45,270 bases of DNA. It comes from an uncultured Erysipelotrichaceae bacterium. Lineage in GTDB: Bacteria; Bacillota_I; Bacilli_A; RFN20; CAG-826. Shown here piece by piece: positions 1 through 45,270 of this stretch (position 1 is its first letter; every line of letters begins with the position of its first letter). The DNA lies in the NCBI GenBank assembly GCA_902802905.1, contig CADCNT010000004.1, positions 77,073-122,342 on the forward strand. The letters run 5' to 3'. The position numbers and the translations under genes were made by a program. The notes below the pieces were generated by a model, which did no database searches, was not told the DNA's origin, and saw only the letters and a program-made list of their open reading frames with translations.

Positions 1-443
1 TTTCTAACAAATTCATTATTAAGCCAACTTCTTAACTCACTATACATGTAATCACCAGGTATGGCTTTTTTAAAAAGTCCCAATCTAGTTTCTTTAACGG
101 AATCATGATAACGATGAAGATCAATAATATGACGGCATCTAAGTAAGTAGACATCGCGGTAGCAGTGAATAATTGACCATTGTATTGGTTCACATTTAAA
201 CCAATATGCATCACCATCATAAATTTTAGTTAAATCATTAAATACATATCTTTTGTCATAAGGGTGAGCGTTAATTTTAACAAAATACTCGCCATTAAGT
301 GTGTAATAACCATTGCTACTTTTCGTTGTTTCATGGCTATCTAATCTTTTAAGTAAATTTGCATCCGTAACTAATGTTTGAGGATACAAACCAAATGTAA
401 CGGTTTTCTTATCATTCGATAAAACTGGCCTAATATTTCCCAT
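1..443 (-). CDS. Partial DUF6273-like protein (N-terminal 147 codons, cut by window edge)
   Basis: An open frame runs without a stop from an ATG at 443 to the left edge, so the gene continues outside the window. The start is preceded by an AAAAGG ribosome site 8-10 nt upstream. The translation has the pattern I associate with DUF6273-type domains: an early TVTFGLYPQT, then NGYYTLNGEYFVK, YWFKCEPIQWSI, and near the edge LRSWLNNEFV. These domains are common in uncultured Firmicutes surface or signalling proteins. No signal peptide is visible and the function is unknown. The family assignment is from memory of the motif pattern and is moderately sure; that this is a real coding frame is surer. 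Confidence 0.7.
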   Translation of the reverse strand, partial: MGNIRPVLSNDKKTVTFGLYPQTLVTDANLLKRLDSHETTKSSNGYYTLNGEYFVKINAHPYDKRYVFNDLTKIYDGDAYWFKCEPIQWSIIHCYRDVYLLRCRHIIDLHRYHDSVKETRLGLFKKAIPGDYMYSELRSWLNNEFVR

Positions 444-517
444 AATATATACCTTTTTTATTATTCTACCATTGTTATTTAATAACAAAAAACAGAATAA
501 TGATTTTTTTATAAAGG

Positions 518-544
518 TAAAGAAAAAGCCGTGTGGAAACGGCT
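518..544 (-). terminator. Intrinsic terminator of cysK
   Basis: On the minus strand AGCCGT and ACGGCT form a 6-bp stem (527-544) with a 6-nt loop. It is followed by TTTTTCTTT and lies just after the cysK stop at 551. Confidence 0.8.
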
Positions 545-550
545 CATTCT

Positions 551-1480
551 CTATTCTGCAAACATTGCTGTTGATAAATATCTTTCGCCTGTATCAGGGA
601 ATAAAGCAACAATATTTTTTCCTTTATTCTCAGGACGCTGCGCTAATTTAATAGCGGCAGCTAATGCAGCTCCCGAAGAAATACCAACAAGCAATCCTTC
701 GCTTCTAGCGGATGTTCTTCCCATTTCAAATGCTTCTTCATTTTCAATGGTGATGATTTCATCATAGATGGTTGTGTCTAAGGTATCTGGAACAAAGCCA
801 GCGCCAATTCCTTGAATCTTATGTGGACCTGGTGTCCCTTTAGATAAGACTGGTGAAGTAGCTGGTTCTACCGCCACAACTTTAATTGATGGTTTTCTTT
901 CTTTTAAATATTTGCCTGTACCTGATACAGTTCCGCCTGTACCTACACCTGCTACAAAATAGTCAATGTTGCCCATCATATCTTTATAGATTTCTGGGCC
1001 TGTTGTTTCATAATGGATTTTTGGGTTAGCCATATTGGTGAATTGAGAAGGAATAAATGAATTTGGAATCTCTTTAGCTAATTCGCTTGCTTTAGCTATT
1101 GCCCCTTTCATTCCTTTAGCGCCTTCCGTTAACACTAATTCAGCTCCATATGCTTTCATTAAGTTACGTCTTTCAATTGACATAGTATCAGGCATAACAA
1201 TAATGATTCTTAACCCTTTAGAGGCTGCCACCATTGATAGACCAATACCAGTGTTACCACTAGTAGGTTCAATAAGAACAGTATCTTTATTGATTAAACC
1301 TTTTCTTTCAGCATCTTCAATCATTGCTTTAGCAATACGATCTTTAACACTCCCTCCTGGGTTAAAGAATTCAACTTTAGCAAATATTTTTGCTTCTAAA
1401 TTGAATTTGCTTTCAATATTTTTGAGTTCCACGATTGGTGTATTACCAACAGTGTCAATAATTCTTGCAAACGCTCCCAT
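551..1480 (-). CDS. cysK: Cysteine synthase A (O-acetylserine sulfhydrylase)
   Basis: PLP-dependent enzyme making L-cysteine from O-acetylserine and sulfide in the cytoplasm. At 309 aa it has the usual length. The Schiff-base lysine is K46 in NPGGSVKDR. The substrate loop is SGNTG (74-78), and the phosphate-binding glycine loop is GVGTGGTVSG (178-187). Near the end, VGISSGAALAAA carries the serine that contacts the pyridine nitrogen. The ATG at 1480 has a good AAAGGGGAG ribosome site. It is a single-gene unit: the nusG terminator lies upstream and its own terminator follows. Serine acetyltransferase (cysE) is not in the window. A TTGACA box lies upstream (around 1530-1535) but I could not place a convincing -10. 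Confidence 0.96.
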   Translation of the reverse strand: MGAFARIIDTVGNTPIVELKNIESKFNLEAKIFAKVEFFNPGGSVKDRIAKAMIEDAERKGLINKDTVLIEPTSGNTGIGLSMVAASKGLRIIIVMPDTMSIERRNLMKAYGAELVLTEGAKGMKGAIAKASELAKEIPNSFIPSQFTNMANPKIHYETTGPEIYKDMMGNIDYFVAGVGTGGTVSGTGKYLKERKPSIKVVAVEPATSPVLSKGTPGPHKIQGIGAGFVPDTLDTTIYDEIITIENEEAFEMGRTSARSEGLLVGISSGAALAAAIKLAQRPENKGKNIVALFPDTGERYLSTAMFAE

Positions 1481-1557
1481 AATTAGAATCTCCCCTTTTT
1501 ATAGCAATATTTTTTATATTTATAAGGTATATGTCAAACGAGACGATAATTTTTTTG

Positions 1558-1614
1558 CTTGCCACGTATTGTTGTGGTGGCATTATTGCTTTCCACAGTG
1601 TGGCAAGTTTTTTT
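1558..1614 (+). terminator. Orphan plus-strand terminator-like hairpin
   Basis: CTTGCCAC (1558-1565) pairs with GTGGCAAG (1600-1607). A nested TGTGG/CCACA (1573-1577, 1593-1597) sits inside, and seven T follow on the plus strand. No plus-strand gene precedes it. It may end antisense or small-RNA transcription running towards nusG. Confidence 0.45.
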
Positions 1615-1625
1615 ATAAAATAAAA

Positions 1626-1645
1626 AGGACCAAATTCATGGTCCT
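1626..1645 (-). terminator. Intrinsic terminator of rpmG-secE-nusG
   Basis: AGGACC/GGTCCT form a 6-bp stem with an 8-nt loop, followed on the minus strand by TTTTTATTTTAT. It lies 17 nt after the nusG stop. Confidence 0.85.
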
Positions 1646-1661
1646 AATTAAGCAAATGATT

Positions 1662-2285
1662 TTAGATTTTATCAATTTCAGAGAAATCGACTTCAACCTT
1701 GGTGGTTCTACCAAAGAACACTGTTTCAAGTTCAACAGCACCTGTTTCACGATTGATAGAAACGATTCTACCTTCTGTACCTTCAAGTGTGCCGTGGATA
1801 ACCTTGACATAATCACCTTCAGAGTAACGGTCGTACATGGATTCATCCACCATACCCATTCTCTTAAGGACTGGTTCGATTTGTTCTCTTGGCACTGGGA
1901 ATGGTTTTGTACCTTTACCAGCGGATCCAACGAAACCGGTAACACCTGGAGTGTTTCTAACAACATACCAAGCATAGTCAGTCATAATCATTTCTACAAA
2001 GACATAACCTGGATATAAGTTCTTCATTCTGGTTTTGCCAGTTGGAAGACCGTCTTTCATCACAGGAACTTCTTGTTCGACAACGACAATACGGAAGATT
2101 AAATCTTCTAAACCCATGGATTCAACACGTTTTTGTAAGTTGTAAGCAACTTTCTTTTCGTGTGTGGAGTATGTTGAGACAACATACCAAGCTTTATCAC
2201 CAAGCTTTACTTCTTTATTCGCTTGTTGCGATTCATCAGCAATATCAGTATTGGTATCGGAGAACGCGGTCTTGCTATCTACCAT
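1662..2285 (-). CDS. nusG: Transcription termination/antitermination factor NusG
   Basis: RNA-polymerase-binding elongation factor. I chose the ATG at 2285 (207 aa) and not the in-frame ATG at 2309, because AAGGGGGT ends about 9 nt before it and the longer form would start inside secE. The first 25 or so residues are an acidic, variable tail. An NGN domain follows, with KAWYVVSTYSTHEKKVA, LYPGYVFVEM, WYVVRNTPGVTGFVG and a closing PREQIEPVLKRM. A C-terminal KOW domain contains GDYVKVIHGTLEGTEGRI. Gene order rpmG-secE-nusG is the conserved bacterial order. The stop of secE lies 1 nt before this start, so the two are probably translationally coupled. Confidence 0.96.
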   Translation of the reverse strand: MVDSKTAFSDTNTDIADESQQANKEVKLGDKAWYVVSTYSTHEKKVAYNLQKRVESMGLEDLIFRIVVVEQEVPVMKDGLPTGKTRMKNLYPGYVFVEMIMTDYAWYVVRNTPGVTGFVGSAGKGTKPFPVPREQIEPVLKRMGMVDESMYDRYSEGDYVKVIHGTLEGTEGRIVSINRETGAVELETVFFGRTTKVEVDFSEIDKI

Positions 2286-2286
2286 C

Positions 2287-2484
2287 TTATAATACCCCCT
2301 TAAATGCATCGGTTAAGATATCAATTAATTTCTTACCTGCAATATCTTCAGCGAAAAGTAATAAACCTGTAATAGCAGCGATGATAATAACAACAATGAT
2401 TGCTGGAATTAAGACATCTCTTTTAGGCCATCTTACTCTTTTGGCTTCTTTGCCAACGCCTGCTAAATATTTACCTAGTCCCAT
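2287..2484 (-). CDS. secE: Preprotein translocase subunit SecE
   Basis: Small essential clamp subunit of the SecYEG protein channel. At 65 aa it is the short single-helix Gram-positive form. A basic cytoplasmic amphipathic segment contains the conserved KRVRWPKRD (about residues 15-23). One transmembrane helix, VLIPAIIVVIIIAAITGLLLF, follows, and then a short outer tail. The ATG at 2484 is preceded by AGGAGG. It lies between rpmG and nusG, the conserved context. Confidence 0.95.
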   Translation of the reverse strand: MGLGKYLAGVGKEAKRVRWPKRDVLIPAIIVVIIIAAITGLLLFAEDIAGKKLIDILTDAFKGVL

Positions 2485-2498
2485 AAATATGAAACCTC

Positions 2499-2645
2499 CT
2501 ATTTACTAGCTTTATGAAGAGTTTGCTTGTTGCATTTCTTGCAAAACTTCATAAGTTCTAATTTTTTACCACTCTCTTTATTGATCGTGGTCACGTAATT
2601 TCTGGAGAGGCATTCGGAGCAAATCAAAATCACTTTTTCTCTCAT
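2499..2645 (-). CDS. rpmG: 50S ribosomal protein L33
   Basis: A 48-aa frame, short but clear: [19 protein letters not shown], then [13 protein letters not shown] and a basic end. Four cysteines in two CxxC pairs (CSEC, CKKC) mark the zinc-binding form of L33. The ATG at 2645 follows GGGAGG with good spacing, and the stop is TAG at 2499-2501. It is the first gene of rpmG-secE-nusG and has its own well-formed promoter upstream. Confidence 0.93.
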
Positions 2646-2677
2646 CTTGACCTCCCTATGAAATTAACAGTGTACAT

Positions 2678-2706
2678 ACTATATCACTGGATATTTTTGC
2701 TGTAAA
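2678..2706 (-). promoter_or_regulatory. Promoter of rpmG-secE-nusG
   Basis: TTTACA (2701-2706), a 17-nt spacer, then TATAGT (2678-2683). The -35 box directly abuts the U-tract of the preceding operon's terminator. Confidence 0.8.
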
Positions 2707-2710
2707 CAAC

Positions 2711-2731
2711 AAAAAAACCTGAATTCAGGTT
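2711..2731 (-). terminator. Terminator of the smpB-folC-ECF operon
   Basis: A perfect palindrome, AACCTGAATTCAGGTT (2716-2731), is followed by seven T on the minus strand. It lies about 35 nt after the stop of the last gene. Confidence 0.75.
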
Positions 2732-2765
2732 CTTTTATATATAAAACTATATGTTTGAAGGTTAA

Positions 2766-3245
2766 TTATTTAATAACCTTTTGATTCTTTAACATATAAA
2801 GAACAGAAATCGCAGTGGCGCCCACTAAAGCAACGACAGTAGCGATAATAATAATTGTGGATTGGTCCAATTTCTTCTTTTCCGCTTTCACTTTTTGAGT
2901 GTTTGGATAGTAACGGGTGACCAAATATTTTACGATCTCACCGATTGTGTAATCTGGCTCTCTTTGATCCGGAATTTTATTCACAATTTCTCTATCAGTC
3001 TTGCTTAAAGAAGAATATTTTCCATACATTTCTTGATAAGCGTTATAAGAAATATCGCAGACTGAAGGATTGTTCAAACGGAAGTCATTTTCCCAATAAT
3101 CGATGAATTGATCACTCTCAGATGAACGGTAAATATTGGAAATTATTGGACTTTTGCACTCAAAAACTGGAGTTTTGACGGTATTTTTGCTCGAAAACCC
3201 AGTTAATAATGGTATCGCTAATAATAAGGCAAATAATTTACGCAT
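2766..3245 (-). CDS. Secreted surface protein with C-terminal membrane anchor, function unknown
   Basis: 159 aa. An N-terminal signal peptide (MRKLFALLLAIPLLTGF) has no Cys lipobox. The outer domain has C63, LSKTDREIV (80-88) and TIGEIVKYL (100-108). A transmembrane helix at about 129-151 and a short basic tail close the protein, so it is predicted to sit on the outer face held by its C-terminus. The start overlaps the end of the ECF S-component gene by 8 nt and has a GAGGGG ribosome site, so it belongs to that operon. The C63 / LSxxD / TIGE / KY pattern recurs at the end of the large protein at 17104-19320. I recognise no enzyme family. Confidence 0.75.
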   Translation of the reverse strand: MRKLFALLLAIPLLTGFSSKNTVKTPVFECKSPIISNIYRSSESDQFIDYWENDFRLNNPSVCDISYNAYQEMYGKYSSLSKTDREIVNKIPDQREPDYTIGEIVKYLVTRYYPNTQKVKAEKKKLDQSTIIIIATVVALVGATAISVLYMLKNQKVIK

Positions 3246-4017
3246 GGACCCCTCTTTGTTTAATCAATTTATTTGATAAATACATTATATATGAAACCAA
3301 GAAAGTATTTAATGGGATATTAAAGAAAGCGACAATGATTTGGGAGATCAAAATCACATAAAAAGTAGAGCTAGAAAACGCCCAAGTTTTCATTGCCACT
3401 CCAAAAGCCACCATGATAGTCATTTCAATCACAAAACAAGCAAAGCCAATGTTAATTACTGGGATATCAATCTCTTTCTTTTTAAAGGATTTTGAAGTAA
3501 AAATCTGCGCTAGAACAGTAACTACTAGTAGGGTAAAAGAAATAACTGGAATTAAAATTCTATATAAAGTTGACAAGTTGATGTTGTAATCAAGTGATAC
3601 AAATAACACCAATCCTATGAGCAATATAGAGAATGTACCAATTTCTATTCCGAGCAGCAGCTTCTCGTTTTTAACCACTTTAAATAGTTTATAGATGTAA
3701 TAAGATGCAAAGCCTAATAAAGCATAGATAAATGTGATTTGGAAAAATGGAGCGGTACCAAATAGTTTAGGATCAAAAATATAGAAACCAACAATATCGC
3801 TAGCGGCACCAACAAGCAACCCAAACCATGGTCCAAGTAATATAGATGAGAATATGATTAACGCTGGCCCTCCAAAGGAGATTCTCACAAAAGGAAGTAC
3901 TGGGATATAGTTAATGGCGAATATCTTTTGAAATAAAGCGATAAGGACAATAAAAATACCCGCTAGTGAGATTTTTTGAATAATGGATAAGTTGTATATT
4001 CTTTTAAATCTTGCCAT
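3238..4017 (-). CDS. ECF transporter S component, probably folate-type (FolT-like)
   Basis: Membrane substrate-binding subunit of an energy-coupling-factor vitamin importer. I chose the ATG at 4017 (259 aa, MARFKRIYNLSIIQK), which overlaps the last codons of folC. About six hydrophobic helices are visible. The S-component hallmark region is FGGPALIIFSSILLGPWFG followed by VGAASDIVGFYIF, where the group wraps its vitamin. Position right after folC points to folate as the substrate; that is inferred from context. The shared EcfA/A'/T module is not in the window. A helix-rich middle (about 120-175) makes it longer than minimal S components. Confidence 0.82.
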   Translation of the reverse strand: MARFKRIYNLSIIQKISLAGIFIVLIALFQKIFAINYIPVLPFVRISFGGPALIIFSSILLGPWFGLLVGAASDIVGFYIFDPKLFGTAPFFQITFIYALLGFASYYIYKLFKVVKNEKLLLGIEIGTFSILLIGLVLFVSLDYNINLSTLYRILIPVISFTLLVVTVLAQIFTSKSFKKKEIDIPVINIGFACFVIEMTIMVAFGVAMKTWAFSSSTFYVILISQIIVAFFNIPLNTFLVSYIMYLSNKLIKQRGVHA

Positions 4018-5224
4018 CTTTAATCTCTTGATACACCAAATTAGCAAATGCTAAAGAACCAGTCACAAGGATGATATCTTCTGGGAATTGTTCTTTTAAT
4101 TCTTTTATTAAAGCAATATGATCAGCGACAAATTTATAATCTTCTAGATATAAGAAGTATTCTGATTCTTCTCTAGCTCTAACATGGTCAAATGTTGTAA
4201 GTATGACTGTTCCTAATAAGCCAATCTCAGGGAGCATAGATGTAATGTTCTTATCTTTAAAAGAAGCAAAAACAACATGAACTGTTTTTTCTGGAAAAGC
4301 ATTTTCAACATCTGCTCTTAACTTTTTAATCGCATCAGGATTATGAGCCCCATCCAACACTAGTGTTGGATTACCTTCAATGATTTCAAATCTAGATGAT
4401 AATTTATCTTGATAAAGTCCTTCTTTAGCTTCTTCTACACTAACAGGATATTCGTTAGCGAGAATATTAATTGCCTCTAATGCGATAGCGGCGTCATGAA
4501 CACTAGTTAATGATTTGCTCTTAATTTTTAAATCACCAAATGGACGATAGTTAAATTCATATCCACTATCGGTGAGCTTTTCGTTATGGAAATGATCGAC
4601 TTTATAAATTTTTGAATCGCAGTCTTTTACTTTAGAAATGATGACTTCTAAAGCATCACCTTCAATCTCTCCAATAAGGACAGGTACTTTTTCTTTAATT
4701 ATTCCAGCTTTATGCAAAGCAATCTCACTAATAGAGACACCTAAGAAATTAGTGTGTTCACTAGTGATATTAGTAATGATTGAAAGAATTGGAGTAAAAA
4801 CATTTGTGGCGTCCACTTCTCCACCCATTCCGCATTCTATAACTGCGATATCTACTTTCTCATCTAAAAAATGTTTTAAAGCGATAAATGTAGTAATTTC
4901 AAATGATGATAATTCAAATTTATCAAAGAACTTTTTATAATCCTTAAATATCTTCTCCACTGCTTCTAAAGATATATCTTTATTATTCACTTTAATCATG
5001 TCTAGAAGCGAGTTTTGAGCTGGGGAGATAAATAGTCCAACTTTTCTTTTAGAGGCGATATAGACGTTATTTATGTAATTGCAAGTGCTGCCTTTACCAT
5101 TTGTCCCCGCTACATGAATAGATGGGATATCATAATGAAAACCAACTTTCTTTAAGAAAGCGTCAAAATTATCTCTTTGATAATCATCTCTTTTATAGGA
5201 AGTAATTTCTTCTAACACTGACAT
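4004..5224 (-). CDS. folC: Bifunctional folylpolyglutamate/dihydrofolate synthase
   Basis: Cytoplasmic ligase that adds glutamate to (dihydro)folates using ATP. 406 aa, normal length. The P-loop is IHVAGTNGKGSTCNYI (about 37-52). The Mur-ligase-like core has VIECGMGGEVDATN with its catalytic acidic residues and TNITSEHTNFLG. The C-terminal domain contains LVLDGAHNPDAIK. The ATG at 5224 follows AAAAGGA and lies 1 nt after the smpB stop. Overlap with the ECF S component suggests a folate salvage and retention unit: import followed by polyglutamylation. Confidence 0.95.
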   Translation of the reverse strand: MSVLEEITSYKRDDYQRDNFDAFLKKVGFHYDIPSIHVAGTNGKGSTCNYINNVYIASKRKVGLFISPAQNSLLDMIKVNNKDISLEAVEKIFKDYKKFFDKFELSSFEITTFIALKHFLDEKVDIAVIECGMGGEVDATNVFTPILSIITNITSEHTNFLGVSISEIALHKAGIIKEKVPVLIGEIEGDALEVIISKVKDCDSKIYKVDHFHNEKLTDSGYEFNYRPFGDLKIKSKSLTSVHDAAIALEAINILANEYPVSVEEAKEGLYQDKLSSRFEIIEGNPTLVLDGAHNPDAIKKLRADVENAFPEKTVHVVFASFKDKNITSMLPEIGLLGTVILTTFDHVRAREESEYFLYLEDYKFVADHIALIKELKEQFPEDIILVTGSLAFANLVYQEIKDGKI

Positions 5225-5225
5225 C

Positions 5226-5675
5226 TTAATAGTCCTTTTCTAATTCTCTTTGAATATCTCTTTCTTTGATGGTTTCACGTTTATCATAGTTATGTTTACC
5301 TTTTGCTAAGGCAATCTCTACTTTTGCCATCCCTTTAGAGAAATATATCTTTGTAGGCACAACGGTAAATCCTGCTGTTTTAATCTTTTGGGCTAACCAT
5401 CTTATTTCGTGTTTATGTAATAAAAGTTTTCTACTTCTTAAAGGATCGTGGTTAAAAAGATTACCATGGTCATAAGGCTTGATATACATATTAATGATTT
5501 CTGCTTGCTCGTTTCTAATCACGATATATGAATCATTAATTGTCGCTCCATTAACTCTTAAAGATTTGATTTCTGTACCTTTAAGTTCAATACCAGCTTC
5601 CAAAAAATCAGATAAGAAATAATTGAAATGTGCCTTTTTATTAGAGGCGATGATTTTAATCCCTGTGTTTTTCAT
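5226..5675 (-). CDS. smpB: SsrA-binding protein SmpB
   Basis: tmRNA-binding protein for rescue of stalled ribosomes. 149 aa, typical. Conserved blocks are NKKAHFNYFLSDFLEAGI, LKGTEIKSLRVNGATINDSY, the HDPLRSRKLLLHKHEI segment and the KVEIALAKGKHNYDKRETIK tail, which folds into a helix in the decoding centre. The ATG at 5675 follows AGGAG and lies inside the last 20 nt of the upstream membrane-protein gene. tmRNA itself (ssrA) is not in the window. Confidence 0.96.
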   Translation of the reverse strand: MKNTGIKIIASNKKAHFNYFLSDFLEAGIELKGTEIKSLRVNGATINDSYIVIRNEQAEIINMYIKPYDHGNLFNHDPLRSRKLLLHKHEIRWLAQKIKTAGFTVVPTKIYFSKGMAKVEIALAKGKHNYDKRETIKERDIQRELEKDY

Positions 5676-7746
5676 TGATAACTCCTAAGCGGTCAATAAC
5701 CACGTCTCTTTTTAAGTCGTATACAGCAAGAGAATTGTAATGGGCAATAAACTCTTTTTGATCCTTGAAAGGCACGAAATAAGAGAATAAGAAGAACACC
5801 ATTACAGCGATAATTTCATAAACAATTAAAGTAAGTGGATTGGAATAAATATCCATCTTGTTAGCTAAGAAATAAGTGGCGAAAGTGAGAATTGAAATTC
5901 CCAAAATACCCATGAATGAATTTTTACTCATACCAAGTAAGGTATAGGAATAGTCTTTAAATGTTTGACGTTTACCAACACCAAAGAATATGCATTCACC
6001 AATTAAGACAATCGCCATAATAATGAAATATACCCATTTAGAATTCTCCATCATCTCCAAGTCGTTTTGATAATAACGAACAATTAAGAAAGAAAACGCT
6101 CCAGCGATAAGTAAGAAATTGAAAATGCTAATGAGAATAAATTTCTTTCTTGTGTTTCTAATTGATAAACAAGATGTAATAAACGGCAAAGTTAGTCCCG
6201 CTAAGAAAAGGACCACCATTGAATTAAGAATTAAGTAACGGAAGAATTCATGATCTCTAAACATACTGAAAGCAAATAAAGGAACAAGGCTAACCGTTAA
6301 GCCCATAAATATTTTGCCTAAGGATTGACAGATAAGATTTGGTTTTAAAATTTCTGGTTTTTCAATCTTTAAAGTGTCGTCACCAAGAGAAGGACGAATT
6401 GTGTGTTTCCATTTATTTACTACTGGTAAGAAGAAGCCAACTCCAATCACAATACCTAGTGAATTAGGGTTGAACAAGAATATACTTTCCATTGAACCAT
6501 AAACAAGTAAAGACACGCCAATTAGTGCAAAAAGGATAGCAAAGCGCACCTCTTTTTTAATTAAGCGGATAAGGCAATAGAAATAATAAATGATAAAGGC
6601 AGAGTAAAAAAGAACACCAACAATGCCAAAATTCATTAACACTTGCATATAGCCACTATGAGCGGACAATGTGCCATAATCAGCTCCACCTGCTAAATAG
6701 AAGAAAGAACCAATTATATAGTTCGAATTCCTAAAGCCATAACCAAAAACTAAAGCTAAGGGATTATATGGTACAAAGTTGATAATACTTTCCCAAATAA
6801 ATGTACGATGTGAGAAGTTTTTATAATTTGCATTACTTAATGAGTTATAAACAGCTTTAAAGAAGTTGGATAAACTGCCTAATTCATATTTAAGAGAAGA
6901 GGCAAATAAAAGAATAAAGCCCACAACGATAAATAAGTAAATTGCTAAGAATACAAAGCCGCGCTTTTTCTTCTTGGCCATAGTGATAATAATTTCAATT
7001 AAGAAATAGCTCACTAAAACAATAAGAGAAACAATAATTGAAGTGATTGATGCACTGAATAAAATCATTATTTCAAAGAAAAGTAGTGAGATATAGGAAT
7101 AAACATTCTTTTTGAAATAGTTAAGACCAATACTCGCTAGCATGCCTAACAAAAGAATTCCACAGAACATATTTGTGTTCCAATAGATGGACACTAATTC
7201 TTTGGTATCTAGTGGCATGGATAAGTTATAAATAATCTTATCAATCTCGGCAACAAGAGAATAAATGCAGGAAAAATGACAAACAACTGTAACAATTATA
7301 AATACCACTATTAACTTTCTAATTGATGGGTAATTCTTATTAAAGAAGAAAAGTGAGGCATATAAAGTAAAGATAAACACTACTAGAGATAACATCTGTG
7401 TAGTTTTATCCCAAGAATTTAAAACATAATCAAATGTTCTAGTTCCATCAGCGTTAGAAAAATGGATATCAGTAAATGAATAGATAGCAATTATTCCACC
7501 CACTAAAGCGATAGTGATAACCGCAAAAAGCAAATAGTCTAATGAGGCGTGATTCTTAACATGCTCAATAACAAAATAGGAGACATAGCCTAATATAGCC
7601 ATGGAGAAAAGCAAGAAAAACAATGTGTTATTTAATCCGCTATGCACGTTGCTTGATAAGAAAGCAACGTTCTCCAACAATAAACAACTCGCAGCAATTG
7701 CGAGCCAAAATAATATATTAGACAATGTAAATTTCAATTTACCCAT
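5656..7746 (-). CDS. Large O-antigen ligase/polymerase-like membrane protein
   Basis: 696 aa with more than a dozen hydrophobic helices. The middle holds the Wzy_C/WaaL-type hallmark: HRTFIWES (313-320), a Tyr/Asn-rich outer loop, then AHSGYMQVLMNFGIVG (362-377). That fits an enzyme joining or polymerising undecaprenyl-linked glycans outside the membrane. The C-terminal third (about 465-670) adds further helices beyond a typical ligase. Partner glycan genes are not adjacent, but a phosphoglycosyl transferase lies at 40.7 kb. The gene heads an operon with smpB, folC, an ECF S component and a surface protein. There is no ribosome site before the ATG and the -10 box is only 9 nt away, so the mRNA looks leaderless. 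Confidence 0.8.
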   Translation of the reverse strand: MGKLKFTLSNILFWLAIAASCLLLENVAFLSSNVHSGLNNTLFFLLFSMAILGYVSYFVIEHVKNHASLDYLLFAVITIALVGGIIAIYSFTDIHFSNADGTRTFDYVLNSWDKTTQMLSLVVFIFTLYASLFFFNKNYPSIRKLIVVFIIVTVVCHFSCIYSLVAEIDKIIYNLSMPLDTKELVSIYWNTNMFCGILLLGMLASIGLNYFKKNVYSYISLLFFEIMILFSASITSIIVSLIVLVSYFLIEIIITMAKKKKRGFVFLAIYLFIVVGFILLFASSLKYELGSLSNFFKAVYNSLSNANYKNFSHRTFIWESIINFVPYNPLALVFGYGFRNSNYIIGSFFYLAGGADYGTLSAHSGYMQVLMNFGIVGVLFYSAFIIYYFYCLIRLIKKEVRFAILFALIGVSLLVYGSMESIFLFNPNSLGIVIGVGFFLPVVNKWKHTIRPSLGDDTLKIEKPEILKPNLICQSLGKIFMGLTVSLVPLFAFSMFRDHEFFRYLILNSMVVLFLAGLTLPFITSCLSIRNTRKKFILISIFNFLLIAGAFSFLIVRYYQNDLEMMENSKWVYFIIMAIVLIGECIFFGVGKRQTFKDYSYTLLGMSKNSFMGILGISILTFATYFLANKMDIYSNPLTLIVYEIIAVMVFFLFSYFVPFKDQKEFIAHYNSLAVYDLKRDVVIDRLGVINEKHRD

Positions 7747-7755
7747 TTGAATATG

Positions 7756-7784
7756 ATTATAGTGATATAAGCTCTAATTGTCTA
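7756..7784 (-). promoter_or_regulatory. Promoter of the membrane protein-smpB-folC operon
   Basis: TAGACA (7779-7784), 17 nt, TATAAT (7756-7761). The predicted start point falls within about 2-4 nt of the ATG at 7746, leaving no room for a ribosome site. Confidence 0.75.
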
Positions 7785-7835
7785 ATTATTCTAAAAATAA
7801 TTGTCATATTAGTTAATTTGAGTCGTAAAACAAAC

Positions 7836-7865
7836 AAAAAGAAGCGCCAAGGGGGGAGCGCTTCT
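7836..7865 (-). terminator. Terminator of the CarD-like gene
   Basis: AGAAGCGC/GCGCTTCT form an 8-bp stem (7840-7847 with 7858-7865), with TTTTTG after it on the minus strand. It lies about 20 nt past the stop at 7885. Confidence 0.88.
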
Positions 7866-7884
7866 AACTCGGGAGAGATATAGT

Positions 7885-8370
7885 CTAATTCAGTAATTTT
7901 TTAACCAATTTACCAACTTCTTCTCTAGGAAGATTAAACGAGATAGCGAATTCATCAAATAAGATGGCTTCAGCATCTTTTAACATTTGTAAATCGGTTG
8001 GTCCAAGTTTGACAACTTGTCCTATCTCATTGTAATAATAGAAGAAGTAAAGTTGTCTGGATAGGAATGCAAGGTCATAAACATTTCCAGAAAGAAGTTT
8101 TTTCTTATATAAATCTCTTCTTTGTTTTGTATTGGAGATGAAACCAGCATCTACGGTTTTCATATAGTCGATAACCGCTCTTGCTTCAGCTTCACTCATT
8201 ACAGGACGGATAATGTTTTCGGTTCGCGATTTTAAAACATAGATATTTTCGCGATCGCCTTTATCAGCAATCACAACAAAATATTCATTTTCGCCGATCA
8301 TGGTTTCAGAGACAATAGTAGCGAGACCTTCTCGGCAATGCACCACTCGATCATTAACCTTAAATACCAT
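7885..8370 (-). CDS. CarD family transcriptional regulator
   Basis: 161 aa. The N-terminal part (1-60) is a CarD/CdnL/TRCF-type Tudor fold: FKVNDRVVHCREGLATIV, then YFVVIADKGDRENIYV. The rest is a helical domain. These proteins bind RNA polymerase beta and stabilise open promoters; that role is known for the family and not shown here. The gene stands alone between two terminator or gap regions. There is no ribosome site before the ATG at 8370 and an extended -10 lies 8 nt away, so translation is probably leaderless. A 16-bp inverted repeat covers its -35 box and could be an operator. Confidence 0.88.
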   Translation of the reverse strand: MVFKVNDRVVHCREGLATIVSETMIGENEYFVVIADKGDRENIYVLKSRTENIIRPVMSEAEARAVIDYMKTVDAGFISNTKQRRDLYKKKLLSGNVYDLAFLSRQLYFFYYYNEIGQVVKLGPTDLQMLKDAEAILFDEFAISFNLPREEVGKLVKKLLN

Positions 8371-8378
8371 GCAACAAT

Positions 8379-8408
8379 ATTATGCCAAAAAAATTGAGTC
8401 AACTCAAT
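8379..8408 (-). promoter_or_regulatory. carD-like promoter with overlapping inverted repeat
   Basis: TTGAGT (8402-8407), 17 nt, CATAAT (8379-8384) preceded by TGG (extended -10). The palindrome ATTGAGTCAACTCAAT (8393-8408) covers the -35 element, a typical place for a repressor or for autoregulation. Confidence 0.65.
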
Positions 8409-8485
8409 ATTTAATTTTATAAACAATTTGTTTTTTCTTGATGTAATCTAATTATTTTAAATATTTTTTAATTGACTGGCTTGCA

Positions 8486-9496
8486 CTACAAAACCATTAA
8501 ATTTAATAAGTAAATTGGTGCTTTTTCTATCATCTTATGAATAGAGTCAACATCACAAAAAACCAAGGAGTCTTCTGCACAATTCTCTTTCAGTTCTTGA
8601 TAGTATTCATCGAATTTTTCTTTGCTATCAAAATAGCGGATATCCACTATAGGAAATGCCTCTTTATTATGAGGTGAAATTAAATTGATTTTATATACAT
8701 CATAGAACTTACCATCTTCAAAGAAGTCCGCAACTAAACTGTTAACGTTATTATATTTATTCTTTGCTTCATTACTTTCTTCAAAAAAAGAAGTCATTTC
8801 ATCTAGAATCTCATCTGTAGTAATAATTGAGTTTTTGATAATTTCTTTCTTATATAAACCTTCTTTAGGGAAAACAGGATCATCATCAAATATCTCATCT
8901 GAAAAGCCAAAAGCGTATTTACAATAATCCATCTGTCCAAAATCGCCATTAGCAGCCGCCATAGCGCGTCCCCAACTACGATCGGAGAAGCTAACATATT
9001 CATGAGTATTCAAAATAGCGACAATCCATCTATTAGACATCTCCATTCCGCTACAAGCCCAGCCATATTTTTTTATATCTTCTACTACCGCAATAAAGCC
9101 TTCATCAGAGTCGTCTTCATGATATGCATCTGGTAAATCATCGATGCTCATCCAACCGATGACTTTTTTTGTATTTCGCTTGCGCTCCGCTTCGTAAATC
9201 TTTTCATTGACGAGTTTTCTAGTTTCTAAAACTTGGTCGAAATATGGCCAAGGTAAGCAGTCTTTAAAACGCACCAAAGCTTCTTGAAAATCATAGTCTT
9301 TAGCGGCACTTGTATCTAAATCTTTTACTTCAATCCAACTAGAAGAAGTATCATCAAACATAAGTTTGATATCTAAAACATAATCTTCGCAGTAAATGTC
9401 ATCTCCGATAACGAAAAACAAGCGTCCATTATATAGGAGCAATTCATTAATATCGATTTCAGAAAGTTTTATCGTTTCAAGTTTTTTATTTGCCAT
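8486..9496 (-). CDS. Hypothetical acidic cytoplasmic protein
   Basis: 336 aa from the ATG at 9496 (MANKKLETIKLSEIDINELL). An in-frame ATG at 9601 lies inside glgP and is less likely. There is no signal peptide or membrane segment. The protein is rich in Asp and Glu. Recognisable stretches such as RWIVAILNTHEYVSFSDRSW and GDFGQMDYCKYAFGF match no family I know. There is no ribosome site: the start codon follows directly after the U-tract of the glgP terminator. Expression may depend on read-through or on a start within the terminator region. Confidence 0.72.
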   Translation of the reverse strand: MANKKLETIKLSEIDINELLLYNGRLFFVIGDDIYCEDYVLDIKLMFDDTSSSWIEVKDLDTSAAKDYDFQEALVRFKDCLPWPYFDQVLETRKLVNEKIYEAERKRNTKKVIGWMSIDDLPDAYHEDDSDEGFIAVVEDIKKYGWACSGMEMSNRWIVAILNTHEYVSFSDRSWGRAMAAANGDFGQMDYCKYAFGFSDEIFDDDPVFPKEGLYKKEIIKNSIITTDEILDEMTSFFEESNEAKNKYNNVNSLVADFFEDGKFYDVYKINLISPHNKEAFPIVDIRYFDSKEKFDEYYQELKENCAEDSLVFCDVDSIHKMIEKAPIYLLNLMVL

Positions 9497-9526
9497 AAAA
9501 ATTAAAGGCCTGGAAAAAACCAGGCC
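9497..9526 (-). terminator. Terminator of glgB-glgP
   Basis: GGCCTGG/CCAGGCC form a 7-bp stem (9507-9526) with a T6 loop, followed by TTTAATTTTT on the minus strand. The next base is the A of the downstream gene's ATG. Confidence 0.88.
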
Positions 9527-9542
9527 ATATCTGTATAGGTTT

Positions 9543-11948
9543 TTATGAAATTTTTGGTAAATGCCAAATATCTTCAACGTAGCTCTTGATGGTTCTATCA
9601 CTTGAGAAGAAACCTGAGCTAGCGATATTAATTAAGCACATCTTAGCCCACTTCTCTTTATCTTGATATAACTCAGCAGCTTTTTCTTGTGCTTCAATAT
9701 AACTTGGTAAATCTTTTAAGATGAAGTATTGGTCATTATTATTCATAATCTCATCGAAGATTAATCTGAACTTATCAGCACGGTAGCTGGTCCATTCTCC
9801 TTCAAATAAGGAATCCATGATGTCTTTAACACGTTGATCAGAGTTGTACATATCCCATGGGGAATATGAACCACTACTAACAAGTTGCTCCACTTCTTCA
9901 TTTCTTAAACCGAAGATAATTTCGTTTTCTTCACCAGCGCAATCAACGATTTCAATATTTGCACCGTCAAGTGTTCCTAAGGTAATTGCACCATTCATCA
10001 TGAATTTCATGTTAGAGGTACCACTAGCTTCTTTACCAGCAGTCGAGATTTGTTCAGAAATATCAGCAGCAGGAATAATTAATTCAGCAAGGGAGACACC
10101 ATAGTTTTCAATAAATACGACTTTTAAGTATTTAGAGATTTCTGGGTCATTATTCACTACTTTAGCGACCGCTAAGATTAATTCAATAATCTTTTTAGCA
10201 TAGACATAGCTAGGAGCGGCTTTTGCGCCAAAGATATAGGTGTGAGGATAGATTCTAAAGTTAGGATCGTTCTTCATTCTTTGATAGAGATAGATGATAT
10301 GGAACACATTCATCAATTGTCTCTTATAAGCATGTAGACGTTTGACTTGAACATCAAATATAGAGTTAACATCAACTTCAATACCGTTGTGTTCTTTAAT
10401 GTATGCAGCAAGTTTCTTCTTATTTTCAAGTTTGATATCTTGGAGTTCTTTGAGAACTTTCTTATCATCCTCAAATTTCTTGAATTCAGAAATCTTGGAC
10501 ATATCTAAGATCCATTTATCGCCAATTTTAGAAGTGATTAAATCCGCAAGTCTTGGATTGGAGTTAAGTAACCATCTACGATGGGTAACACCATTAGTCT
10601 TGTTGTTAAACTTGTCAGGCATATAACGATAGAATTCTTTGAAGGTTGTGTGCTTTAAGATTTCGGTATGTAATGCCGCAACACCGTTAACAGAGAAAGA
10701 TGTATAGATAGCTAAGTTAGTCATATGAATTTGACCATCTTTAATGATGTTCATTGCATATCTATCCCACTCTGGAACTCCGGCCGCGTTCATTTCAATA
10801 TTGAAACGTCGATTGATTTCTTCAATAATCATAAAACAACGTGGAATTAAAGTTTGCACATAATTAATTGGCCACTTTTCAAGCGCTTCCACCATAACTG
10901 TGTGGTTGGTGTATGCCATACATTGGGTGACTTCTTCCCAAGCATCAGCCCATTCCATATCATATTCATCGAGCATAATTCTCATCATTTCTGGAATAGC
11001 TAAAATTGGGTGAGTGTCATTTAATTGGAAGACATATTTATCATGAATACCTTTTAAGGTACCGTGGTGTCTATAGTAACTATTTAGTGCACTTTGCATA
11101 CCAGCGGAGACTAAGAAATATTGTTGTCTAAGTCTTAAGATACGACCAGCTTCTGTAGAATCATCAGGATAAAGACCATGACATAATTCTTCTAAAGCGT
11201 AGCAATAATCTTTAAAGGTCATATTCTTTGGTAAAGAATGATTGCTTGGTTCAGCGTTCCAAAGTCTTAATGTATTAGTGACATTATTTCTATAACCGAT
11301 AACCGGCATATCATATGGAACCGCTCTCACGCTTAAAGCATCTGCGGTTCTAATACCATATGTACCATCTTTCTTTTGATAAGATTCAGGATGGCCGTAG
11401 AATTTAACTTCTACCGCGTATTTAGAACGTCTCACTTCCCAAACGTTACCATTGACCAACCATTGATCTGGTAATTCGAGTTGTTTGCCGTCTTTAATTC
11501 TTTGTTTAAAGAAGCCGTATTCATAACGAATACAGTTACCATGGCCCATATAACCTAAAGAAGCAATAGAGTCGAGGAAACAGGCTGCTAGACGACCTAA
11601 ACCACCATTGCCAAGACCAGCGTCACTCTCTTCGTCTTCTAATTCGTTTAAGTCGACACCGAGTTCAGACAAGCCTTCTTTAATTAATTTATATAAACCG
11701 AGGTTTTGAATGTTATTATTTAACATTCTTCCCATTAAGAATTCCATTGAGAAGTAGATTAAGACTTTCTTACCTTTGCCGGTACTCTCTAAGTGAGTGT
11801 TACTCCAGTCGACGTTCGCGTAGTCTCTAATCATTTCTCCTAAAATGGTATAAAGTTCATTAGGACAACTATCCTTAACTTCCACACCATAACGTTCTAG
11901 GAGTCTTTCTTGAAATTCCACTTTAAATTTTTGTTTTGATTCAAACAT
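9543..11948 (-). CDS. glgP: Glycogen/maltodextrin phosphorylase
   Basis: GT35 enzyme that uses phosphate to release glucose-1-phosphate from alpha-1,4-glucans in the cytoplasm. 801 aa, full length. The N-terminal part has KKVLIYFSMEFLMGRML and GLGNGGLGRLAACFLDS. The middle has HVFQLNDTHP-type FQLNDTHPILAIPE. The PLP site is EASGTSNMKFMMNG followed by TLGTLDGANIEI, with the Schiff-base lysine in NMKF. The ATG at 11948 follows AGGAG. glgB lies 31 nt upstream with no terminator between, so the two form one operon closed by a strong terminator. No glgA or glgC is seen, so the enzyme may act on imported maltodextrins as well as stored glycogen. Confidence 0.96.
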   Translation of the reverse strand: MFESKQKFKVEFQERLLERYGVEVKDSCPNELYTILGEMIRDYANVDWSNTHLESTGKGKKVLIYFSMEFLMGRMLNNNIQNLGLYKLIKEGLSELGVDLNELEDEESDAGLGNGGLGRLAACFLDSIASLGYMGHGNCIRYEYGFFKQRIKDGKQLELPDQWLVNGNVWEVRRSKYAVEVKFYGHPESYQKKDGTYGIRTADALSVRAVPYDMPVIGYRNNVTNTLRLWNAEPSNHSLPKNMTFKDYCYALEELCHGLYPDDSTEAGRILRLRQQYFLVSAGMQSALNSYYRHHGTLKGIHDKYVFQLNDTHPILAIPEMMRIMLDEYDMEWADAWEEVTQCMAYTNHTVMVEALEKWPINYVQTLIPRCFMIIEEINRRFNIEMNAAGVPEWDRYAMNIIKDGQIHMTNLAIYTSFSVNGVAALHTEILKHTTFKEFYRYMPDKFNNKTNGVTHRRWLLNSNPRLADLITSKIGDKWILDMSKISEFKKFEDDKKVLKELQDIKLENKKKLAAYIKEHNGIEVDVNSIFDVQVKRLHAYKRQLMNVFHIIYLYQRMKNDPNFRIYPHTYIFGAKAAPSYVYAKKIIELILAVAKVVNNDPEISKYLKVVFIENYGVSLAELIIPAADISEQISTAGKEASGTSNMKFMMNGAITLGTLDGANIEIVDCAGEENEIIFGLRNEEVEQLVSSGSYSPWDMYNSDQRVKDIMDSLFEGEWTSYRADKFRLIFDEIMNNNDQYFILKDLPSYIEAQEKAAELYQDKEKWAKMCLINIASSGFFSSDRTIKSYVEDIWHLPKIS

Positions 11949-11979
11949 AATTTATCTCCTATTAAATATTAATATTTAA

Positions 11980-13800
11980 TTATTTTTCTTCTCTTTTTTG
12001 TTTCAACTTGAAGATACAGGCACCCATTGACGCTAACTTGATATTTAAGTAGCCATAGAATGTATTAATGTCTGCACCATTAAATTGATTGGCACCACCA
12101 TAGATATCTTTATCAGAGTTGAAGATTTCTTCATAAATTCCCTCTACTTCCACCGGGATGCCGAAATTATCATAATAGTTTGTCGTCATATTGAAAACAA
12201 AAATTAATACTTCGTCATCTACTCTTCTAGTGAAAGCAAAGACACTATCGTTACGATTATCTACGATAAGCCATTTAAATCTTTGCGGATTGTGTTCTTC
12301 AAAATACATCGCTTTATGTCCGCGATAGATGAGGTTCAAATCATGATATAAACGGGAAATAGAATCATGAGACGGGAATCTCTTTAAATCCCAGTTAAGT
12401 GATTTGTTCTCATTCCATTCATCAAAGGATGCAAATTCATTACCCATGAAGTTGAGTTTCTTTCCTGGATGGGCAAATTGATAGGTGATTAAGTTTCTAA
12501 AGAAACCAAATTTTTGATAATAGTCTCCCCACATCTTGTTGAGGATTGTGCCTTTTCCATGCACCACTTCATCATGTGAGAATGGAAGCATGAAGTTATC
12601 ACTGTAGAAATAGGCCATAGAGAAAGTTAACTTGTTATGGTCATATTTCTTATAGACTGGATCTAAGGCGTAATACTTTAAGGTATCATTCATCCAACCT
12701 AAATCCCACTTGTAGTCAAAGCCTAAGCCATTTTGTTCAGTTGGTCTAGTGACTCCTGGGAAGTCAGAACTATCTTCGGCAATCATCATCACTTGGTCGT
12801 GATATAAATGCATCTTGCCGTTTAATCTCTTAATGAATTCCACAGCGCCGTCATTAGTGCCATCATTCTTATTTCCGTTCCAGAAGATAAGGTTGCTGAC
12901 CGCGTCAATTCTGATACCATCCGCGTGGAAGTATTCAACAAAGAAATTAACCGCACTCATTAAGAAGCTTCTGACAGGATCTTTTCCTAAATCAAATTGA
13001 TAACTTCCCCATTGAGAAACACGGTGTTCGTTGTTGTATTCATATAAATATGAACCATCGTAGTTAGCAAGAGCCCAACTATCAGTTGCGAAGTGAACAG
13101 GAGCAAAGTCGATAATAATACCAATTCCAGCTTGGTGTAATCTATCCACTAAAGACATGAATTGATGTGGATTGCCGTAACGTGGGTCAACGGAGAAAAA
13201 GCCAGTTGCTTGATAGCCCCAGCTACCGGTAAATGGGTGAGCCACTACTGGCATAACTTCGATGTGGGTGTAACCCATACCTTGAATGTAAGGAATTAAT
13301 ACATCAGCGATTTCTTCATATGAGGAGAATCTATCACCATGATCTTTAAGCCAGCTACCTAAATGCATTTCATAAATGGAAACTGGTAAATCAAAGTTAC
13401 GATTTCTCGCTTTCATGAATTTTTCATCATGCCAAATGAAGTTTTCATAATCAAAGAGTCTTGAGCATGTATTTGGCGCCACTTCACAGAAGAATGCATA
13501 TGGATCGATTTTATCGACGTATTCTCCATGAGCGTTCTTGAAGTGGAACTTATAAGATTGATAATTAGTTAGTCCAGGAATAAATACTTCCCAAACACCA
13601 CTTTCATCAACTTTATTCATTTTGGAAGCACCGACATCCCAGTTATTGAAATCACCAATAACAGAAACATCACTTGCCATAGGAGCGTAAAGTCTAAAGG
13701 CAACACCTTTTTCTTTACCTCTAGTTTCGAAATGCGCACCAAAATATTTGTATGCGTCAATGGATTGACCCATTAAGAAATTTGAAAAATCATATGCCAT
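11980..13800 (-). CDS. glgB: 1,4-alpha-glucan branching enzyme
   Basis: GH13 branching enzyme; it cuts alpha-1,4 chains and re-attaches them by alpha-1,6 bonds. 606 aa from the ATG at 13800; the GTG three codons upstream is less likely, since GGGTGA sits well placed for the ATG. A CBM48-like N-terminal domain contains VAFRLYAPMASDVSVIGDFN. The catalytic barrel holds the nucleophile Asp in DGIRIDAVSN (about 299), the acid/base Glu in MIAEDSS (about 342) and the third Asp in FSHDEVVHGKG. The C-terminal beta domain is complete. It shares an operon with glgP and is divergent from the TIR-GNAT gene. Confidence 0.95.
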   Translation of the reverse strand: MAYDFSNFLMGQSIDAYKYFGAHFETRGKEKGVAFRLYAPMASDVSVIGDFNNWDVGASKMNKVDESGVWEVFIPGLTNYQSYKFHFKNAHGEYVDKIDPYAFFCEVAPNTCSRLFDYENFIWHDEKFMKARNRNFDLPVSIYEMHLGSWLKDHGDRFSSYEEIADVLIPYIQGMGYTHIEVMPVVAHPFTGSWGYQATGFFSVDPRYGNPHQFMSLVDRLHQAGIGIIIDFAPVHFATDSWALANYDGSYLYEYNNEHRVSQWGSYQFDLGKDPVRSFLMSAVNFFVEYFHADGIRIDAVSNLIFWNGNKNDGTNDGAVEFIKRLNGKMHLYHDQVMMIAEDSSDFPGVTRPTEQNGLGFDYKWDLGWMNDTLKYYALDPVYKKYDHNKLTFSMAYFYSDNFMLPFSHDEVVHGKGTILNKMWGDYYQKFGFFRNLITYQFAHPGKKLNFMGNEFASFDEWNENKSLNWDLKRFPSHDSISRLYHDLNLIYRGHKAMYFEEHNPQRFKWLIVDNRNDSVFAFTRRVDDEVLIFVFNMTTNYYDNFGIPVEVEGIYEEIFNSDKDIYGGANQFNGADINTFYGYLNIKLASMGACIFKLKQKREEK

Positions 13801-13818
13801 AAAAATCACCCATACAAA

Positions 13819-13847
13819 ATTATATATTATCGAAAATTATTTTTTAA
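13819..13847 (-). promoter_or_regulatory. Probable glgB-glgP promoter
   Basis: TATAAT (13819-13824) with a weak TTAAAA -35 (13842-13847), spacer 17. It lies about 20 nt before the GGGTGA ribosome site of glgB. Confidence 0.5.
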
Positions 13848-13894
13848 TAAAATAATGGAAGAACATATAATATAGATGTTAAATAAGAAGCACT

Positions 13895-13915
13895 ATTTTA
13901 TTCTTAGAATAAAAT
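13895..13915. promoter_or_regulatory. Perfect palindrome between divergent glgB and TIR-GNAT genes
   Basis: ATTTTATTC-TTA-GAATAAAAT, 9-bp arms around 3 nt. It lies upstream of both divergent promoters. It could be an operator for either gene; no regulator is identified. Confidence 0.4.
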
Positions 13916-13947
13916 GTAATCTTACTTTTTCTCCCCTTTAATAAAGA

Positions 13948-13956
13948 TGGTATAAT
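13948..13956 (+). promoter_or_regulatory. Extended -10 promoter of the TIR-GNAT gene
   Basis: TGGTATAAT, a perfect TGn extended -10, ends 6 nt before the ATG at 13963. There is no good -35 and no ribosome site, which fits leaderless transcription. Confidence 0.65.
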
Positions 13957-13962
13957 AACTTC

Positions 13963-15543
13963 ATGGCGCGTTATTTAGGCTTTGAAGCCTCTAAAAAAGA
14001 GAGTGATTATTACTTTATAAGTTACAACTCTGAAGACGCTGATAGAGTTGGTGCTTTAGCATTGCAAATGCACGATGTAGGCATCGACCTTTGGTATGAT
14101 GATGGCATTGAATATGGATCCAAATGGGAAGAAATAATTGGTGAAAAAATCGCTAATTCAAGAGCGGTACTTTTCTTCTTCACCAAAGGTATGTTAGCCA
14201 AAGACGATAGCTATGCGATTAAGGAATATCGTATCGCCTCTAGACAAGGTAAAAACATCTATATCTACTTAGTAGATCCTTTGAAAAATGAGTACTGGAA
14301 AAAATATCCAAGAAAATCATCATTTTTAGATGATATTGAACAAAAACATTTCCCTGATGAAAACATTCAAGCACTTATCAATCGTCTTAAAAAAGATGAT
14401 GATTTAGATATCGAAGTTAGTAATGTAGTTGAGACTACTAAAAAACTAAATATTGAAGGTCCAGTTATCCTTGATAGTGAGTATCTACTTAATAACGGAC
14501 TAATGACTGCAGAAGAGATAAGTAGAAGACACGTTGAACTCGACTTTTTAGCCACCGATAGTGAGCTCTACTCAGGAGCTTTAGAAGTTGAAGGAGACGC
14601 AGATACTTGGTTAGATATGATCACTAGCACTGCTGATTGTTCCGCTAACCTGATTATTAATAATCAAATTGTAGCCTATATGGATTTCCTTCCAGTTAGT
14701 CCTGAGAACTATGATTTACTAAAAACGCAATCATTTGACGACAGCTACGTCGCGTTTTATTCCTATGGAGGCAGATTTGACATCTTTGGCAGTATGTTCT
14801 CTTTTGATCCAAATTATGTCACTCCAAATAACTACTTATTATTCATGAAATGGATGGTAGACCGCATAATTTCTTGGAAAGAAGATGGAATTATCATTGG
14901 TAAGATTGAATTCTGCATATATAACAAATATCAAGCTAAAGCGTTAGAGAATTTAGGCTTTAAAATGATCCTTTCTAATGACTTAAAAGGCATGCTTTAT
15001 GAAATAAGAGTGATTGATTTACTTAACAATAAGATTCTTAAGAATAAGTTCTCTATCGCTAACTTCTCAAATTATCAATATCGTCAGCACACTCAAGATG
15101 ATAAAGACATCATTAAACAATGTTTAGAAATCGCTTCTTCTCTTCATGAAAGAAATGGAGGCATGCTCCAATATGAGCAGGCTGTCAGCGATAGCGACAT
15201 CATCTTCACTTCAGAACTCGACGAAGAAGTCGTTGGTTATCTCGCTTTAAAGAAATATGATGTGTTGCCTAACGAGATATATATTGAACAAATTGCGATA
15301 AAGTCTGACCATCAAGGTCTAGGAATTGGTAAGAAGTTAATTCAAAACGCCATTTCTTACGCAAAAGAAGCAGGATTTAAGACGATTATCGCTAATTGTA
15401 AGAAACTTAATCATCTATCACATAAAGTCTTCTTAGAATCGCATTTTGAAGAATTCGAGATGAAAGAAGATATATATCTTGCCATTGGAATAGAAAAAAG
15501 CGACATCCCGAAGAATATCGCTCTTAAATATAATTTAAAATAA
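13963..15543 (+). CDS. TIR domain protein fused to two GNAT-like domains
   Basis: 526 aa, no signal peptide. Residues 15-145 form a TIR domain: YYFISYNSEDADRV, LWYDDGIEYGSKWEEII, RAVLFFFTKGML, then SYAIKEYRIASRQ. Its E88 sits where NAD-cleaving TIR domains keep their catalytic Glu. Residues about 185-350 resemble a degenerate GNAT fold (IINNQIVAYMDFLPVSPENY, ending KALENLGFKM). Residues 372-510 are a clear GNAT acetyltransferase with EIYIEQIAIKSDHQGLGIGKKLI; the acetyl-CoA loop is QGLGIG (451-456). The gene lies alone on the plus strand between glgB and malQ, and its stop is 1 nt from the malQ stop. Defence, toxin or signalling roles are possible; the domain calls are firmer than any role. 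Confidence 0.85.
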   Translation: MARYLGFEASKKESDYYFISYNSEDADRVGALALQMHDVGIDLWYDDGIEYGSKWEEIIGEKIANSRAVLFFFTKGMLAKDDSYAIKEYRIASRQGKNIYIYLVDPLKNEYWKKYPRKSSFLDDIEQKHFPDENIQALINRLKKDDDLDIEVSNVVETTKKLNIEGPVILDSEYLLNNGLMTAEEISRRHVELDFLATDSELYSGALEVEGDADTWLDMITSTADCSANLIINNQIVAYMDFLPVSPENYDLLKTQSFDDSYVAFYSYGGRFDIFGSMFSFDPNYVTPNNYLLFMKWMVDRIISWKEDGIIIGKIEFCIYNKYQAKALENLGFKMILSNDLKGMLYEIRVIDLLNNKILKNKFSIANFSNYQYRQHTQDDKDIIKQCLEIASSLHERNGGMLQYEQAVSDSDIIFTSELDEEVVGYLALKKYDVLPNEIYIEQIAIKSDHQGLGIGKKLIQNAISYAKEAGFKTIIANCKKLNHLSHKVFLESHFEEFEMKEDIYLAIGIEKSDIPKNIALKYNLK

Positions 15544-15544
15544 T

Positions 15545-16975
15545 TTACTCAAACCATTTCCAGTTTGGGTATTTTATTTGTTTCTTCCAACCACTATCGC
15601 TTAGCTTCCATTCCCAGTTAGGAGAACCGACTGTTCCTGGATAATTCATTCTTGCAGAATTATCTAACTTCAATAAATCTTGAAGTGGGAAGATAGTCAT
15701 TAATGATGGAATAGTGAAGATATATTTAACAATCTCATCAAAGAGTTTATTATCATCGACGACATTAAGTCGTTTTTTAATAAATTCTTTTTGTTCTTCG
15801 TTAAGATTCAAGAACCAACCATATAATGTTTCATTATCGTGGGTTCCTGGATAGACGATTTGTCTTTCTGTAGATAAGTTCTTCAAATCAAAGATAGTAA
15901 ATTCAGAGATAAACATACCTGGGAGATTGAATTGATCTCTTAATTCTAAGACTTCCGGTCGTAAATCCCCTAAATCCTCAGCGATTAAATTAATCTTAGG
16001 ATATTTCTCATACATCTTATTGAAGAAGTCATCACGTGGTCCAATTTTCCATTCACCGATTCTCGCGTCTTCTTTATCCGCTGGAATGACATAATAGGTA
16101 TCAAACGCTCTAAAGTGGTCAATACGTAATAAATCACATAGTTTAAATAGATAACCAATTCTATCGATTAACAAGGTGTAGTTATCTTGTTTCATTCTTT
16201 CAAAGTTATAAATCGGGGTACCCCATAATTGACCGACATCACTGAAGGCATCTGGTCCCACACCACCAACTTCAAATAATTTGTTATCTGGGCCAATGGA
16301 GAATTGGTCTCTATGAGTCCAACATTCCACTCCATCAAAGCCAACATAGAATGGCATATCGCTAATAATCTTGATACCTTTCTTTTTCGCGTAGCTTAAG
16401 ACACGTTTCCACTGCTTAAGAGCGATATATTGCATAAATATAACAAAGTTAATTTCATCTAAGTATCTAGTAGGTGGGCAGTGATGGGTGAAGTAATAGT
16501 CTCTATCTTCTTCTCTCCATTCATTCCACTGCTTGTTATCGTTATGCCACTTGAAGACTTCAAAAGTAGCATAAGTCATGACCCATTTATTTCTCACTTT
16601 AAATTTATGAAGAGTTTCTGGATGTTTCTTCATGAATTTCTTATATGCTTCGTAAATATATTTCTTTTTATATTCACCAACTTCTTGGAAATGAACGGAA
16701 GTAGTATTCTCTAAGAATGATGGCACTTTCTTAATTAATCCCATCTTTGTGAGATAGTCTAAAGAGATATAGCGATACTCTAAAGCATTAGAGCAAGTAG
16801 ACATATATGGAGAATATCCTGGCCCTAATGGGTTGAGTGGTAAAACCTGCCAATATTGATATTTGTTTTTGTGTAACCAATCAATAAAGTCATAGCAAAG
16901 ATCGCCAAAATCACCAATTCCGTGTCTTCCTGGAAGAGAGGATACAGAAAGGAGTACACCTAGTTGTTTATTCAT
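15545..16975 (-). CDS. malQ: 4-alpha-glucanotransferase (amylomaltase)
   Basis: GH77 cytoplasmic enzyme that moves glucan chains between maltodextrins and frees glucose. 476 aa, typical of the short bacterial form. The N-terminus has SSLPGRHGIGDFGD and YWQVLPLNPLGPGYSPY. The nucleophile Asp is in LLRIDHFRAFDTYY, the acid Glu in LIAEDLG, and the third Asp in YPGTHDNETLYGW. The ATG at 16975 follows GAAGG. It has its own promoter with an inverted repeat in the spacer. It supplies longer chains for GlgP and completes the maltodextrin pathway with the MalEFGK system. No terminator follows; it converges tail to tail with the TIR-GNAT gene. Confidence 0.96.
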   Translation of the reverse strand: MNKQLGVLLSVSSLPGRHGIGDFGDLCYDFIDWLHKNKYQYWQVLPLNPLGPGYSPYMSTCSNALEYRYISLDYLTKMGLIKKVPSFLENTTSVHFQEVGEYKKKYIYEAYKKFMKKHPETLHKFKVRNKWVMTYATFEVFKWHNDNKQWNEWREEDRDYYFTHHCPPTRYLDEINFVIFMQYIALKQWKRVLSYAKKKGIKIISDMPFYVGFDGVECWTHRDQFSIGPDNKLFEVGGVGPDAFSDVGQLWGTPIYNFERMKQDNYTLLIDRIGYLFKLCDLLRIDHFRAFDTYYVIPADKEDARIGEWKIGPRDDFFNKMYEKYPKINLIAEDLGDLRPEVLELRDQFNLPGMFISEFTIFDLKNLSTERQIVYPGTHDNETLYGWFLNLNEEQKEFIKKRLNVVDDNKLFDEIVKYIFTIPSLMTIFPLQDLLKLDNSARMNYPGTVGSPNWEWKLSDSGWKKQIKYPNWKWFE

Positions 16976-16997
16976 ACTAAAAACCTTCTATACAAAA

Positions 16998-17026
16998 ATA
17001 TTAATTCATTTATGAATTCTTATCAA
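16998..17026 (-). promoter_or_regulatory. malQ promoter with inverted repeat in the spacer
   Basis: TTGATA (17021-17026), 17 nt, TAATAT (16998-17003). The spacer and -10 contain the repeat AATTCAT-TT-ATGAATT (17003-17018), a possible operator. Confidence 0.6.
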
Positions 17027-17049
17027 TACTAAAAGGGACAAATTATTAC

Positions 17050-17080
17050 ATTATAAAAGAGTGGACCAAAGCCCACTCTT
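17050..17080 (-). terminator. Terminator of the starch-binding protein gene
   Basis: AAGAGTGG/CCACTCTT form an 8-bp stem (17057-17080), then TTTTATAAT on the minus strand. It lies 24 nt after the stop at 17104. Confidence 0.88.
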
Positions 17081-17103
17081 AGATTAGTTTAATAGACTTT
17101 AAA

Positions 17104-19320
17104 TTAGTCTTCTTTTTTCTTATATCTAATTACAAAGAACGCAAGTGCTGCGATAGCGGCAACTGTAACACCAATTGTAACGAATAAGACTGTGTTATTT
17201 TCACTTGTGAAGTTGAAGTTAATAATTGTTGGATTGTTTGTGCCTTTAATATCAACTCGACCCCAGATGAAGTCTTCAAATTGTGCTGTGCCATATTTTT
17301 CAATAATGTAATGGTATTTGGCAATAACTTGTTGACCAAGTGTACCTTTTTCATCTCCGCCATCATAAGTAATAGCTTCCACTGCAGCCTTGTCTTCATC
17401 ACTTAAAGCAAGATAAGCAGCTTTTTGATGAGCCCAAACGGTGGACAATGATTCTAAATCAGTTCCACCTTGAGAATTACAAGTTCCACCAACTTCGGTG
17501 ATGAAATATGTATAGAATGCAGTTAAACCAGCATTGACATATAACTTATTTCCCAATGCATCTTTTTGCCAGTAGATAGTATATGTTCCAGCTTTAGAGA
17601 ACTTAATGTGAGTATCTTCGTCTGCAACGAAAGAATAACTATCACCTAAACCAGCATGTCCGTGCTTAACACCGTTTTCATCATAGTATACAAATGAGAA
17701 TGTATCATTGACTGCTGCGGTAATTGTGGCTTCTGCTTTATTGTTTTCGCCAATATTTTGTGTGAGCATTTTTGTGGCGCCTTCAATTTCATAGTTTGAA
17801 CTACCATAAAGTGTGTAGAAGCCAACTTCCATATACTTGATATGAATTAACTTATTGGATTCAAGGATAGTACCATTTTCATATTCATCTGTACAATTGA
17901 AATCATTGTAGGCTTTTAATTGCACATAACCATCTCTAGCAAGAGTTGGAACACTATAAGGTTGTCCTTTAACAACTTCAAATTGTCCAATAGTGACTTC
18001 ACCTTGAGAATGAGAGCCATCATACATCTTAGCAGCTAATGTAACGAGAACTTTTTCTGCAGCTGGAGCAACAGAGAACTTAAGTTCAGAATTTTCCATA
18101 AATGCGTAGACATCGAATCCGTTTTCATAACTACTTAAGTCATTTGCAAAGACAAAATTGCCTTCTTCATCTTGCTCACCATAAGCTTTAGTGCCATCGA
18201 CGTTAAATGACCATTCTGGTTTGTCTTGAACACCAAAGGTACGAACTTTAATCTTTTCGCCTGCAGTTGCTTGATAACCATCAAGAATTGCAACGTTACC
18301 ACTAGAAAGAGAAGGATTGACTTCTGTCATCTTAGTGGAATTTTTAAATTTAAAGTTTGTTTTTGATCCAACAAGATAATAACCCGCAGAATCTGGTTCA
18401 TCAGCGTCAGATAACCATTGAACCTCATTATGACCAAAAGCATCTTCAGCAAGCAAAATTCTTAATGTGTCATTTGCAACACCACTTTGAGTAACATTAA
18501 CAGTTTGTTTGGTTCCGTCATTAATGATAATTGTTGCATCATTAGGAACTTCAATTGTTTTGTTGACAATTGCTTCTCCAGGCCATGCAGCATTCTTTCG
18601 AGTGTCTTCATATGCGTATAATTTTAATGTGCTATATTGAACTCTAGAGTCATCAATTGTATAGGTAATCTTTGGTAGCTCAATGATTTTGCCATAAACA
18701 GTTGTATTTGAAGTGATTTCTTCGACTTCGTGACCTGCAGTGCAAGCGGCATCATCAAACCAACCAGTAAAACCATCGCCATAATTCACTAAAGCAGGTT
18801 CATCAGGAAGGTGTCCATCTTCAATTGGTTCATCGCCACGTTTCACGCCATCAACATATACTGCAACAGTATGTACGACTACTGAAGGTTCAGTATAAGC
18901 TGCCCAAGAATTTGCTGCACCACCATAAACATGTAATTTTCCAGAATAATTATCATAAGTTTTATATCCTGAGATTACTTGGTCTTGAGCTTTCCATTCT
19001 CCTCCATCATAAAGTTGGAATTGCATAGCATCAACACCATTGTATCTTTCAGCGAAAGTACCTTTATAAATCTTCTTTCCTGGGTATGATGTTGTGTCAT
19101 CGACTTCGACCATATCAGATTGTAACCAAGTGTTTCCGTCACCAACGTTAACATTTAGCTTTAGGGTATAAGTGCTAAGCGTTGTTGGATCAATCGCACA
19201 ATAAACTGTACGGTCTGTGTATGCTTCCGCTCTAGCGGCTTTTTGTTGATGCGCACCAACGGCAGCACCCACGCCTAAAGTCATTGCTAAAGTCGCAGCA
19301 AAAATTAATCCTTTCTTCAT
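17104..19320 (-). CDS. Membrane-anchored surface protein with starch-binding-like modules
   Basis: 738 aa. The signal peptide has a probable cut near KAARAEA (about 30). An InlB/Listeria-Bacteroides-type repeat covers about 150-215 (GFTGWFDDAACTAGHEVEEI). A CBM25/26-like segment follows with LKLYAYEDTRKNAAWPGEAI. Several beta-rich modules come next, one with a KYMEVGFYTLYG motif. About residues 615-690 form a helical stalk containing GTCNS, LSDEDKAAV and KYHYIIEKYG, then a transmembrane helix and the tail RYKKKED. It is predicted to be held in the membrane by its C-terminus with starch-binding parts outside. It is transcribed alone, directly after the giant mal operon. Enzyme motifs are absent. 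Confidence 0.8.
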   Translation of the reverse strand: MKKGLIFAATLAMTLGVGAAVGAHQQKAARAEAYTDRTVYCAIDPTTLSTYTLKLNVNVGDGNTWLQSDMVEVDDTTSYPGKKIYKGTFAERYNGVDAMQFQLYDGGEWKAQDQVISGYKTYDNYSGKLHVYGGAANSWAAYTEPSVVVHTVAVYVDGVKRGDEPIEDGHLPDEPALVNYGDGFTGWFDDAACTAGHEVEEITSNTTVYGKIIELPKITYTIDDSRVQYSTLKLYAYEDTRKNAAWPGEAIVNKTIEVPNDATIIINDGTKQTVNVTQSGVANDTLRILLAEDAFGHNEVQWLSDADEPDSAGYYLVGSKTNFKFKNSTKMTEVNPSLSSGNVAILDGYQATAGEKIKVRTFGVQDKPEWSFNVDGTKAYGEQDEEGNFVFANDLSSYENGFDVYAFMENSELKFSVAPAAEKVLVTLAAKMYDGSHSQGEVTIGQFEVVKGQPYSVPTLARDGYVQLKAYNDFNCTDEYENGTILESNKLIHIKYMEVGFYTLYGSSNYEIEGATKMLTQNIGENNKAEATITAAVNDTFSFVYYDENGVKHGHAGLGDSYSFVADEDTHIKFSKAGTYTIYWQKDALGNKLYVNAGLTAFYTYFITEVGGTCNSQGGTDLESLSTVWAHQKAAYLALSDEDKAAVEAITYDGGDEKGTLGQQVIAKYHYIIEKYGTAQFEDFIWGRVDIKGTNNPTIINFNFTSENNTVLFVTIGVTVAAIAALAFFVIRYKKKED

Positions 19321-19344
19321 ATAAAAATCTCCTTTTTTGTTTTT

Positions 19345-19413
19345 ATTTCAAAAAACGATTAGTTGTATATATTTTACAACATTAATCAGCAGATACAAAT
19401 ATTTTGTATATAC
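19345..19413 (-). promoter_or_regulatory. Promoter region with two related inverted repeats
   Basis: A TTGTAT/16 nt/TAAAAT promoter is possible. GTTGTA-7 nt-TACAAC (19362-19380) overlaps the -10. A second symmetric site, ATACAAATATTTTGTAT (19393-19409), covers the -35. The two look like inverted versions of one operator. Confidence 0.4.
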
Positions 19414-19447
19414 AAAAAAAGACCTACCGTTTTATTTCGGGCAGGCC
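19413..19447 (-). terminator. Second of two tandem terminators after the mal operon
   Basis: CGGGCAGGCC (19438-19447) pairs with GACCTACCG (19421-19429) using one bulge and G-U pairs. Seven or more T follow on the minus strand. Confidence 0.75.
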
Positions 19448-19461
19448 TTATTAAATGCCTA

Positions 19462-19489
19462 TATGAAAAGCGGACCAATCGGCCCGCTT
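19462..19489 (-). terminator. First of two tandem terminators after the mal operon
   Basis: AAGCGGGCC and GGTCCGCTT form a 9-bp stem with one G-U pair and loop GATT (19468-19489), followed by TTTTCATAT. It lies 17 nt after the last stop. Confidence 0.82.
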
Positions 19490-19505
19490 AATAGTAGAGT
19501 TTAGA

Positions 19506-22500
19506 TTATTGAGGTACGTAGTTCCAGAATCCAACTTCATGGGTTGTTCCACTTCCACCGGAAATGTAGCAAGCATTGTTGGTTCCAAAATCCGCTAATG
19601 GGATGTCTTTAGTTTGTACACTACCAGAATTAAAGATGATGTAATCATATAATGCTGTATCTACGTTAATGCTATAGATTGCTTGATTTTGATCGTTTTG
19701 ACCAACATAAGTCATTTCTAATCCTGGCCATTCAGCAGGTTTATCTTTTGTTTCGTTATTCCAGACATAAGCCCTTAAACTATCCCAACTATAGTTATTA
19801 GTGAAATAGAATGTCTTAATGGTAGTAGGCTCTGGTCCTGGATTAACTGGGCTAATAACAATGTGGTTACCATATTCACTTTCAATATAGACATCAATGT
19901 TATAGGTTCCATTATCTTTAACTTTTAAGTTGCCACCAGCGGTTCCAGTCGCATAGTCACTGGTGTAGTCAGATTTAACACCTAACCATGGATCAGTAAC
20001 TGCATGATCTTCAGTATCGATATAGACTTTGATTTCTGTATCTTTCGCTAAAGCAATATTGCTAAGTGTATAGTGATTTGCGTTATTTGGATCCACTGTT
20101 AATAAGTAGTCGGAATCCATTTCCCAAACGCCACCAATACCTTCGACGTAGTAATCATATGTATAACTCACTGGAGGAATTGGTGCATCATCATGCCAGA
20201 TGTGAGTGTTATACATCTTCCAAACGCCATCGGTGTCTTCTTTCCACTTAATGTCGTCGACCATGATTTTGTAATATCCATATTCTTCATCAATGAAGCA
20301 ATCCATATCAAATGTTTGTTTGGTCTTGCCTTCTTGAGTGAGGAAGAGGATATAGTGAGTAATTGGACGGTCATGTGTCACGGTGACACTACCAGATTCT
20401 AAGTTACCTCTACAATCATTCCAGGCACCTAATGGATAGTTTCCATCATCATCCCAGAGATAAATTGAGAGCTCGCTAACTGGTTTATCCCATGTAGCAA
20501 ATACTGATTTATCAATAGTTAGTGTTGCCTTATAGGAAACAGGAGCGGTAGAGATAGTAACTGTGACTTCAACTGTCTTAATATCATCTTTAAAGACGAT
20601 CTTTGCTGTTCCGGCGGTATTACTTGCAGCAATTGTAAATTTATAATCATCTGTACCAGTACCACGTGTGACAACGATTAAGTCACTACCTTCGGTCACG
20701 TTATATGTTAAGTCGCCATACCAGTTATGGGCTTCAATTTCCACGGTGGTATTGATTTGCACTTTTGGAGTAGTGTTGCTGATTTCGAGTTCGTGTCTTC
20801 CGACATAAACGGAATACCAGCCTTCATAATTCTCATTAGTGTATTGAGCATAATAGATTGCGTATCTACCGTCTTTTCTGACGACAACATTTCTAGATTC
20901 ATCGACGTACATATCAGGATCATCACCTGAGAATGCTCCATCAAGTGTCTTATATTCACCAACTTGGTGAGTAATGCCATCTCTCCAACCATCTGGTTCT
21001 AAGTAATAGGAACTACCTCTAATCTTCCAAATATCGCCTTCTTTGAGGTTGACTATTGCGCGATATTCATAGAGTAAGTTATCGTGAGCCTCTTGCACCT
21101 TCTCAGTAAACATAAAGGCTTCTCTAGCTTGATCCCAGCTACCGGATTCAGAGGCTTCGGATGTACCACTACTATAGTCTCTATTACCGACGATATAGAA
21201 GTTATCATCGACAAATGGAATAAATGGTTTAACAACTGAGAATTCGATTTCATCAGTCTTACTTAAGATTGTAATTTTAACTTTGGCTTTACCTAAACCA
21301 ACTGCGGTGACTTTGCCTTGAGCATCAACGGTAACAACATCAGTGTCATCACTTTCAAATGTTGCGTATTCAAGAGGTACACCAGCTGGATTGGTGACAT
21401 AGCTAAGTTCAACTGATTCACCGATAATTAATTCAGTGTCATTTGCGCTTAATGTGACACTATCACATTCATATTTAACAACTAATTCTGCAGAAGCACT
21501 AACACCACTTCTTAATTCAGAAACGATGACTGTGGTTGTTCCAAGTCCAGTAGCAAACAATTTACCGTTATCATTAACAGTAGCGATATTTTCGTTAGCG
21601 ACTTCATATTTGAATTGAGGAATAGAAGCTTCTGTATACCCTGCTGTATCGGTTGTGTATGCAAATGTAATGTCTCTATTTGTAAAGCCAAGTCTATTAG
21701 ATAAGGTAATACTTTCTACTTGGATAGAAGCAACCTTAACTTCAAAGACAGTAACTTCGATTTCATCAGATTTAACTTCGTGAATTGTGCCTTCATGGGC
21801 AATCGCATAGATTTTAGCACTTCCAGTACCTAAACCAATCGCGTGAACTGCGCCAGTATCTTCAACGACTGATAAAACAGATTCATCTGTTGATTTATAA
21901 GTTAATCTTTGGTCGGTGACCGGTTCACCAGTGGCACTCACTGGGTGAGCCACAAAGTTAAATGAATGACCAATTTCAACTTTTTCTTGGTATTCATCAA
22001 AAACTATTTGATCTGCGTAAACTGAGCGGTCATCAATATCGACATTGATAGAAGCAATGTTGTTAATGTAATTGCTGCTAGCGGATACTTTGACTCTACC
22101 AGTTTCACCTTTAGTGGTTAATAAACCGGTTTGATCAATACTAGCTAAAGACTCATTATCAATAGACCAAGTAACACCTTTTTGAGTGGTGTCTTCTGGA
22201 TGATATTCGATATCTAATTGATAAGAATGATTCCAATCAGCATCAAATGATGATGGAGTAATAATAAAGTATTCAAGAGGTACTTCCACTGTTACCTCTA
22301 AAGTAACAGGGGTAAAGGAAGCTTCTTCGTTATAAACAGTGATTGTGGTACTACCAGCATCAACAGCGGTTACGACACCATCTTCAACAGTGGCAACACT
22401 TTCATCTGCACTACTCCAAGATAAGGAACTCTTAAGAGCTTTTTGTGGTTGAATTGAATAATCATAAGTATGTGTATCGCCGCGGTTAAGAGTGATACTT

Positions 22501-22676
22501 TCTTGTCCACTAGCAAAACTAATTTCAGTGACAGGAACACTATATTCAGTCCAAGGAGTGTCGATGTCTAAATCATCATCACTATAGTTAAGAGGAACCG
22601 CACTTGTTCCACCACAAGCAGTAAGAGTTAATCCTAATCCTGCTGCTATTAGAGCTAATAAATATTTTTTCTTCAT
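19506..22676 (-). CDS. Large lipoprotein with Big_2 repeats and starch-binding-like modules
   Basis: 1056 aa. The lipobox LTACGG (Cys near 21) marks an outer-face lipoprotein. Five Big_2-type Ig domains fill about 45-475, each ending in a pattern like TVEDGVVTAVDAGSTTITV or TVDAQGKVTAVGLGKAKV. A SusE-like or CBM-like segment follows (FYIVGNRDYSSG through AIYYAQYTNENYEGWYSVYVG). The last 200 residues hold two more: TYDYYVEGIGGVWEMDSDY, and a CBM25/26-like end with LRAYVWNNETKDKPAEWPG. No catalytic motif is seen. It is the last gene of the mal operon and probably presents starch away from the membrane on an Ig stalk. Confidence 0.82.
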   Translation of the reverse strand: MKKKYLLALIAAGLGLTLTACGGTSAVPLNYSDDDLDIDTPWTEYSVPVTEISFASGQESITLNRGDTHTYDYSIQPQKALKSSLSWSSADESVATVEDGVVTAVDAGSTTITVYNEEASFTPVTLEVTVEVPLEYFIITPSSFDADWNHSYQLDIEYHPEDTTQKGVTWSIDNESLASIDQTGLLTTKGETGRVKVSASSNYINNIASINVDIDDRSVYADQIVFDEYQEKVEIGHSFNFVAHPVSATGEPVTDQRLTYKSTDESVLSVVEDTGAVHAIGLGTGSAKIYAIAHEGTIHEVKSDEIEVTVFEVKVASIQVESITLSNRLGFTNRDITFAYTTDTAGYTEASIPQFKYEVANENIATVNDNGKLFATGLGTTTVIVSELRSGVSASAELVVKYECDSVTLSANDTELIIGESVELSYVTNPAGVPLEYATFESDDTDVVTVDAQGKVTAVGLGKAKVKITILSKTDEIEFSVVKPFIPFVDDNFYIVGNRDYSSGTSEASESGSWDQAREAFMFTEKVQEAHDNLLYEYRAIVNLKEGDIWKIRGSSYYLEPDGWRDGITHQVGEYKTLDGAFSGDDPDMYVDESRNVVVRKDGRYAIYYAQYTNENYEGWYSVYVGRHELEISNTTPKVQINTTVEIEAHNWYGDLTYNVTEGSDLIVVTRGTGTDDYKFTIAASNTAGTAKIVFKDDIKTVEVTVTISTAPVSYKATLTIDKSVFATWDKPVSELSIYLWDDDGNYPLGAWNDCRGNLESGSVTVTHDRPITHYILFLTQEGKTKQTFDMDCFIDEEYGYYKIMVDDIKWKEDTDGVWKMYNTHIWHDDAPIPPVSYTYDYYVEGIGGVWEMDSDYLLTVDPNNANHYTLSNIALAKDTEIKVYIDTEDHAVTDPWLGVKSDYTSDYATGTAGGNLKVKDNGTYNIDVYIESEYGNHIVISPVNPGPEPTTIKTFYFTNNYSWDSLRAYVWNNETKDKPAEWPGLEMTYVGQNDQNQAIYSINVDTALYDYIIFNSGSVQTKDIPLADFGTNNACYISGGSGTTHEVGFWNYVPQ

Positions 22677-22689
22677 ATTTATCTACCTC

Positions 22690-23700
22690 CTATGCATTTA
22701 ACACTGGGACATCCATCCATTGTCCATAAAGGATAACGGTGTAGCTGGCCATTGGTAAGTCAGCGACTGTGTCTTTATTTAAGTCCCATAAGTTTTCTTT
22801 TGTATCAATAATTGGGTGAGTAGACCAACCAACAAAGTATGGGAAAGCAGGATCTAACGCCATCGCGTCACTAACGGCAGGAATTAAGGAATTGCCATCA
22901 TCATCTTTAGCTTCGATTAATGGTCGATCATAATACCAATCAAACGAACTTAAAAGTTTTGTTCCTGTTTTATCACTAGGATCAACATTGTTGTAATCAA
23001 TGTAGAAGTAGATTGTGTAATCTTTATCACCTTGTTCTTGGGCATCAACCACTGTGACATGACATTTAGCGGTGCTATCGCCAGCAGTGACGACGATATC
23101 AGCGTTTCCAGCAGCTAAACCTTTAACTGTACAGCCGTTATCAATAGAGGAAACAAGTTCAAGAACACTAGTGTTACTGACTGAGAAAGCCATTTCAGCA
23201 GCAGGAGAAGCAGAAGCAGTAATAGAGAAAGTACTACCAACTTCTAAAGTTCTTGAAGTTGCGGATAAAGCAATTTTGATTGAACCTTCTTGTGGATCAG
23301 GATCTGGATCGACAGGGGTTTCATTTTCTGGAACATAAACCTTACAAGATGCTTGTTCATATCCGGCTCTAAAAGTGATAAATGCGGTGCCACTACCAAC
23401 CACTTCGACTAAACAATTCTCGCCGTCTTCAGTGATTTTAGCGACACTTGGTTTAGATGATTTCCAAAGTTTTGTAATATCTTCAACTACTTGGTCATCC
23501 TTATAGTGAATGGTTGCGGATAAAGTGAAGGAATCACCAATCTCACATTCTTCATATTCAGATGATAACTCAACGGAAGTGACATATTTGTCATTATTAT
23601 GACTTGGATTAATATCCGGCATAGCGTTATGACTACATGAAGTTAAACCAAAAGTCAACATTGTTAAGGAAGTAAGTAAAAATCTAATATTGTTTTTCAT
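22690..23700 (-). CDS. Lipoprotein with two Big_2 domains and an InlB-type repeat
   Basis: 336 aa. The signal peptide ends at lipobox LTSCSHN. Two Big_2 domains follow: about 40-125 (SVELSSEYEECEIGDSFTLS) and about 145-220 (IALSATSRTLEVGSTFSIT), joined by a PVDPDPDPQEG linker. The C-terminal domain resembles an InlB B-repeat and contains FPYFVGWSTHPI and a final VILYGQWMD. It has no enzyme motif and is likely a surface adhesin or scaffold. It lies 14 nt after the pullulanase and 13 nt before the Big_2 lipoprotein gene, so it is in the same operon. Confidence 0.78.
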   Translation of the reverse strand: MKNNIRFLLTSLTMLTFGLTSCSHNAMPDINPSHNNDKYVTSVELSSEYEECEIGDSFTLSATIHYKDDQVVEDITKLWKSSKPSVAKITEDGENCLVEVVGSGTAFITFRAGYEQASCKVYVPENETPVDPDPDPQEGSIKIALSATSRTLEVGSTFSITASASPAAEMAFSVSNTSVLELVSSIDNGCTVKGLAAGNADIVVTAGDSTAKCHVTVVDAQEQGDKDYTIYFYIDYNNVDPSDKTGTKLLSSFDWYYDRPLIEAKDDDGNSLIPAVSDAMALDPAFPYFVGWSTHPIIDTKENLWDLNKDTVADLPMASYTVILYGQWMDVPVLNA

Positions 23701-23714
23701 TGTTCTGTCCTCCC

Positions 23715-26700
23715 TTAACCATTGAGTTTATAGCAGATGAACCCATATTTAGGCATCGCTATATTGTCTCCGTTTCTATTAATATTCATGTTTTGGAACA
23801 CGACATCGGCAACTGAGATGTTACCCCAGTTGAATGTTCCACCTTTTCTACCAGCAAATAAGAAGCCGTATCCATGGGTAGCATCAATTCTTACCCAACC
23901 AGCAACAACAGAGGAACCATCGCCATCACCCCAAGCATTGTATCTAGAGGTATCGCCTTGTTCCCACATTTCGGAATAACCGACACGTTGCATATTTCTT
24001 CTCGCTTTGACCATCTTTGACCAAACTTCGTTATAGCTAGATGTATCAAAACCATTGACTTCAATCTTACGGTCCCATTTAAAGGAATTCACGTAATCTG
24101 GTGATTTATAAGAGTTATGAGAAATATAATCTCCATACATTTCCACTTCATATGCCGCACAGACAACGTCTGGATTGGAATCATAATGTGGATAATTTGG
24201 ATATGGTCTCACCACTGCTGGAGAGCCATCAGCGCCTGGAGACATTAACTTCTTCAAATCTTCTTTATCATAAGAATAAGTTTTAGTTCTATATAATTCT
24301 TCGCCGCCTTGCATAAACGCCACACCGTTAGAGAGCATGACTGCACCATGACATGCTAAGGAAGCTTCAATAGTTTCTTTTACAGTTGGAGCGGTAGTTG
24401 CTTGATGTGTAGAGCTATTATGTCCACTACCTAATGTGTATCTTAATTGATCCCATAAGGTGTAGTTATCATGACAACTCATATAGTTAATAGTTTGACA
24501 TGGGTTAGCTCCTGGGGCTCTAGTGTTATTACCTTTGAGCATGTTAACGACAGTGGAGGATAAACTACCAACATCGTCACCCTTAGAGATATAACCAAAT
24601 TGTGGATATGGGTTATTGTTATATCCATCATCGTTTCTACCTTTTGTATCATCTCTACCATCATCGTTAAAGCCACCGACTTGTCCGTGTGATGTATTAG
24701 AAGCATAGAGGTTAGCATATGTTTGTTGATTGCTGGCCCCACCTTTAACGAGGTAATAATAATTGCCATCGCTATAATAGTGACCATTAGCGTCACATCC
24801 GCCATAATCATCAACCATGAAGGTGTAATCACTTCCATTAGCGCCAACAAGAGCTTTGCCGTGATAGCCACCACTAGTCCAGCCTTCACCATAAAGAACG
24901 ATATCAGGATCGACGTTATCATATAAGTCTTCTTTCGCGTCTTCTAAGGTCCAACAATCAATTAAACCCATTAAGTCGAAACGGAAGCCTTTAATTTTAT
25001 ATTCTTCTGCCCACCAATGTAAGGAATCAACGACAAATTTGCTTCCCATTTTGGCGTCAGTCTTAAATTCATTGTTACAACCAGAACCATCATAGTATTC
25101 CCAGTTTTGAGTGTATCTAAAGTAATACTTAGGCATCATCTTATTGAATGAGGATTGTGAAGCACTACTAACGTGGTTATAAACAACGTCCATAATCACT
25201 CTAGTGTGGTTTTCATTTTCTGAGAAAGCTTTAACTAAGTTTTTGAATTCTCTAATTCTAATAAGAGGATCGTATGCTTCTGGATTATCTTCAAAATATG
25301 TATTTGTGGAATAGCCACCTTCAACACAGTTATAGTTAAGTGGATTATAACCCCAGTTAAATTTCATTTTATCTGGTCTTTCATCATTATCTTGATCAAA
25401 CACTGGTAATAATTGCACTGCATTAACACCTAATTCTTCAATGTGGTCAAATCCAGTAGTAACTGTCTTGTTGTTTTTAGTTAAGGTTGTGCCTTTTTCT
25501 ACGAAAGCATTATAGGTACCTCTTTGATTACCTTTATTAGATTGCCATGATTCATCCATAGTTAAATCACGAATATGAATTTCATAAACAGATAAATCTT
25601 GTGGAGTTTCAATATCATATCCGGCTTTGCCATCCCAAACAGCGGGAACGGTATCCCAACCTTCTGGGTTAGCTTTAACGCCATTTTTATCATAAATATA
25701 GCCTCTTAGTCCGTTAATACCGCACGCTGTCACATATGGATCAACTGTTTCTACGGTACCCGCACTATGAGTTAAGGTGAAGGTATAATAATAACCTGCC
25801 ATATCACCTTTAATGGTGGTTTCCCAAACGCCACCGGCAACATAAGCCATCTTATAGACATCTTTATCATCGTTACCACCAAAAACTTTTGGTGTACCGG
25901 TGTCATAGATGTTTAAAAGAACATTCGCGCTGATTGGAGACCAAATTCTAAATCTAGTTTCGGTGGAGGAATATTTCATTCCGAGTTCACCGTCATATGT
26001 ATAGAATTGATCAAATCTTTCTTGTTTATAGAGATTTTCACAACCAACGATACATTTTTGCCATCTATCAAATCCTGGGAATCTTGATTCCACAACATAT
26101 TGGATATTGATTTTAGCAGTAACGTTAAAGACGATATCAAATTCGTTACCGGTAGGAACACCAGATTTGATTTGATAATATTCTTTATTTGAAGCTTGCG
26201 AAGCTTCGGACATATTTAAATAGTTTTTATCATAAGCGTATAAACGATATTCGCTTGGAATCCATTTCTTGCCTTCTGCATCAATTGTAGAAGTACAGTG
26301 AATGGTCTTAAAGTCAGTAAACTTCGCGGTTTTGATTTTTGGAAGTTCACTTTCCGCTTTGGTTTTATAAATTTCAATAGAGGTACCTTCTCCAGGAATG
26401 GTCCAAACTTCAAGAAGTCCGTTATTTTCGATAATTAAATCTTGATATAAAGCATAATCTAAAATGGTATCTTCAGATTGCCCAGCCCAAGTACCAGCAA
26501 CCTTAATGATGAAATATAGTTGAGGAGCGTCTGCGTATTCGGTAATGACAGAGAAATCAAGTTCAATGGTCATATCGGTCGCAGTCCAGTCTTCTTCTCT
26601 AGGTTTTCTTTCAATGCCGTCAACGCCAGTAACCCAAGTATAGAATCTACGGGTTTGTACGGCGTTATCATCGTTATGATAGTGAAGAATAACTCTAGTT

Positions 26701-26909
26701 GGTAACACTAATTCTTCATCATCTCCGTTTACAGCGCGGAATGGTTTTCCTTTGTAGTTAATTAAATCATCCCCACCCGTTTGTTCGGTTGGTGGTTCGA
26801 TATTCTCTTCAGGCTTATCTTGGCTTCCTGAGAGTCCGTTACAAGCAGGTAAGACAAGTGCCCCTCCTGCGAGCAGTAACGTCAATATTGATAATGCTTT
26901 ATTTTTCAT
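23715..26909 (-). CDS. Type I pullulanase, lipoprotein
   Basis: 1064 aa extracellular debranching enzyme that cuts alpha-1,6 links. Lipobox LVLPACNG anchors it. N-terminal beta domains span about 50-320. A CBM48-like domain contains MKYSSTETRFRIWSPISANV. The type I pullulanase signature YNWGYDP appears as FNWGYNPLNY. Catalytic GH13 residues lie in GFRFDLMGLI (nucleophile Asp), VLYGEGWTSGG (acid Glu) and YMSCHDNYTLWD (third Asp). A C-terminal beta domain is present. It complements the alpha-amylase encoded two genes upstream: together they would turn branched starch into linear maltodextrins for MalEFGK. Confidence 0.93.
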   Translation of the reverse strand: MKNKALSILTLLLAGGALVLPACNGLSGSQDKPEENIEPPTEQTGGDDLINYKGKPFRAVNGDDEELVLPTRVILHYHNDDNAVQTRRFYTWVTGVDGIERKPREEDWTATDMTIELDFSVITEYADAPQLYFIIKVAGTWAGQSEDTILDYALYQDLIIENNGLLEVWTIPGEGTSIEIYKTKAESELPKIKTAKFTDFKTIHCTSTIDAEGKKWIPSEYRLYAYDKNYLNMSEASQASNKEYYQIKSGVPTGNEFDIVFNVTAKINIQYVVESRFPGFDRWQKCIVGCENLYKQERFDQFYTYDGELGMKYSSTETRFRIWSPISANVLLNIYDTGTPKVFGGNDDKDVYKMAYVAGGVWETTIKGDMAGYYYTFTLTHSAGTVETVDPYVTACGINGLRGYIYDKNGVKANPEGWDTVPAVWDGKAGYDIETPQDLSVYEIHIRDLTMDESWQSNKGNQRGTYNAFVEKGTTLTKNNKTVTTGFDHIEELGVNAVQLLPVFDQDNDERPDKMKFNWGYNPLNYNCVEGGYSTNTYFEDNPEAYDPLIRIREFKNLVKAFSENENHTRVIMDVVYNHVSSASQSSFNKMMPKYYFRYTQNWEYYDGSGCNNEFKTDAKMGSKFVVDSLHWWAEEYKIKGFRFDLMGLIDCWTLEDAKEDLYDNVDPDIVLYGEGWTSGGYHGKALVGANGSDYTFMVDDYGGCDANGHYYSDGNYYYLVKGGASNQQTYANLYASNTSHGQVGGFNDDGRDDTKGRNDDGYNNNPYPQFGYISKGDDVGSLSSTVVNMLKGNNTRAPGANPCQTINYMSCHDNYTLWDQLRYTLGSGHNSSTHQATTAPTVKETIEASLACHGAVMLSNGVAFMQGGEELYRTKTYSYDKEDLKKLMSPGADGSPAVVRPYPNYPHYDSNPDVVCAAYEVEMYGDYISHNSYKSPDYVNSFKWDRKIEVNGFDTSSYNEVWSKMVKARRNMQRVGYSEMWEQGDTSRYNAWGDGDGSSVVAGWVRIDATHGYGFLFAGRKGGTFNWGNISVADVVFQNMNINRNGDNIAMPKYGFICYKLNG

Positions 26910-26952
26910 TGGACTACCTCCAAATTTTTAATGTTGATAAGTGATTAGTTAA

Positions 26953-27768
26953 TTAGGCAACAAGTTCAATATAGAGTCGATCTTGTTGATAAAGGATTTG
27001 AATATATAAGTCGGCTTTGAAGTCCTTGTTGACCACATAATCAGTTTCACGTTTAGTGACATATTCTGCGACTTTAGATTCATCTCCACCAGCGCCAAAT
27101 GAATATGGGTTTAGTGGCACTGACCAAGTACCTAAAGTAGATGGATCATATAAACTGAAGGTATCATCTTTCTTAAATGAAGCTTTGGAGACGAGATATT
27201 CATCAAATCCTTCAAAGTTTGTGCCTTTAGATACACCCATAACGATGGTGCCATCGCCGTATTTAATACCAAATCCGGTTTGTGAAGTGCTTCCGCCACT
27301 TCCGCCACTACTGGAACCACCGCCACTGGTATTACCGCCAGCATCAGTGCCATCGAAGATTGCTTTTAGAGCTAAGCCATCTTGATCAGGAACAGTTGTG
27401 AAATAATCTGGCCAGACATGGTCATTCTCTTCATCGTAATAAGCCCAACCCCTAAATGTCGCACCACTAACAGTGGTTTTAACTTTTTCAGGTGCTGGTA
27501 AAGGCTCGCCAGCGTCAGCTTTCCAAACGATGGTGTTTTCATAGAATAATTCGGACACTTCGCCTTTGACTGGTGCGCCGTCTATATCTAAATATCCAAA
27601 TGGAGACATCATCAAATAGGTGACGTGACTAGATGGATTATCTCTATTGCTTATAACTGGTAAACCATTTTCATAAGTAACAAGATATTCGCTTAATTCT
27701 TGTAAAGGCTGAGCAGAGCAACCCACTAAAGCGAGGAATGGAAGTAATGCAAATAATTTCTTTTTCAT
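26953..27768 (-). CDS. Small lipoprotein with InlB-like and starch-binding-like domains
   Basis: 271 aa. I chose the second ATG (27768) because AGGAGG lies 8 nt before it but only 2 nt before the ATG at 27774. Lipobox ALVGCSAQ. Residues about 70-140 look like an InlB-type repeat (ATFRGWAYYDEENDHVW). A Gly/Ser linker at about 145-165 follows, then a beta-rich C-terminal domain with GFGIKYGDGTIVMGV and YIQILYQQDRLYIELVA that recalls small starch-binding domains. That last call is tentative. Its place between amylase and pullulanase suggests a carbohydrate-binding accessory role. Confidence 0.75.
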   Translation of the reverse strand: MKKKLFALLPFLALVGCSAQPLQELSEYLVTYENGLPVISNRDNPSSHVTYLMMSPFGYLDIDGAPVKGEVSELFYENTIVWKADAGEPLPAPEKVKTTVSGATFRGWAYYDEENDHVWPDYFTTVPDQDGLALKAIFDGTDAGGNTSGGGSSSGGSGGSTSQTGFGIKYGDGTIVMGVSKGTNFEGFDEYLVSKASFKKDDTFSLYDPSTLGTWSVPLNPYSFGAGGDESKVAEYVTKRETDYVVNKDFKADLYIQILYQQDRLYIELVA

Positions 27769-27781
27769 CTTCATATCCTCC

Positions 27782-30700
27782 TTACTTTTGGACTACCACA
27801 AATCCACCAGCTGGAACTGTGGTATCGGTGCTACCGTAGCTACCGCCAATCTTGACGCCACGGTTTTGATATTCGATTTCTTTAGCGGAACCAGAAGCAT
27901 TGATAAAGACAATGACGCTTCTAGAACCATCAGAAATCTTCATTGAAAGTGTATTGGTATCTCCACCCATTGTGCCGGTCCATTCAATAGAACCATAGGT
28001 TGGGAATCGAGAATCGCCTTTTGCGTGACATAATGCCTTGAAGTAGTTATATAAGGAATTATTATCAGCTTGTTGCGCTGAGGCAATTGGAGTTTGTGCG
28101 GAAATCTTATCCCAAAGGACTTCGAGTCCACCAAAGCCGTATTGGACAACTCCGTCTTTGCCGTATTCTGCACCCCATCTCATAGGTTGACGGTACCATC
28201 TATCAGTGTTATTGCCTTTATCATCGACAATGGCACCAGTAGAATCAGGTACTTTATCGCCTAAGTTACCACATAAGCCGATTTCATCACCATAATAGAT
28301 CCAGCTTAAACCTGGAGTGAGTAAGGTAACAGCAGCAAACCATTTTGCACGTGTTTTCGCCATATCCCAATTAGAAGTTGTAACTTCTGCATGTTGAGTA
28401 GTGACACTATTAGCGGCAGCGTGGTTGAGTAATCTAGAAACGTCATGGTTAGAAGTAAATGCACCGTTAATTGCTTTACTTCTATATTTAGCGTTATAAC
28501 CAAGGGTTGCAGTGATATCTCCACCCATCGCGGTGATTCCACCATTAACTGTGGATTCATTTAAGTGATAGTAAGTTGAGAAATCGAATTGAGAGTCAAT
28601 CGCTTCATAGAATGGAGCAATTCTTTGATTCCAACCATCGAAGTTTTCACCGACTAAGAAGCAATTTGGATATGCACTCTTAATTGCGCCAGCGAATTGT
28701 TTCCAGAACATAACGTTGAGGTCACGGTCATAAGAGTAGTCATTCATGACAGTGATTTCTCTACCTAATTCTGGGTTATAGTATGAACGATATCCAACAT
28801 CATATGTGACATAGTCACCAGAATAGTTATATGTTGGATCAAGTTCGCTTAATAAGTAAATGTGTTTAATCGCGTCTAATCTAAAGCCATCAAGACCAAA
28901 GCTTAACCAATATTTACACATATCAGTCATATAGTCTCTTGTTGCCTGGTTAGAATAATTGAGTTCGGCCATACCACTACCGAATTTGCCGTAGTAGTAA
29001 TAGTTAGATGTGCCGTCTCTATACCAGTCAGCAGAATCTTCAACATTTTTAGTGATGAAGTGAGCTGGGTTATCAACGCCATATGGCTTCTTTGGATCAG
29101 CAGCTTCTACGCCATCCCATTCAAGAATCTTGTCGCCTTTAAATTTCCAAACGTACATATCACGGTAATTAATAGTCTTACCGTTAATGACTTCGGTTTC
29201 AGCTCTTTGCGATTTCTTATATAAGACGTTACTCTTAGAGGTATGGTTAATGACCATATCCATCAAGACTTTCATGCCCTTTGCGTGGGCTTTATATAAT
29301 AATTCTTGGTAATCTTTTAAAGTTCCAAATCTTTGGTCAATCTTATAATAGTCGGTAACATCATATCCGTGATAAGAGTTACTTTCTTGAATTGGAGTTA
29401 ACCATAAGACATCGATACCAAGATCTTCTAAGTAATCTAATTTGGAAGTGATACCTTTAATATCTCCATAACCATCTCCGTCACTATCACAGAAAGATGG
29501 AACAAAGATTTGATAGCCAGTACCTGGACGATCATCTAAGAAGGAAGTAGATGTTCCTACTCCACCTTGATAGGCATCATATTTTAAGTTGTTAATGTTA
29601 TTCTTGCTGCGATAATCACCACTAATGTCGGTTGCAGTAGGATTAACAAATGTTTGTGTACCGCTAGAGGTTTTAAAATCAGAGACATTGCCTTCAACCG
29701 CGTAGACGTGTAAATAATCGGCTTTGCCATTTGGCATTAATTTACCAATCTTTTTGATGTAGTTTTCCGCGCCACCATCAGAGGTCCACATATCGCTACC
29801 ATCCATCTTGGTTTGGTCAACGATTAAGAAACCAATTGCCGCTTTTAAAAATAAATCATCATCCCATAAGTAGTCAGCAATAAGAGGTGCTGGGTTACCA
29901 GTTCTTCCACCAACGACTTGTCCACCAGGTGCTTTGGATTGGTCTAGAGCGATATCCATGACTTGGCCGTATTCGTCGCAGTACGCATCAGTGCCTTCTC
30001 CACCACACTCAGCGTTGGTCATCCAACCCCATGTTGCTGGAGTAATACCTTTTTGGTCATAGTTATGGCTTGCACCCCATAAACTACCTTCACCATCATC
30101 TGGATAGTTTGGCCAAGCCCAAATTGCCCATTTGTCATAATTGGAATCACTCTTTCTTAAATAATGGAAATACAAGTGACCAGATTCTGACCAAGCAGCA
30201 ACTTTTGTATCATAATCATCGTCCCCACCAGTAGAAGTGACGGTGACTTTACATGTAACAGTACGAGATTCTTCTCCAGAAGTAACGGTAGCACTAATAG
30301 TGGCGTTACCAGGAGTTAAGGCTTTAACAGAACCGTTTTGATCAACTGTGGCCACGGCTTCGTTGTTACTTTGCCAGTTAACAGTAGCGTCACTAGGTCT
30401 CACGTTAGCCTTTAAGGTATCGGTTGTGCCTTCAACCATAGATAAAGTGGTTCTATCTAAGGAAATATAAACATCAGTTTCAGGATTAATAACTGTCACT
30501 GCACAAGATGCAGTTTTATTACCAACTTTAGCAATAATTGTCGCTAAGCCTTCACTGAGTGCTTTTACAGTAGCGGTTGTATTGCTTTTTGCTTCAACAG
30601 AGGCAACAGCGCTATCAGAGGTTGTGAAACTAACTGCGCTAGTTGTGCCGCTAATAGAAGCTGTTAACATAAATTCTTCATCGATAAGGAGTTCTTTACT

Positions 30701-31072
30701 TGTAGGAGATAAAGTAAGGGAAATTTCTGCTCCGGCATTACCACCACCAACAGTAACTGTACAGGTGGAGCTTTGTCCTTTACGGAAAGCAGTAATTTTG
30801 GCAGTTCCTTTAGCTAAGCCAACGATTGATGCGTTGTTGCCTTTTGTTTCCATTCTGACAACAGTGGAATCACTATTAACCCAGGTCACTTCTTCCATAT
30901 CGGAACTGACCGCAGTTAAAGTAGCAGATTCACCAACATCAAGAGATAAAGATTCTGCTGATAAATCAACATATTCAATCTCTGTTCCTGGATGAATTTG
31001 ATATAGACCTTCGCTACAGGCACCTAAGCCTAAGCATGCAATGAGAATAGGAATTAGAATTCTTTTTCGCAT
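27782..31072 (-). CDS. Extracellular alpha-amylase (GH13) lipoprotein with Big_2 stalk
   Basis: 1096 aa. Lipobox GLGACSEG. Three Big_2 domains (about 35-108, 115-193, 199-277) act as a stalk. A CBM41/PUD-like starch-binding domain follows (HLYFHYLRKSDSNYDKW, AIWAWPNYPDDGEGSLW). The GH13 domain starts near 505 with SFCDSDGDGYGDIKGI and LGIDVLWLTPIQE. The nucleophile Asp is in DGFRLDAIKHI, the acid Glu in CFLVGENFDGW and the third Asp in AFTSNHDVSRLL. A C-terminal beta domain ends the protein. It is predicted to cut alpha-1,4 bonds of starch outside the cell. RBS AAAGGAG. Exact subfamily (alpha-amylase or neopullulanase-like) is unsure. Confidence 0.93.
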   Translation of the reverse strand: MRKRILIPILIACLGLGACSEGLYQIHPGTEIEYVDLSAESLSLDVGESATLTAVSSDMEEVTWVNSDSTVVRMETKGNNASIVGLAKGTAKITAFRKGQSSTCTVTVGGGNAGAEISLTLSPTSKELLIDEEFMLTASISGTTSAVSFTTSDSAVASVEAKSNTTATVKALSEGLATIIAKVGNKTASCAVTVINPETDVYISLDRTTLSMVEGTTDTLKANVRPSDATVNWQSNNEAVATVDQNGSVKALTPGNATISATVTSGEESRTVTCKVTVTSTGGDDDYDTKVAAWSESGHLYFHYLRKSDSNYDKWAIWAWPNYPDDGEGSLWGASHNYDQKGITPATWGWMTNAECGGEGTDAYCDEYGQVMDIALDQSKAPGGQVVGGRTGNPAPLIADYLWDDDLFLKAAIGFLIVDQTKMDGSDMWTSDGGAENYIKKIGKLMPNGKADYLHVYAVEGNVSDFKTSSGTQTFVNPTATDISGDYRSKNNINNLKYDAYQGGVGTSTSFLDDRPGTGYQIFVPSFCDSDGDGYGDIKGITSKLDYLEDLGIDVLWLTPIQESNSYHGYDVTDYYKIDQRFGTLKDYQELLYKAHAKGMKVLMDMVINHTSKSNVLYKKSQRAETEVINGKTINYRDMYVWKFKGDKILEWDGVEAADPKKPYGVDNPAHFITKNVEDSADWYRDGTSNYYYYGKFGSGMAELNYSNQATRDYMTDMCKYWLSFGLDGFRLDAIKHIYLLSELDPTYNYSGDYVTYDVGYRSYYNPELGREITVMNDYSYDRDLNVMFWKQFAGAIKSAYPNCFLVGENFDGWNQRIAPFYEAIDSQFDFSTYYHLNESTVNGGITAMGGDITATLGYNAKYRSKAINGAFTSNHDVSRLLNHAAANSVTTQHAEVTTSNWDMAKTRAKWFAAVTLLTPGLSWIYYGDEIGLCGNLGDKVPDSTGAIVDDKGNNTDRWYRQPMRWGAEYGKDGVVQYGFGGLEVLWDKISAQTPIASAQQADNNSLYNYFKALCHAKGDSRFPTYGSIEWTGTMGGDTNTLSMKISDGSRSVIVFINASGSAKEIEYQNRGVKIGGSYGSTDTTVPAGGFVVVQK

Positions 31073-31099
31073 AATGTCTTTCTCCTTTTTTCGATGAAT

Positions 31100-31768
31100 T
31101 TATTTGTGAACGATGATGTCTTGAATTAAAGACTTGTCGTCACTAGTTATGGTTATGTGGTTCTCCTCTAACATCCCCCATTTATTAACTGAGTAATTTT
31201 GGGACATGGTAGCAACCATTTCGTCATCCTTAACGGTTGCACTGTACTCATAGAGGTAGAGCTCATGATCCTGGTCAATAGTGACTCGAGATTGGACCAT
31301 TGGGGCGACTTCCTTCAAGTAATCGCCATAATAGAACCCTTGAGTGTGATATTGACCGTCTAAGTCAACGTGCTTGTAGAAGAATTTGATAATGAGGTCA
31401 CCAATTTCCTTAATGGTAGTCGGTTCGTATGTTCCATTCGTGGAAATATAGAACTGTTCATTTTCTTCTACGACTTCGATTTCTACTTTTTTAGTAATCT
31501 CATCGTTAACATAGTTTGTGGTCGTCTCAACATATGTTGGATGACTCACATCGGTGAGAGAGAAATTCATCTCAATCACTTCTTTTTCTGTGCTTCCAGC
31601 TTCAGTTTCTAATGTTGTTGATGTATATCCTCCGGTTTTATATTCATCCATCGCTCCTTGGAGGGTGAATTGAGCTATAAAATCAGCGATATCTTTTCTG
31701 AGTTCTGGCTTTATGTTGCAACCAGTTAAGGTAGCAAGCAAAACCAGAGGAAGCACAAACTTCTTCAT
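31100..31768 (-). CDS. Hypothetical lipoprotein
   Basis: 222 aa. Signal peptide with lipobox LTGCNIK, then a mixed beta protein with SLTDVSHPTYVETTTNYV and a C-terminal TSDDKSLIQDIIVHK. It resembles the general fold of small two-layer lipoproteins, but I recognise no family. It lies 1 nt after another hypothetical lipoprotein gene and 27 nt before the amylase, inside the mal operon, so a part in substrate handling or assembly of the starch machinery is a guess from context only. Confidence 0.72.
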   Translation of the reverse strand: MKKFVLPLVLLATLTGCNIKPELRKDIADFIAQFTLQGAMDEYKTGGYTSTTLETEAGSTEKEVIEMNFSLTDVSHPTYVETTTNYVNDEITKKVEIEVVEENEQFYISTNGTYEPTTIKEIGDLIIKFFYKHVDLDGQYHTQGFYYGDYLKEVAPMVQSRVTIDQDHELYLYEYSATVKDDEMVATMSQNYSVNKWGMLEENHITITSDDKSLIQDIIVHK

Positions 31769-31769
31769 A

Positions 31770-32573
31770 TTAGTCTTGGAATTTGTATGAATAGACGGCT
31801 TGTAAAGAGACTTGAGTCTTGCTTGCTAAATTAGCGTTATAACCAATTGAGGTCATGGATTCTTTAACTAGCCAGCCATCTTTATCATATTCAAAACGAA
31901 TATTTACTTTCGCATTCACTTTATTAGCGTAACAAGGAAGAGGATTATAATCTTTCCATTCGCCTAATTCAGGAATGTTATCGTAATCAGGATAATAAGG
32001 ATAGTTATCAATGGTGACATAGGTATGAACTTCTTTGCCACCAAAAGCAATACCGCCACCAGGTAGAGCTTCAATATACATATATTTACTGCTCGGATTT
32101 GCGTTAGCGGCTTGTCCAGCATAAGAAGTAACTAAATGCTCTAAGATATAGTGAGCGCAGGTATTGTTTTCACTATCGGTATATTCTCCACTTGCTTTAT
32201 CTTTGCTATAAGTGAAGAAATTTTCACTATTAATTCTAAGTGGGGCTCTAAGCCAATAGCTTCTTGAAGCCATTGCATAAATAATGATGTCAAAATCAGT
32301 ACTACGTGGGTCCGCACTTTCATTATAGAAGCCTTCATTATATCGAGCGTATGGCACAAACTTATCAACTTCAGGAGTTTGGTCGAATGTAGCATCGACA
32401 TTTAAAATTTCTCCATTAAAATCCAAAGAACCAATAACCTTGTAATAAGGGTATTTGGTGTCTATTGAGTAGTTGGAGACGATCTCTTTGGCTTTTTCCA
32501 AACTTAAAGAGTTCTGGCCACAGCTAGTAAGCAAGACAGGAATTAATAGGAAACTAGCAAATTTTTTATTCAT
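31770..32573 (-). CDS. Hypothetical lipoprotein, translationally coupled to malK
   Basis: 267 aa. Lipobox LLTSCGQN. The mature part is Tyr-rich with no known motif (for example GSLDFNGEILNVDATF and YIEALPGGGIAFGGKEV). Its ATG overlaps the TAA of malK as TAATG, a strong sign of coupled translation. With the next gene (222 aa) it forms a pair of unknown outer-face lipoproteins between the ATPase and the amylase. Confidence 0.72.
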   Translation of the reverse strand: MNKKFASFLLIPVLLTSCGQNSLSLEKAKEIVSNYSIDTKYPYYKVIGSLDFNGEILNVDATFDQTPEVDKFVPYARYNEGFYNESADPRSTDFDIIIYAMASRSYWLRAPLRINSENFFTYSKDKASGEYTDSENNTCAHYILEHLVTSYAGQAANANPSSKYMYIEALPGGGIAFGGKEVHTYVTIDNYPYYPDYDNIPELGEWKDYNPLPCYANKVNAKVNIRFEYDKDGWLVKESMTSIGYNANLASKTQVSLQAVYSYKFQD

Positions 32574-35131
32574 TAGTACAACCTAATATTGCGTTCATCT
32601 TCGTAAATTTGTGTCTTCTCCACGATTGGAGCAAGGTGAATTACTTCGCCTAAAGCAATATCCCTTTCTTGATTAATGTAAACGTTAACTTTCTCGCCGT
32701 ACATTGTGCCAGCGCATTTATAAAGTTTGACATCACCAAAGTTCACTAAAGAGACTACCTTGAATTCAAGAGCACCTTCTTTTTCTTCGAAGCCATCATG
32801 TGGTACTTCGATACGGAAAATCTTGGTAAATACTCTTTCACCCATACCTTGAATAATCTTGTTAGTGATATCATCTGGTAATAATTGATAGAACTCATCA
32901 TATTTAAAGAAGAATAATAATTCCGCGCGACGTAAAGCATCTTGCTCTTCTTTATCGAACGCTTTGGTCTTCTTTTCATATTCTTTAGTTGTGGTTTCAA
33001 GTGGATAGCACTCTTCTTTGAACTTTCTTTCGTCCTCTTTGAGTTTATCTTTGCTTAACGCCACGAGTTGCGAATAACGAGCCTTTAATCCGTTAAGTTC
33101 AGTCTCTTTTTCAAAGTCTAAAGAATTTGTTCTCTTTTCCACATCACTTGCTTTCATAGCAGGGAAACTTTCTTTAAACACAGAATAAGAGGTTCTTCTT
33201 GAACGACGGGATTCAGGATCTTTATTTTTCATCATGAATTCTTTATAGTCGGCTTTTTCTTCGTCCTTCATCTTCTTATATTGGGCGTCGATCTTCGCCA
33301 TTTCTTCTTTCATGATTTGAGCGTGTTTCGCTTTTGCTTCTTTCACATCTTTACGATATTGTGCTTTCGCTTCAGCGAGTTGTTTTTTGGTTTCTTCTTT
33401 TTCTTTAGCTAAAGCAGCTTCTCTTTCGGCTACGGAAGCATTAACAGCGTTTTGTTTTTCTTGAGCTTCTTTTAAGGCTCTTTCTTTTTCAGCTTCAAAG
33501 GCTTTACGTTTTTCTTCGTATTCCGCTTTAACTTTGGCCACTTTTTCATCCTTCATCTTTGCGAAGCTAGGATCTTTTGTGACTTCTTCAGCAGTCTTAT
33601 AGTTGACGAATGTCGCATTAATGCAGTCTCTATCTTTAAGAGGTTCCGCCACGACTGCGTCTTTTTCATCTCTAAAGGTGGCTCTAGAATAGTCGACAGT
33701 GAATTTCACTTTATCGCCAGCTTTGACACCTTCTTCAACTTTTAAGAAGAGTTTCTTGCCTTTAACTTCCACCATCGCAAGAGTGATTTCGCCTTGTTTT
33801 TCCACTAAGACGACTTTGCCTTCAACACTACCTTTTTCACATACTTGAGTAGCATCAAGTGGTAAAGCAATAGTGCCGTTTTCTAAGAAATCGACTGGGA
33901 TAGAGGCAGGTTTAGTTTGCTCACCAAATAAGTCCATCTTTTCATTTTTAATGGAAACTGGTAAAACGTTTCTTTCTGGGACTGGTGGAATAATAGTAAT
34001 TTCTGTTTCCGCGTCAAATAAGTTGATCTTTTCGACGTTGATTCTCGCTTTAATCACATCACCAGCGACATGACCCATCTTGCTAGGAGCTTTAATAATG
34101 ATACCGGTGGTCGATTCTTCACCGAGTTTTTCGATTTCTTTTAAATCACCATAAATAAGGGTTTCATTACCAAGTTCTTCGAAGTGGGAGATAGTGACAT
34201 CAACAATGTTATCTCCTTTAGCGAGCTCTTCTTCTTCCGCGGACACATGTTCGCATCTAAATCCTAAAATAATATCTTTTTCACCGGTTAAAAATTTCTT
34301 TTCGGCTTTTAAGACTTGGTCTTTAGATAATCTAAGAGCAGGTTGTTCACAGTCTTTCCAAATGACATCGACGTGATCTTTTTCTTCTTTTAATCTCACG
34401 TTGAAGAAGTTCATTTGTGGGGTACCGATAAAGCCAGCAACGAACTTATTGACTGGGTGGTCATATAAGTTTTGTGGGCTATCGATTTGTTGGACACGAC
34501 CTAATTTCATAACGACGACTCTAGTACCTAAGGTCATAGCTTCGACTTGGTCGTGGGTAACATAAATAAATGTTGTTTTTAGTTGTTGATGGAGTTTGGA
34601 GATCATACTTCTCATTTGACCTCTTAACTTTGCATCAAGGTTAGATAATGGTTCGTCAAGCAACATGACTTTTGGATTTCTTAAGATTGCTCTACCTAAA
34701 GAGACACGTTGTCTTTGACCACCAGACATCGCTTTTGGTTTTCTGTCTAAATATTCTTTGAGACCTAAAACATCAGCGGCCCACATTACTTTTTCATGAA
34801 TTTCGGTTCTTGGCACTTTTCTTAAAGTTAAACCAAAGGCCATGTTTTCATAAACAGTCATATGTGGATAAAGGGCGTAGTTTTGGAAGACCATTGCGAT
34901 ATCTCTATCTTTTGGCTGCATATCGTTAACAAGGGTGTCACCGATATAAAGTTCACCAGTGGAAATATCTTCTAGACCGGCAATCATTCTTAAGGTTGTA
35001 GATTTACCACAGCCAGAAGGACCGACGAAAACGATAAATTCACCGTCTTTAATATCCATGTTAAAGTCTGTAACGGCTTTATGTCCGTTAGGATAAACTT
35101 TGTAAATGTGTTCTAATTTTAAAGAAGCCAT
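32573..35131 (-). CDS. malK: MalK/MsmX-type ABC ATPase with long coiled-coil C-terminal extension
   Basis: 852 aa, against about 365-380 for the family. Residues 1-240 are a complete sugar-importer ATPase: Walker A GPSGCGKST (37-45), signature MSGGQ (135-139), Walker B VMLLDE (155-160) and switch His in VTHD (193). A TOBE/regulatory domain runs to about 380 and ends with INVEKINLFDAETE. Everything after that is extra: a beta-rich stretch (about 385-510), a Lys/Glu coiled coil (about 525-735), and a C-terminal beta domain ending in YEDERNIRLY that looks like a second TOBE-type end. It is predicted to power maltodextrin uptake through MalFG. The extension has no stop or frame change, so it is part of the protein. 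Confidence 0.9.
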   Translation of the reverse strand: MASLKLEHIYKVYPNGHKAVTDFNMDIKDGEFIVFVGPSGCGKSTTLRMIAGLEDISTGELYIGDTLVNDMQPKDRDIAMVFQNYALYPHMTVYENMAFGLTLRKVPRTEIHEKVMWAADVLGLKEYLDRKPKAMSGGQRQRVSLGRAILRNPKVMLLDEPLSNLDAKLRGQMRSMISKLHQQLKTTFIYVTHDQVEAMTLGTRVVVMKLGRVQQIDSPQNLYDHPVNKFVAGFIGTPQMNFFNVRLKEEKDHVDVIWKDCEQPALRLSKDQVLKAEKKFLTGEKDIILGFRCEHVSAEEEELAKGDNIVDVTISHFEELGNETLIYGDLKEIEKLGEESTTGIIIKAPSKMGHVAGDVIKARINVEKINLFDAETEITIIPPVPERNVLPVSIKNEKMDLFGEQTKPASIPVDFLENGTIALPLDATQVCEKGSVEGKVVLVEKQGEITLAMVEVKGKKLFLKVEEGVKAGDKVKFTVDYSRATFRDEKDAVVAEPLKDRDCINATFVNYKTAEEVTKDPSFAKMKDEKVAKVKAEYEEKRKAFEAEKERALKEAQEKQNAVNASVAEREAALAKEKEETKKQLAEAKAQYRKDVKEAKAKHAQIMKEEMAKIDAQYKKMKDEEKADYKEFMMKNKDPESRRSRRTSYSVFKESFPAMKASDVEKRTNSLDFEKETELNGLKARYSQLVALSKDKLKEDERKFKEECYPLETTTKEYEKKTKAFDKEEQDALRRAELLFFFKYDEFYQLLPDDITNKIIQGMGERVFTKIFRIEVPHDGFEEKEGALEFKVVSLVNFGDVKLYKCAGTMYGEKVNVYINQERDIALGEVIHLAPIVEKTQIYEDERNIRLY

Positions 35132-35146
35132 ATAATCTTCCTCCTA

Positions 35147-36019
35147 TTAACCTTTAACCGCACCACCAGCAATACCTTCGACATAATATCTTTGTAGCCA
35201 GAAGAATAAGGCGGTGATAGGGATTGAAACGAGCACTGCACCTGCGCAGAACGCGCCGTATAATTCGTTAGTAGCCATGGTAGTTAAACCTTGTAAGCCA
35301 ACAGCGACTGTATAACCAGTTGGTTGGATTTGTGCGGTTTGAATAATGTACTTACCAAACATAAAGTCGCCCCATGGTCCAGTGAATGACACTAAGATGG
35401 TGTAAATAATGATTGGTTTAGAAAGTGGAATGATGATTCTCCAGAAAACTGTGTTCTTAGTTCCACCATCGATCATTACCGCTTCATCAAGTGATTTAGG
35501 AATCGTATCAAAGAATCCTTTCGCGACGTAATAACTCATCGCACTAGAAGCGGTATAAACCAAAATTAACGAGTAAATTGAAGTATTTAATCCTAATAAT
35601 TCAAGAATATAGTAGATAACTAACATTCCTAAGAATCCTGGGAACATGCCAAGAATAAGAATTAATTTCATCAAGCCTTGTCTACCTTTGAATCTTAATC
35701 TAGATAATGCATATGAAGTCATTAAGACTAAGATGGTTTGAAGTAAGGCAGTAAAGAAAGCAATAATCAAAGTATTGAGCCACCATCTAATAAATGGAAC
35801 TCTGCTATCAGTGAATAATGCTTTGTAGTTATTAAATGTCCAAATGTTTGGAATAATACTCTTTGTGTTGTACAAAGGGTTTTGAATATCTGCAAACGAT
35901 TGCAAGATTAAGTAGAAGAATGGGAATAACCAGATGATGGAAATGACACTTAAAATGACATAAGCCAACACTCTTTGGCTTTTATCCATAAATCTTTTGG
36001 AGACTTGAACTTTTGCCAT
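35147..36019 (-). CDS. malG: Maltodextrin ABC transporter permease MalG
   Basis: 290 aa, six transmembrane segments. The cytoplasmic EAA loop, which docks on MalK, is EAVMIDGGTKNTVFWRIIIP. The C-terminal YYVEGIAGGAVKG is typical of this family. Its ATG overlaps the malF stop as TAATG, so translation is coupled. MalK starts 15 nt downstream of its stop. Confidence 0.94.
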   Translation of the reverse strand: MAKVQVSKRFMDKSQRVLAYVILSVISIIWLFPFFYLILQSFADIQNPLYNTKSIIPNIWTFNNYKALFTDSRVPFIRWWLNTLIIAFFTALLQTILVLMTSYALSRLRFKGRQGLMKLILILGMFPGFLGMLVIYYILELLGLNTSIYSLILVYTASSAMSYYVAKGFFDTIPKSLDEAVMIDGGTKNTVFWRIIIPLSKPIIIYTILVSFTGPWGDFMFGKYIIQTAQIQPTGYTVAVGLQGLTTMATNELYGAFCAGAVLVSIPITALFFWLQRYYVEGIAGGAVKG

Positions 36020-37536
36020 TATTGGAAATCCTCCTCATTCTTAACAGAATTACTACGACCATAGAAGATGAGTGAGAAGACAGCGATAATAATAAAGACT
36101 AAAACACCGAGGGCACATGCCACAGCGTAGCTCTTATCTTGGCCTTCCATGGACATCTTATAAATCCAAGTAATCAATAAGTCAGTTTCACCAACATCGC
36201 CATATCCTAAAGAAGCCATACCATATGATGGTTTACCTTGAGATAAGAGGTAGATGATATTGAAGTTATTAATGTTACCAATGAATTGAGACAATAAGTA
36301 TGGTCCAGTAATAAATAACATGTAAGGTAAGGTAATCGCGGTGTACATCTTAAATGGTGACGCTCCATCGATACGAGCGGATTCATATAAGTCTTCTGGA
36401 ATGTTCATCAAAATACCAGAACAAATAAGCATCGTATATGGAACACCAACCCAAGTGTTAACCACGATAATTAAGACTCTAGAAAGTAAAGCGTTATCAA
36501 ATGCAGATTCACTACCGGTAATCCATCCCCAGTTACGGAAGAGGTTGGTGAGAACACCACTACCAGCTAACATTTGGTTGATTAAAAGTAAGGAAACGAA
36601 TTGCGGAACAGCGATTGTAAGAATTAAAACTGTTCTCCATAATTTCTTTAATTTGATTCCTTTTTTATTAATCAATAAAGCAACAACCATACCTAAGAAA
36701 TAGTTGGTAAAGGTCGCGATTAACGCCCATAAAAGTGTCCAGGCTAAAACCTTAAAGAAGATGGTAAATAAGCCAGAACTATTAGTGTTAGAAAAGAATC
36801 CCGCGTAGTTATCAAAGCCAACCCAGTCAAAGAGATAGAACTGTGTACCACTATAGTTAGTGAAGCCAGTGATAATCATGAAAATAACTGGAATGACAGT
36901 GAATCCCACTAAACCGACGATAGGAACAGCAAGTAATAAAGTGTGATATTTGCTATCCACGATATCATGGAAGAATTGGGAATCTTTTGCATATCGACCA
37001 ACATAGATATTGTCTTGAAGTGATTTGGCGTCTCTAATAGAGAAGAACCATAAAACCACAAAGATTAACATCAATAAGAAGGTGACGATTGCGTAAAGTA
37101 AGATGGTGAAGGAACGATCTCCACCTTGAATAATAAGGCTACTGCCAGAAGCAACATCGTCTAAATAAGTACTACTTTTAGCAGCAAATGAGCCTAAGTT
37201 TCCTAATTTTGCTAAATAAGGAACGCCTGTAGTGATCATGAACCAGATAAAGACCACCTCAAATAGCAGGTATAGGACTCCTCGAACAATTTGGTGATGG
37301 GTCAATTGATAGAAACCCATAAGCAAGAAGTTTGTCCTCACTCCCCAAGAGCCTTTCTTCCAGGCTTGTCCTAAGGTATCAAATGGAGAACAAATCTTAT
37401 GCCACAACACTAAAAGTTTATGTGGAATGCCTTTAAAGAAATTGACAAAACCTTTGCCGATTCCTTTGAAGAAGTTACCGACATTGACGAGGAATCTCTC
37501 AAATTTTGTAAGTGATAGATATTGAATTGTCGTCAT
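36019..37536 (-). CDS. malF: Maltodextrin ABC transporter permease MalF
   Basis: 505 aa. The C-terminal 300 residues are the typical permease with VGFDNYAGFF and the EAA loop ESARIDGASPFKMYTAITLP. The N-terminal 200 residues add an amphipathic, Phe/Lys-rich cytoplasmic region and extra helices around 70-175, giving a longer protein than the common 290-330 aa Gram-positive form (enteric MalF also has a longer N-terminus). It pairs with MalG to form the channel. It lies 23 nt after the malE-like gene. Confidence 0.93.
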   Translation of the reverse strand: MTTIQYLSLTKFERFLVNVGNFFKGIGKGFVNFFKGIPHKLLVLWHKICSPFDTLGQAWKKGSWGVRTNFLLMGFYQLTHHQIVRGVLYLLFEVVFIWFMITTGVPYLAKLGNLGSFAAKSSTYLDDVASGSSLIIQGGDRSFTILLYAIVTFLLMLIFVVLWFFSIRDAKSLQDNIYVGRYAKDSQFFHDIVDSKYHTLLLAVPIVGLVGFTVIPVIFMIITGFTNYSGTQFYLFDWVGFDNYAGFFSNTNSSGLFTIFFKVLAWTLLWALIATFTNYFLGMVVALLINKKGIKLKKLWRTVLILTIAVPQFVSLLLINQMLAGSGVLTNLFRNWGWITGSESAFDNALLSRVLIIVVNTWVGVPYTMLICSGILMNIPEDLYESARIDGASPFKMYTAITLPYMLFITGPYLLSQFIGNINNFNIIYLLSQGKPSYGMASLGYGDVGETDLLITWIYKMSMEGQDKSYAVACALGVLVFIIIAVFSLIFYGRSNSVKNEEDFQ

Positions 37537-37559
37537 ATGTGTTTTCCTAAATTAAACAA

Positions 37560-39362
37560 TTAGCTTGTTTTGTTAAGTCCTTTGTCTAATGCCTTTAAAA
37601 TTGCAACATATTCACTATCTGCGGCATTAGCAGAGAGTTTTTTAAGTTCGGTGTAGGTCACCATGGTTTGGCTCCACAATGAAGAGGAAACGGCTTTCAT
37701 TGGGATAACACCATTATTTTCAGATTGTTTGATTAAAGCAGCGATATGTGGTTCTGCTAAAACTTCACTTCTAAATTCAGCGTGGACCATGTCAAGTAAT
37801 AAGGTTGGTCTCACGTTATATTCTTTAAAGCGTTTATATTGGGCATATTCAGAACATAAGAATTTGGCAACATTTTGCGCTTTTGGTTGATCGTCTTTGC
37901 TTAATTGTAAGTTGACGCCATAGAACTTATAGCCTAAGAAACTACCGATTCTTGGGGCGTTAGCATCATCAGTAATGTATGGGAGAGGGGCAACTGCATA
38001 ATTATCACCTAATTGTTTCTTGAAGTTTGAAACTTTAGAAGAGTCGGTGATGGTCACTAAAACGTCACCACGTGGCGCATCAGTGGCATTTCTAATATTT
38101 CCATTATTGATGATATTTCTAATTTGTTTTGCAGCAGCAAGTCCTTCATCGGAATTGAAGCGACTTGTAGCGGTATAAGATTCACCAGCTGGCTCAACTT
38201 CATAAAGAGGTTCGCCGTTATTGTAAGACATTAAAGCTGGAGCGATATAGAAACCATTATTTAATGGATAGTTAACTTCCATGTCTTTTTGTTCTGCTAA
38301 CGCAAAGATTTTTGGAAGTGAGCTGATTTGTTCTGGATCAGAGATAACTGATTTGTTATAGAACATCACAAGACCATTATCAGCGGCAAATGGATAGCCA
38401 ACACATTTAGTTAAGGATGCAGCTTTATATGCTGGATCGCCCATGTTTTTCTTAATCCATTCAATATCACTATTAGGAACATTACCTAAAGCTTTGAATT
38501 GTGATAAGGTCATGGTTTGGTCAGAAGCATATGGAAAGACAGCTGGCATCGCATCAGCGGAGTTATAACCAGATGTACCGTTATCTTCTTCGAAATCGAT
38601 GATTGTGAATTTAATGTTACTACCAGTGTATGTATTGAAGTCTTTTAATAAGCCTTCCATAAAGGTTCTTTGGTTCTTTGGTGAACCGATAGATAAAGAA
38701 CCGGAGTAGTTAAGGCTATCACTAACAGCGATGTTATATTCGGTTGAAGCTCCACCACCATCAGAAACTGTTACTTGGCAAACTTTTGTAATGTTGTTGC
38801 TACCTTTAACAGTAATCGCGGTGCTACCTTCAGCTTCACCAGTGACTCTAACACTCTTTTCGTTTAATTGTTCAATCGAAGCAATACTTGTGTTACCAGA
38901 GGTGAATGTCACTGTGGTATCTTCAGGGTTAACTGAGGTCACGGATAAATCAAATGAGGCACCAACTTTAATGGTTTGACTTAATGAACTTAAGTTAAGT
39001 TTTGGTGCATCTGGAGATCCGCCACCGCTATCACCAACATAAACCTTACATGTGGCGTACCCACCACCATAGGCTGCGGTAATTGTGGCTTCTCCTTCTC
39101 CTGTACCGAAGACATAGCCGTCATCAGCGTAAGCGACAGATTCATTCGATGTAAACCAACGTAACTCGGAATCATATCCTTTGCTTACACTAGCGACAAG
39201 TTTTTCTCTTTCGCCAACATTCATATGAATTTCGCTTTTGTTCAATTTGACTGTGGCTGCTACAAAGTTCACAGAGTGTTCACATGCAGTCAGTGCAATT
39301 GAAGAGAAAAGCAAAAAGCCAATGCTTGGCAACAAAGAGCACTTAAAAATTCTTGTTTTCAT
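37560..39362 (-). CDS. malE: Maltodextrin-type binding protein on a Big_2 stalk (lipoprotein)
   Basis: 600 aa. Lipobox LTACEHS. Two Big_2 domains follow: about 37-110 (VKLNKSEIHMNVGEREKLV) and about 120-200 (LNLSSLSQTIKVGASFDLS). The remaining 390 residues form an extracellular solute-binding protein, type 1 sugar family (NQRTFMEGLLKDFNTYTGS, YPFAADNGLVMFYNKSV, AVAPLPYITDDANAPRIG, FKEYNVRPTLL). It is predicted to capture maltodextrins for MalFGK. The Ig stalk is unusual for a binding protein, which normally sits next to the permease. RBS TAGGGA. First gene of the long mal operon. Confidence 0.88.
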   Translation of the reverse strand: MKTRIFKCSLLPSIGFLLFSSIALTACEHSVNFVAATVKLNKSEIHMNVGEREKLVASVSKGYDSELRWFTSNESVAYADDGYVFGTGEGEATITAAYGGGYATCKVYVGDSGGGSPDAPKLNLSSLSQTIKVGASFDLSVTSVNPEDTTVTFTSGNTSIASIEQLNEKSVRVTGEAEGSTAITVKGSNNITKVCQVTVSDGGGASTEYNIAVSDSLNYSGSLSIGSPKNQRTFMEGLLKDFNTYTGSNIKFTIIDFEEDNGTSGYNSADAMPAVFPYASDQTMTLSQFKALGNVPNSDIEWIKKNMGDPAYKAASLTKCVGYPFAADNGLVMFYNKSVISDPEQISSLPKIFALAEQKDMEVNYPLNNGFYIAPALMSYNNGEPLYEVEPAGESYTATSRFNSDEGLAAAKQIRNIINNGNIRNATDAPRGDVLVTITDSSKVSNFKKQLGDNYAVAPLPYITDDANAPRIGSFLGYKFYGVNLQLSKDDQPKAQNVAKFLCSEYAQYKRFKEYNVRPTLLLDMVHAEFRSEVLAEPHIAALIKQSENNGVIPMKAVSSSLWSQTMVTYTELKKLSANAADSEYVAILKALDKGLNKTS

Positions 39363-39388
39363 ACATTGTCCCTACTTTTTTAAAAATT

Positions 39389-39453
39389 TGTGCTGAGTTT
39401 CGCGCTCAACATATGTACATATATAATTATAAGTGCGTTGTGCGAGATTGCAA
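39389..39453 (-). promoter_or_regulatory. Promoter and leader hairpin of the mal operon
   Basis: TTGCAA (39448-39453), 16 nt, TATAAT (39426-39431). The leader then contains GTTGAG/CTCAGC (about 39390-39411), a possible hairpin, before the TAGGGA ribosome site. Confidence 0.7.
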
Positions 39454-39481
39454 AAAACTTTAGTACTTTTTGTTAAAAGTG

Positions 39482-39487
39482 TACAAT
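39482..39487 (+). promoter_or_regulatory. Possible -10 of the 4-helix membrane protein
   Basis: TACAAT ends 6 nt before the ATG at 39494, so the message would be leaderless. The -35 is unclear. It is divergent from the mal operon promoter. Confidence 0.4.
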
Positions 39488-39493
39488 ATAAAC

Positions 39494-39970
39494 ATGAACA
39501 TTCGAACTCGTAAAATAAGACTATATCGCTTTACAGCGACATTACTTCTATTTATCAGTATTTGTTTATCAACTTTTGCAATTGTTGAAGTAATTTTGTC
39601 CAAACCAGAAAAGATTGTTTTAGACATGATTGCTCTTGGTTTGACCACTGCTTTCGCCATTGGACAAATTATCTTAATTCTTAGGGGTGGTAAAAAAGAA
39701 AGTCACTTGCTAGATATCGCTTTTAACACTGATAACACTGTAAACAAATTACCTCTTGTTCTAGTTTTAGTTGGTGCAACATTTGGCACCGGATTAGATA
39801 TCCTCGCCGTTGTTGTGTTAACCACTAGAGTAAACACTTCTGCAGTGTTCTGCTCCATGATGATTATTCTTTCAATCGCAACCTATTTGTTACTCAATTG
39901 TCTCATTTATCTCTTCTTCACTTTGATATTTAGGAAGAGAGAATTGACTCTTGAGGATTACGCGAAATAA
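39494..39970 (+). CDS. Small four-helix membrane protein, paralogue of the gene at 41497
   Basis: 158 aa from the ATG at 39494; an in-frame TTG at 39470 is possible but lies upstream of the -10. Four hydrophobic segments: about 12-32, 45-65, 90-112 and 122-150. The start, IRLYRFTATLLLFISICLS, and the end, LLLNCLIYLFFTLIFRKREL, match the protein at 41497-41952 (YRFTLSMLILISLGLN and LFINCFIYYLYVLMHKKSL). Function unknown; it is divergent from the mal operon. No ribosome site is seen. Confidence 0.72.
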   Translation: MNIRTRKIRLYRFTATLLLFISICLSTFAIVEVILSKPEKIVLDMIALGLTTAFAIGQIILILRGGKKESHLLDIAFNTDNTVNKLPLVLVLVGATFGTGLDILAVVVLTTRVNTSAVFCSMMIILSIATYLLLNCLIYLFFTLIFRKRELTLEDYAK

Positions 39971-39997
39971 AAAGACAACTTTGTTGTCTTTTTTTAT
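39971..39997. terminator. Bidirectional terminator
   Basis: AAGACAA/TTGTCTT form a 7-bp stem (39972-39990). Seven T follow on the plus strand and TTTTTATTT on the minus strand, so it serves the converging genes on both sides. Confidence 0.85.
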
Positions 39998-40013
39998 ACT
40001 TAATTCGCATAAG

Positions 40014-40610
40014 TTATTGAATACAAGAGAACACTAATTTGACTTGCTCGATTTTGATTTCTTTTCCGTAATCACTATAGCAATCGAATGATGCTTGTAC
40101 TGTATTATATCCTTCTTTGTCAACCTCACCATAATTCTCAAATTTAACATTTCTATAGGCTCCATTGACATAATAATCGACTACAGACTTATCTAAATCA
40201 AACGATGCTTTTTGTATGATGTTAAAACTCACATAAAAAACTTCCTCACCAGCGCTACTCTCTATATATATTGGATACGTTTTATCTTCTATAGTTTTGT
40301 TAAAAACGATAGCTCCTTGTGAGCAAGTCAAATATGTATATCCATGTCCATCAATAGAGTTCAAAGGTTGCATATTTCCATCTGAATCCTGAACTTGCCC
40401 ATCAAAAGACATATAATAACAGTATTTGTTTGAATCATAAGAACCATCAACAGTCACTGTCTTAAAAGTAATCGTGTGTGTTTTTGATTCGCCACTTCCA
40501 GCTCTTAAATTAATAAGGTTGCTTCCACCTCTAGCAAGTAAAGCAGTAACACCAACACATAATGTACTTGTTAATAATGATAATGCTAATAATTTACTTT
40601 TTTTATTCAT
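40014..40610 (-). CDS. Exported protein of unknown function
   Basis: 198 aa. An N-terminal signal peptide or anchor (KLLALSLLTSTLCVGVTALLA) is followed by RAGSGESKTHTITFKTVTV. The mature part has several Tyr and three or four Cys residues, including one near the C-terminus (LVFSCIQ), and a beta-rich pattern. No lipobox, C-terminal membrane segment or known motif is visible. The ATG follows GAGGT. It has its own promoter and shares a bidirectional terminator. Confidence 0.72.
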   Translation of the reverse strand: MNKKSKLLALSLLTSTLCVGVTALLARGGSNLINLRAGSGESKTHTITFKTVTVDGSYDSNKYCYYMSFDGQVQDSDGNMQPLNSIDGHGYTYLTCSQGAIVFNKTIEDKTYPIYIESSAGEEVFYVSFNIIQKASFDLDKSVVDYYVNGAYRNVKFENYGEVDKEGYNTVQASFDCYSDYGKEIKIEQVKLVFSCIQ

Positions 40611-40637
40611 GATTTTTACCTCAAAAACGACTAAATA

Positions 40638-40666
40638 ATTATATCAAATTTCATGATTAATTCTAA
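40638..40666 (-). promoter_or_regulatory. Promoter of the exported protein gene
   Basis: TTAGAA (40661-40666), 17 nt, TGATATAAT extended -10 (-10 hexamer 40638-40643). Confidence 0.65.
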
Positions 40667-40669
40667 CAA

Positions 40670-40690
40670 AAGAAAAAGGGCAAGTGCCCT
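40670..40690 (-). terminator. Terminator overlapping the sugar transferase stop
   Basis: AGGGCA-CT-TGCCCT (40677-40690) begins inside the TAG stop and runs into TTTTTCTTTT on the minus strand. Confidence 0.75.
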
Positions 40691-41363
40691 ATTTCGCTCC
40701 ACTGCCTTTTAAAACAGCAGGGATGACTCTAAACATTAATCCGAGATCGAAGAATAATCCACGGAGTTTGAAGTAATCTAATTCCAGTTTTTGTCTAACT
40801 CCGTCTTTATATTCAACATTGCTTCTACCCATAACTCCCCAGTATCCAATTAAACCTGGACGAGCGGATAGCATAATGTCTTGTTGTTCTTTAGTAAAGT
40901 GTTGTTCTAATTCTTTCTCTGTTATGGGACGAGGTCCTACAAAAGACATCGTGCCAAATAAAATATTAAACAATTGCGGTAACTCATCTAAAGATGTCTT
41001 TCTTAATACTCTACCAATAGGGGTGACACGTGGATCGTGTTCCACTTTTCTTTCTTTTTTCCATTGTTTCTTTTGGGCTTTGTTAAGATATTTATCAACA
41101 TTTGTTTCTGCGTCAATATACATGGAACGGAATTTATAGACATTGATTTTCTTATGGTTTTTGCCAATTCTTTTATCTTTATAAATTGGATAACCATGGG
41201 AGTAAATCAACACTAAAAGCAATAAGATAAGAAGAAGAGGTGACAAAATAAGTATCGCTGTAAAGGAAACAAAAATATCAAAAGCACGTTTCCAAAAACG
41301 ATACCACCAAGTTACTTTTTTATATGGCAATGAATCCACCATTGCTTCTTTTTTCTTGCTCAT
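40689..41363 (-). CDS. Bacterial sugar transferase (polyprenyl-phosphate phosphoglycosyl transferase)
   Basis: 224 aa monotopic enzyme that loads the first sugar-phosphate onto undecaprenyl phosphate. A basic start (KKVTWWYRFWKRAFDIFVS) leads to the single re-entrant membrane helix (TAILILSPLLLILLLLVLIY). Then come KDKRIGKNHKKINVYKFRSM, the catalytic Asp-Glu pair in LRKTSLDELPQLFNIL, SFVGPRPI and SARPGLIGYWGVMGRSN. This is the WbaP/EpsL/PglC-type core. It stands alone with its own promoter and terminator; the O-antigen-ligase-like protein at 5656-7746 might act later in the same glycan pathway, which is inference. The -10 is 12 nt from the ATG and there is no ribosome site. Confidence 0.93.
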   Translation of the reverse strand: MSKKKEAMVDSLPYKKVTWWYRFWKRAFDIFVSFTAILILSPLLLILLLLVLIYSHGYPIYKDKRIGKNHKKINVYKFRSMYIDAETNVDKYLNKAQKKQWKKERKVEHDPRVTPIGRVLRKTSLDELPQLFNILFGTMSFVGPRPITEKELEQHFTKEQQDIMLSARPGLIGYWGVMGRSNVEYKDGVRQKLELDYFKLRGLFFDLGLMFRVIPAVLKGSGAK

Positions 41364-41375
41364 AATTGTAATTAC

Positions 41376-41404
41376 ATTATAACTAAGTTATGTATTTAAG
41401 CAAG
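41376..41404 (-). promoter_or_regulatory. Promoter of the sugar transferase gene
   Basis: TTGCTT (41399-41404), 17 nt, TATAAT (41376-41381). The expected 5' leader is only about 5 nt. Confidence 0.7.
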
Positions 41405-41478
41405 CAACAAAAAATAAACAAATTCTTATATTTACCCCACCAACAAAATGATTATTTTTTCCTCATCTAGATATTTGT

Positions 41479-41487
41479 TGATATAAT
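41479..41487 (+). promoter_or_regulatory. Extended -10 of the second 4-helix protein
   Basis: TGATATAAT ends 9 nt before the ATG at 41497. There is no ribosome site and the -35 is weak. Confidence 0.6.
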
Positions 41488-41496
41488 TACAAAGCA

Positions 41497-41952
41497 ATGA
41501 ACGAAAGCAAGAAGAACTTTATATATAGATTTACACTATCAATGTTGATTCTTATATCACTTGGTTTAAATGCTTTAACTATGGCAAAAGCAATTATTCA
41601 TAAACCAAACGAATATGTTTTTTCTTGTGTGGTTTTAGTTATACTATCTATCTTTGCTTTATTTGAGCTAGTTATGACTTTAGTCAACTGTAAGAAAGAA
41701 CCATCATTAAGTAAGATAACCCGTACGCATCGCGGTTATTTTAATCCAATTCCTCTTATCGCTGTTACTCTAGGAGTCATCATTTCTTTAGGCTTAATGA
41801 TTCCTGGATTTTGTTTATATTTCTTAAGAGAAGAGTTAGTTATTAAATGTAACGCACTTGTGATATTTGATGTTGGATTTTTCTTGTTTATAAATTGTTT
41901 CATTTATTATCTATACGTTTTAATGCATAAGAAAAGCCTTATCGGTAAGTGA
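41497..41952 (+). CDS. Small four-helix membrane protein, paralogue of the gene at 39494
   Basis: 151 aa. Four hydrophobic helices at about 10-30, 42-62, 80-105 and 118-142. It is similar in size, helix spacing, start (FIYRFTLSMLILISLGLN, then a Lys-Pro turn after helix one) and end (INCFIYYLYVLMHKKSL) to the protein at 39494-39970. Function unknown. It ends with TGA followed at once by TAA; the stop lies inside the terminator hairpin. Translation is apparently leaderless. Confidence 0.72.
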   Translation: MNESKKNFIYRFTLSMLILISLGLNALTMAKAIIHKPNEYVFSCVVLVILSIFALFELVMTLVNCKKEPSLSKITRTHRGYFNPIPLIAVTLGVIISLGLMIPGFCLYFLREELVIKCNALVIFDVGFFLFINCFIYYLYVLMHKKSLIGK

Positions 41953-41966
41953 TAAGGCCTCTTTTT
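41936..41966. terminator. Bidirectional terminator
   Basis: GCCTTATC/GATAAGGC form an 8-bp stem (41936-41958). T7 follows on the plus side and TTTTCTT on the minus side. It covers the plus-strand stop codon. Confidence 0.85.
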
Positions 41967-42989
41967 TTATCCTAAGATTGCGGAGTCACTCATCGCATCA
42001 TCTTTTGATGCAACTTGGAACATGTTAAGTAAATGCTCCACAGTGAGTTTCTTTTTTTCTTCTCCAGAAACATCCACGACCACTTTTCCTCTACTCATCA
42101 TGATGAGACGATTTCCATATCTAATAGCGTCTTTCATATTATGAGTAATCATGATTGTGGTTAATTGATGTTCATCAACGATCTTTTCGGTGATTTCTAA
42201 GACTTTAGATGCAGTCTTTGGATCAAGCGCAGCGGTATGTTCATCAAGCAAGAGAATTTGCTTGGTTAGGTCATATTCGGAAATGGCTTTTTCATAGGCA
42301 GTGTTAATCTTTTCAAGTTCTACTTGTCTTTCTGCCTTGCTAAGACCTTTTTGTTTTAATTCCTTTATAGAATCCTTCTTTGCTTTTTTGGCTTCTAAGA
42401 ATGCCAAATTGACGGCTTCTTTTGCGTGTGCTTTATCGGTTTCGCAGAATCTTACATAATCACGCTTAATGACTTTTTCACTTGGTCTTTGGCGCATTGT
42501 CGCCATTAAAAGGGTAATTGCTTGACGTTGTCCGCCAGAAAGTAGACCCACTTTTTCATTTAGACGATTCTCTAAGCCTAAATCTAATGATTTGACTTGT
42601 TGAGTGAAATAGTCCATGTCTTTTCTTTGAAGGAACCATTTGAAGATTGTTCTTGGTCGACCTCTGCCATAGGCAATAGTGAGGTTTTCAATAATCGACA
42701 TATCCGCGCATGTACCACTCATTGGGTCTTGGAAGACTCTACCAAAATATGGAGCGCGTTTATGTTCGTTAACAAATGACATATCAACGTCATTTAAAAG
42801 GATTAATCCAGAATCAGCTTCCACACTGCCTGCGATGATGTTAAGTAAGGTTGATTTACCCGCTCCATTACCACCGATAACCGTGACAAAGTCACCTGGT
42901 TTGATTTGTAAATTAAGATGATTAATCGCAATAGTTTCACTTGGGGTGCCTTTATTAAAATATTTAACAATGTTTTTTAGTTCTAACAT
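41967..42989 (-). CDS. TrpZ-type amino-acid ABC ATPase with an internal insertion
   Basis: 340 aa, against about 255-265 for the family. Walker A GGNGAGKST (39-47), Q-loop in VFQDPMSGTCADMSI, signature LSGGQ (150-154), Walker B ILLLDE (245-250) followed by HTAALDPKTA, and switch His in MITHNM. Signature and Walker B are normally about 20 residues apart; here about 95. The extra 75 residues (about 167-242) are Lys/Glu-rich and helical. It powers the permease encoded just upstream, its start lying 5 nt past the permease stop with a GGGGAGG ribosome site. Last gene of a binding protein-permease-ATPase operon. Confidence 0.92.
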   Translation of the reverse strand: MLELKNIVKYFNKGTPSETIAINHLNLQIKPGDFVTVIGGNGAGKSTLLNIIAGSVEADSGLILLNDVDMSFVNEHKRAPYFGRVFQDPMSGTCADMSIIENLTIAYGRGRPRTIFKWFLQRKDMDYFTQQVKSLDLGLENRLNEKVGLLSGGQRQAITLLMATMRQRPSEKVIKRDYVRFCETDKAHAKEAVNLAFLEAKKAKKDSIKELKQKGLSKAERQVELEKINTAYEKAISEYDLTKQILLLDEHTAALDPKTASKVLEITEKIVDEHQLTTIMITHNMKDAIRYGNRLIMMSRGKVVVDVSGEEKKKLTVEHLLNMFQVASKDDAMSDSAILG

Positions 42990-42994
42990 TTTAA

Positions 42995-43912
42995 CTATCC
43001 TCCCCTCTTCATCTTTTGATTATCGTGGAACTTTTGTATACGCGCTATATAGGTGCGCCTTATGTAAGGTATACCTAAGAATATCGCCACTACTACAGCG
43101 GTTAAAAGTTTCATCAAGTTAGCTTCAAGTCCGAAGAAGATGACGCTTTGATAAATGAAGAAATAGATAATTGATCCCACGATAACAGATGATAATCTAA
43201 CAGCGAAGTTTTTCGCAAACTTAGAGAATATAAGTCCACCAATAACGACGGCAGATAAGCAAATAACAATCGCCCCACGGCCCATATTAATATCAGCAAA
43301 GCCTTGATATTGAGCAAGCATCGCTCCAGATAGAGCCACGATGCCATTAGATAAAGCAAGGGCTAAAACTACATTAAACTTCGTGTTAATGCCGTGTGCT
43401 TTAGACATTTTAGAGTTATTGCCAGTCGCTCTAATAGAACAGCCTAATTGTGTTCCAAAGAACCAATATAGGACACCAATTAAGATAGCAGCGATTAAGG
43501 CTACTTTCCATAAGGTATCATAGACATTTATCTGCGAGAACATCACATCAAAGTTTCTAACGGAAATAGAAATATTACTTCTATTAGAAGAAATGATGAG
43601 ATTGACACTCCATAACGCTAGTTGCGTCAATATACCTGAAAGAATAGGCGGTATGCCAAGCAAAGCATATAATAAACCAGTGATTAATCCACATAGTAAG
43701 CCCGCTACAAAGCCAAGCAGCATACCAAGTAGATAATGTCCTCCGTTAGTGACCACTACTGCAAAAACAAAAGCGCCAGTAACAAAAGAACCATCAACAG
43801 TTAAATCTGGTATGTCTAAGATTTTAAAAGTAATGTAGACACCAATACCAGCAATGCACCAAATAAACGCTAAGTTAAGGGCACCTGGTATCGTATTAAG
43901 ATAATCTAACAT
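42995..43912 (-). CDS. TrpY-type amino-acid ABC permease
   Basis: 305 aa, about eight to nine hydrophobic segments with the branched-chain/BPD_transp_2 type pattern: DIPDLTVDGSFVTGAFVF near the start, AKAHGIN-like SKAHGINTKFNVV in the coupling region, and MGRGAIVICLSAVVIGG. That is the usual partner of TrpX-type binding proteins. A basic C-terminus (RIQKFHDNQKMKRGG) faces the cytoplasm. The ATG is 2 nt after the binding-protein stop with no clear ribosome site, so translation is probably coupled. Confidence 0.92.
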   Translation of the reverse strand: MLDYLNTIPGALNLAFIWCIAGIGVYITFKILDIPDLTVDGSFVTGAFVFAVVVTNGGHYLLGMLLGFVAGLLCGLITGLLYALLGIPPILSGILTQLALWSVNLIISSNRSNISISVRNFDVMFSQINVYDTLWKVALIAAILIGVLYWFFGTQLGCSIRATGNNSKMSKAHGINTKFNVVLALALSNGIVALSGAMLAQYQGFADINMGRGAIVICLSAVVIGGLIFSKFAKNFAVRLSSVIVGSIIYFFIYQSVIFFGLEANLMKLLTAVVVAIFLGIPYIRRTYIARIQKFHDNQKMKRGG

Positions 43913-43914
43913 GA

Positions 43915-44859
43915 TTAAAGAGCTTGGTATCCTTCTGGAATAGCGCTAGGAGAAATGCCTAACGCTGCTAAAACATCGGTGTTGTAGTAACCAGTTAAAT
44001 CTTCATCGTATCTAATTGGTAATTCGGATGGTTTTTTACCATTAAGTAAAATTTCCACAGCCATTTCACCAGTAATTTCACCTAAATGATAGTAATCAAT
44101 ACTTAAGGTAGCTAAGCCACATTTACGGCAGATACCTTCTTCACCAGCGATAACTGGAAGTTTACCGCTACAAATAGAGTTAATACTCTCAGCGTTGTCC
44201 GCGCAGGTGTTGTCTGTAGGGATATATAAAGCATCTAAAGAATTGACTTTTGCTGATAAATTAAGAATTAATTCGTTAGTGTCTGCAAATGTGATTACTT
44301 GAATATCTGCATCACGTTTAATCTTTAAGATTTCTTTACTAATCATCTCTGATTGATATTGAGAATTAGATTCATTAGTGCAATATAAGATACCGATTTT
44401 GCTAGCGTCAGGTACCCAGTCAAAAATCATTTTTGCTTGTTTTGCTAAGTCCGCTAAATCGGATGTACCAGTGACATTAGATGGAATTTTCCCGCCAAAA
44501 GCACCTTCATAAGTGGTAACAGACGTACCCACTACTGGGATGGTGGTTGTCGCATTAGCGGCTAAGATAACTGATGGAGTAGCATTGCCCATAATCAAGT
44601 CTTTGCCTTTAGAAACAAAGGTATTAATGGCAGCAGACCCCGCAGATGATTCCCCTTGTGCATCTTTTACTTCAAAGCTCACAGTTTTACTACCAATGCC
44701 TTCTTTGAATGCTTTCTTAAATCCATTAGTGGCTTTGGTTAATGCTTCAATTGGCACCCATTGAAGAATACCAATGTTGAAGTCGGCTTTCTTACTACAT
44801 CCAGTTAAACTAGAGACCATAAGTGGGAATAGAGCGAATAAGAATAGTTTCTTTTTCAT
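43915..44859 (-). CDS. TrpX-type amino-acid binding lipoprotein (probably tyrosine)
   Basis: 314 aa from the ATG at 44859, which has AAAGGAG well placed; the in-frame ATG at 44895 lies in the attenuator terminator. Lipobox LTGCSKK. The rest is the ABC_sub_bind (TrpX) family: NIGILQWVPIEALTKATNGF, QGESSAGSAAINTFV, GTSVTTYEGAFGG, KIGILYCTNESNSQYQ and ALYIPTDNTCADN. Known members bind tryptophan or tyrosine. The leader peptide upstream is rich in Tyr and has no Trp codon, so I infer tyrosine (perhaps also Phe). Confidence 0.9.
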   Translation of the reverse strand: MKKKLFLFALFPLMVSSLTGCSKKADFNIGILQWVPIEALTKATNGFKKAFKEGIGSKTVSFEVKDAQGESSAGSAAINTFVSKGKDLIMGNATPSVILAANATTTIPVVGTSVTTYEGAFGGKIPSNVTGTSDLADLAKQAKMIFDWVPDASKIGILYCTNESNSQYQSEMISKEILKIKRDADIQVITFADTNELILNLSAKVNSLDALYIPTDNTCADNAESINSICSGKLPVIAGEEGICRKCGLATLSIDYYHLGEITGEMAVEILLNGKKPSELPIRYDEDLTGYYNTDVLAALGISPSAIPEGYQAL

Positions 44860-44881
44860 AGTTTTCTCTCCTTTTAGAAAT

Positions 44882-44996
44882 AAAAATCGGTGCATTCAAG
44901 CACCTAACTTACTCTAATATTGGCGGTGCTTGATTAAGATTTAAGTAATCAATACACCACTAGCGAAAAAGCCAAGATCTATTGATTACCCCTTGG
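44882..44996 (-). promoter_or_regulatory. Five-segment transcription attenuator of the TrpXYZ-type operon
   Basis: Segments in order of transcription: 1 GTAATCAATA (44989-44980), 2 GGTGTATTGATTAC (44958-44945), 3 TAATCAAGCACC (44936-44925), 4 GGTGCTTGA (44904-44896), 5 GCACC (44893-44889) followed by GATTTTTATTT. Perfect pairings: 1:2 over 10 bp; 2:3 over 7 plus 4 bp; 3:4 over 9 bp; 4:5 over 5 bp as terminator. Neighbouring pairings exclude each other. Segment 1 overlaps the leader peptide stop. CCAAG/CTTGG (44996-44992, 44976-44972) could add a pseudoknot. Confidence 0.72.
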
Positions 44997-45035
44997 ATAA
45001 TAATAACTAAAGTAGAAATAATACTTCTTGCTCAT
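44979..45035 (-). CDS. Tyrosine-rich leader peptide
   Basis: An 18-codon frame from the ATG at 45035 to the TAG at 44981-44979: MSKKYYFYFSYYYPRGNQ. It has six Tyr and two Phe in nine consecutive codons (residues 5-13, with one Ser). Such runs are the mark of ribosome-mediated attenuation leaders (compare the Phe-rich pheA leader). A weak AAGAAAAAG purine stretch precedes it. It lies about 120 nt upstream of the binding-protein gene and just before paired RNA segments ending in a terminator. Tyr shortage would stall ribosomes on this run and change the folding downstream. Confidence 0.72.
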   Translation of the reverse strand: MSKKYYFYFSYYYPRGNQ

Positions 45036-45169
45036 AACTTTTTCTTGTGAAATAAGATAACACTAAATACATACGCCTAACAATATTTTTTTGTAAACAA
45101 TAATAAATAAAAAGGAAACTTAAATTGGTGTTCACTCATGTAGCAACAATAAAATAAAGTTAAAAAGGC
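45036..45169 (-). promoter_or_regulatory. Upstream region of the amino-acid transporter operon; promoter unresolved
   Basis: AT-rich, no gene seen. TTTACA at 45097-45092 is the best -35-like box, but no good -10 lies at normal spacing (TATGTA at 19 nt is the nearest). The promoter must lie here if the leader is transcribed on its own. Confidence 0.3.
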
Positions 45170-45198
45170 AGAAAAAAAGTGGCTTTTCTAATTGCCAC
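45170..45198 (-). terminator. Terminator at the end of the gene entering from the right
   Basis: GTGGC/GCCAC (45179-45183 with 45194-45198) form a 5-bp stem with a 10-nt loop, followed by TTTTTTTC on the minus strand. Confidence 0.7.
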
Positions 45199-45270
45199 TA
45201 ACCGTTGTAGTCAGTAGGGAGCAAGTCCCTACCAATTACCCAAGTCAAGTTCCTTTTGGCTGGTGATGCT
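45198..45270 (-). CDS. Possible 3' end of an unidentified gene
   Basis: On the minus strand one frame is open from the right edge to a TAG at 45200-45198 that sits in the terminator hairpin. Its last residues read VIGRDLLPTDYNG. Only 23 codons are visible, so neither coding nor family can be judged. A hairpin, TAGGGA-CTTGC-TCCCTA, inside it might instead belong to an RNA or mobile-element end. Confidence 0.3.
   Translation of the reverse strand, partial: ASPAKRNLTWVIGRDLLPTDYNG

Follow-up and report, generated by a model that had tools for sequence, protein, structure and literature searches.

Organization of the locus

The window, by which we mean the whole stretch of 45,270 nucleotides that was analyzed, comes from a 1.54-Mb draft genome, where it lies at one end of contig 4. 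It carries a three-gene ABC importer, with a PF04392 gene first, preceded by a short Tyr/Phe-rich reading frame and a chain of alternative RNA pairings that ends in a terminator. The features are as follows, with the evidence for each in brackets.

45038-45046, minus strand: possible weak ribosome-binding site of the leader frame, AAGAAAAAG (suggested by the sequence)
45035-44979 including TAG, minus strand: leader peptide frame, MSKKYYFYFSYYYPRGNQ (sequence, shuffles, aromatic run kept in 75 homologous leaders)
44992-44996, minus strand: 5' arm (CCAAG) of the hairpin around segment 1 (98% of cells paired in 30 relatives)
44980-44990, minus strand: segment 1, GGTAATCAATA, overlapping the stop codon (pairing, covariation, folding scan)
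44972-44976, minus strand: 3' arm (CTTGG) of the hairpin around segment 1 (pairing, kept in relatives)
44944-44960, minus strand: segment 2, GTGGTGTATTGATTACT, partner of 1 or 3 (pairing, comparison, folding scan)
44923-44936, minus strand: segment 3, TAATCAAGCACCGC, partner of 2 or 4 (pairing, comparison, folding scan)
44896-44904, minus strand: segment 4, GGTGCTTGA, partner of 3 (antiterminator) or 5 (terminator) (pairing, comparison, terminator call, folding scan)
44889-44893, minus strand: segment 5 (GCACC), 3' arm of the terminator (pairing, terminator call, folding scan)
44878-44887, minus strand: U-rich tail of the terminator, ATTTTTATTT (terminator call; position shared with 74 of 75 leaders)
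44866-44875, minus strand: ribosome-binding site of the importer gene, AAAAGGAGAG (sequence)
43915-44859, minus strand: substrate-binding lipoprotein, PF04392, with Tyr-type pocket residues E241 and Y257 (domain match, alignment)
42995-43912, minus strand: ABC permease, PF02653 (domain match)
41967-42989, minus strand: ABC ATPase, PF00005 (domain match)

The leader frame has 18 codons (ATG at 45035-45033, TAG at 44981-44979). Tyr occupies codons 5, 6, 8, 11, 12, and 13, and Phe codons 7 and 9; the initial annotation, made from the letters of the sequence, had described six Tyr and two Phe within codons 5-13, and this was confirmed on the minus strand. When the 330 nt upstream of the importer gene were shuffled with preservation of dinucleotides, an ATG frame with at least eight Tyr/Phe per nine codons arose in 2 of 20,000 shuffles. 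A sigma-70-like promoter was looked for on the minus strand of the leader region, and none was called. The contig ends approximately 235 nt upstream of the leader start codon. The last ~115 bases of the contig (window 45155-45270) have a copy with 96% identity at the end of contig 9 in this genome, and the repeat is the probable reason that the assembly stops so close to the upstream side of the leader.

Downstream of the start codon, the RNA can form four successive pairings. Pairing 1:2 (44990-44980 with 44954-44944) has 11 bp with one G-U at the outer end, and 2:3 (44960-44946 with 44936-44923) has 14 bp, interrupted by one bulged A and including some G-U pairs. Pairing 3:4 (44933-44925 with 44904-44896) consists of 9 perfect bp, and 4:5 (44904-44900 with 44893-44889) of 5 perfect bp closing a loop of 6 and followed by GATTTTTATTT. 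Neighboring pairings of the chain are mutually exclusive. All four had been described as perfect; they are all present, but 2:3 with its bulge and G-U pairs is not perfect, and 1:2 contains the one G-U. The 4:5 hairpin (44904-44889 plus the U tail), correctly singled out as a terminator, is the sole terminator-like site of the region, and its end lies 29 nt from the PF04392 gene. The TAG of the leader frame overlaps the 3' end of segment 1. There are at least the five segments originally proposed, and a sixth element had been overlooked: CCAAG (44996-44992) pairs with CTTGG (44976-44972), and segment 1 is caged in the loop of the resulting hairpin. This hairpin is conserved in relatives and is lengthened in most of them by TAGCTA:TAGCTA.

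Conservation of the leader

Binding-protein homologues were taken from 224 genomes of the same family, and their upstream DNA was scanned for short frames; many of these genomes are probably metagenome assemblies, and related sequences were each counted separately. A Tyr/Phe-rich ATG frame was found upstream of 75 homologous importer loci. Together these leaders hold 400 Tyr, 212 Phe, and 2 Trp codons (means of 5.3, 2.8, and 0.03). At least seven Tyr/Phe per nine codons in an ATG frame were seen in 71 of the 75 upstream regions, versus 5 of 7,500 dinucleotide shuffles (0.07%). The leader peptides are widely divergent (e.g., MKFSKYYFYFSYFYPRGNQ, MKKFAYFYYYYFR, MNRNINLISSSKSYFYFGYFYFR, and MRRSTGFYYYYYYYR), and the aromatic run is never missing. 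A short conserved frame ahead of a terminator is also the anatomy of an arrest peptide, and the nascent chain could respond, as TnaC or Erm peptides do, to free tyrosine or a drug instead of to tRNA charging. However, the peptides have no common motif outside the aromatic run, and the runs differ in order and length, which fits codon counting and not a specific nascent chain. We consider arrest very improbable.

The distance from the leader stop codon to the gene is nearly always 105-140 nt, and 74 of the 75 leaders have a terminator 20-40 nt before the gene. The pairing chain was tested without an alignment by searching backwards from the terminator 5' arm to its partner, from there to the partner of that segment, and then once more. 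All three of 1:2, 2:3, and 3:4 reached -8 kcal/mol or lower in 53% of leaders, versus 2% when the intervening sequence was shuffled. In 84% of leaders, the region around the stop codon is part of segment 1; the earlier placement of the stop codon in this segment is supported. A MAFFT alignment of all leaders was not meaningful; covariation was therefore counted on the 30 close leaders only. For 1:2 and 3:4 together, 26 two-sided changes were observed versus 9.6 in shuffles, and none of 500 shuffles was as high. The terminator-state pairings (2:3, 4:5, and the cage) are conserved in these 30 relatives, mostly with G-U changes, and their covariation is not above shuffles. The initial annotation had named a conserved Tyr-rich frame and compensatory base changes in related leaders as the check on its proposal, and the family provides both.

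A chance origin in AT-rich intergenic DNA, where hairpins are frequent and Tyr/Phe codons arise readily from U-rich sequence, was also weighed. The codons TAT, TTT, and TAC are AT-rich, and the whole genome of the window organism holds about 20 six-codon Tyr/Phe runs, although no second convincing leader was seen among those elsewhere in the genome. Chance is ruled out by the shuffles, the identical placement in 75 loci, the pairing test, and the covariation, and we regard its probability as negligible. Among approximately 75 comparable Clostridia homologues, moreover, only one (L068) has a comparable frame at that place.

Two other families of the order also have the leader (L187, with eight consecutive Tyr, and L188). 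L068 itself comes from a Bacillota genome that does not belong to the family; its importer is preceded by a similar leader with Tyr and Phe, MKLNRFIANGFYYYFYFESNGCLCCS, and a terminator. A covariance model of the leader recovered one copy per genome, always ahead of the importer, and this search of the genomes found no second operon under the same control.

Ribosome position and computed folding

The RNA covered by a ribosome was removed from each leader, and the remainder was folded. A first test with truncated transcripts was biased because longer free RNA always offers extra partners, and a shuffle-controlled version was therefore used. For a ribosome that had reached the stop codon, the mean terminator probability was 0.85, compared with 0.575 when the middle Tyr codon was in the A site; for shuffled leaders, the same two positions gave 0.875 versus 0.855. 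In the masking test, 2 of 74 leaders switched in the wrong direction. The ribosome-free state is intermediate, with a mean terminator probability of 0.72 (0.59 in the 27 most responsive leaders). For roughly half of the leaders, equilibrium folding favors the terminator at any ribosome position, and co-transcriptional kinetics must therefore contribute there.

In the leader of the window, 1:2 and 3:4 dominate when the first free base lies at approximately codons 9-17, with a terminator probability of at most 0.07. Assuming that the ribosome covers 13 nt on the 3' side of its A site, this antiterminator interval corresponds to an A site on codons 5 to about 12, with codon 13 at the edge (0.53). 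With the first free base at codon 18.7 to 24.7, as for a ribosome at the stop codon, the terminator dominates (~0.9). RNA that is free only from segment 3 onward returns to the antiterminator, and RNA that is free only from segment 4 onward again forms the terminator. The terminator probability thus changes between high and low with every segment that the free 5' end passes, which is the odd/even alternation of his-type attenuators. Folding with segment 1 masked or free had been suggested at the outset; the terminator dominates in the former case and the antiterminator in the latter, so that the scan reproduces the originally proposed logic of Tyr plenty and Tyr scarcity.

The computed switch also bears on the idea that the frame encodes a functional small membrane peptide and that the hairpin simply terminates transcription, with a fixed level of readthrough. 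Short aromatic peptides can insert in membranes, and the terminator is stable in many members of the family. However, what is conserved is the aromatic codons, the pairing chain, and the place of the stop codon, whereas the peptide sequence diverges, and the switch exceeds that of shuffled leaders. A membrane peptide is thus very unlikely.

The mechanism that we propose is one of ribosome-mediated attenuation. When charged tRNA-Tyr is plentiful, the ribosome would reach the UAG and hide segment 1, allowing 2:3 to form; segment 4 would then be free to form 4:5, and transcription would end ahead of the importer. When charged tRNA-Tyr (or tRNA-Phe) is scarce, the ribosome would stall at codons 5-13. 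A ribosome on the Tyr codons would cover the 5' side of the cage hairpin, breaking the cage and releasing segment 1; 1:2 would form, segment 3 would pair with 4, and RNA polymerase would read into the importer genes. With no ribosome, the cage may hold segment 1 and favor 2:3 and 4:5, and hence termination, a third state that is supported only in part.

Substrate of the importer

By sequence, the nearest solved relative of the window binding protein is CD0873 of C. difficile (E 5e-37), which binds tyrosine as shown by crystallography and thermal shift (PMC6816091). Glu-263 of CD0873 contacts the tyrosine hydroxyl and is replaced by Ala in Phe-binding and Trp-binding relatives, and Tyr-279 is replaced by Gln in the Trp binder (PMC6816091). 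In the alignment, both residues are present in the window protein, as E241 and Y257 (counted in the translation of 43915-44862); Phe-binding VC_1101 and Trp-binding SP1069 both have Ala at the Glu-263 position. Across the family, Glu or Asp occupies this position in all 73 leader-bearing proteins with sequence, and it does so in those of the two other families as well. All six homologues with Ala there have no leader, and one of these, from a neighboring family, has a T-box instead. The association of leader and acidic residue (75 of 75, versus none of the six Ala-type proteins with a leader) has a Fisher p of 2e-5, a value uncorrected for relatedness. A TrpX tryptophan importer (NF041285) was rejected: the protein scores 167 bits versus an equivalog cut-off of 390 and has Glu and Tyr instead of Ala and Gln. 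The earlier label of a TrpXYZ-type importer therefore holds at the level of the superfamily only. The assignment of tyrosine as the substrate, also made there, is supported by E241 and Y257, and the Tyr-type pocket matches the regulatory amino acid of the leader; we infer that the importer most likely carries tyrosine.

The same attenuator could instead be a general aromatic (Phe and Tyr) or mainly Phe sensor, serving an importer of several aromatic amino acids. Phe codons are present in all but two of the 75 leaders, and the common pathway that leads to Phe is likewise missing from the organism. However, Tyr outnumbers Phe by about 2:1, Trp is almost absent from the runs, and in its pocket residues the binding protein agrees with Tyr-specific CD0873 and not with VC_1101 or SP1069. 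A broader sensor is possible, at well below even odds.

Our preferred reading is a his-type ribosome-mediated transcription attenuator, specific for Tyr and probably also for Phe, that controls a tyrosine ABC importer; we give it a probability of roughly 0.88. Four defining features of a ribosome-mediated attenuator were found, namely a codon-run frame, an intrinsic terminator, an antiterminator that is decided by the ribosome in the computed folds, and a match between the codons and the predicted substrate. The attenuator reading implies that the frame is translated, that ribosomes stall in it, that transcription actually terminates or reads through accordingly, that expression would increase with uncharged cognate tRNA, and that the cell would take up tyrosine by this route. 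It would also assign tyrosine as an importer substrate in organisms that are known mainly from sequence.

Against this reading, some family members with a Tyr-type pocket have no leader. They include a clade of one genus (L028-L031, L034, L035, L042, and L043) with Tyr-type binding proteins and no Tyr leader. The members of this clade share another conserved 5' region, for which an Rfam scan in L028, L029, L031, and L035 gave no match. In L042 and L043, together with L249 and L250 (all of one genus), the binding protein belongs to the same family and is circularly permuted: a single frame of 343-358 aa, still with a lipoprotein-type start, matches the window protein first at residues 152-315 and then at 23-146. 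In the window ATPase (41967-42989, minus strand), approximately 74 additional residues (170-243), highly charged, separate the LSGGQ signature from Walker B. These are kept in the full-length L044 and L054 and are absent from nearly all Clostridia homologues that were checked.

Comparison with known attenuators

Attenuation by leader peptides is a textbook means of controlling amino-acid biosynthesis in Proteobacteria; Bacilli and Clostridia mostly use T-boxes. In E. coli, pheA and pheST have leader peptides with Phe codons that control attenuation, as proposed for the window; unlike the window, they use four segments, control biosynthesis or synthetase genes, and respond to Phe only. The initial annotation had compared its five segments with this four-segment trp/phe scheme. 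More than four segments are already known, however: the enterobacterial his leader has six, with AB/CD/EF forming in termination and BC/DE in readthrough, and its termination rises without translation (PMC10989985). Like the window leader, hisL has a run of regulatory codons and the same even/odd segment logic (PMC10989985). It differs in its amino acid (His, not Tyr/Phe), its target (biosynthesis, not import), and its sequences. With the caging hairpin counted as a sixth element, the chain of the window is equivalent to the six-segment his leader, except that segment 1 (his segment B) sits in the loop of the first hairpin and not in its arm.

The closest published motif that we found is uORFC-13-1 before aroF of Acholeplasma (PMC8632094). 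It is also a short frame with a Phe codon ahead of a terminator, is concerned with aromatic amino acids, and belongs to a Bacilli-related bacterium; it differs in controlling DAHP synthase and in having at least one Phe codon versus a long Tyr/Phe run, and, compared by description, no multi-segment chain is reported for it (PMC8632094). Leader-peptide attenuation in Bacilli has experimental support in Listeria Rli60 and Staphylococcus ilvD (PMC5864092, PMC5794164), although these concern branched-chain amino acids and biosynthesis operons, and Rli60 has four segments. Comparative genomics has predicted His leaders in Firmicutes, including Erysipelotrichales, with codon runs and terminator/antiterminator hairpins (PMC9413887); these precede the His operon and have 3-5 His codons. 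T-boxes, which the initial annotation had called usual in Bacilli, are thus not the sole option there, since branched-chain attenuators are known and His ones predicted.

What is new here is the Tyr/Phe specificity, the importer as target, and the lineage-wide use in Bacilli; the logic and architecture of the attenuator are familiar. The open-access literature, to which our search was confined, yielded neither a Tyr leader nor such an attenuator before an amino-acid importer. The leaders would thus form an undescribed attenuator family across an order of uncultured gut Bacilli, and they offer a natural series for the study of multi-segment attenuators.

Aromatic auxotrophy and T-boxes

The presence of the leader also follows need: chorismate synthase is absent from the window genome and from 17 of the 19 members of the genus, and most genus members cannot make aromatic amino acids. 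Both members that have the enzyme lack the importer, and no comparable leader was found near their chorismate synthase gene. The genomes of the genus without the importer are G005, G006, G007, G015, and G017, and include these two. Since chorismate synthase occurs only in members without the importer, an exchange of import for synthesis is suggested.

At the leader of the window, Rfam returned no leader family at E values up to 5 (His_leader included) and no RF00230 (T-box) match, in agreement with the absence of a T-box motif noted initially. A T-box or other known riboswitch at this place was rejected on these grounds, though T-boxes occur elsewhere in the same genome: one match above the cut-off precedes valS, and a weaker one below the cut-off precedes alaS (names from our reading of the downstream proteins). 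The use of leader-peptide control here is thus not due to a missing T-box device. A broader reading is that the leaders are an independently evolved, lineage-wide class of attenuators for Tyr/Phe import in aromatic-auxotrophic gut Bacilli, taking the place that T-boxes have at related importers, with a caging hairpin through which a lack of translation would also lead to termination, giving three ribosome states; we would put this at even odds.

T-box-controlled TrpX importers, as in Streptococcus suis (PMC9382623) and L189, share with the window the transporter superfamily, a terminator, and a link to amino-acid supply. They differ in that the RNA reads the tRNA directly, with no leader peptide, and in responding to Trp, not Tyr (PMC9382623). 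Across the homologues, the specificity residue of the binding protein changes in step with the regulator. In a neighboring family (L189, L247), the homologous importer gene has a T-box upstream and encodes a binding protein with Ala at the Tyr-specificity position; the specifier of this T-box, read by hand from the alignment, appears to be UGG (Trp).
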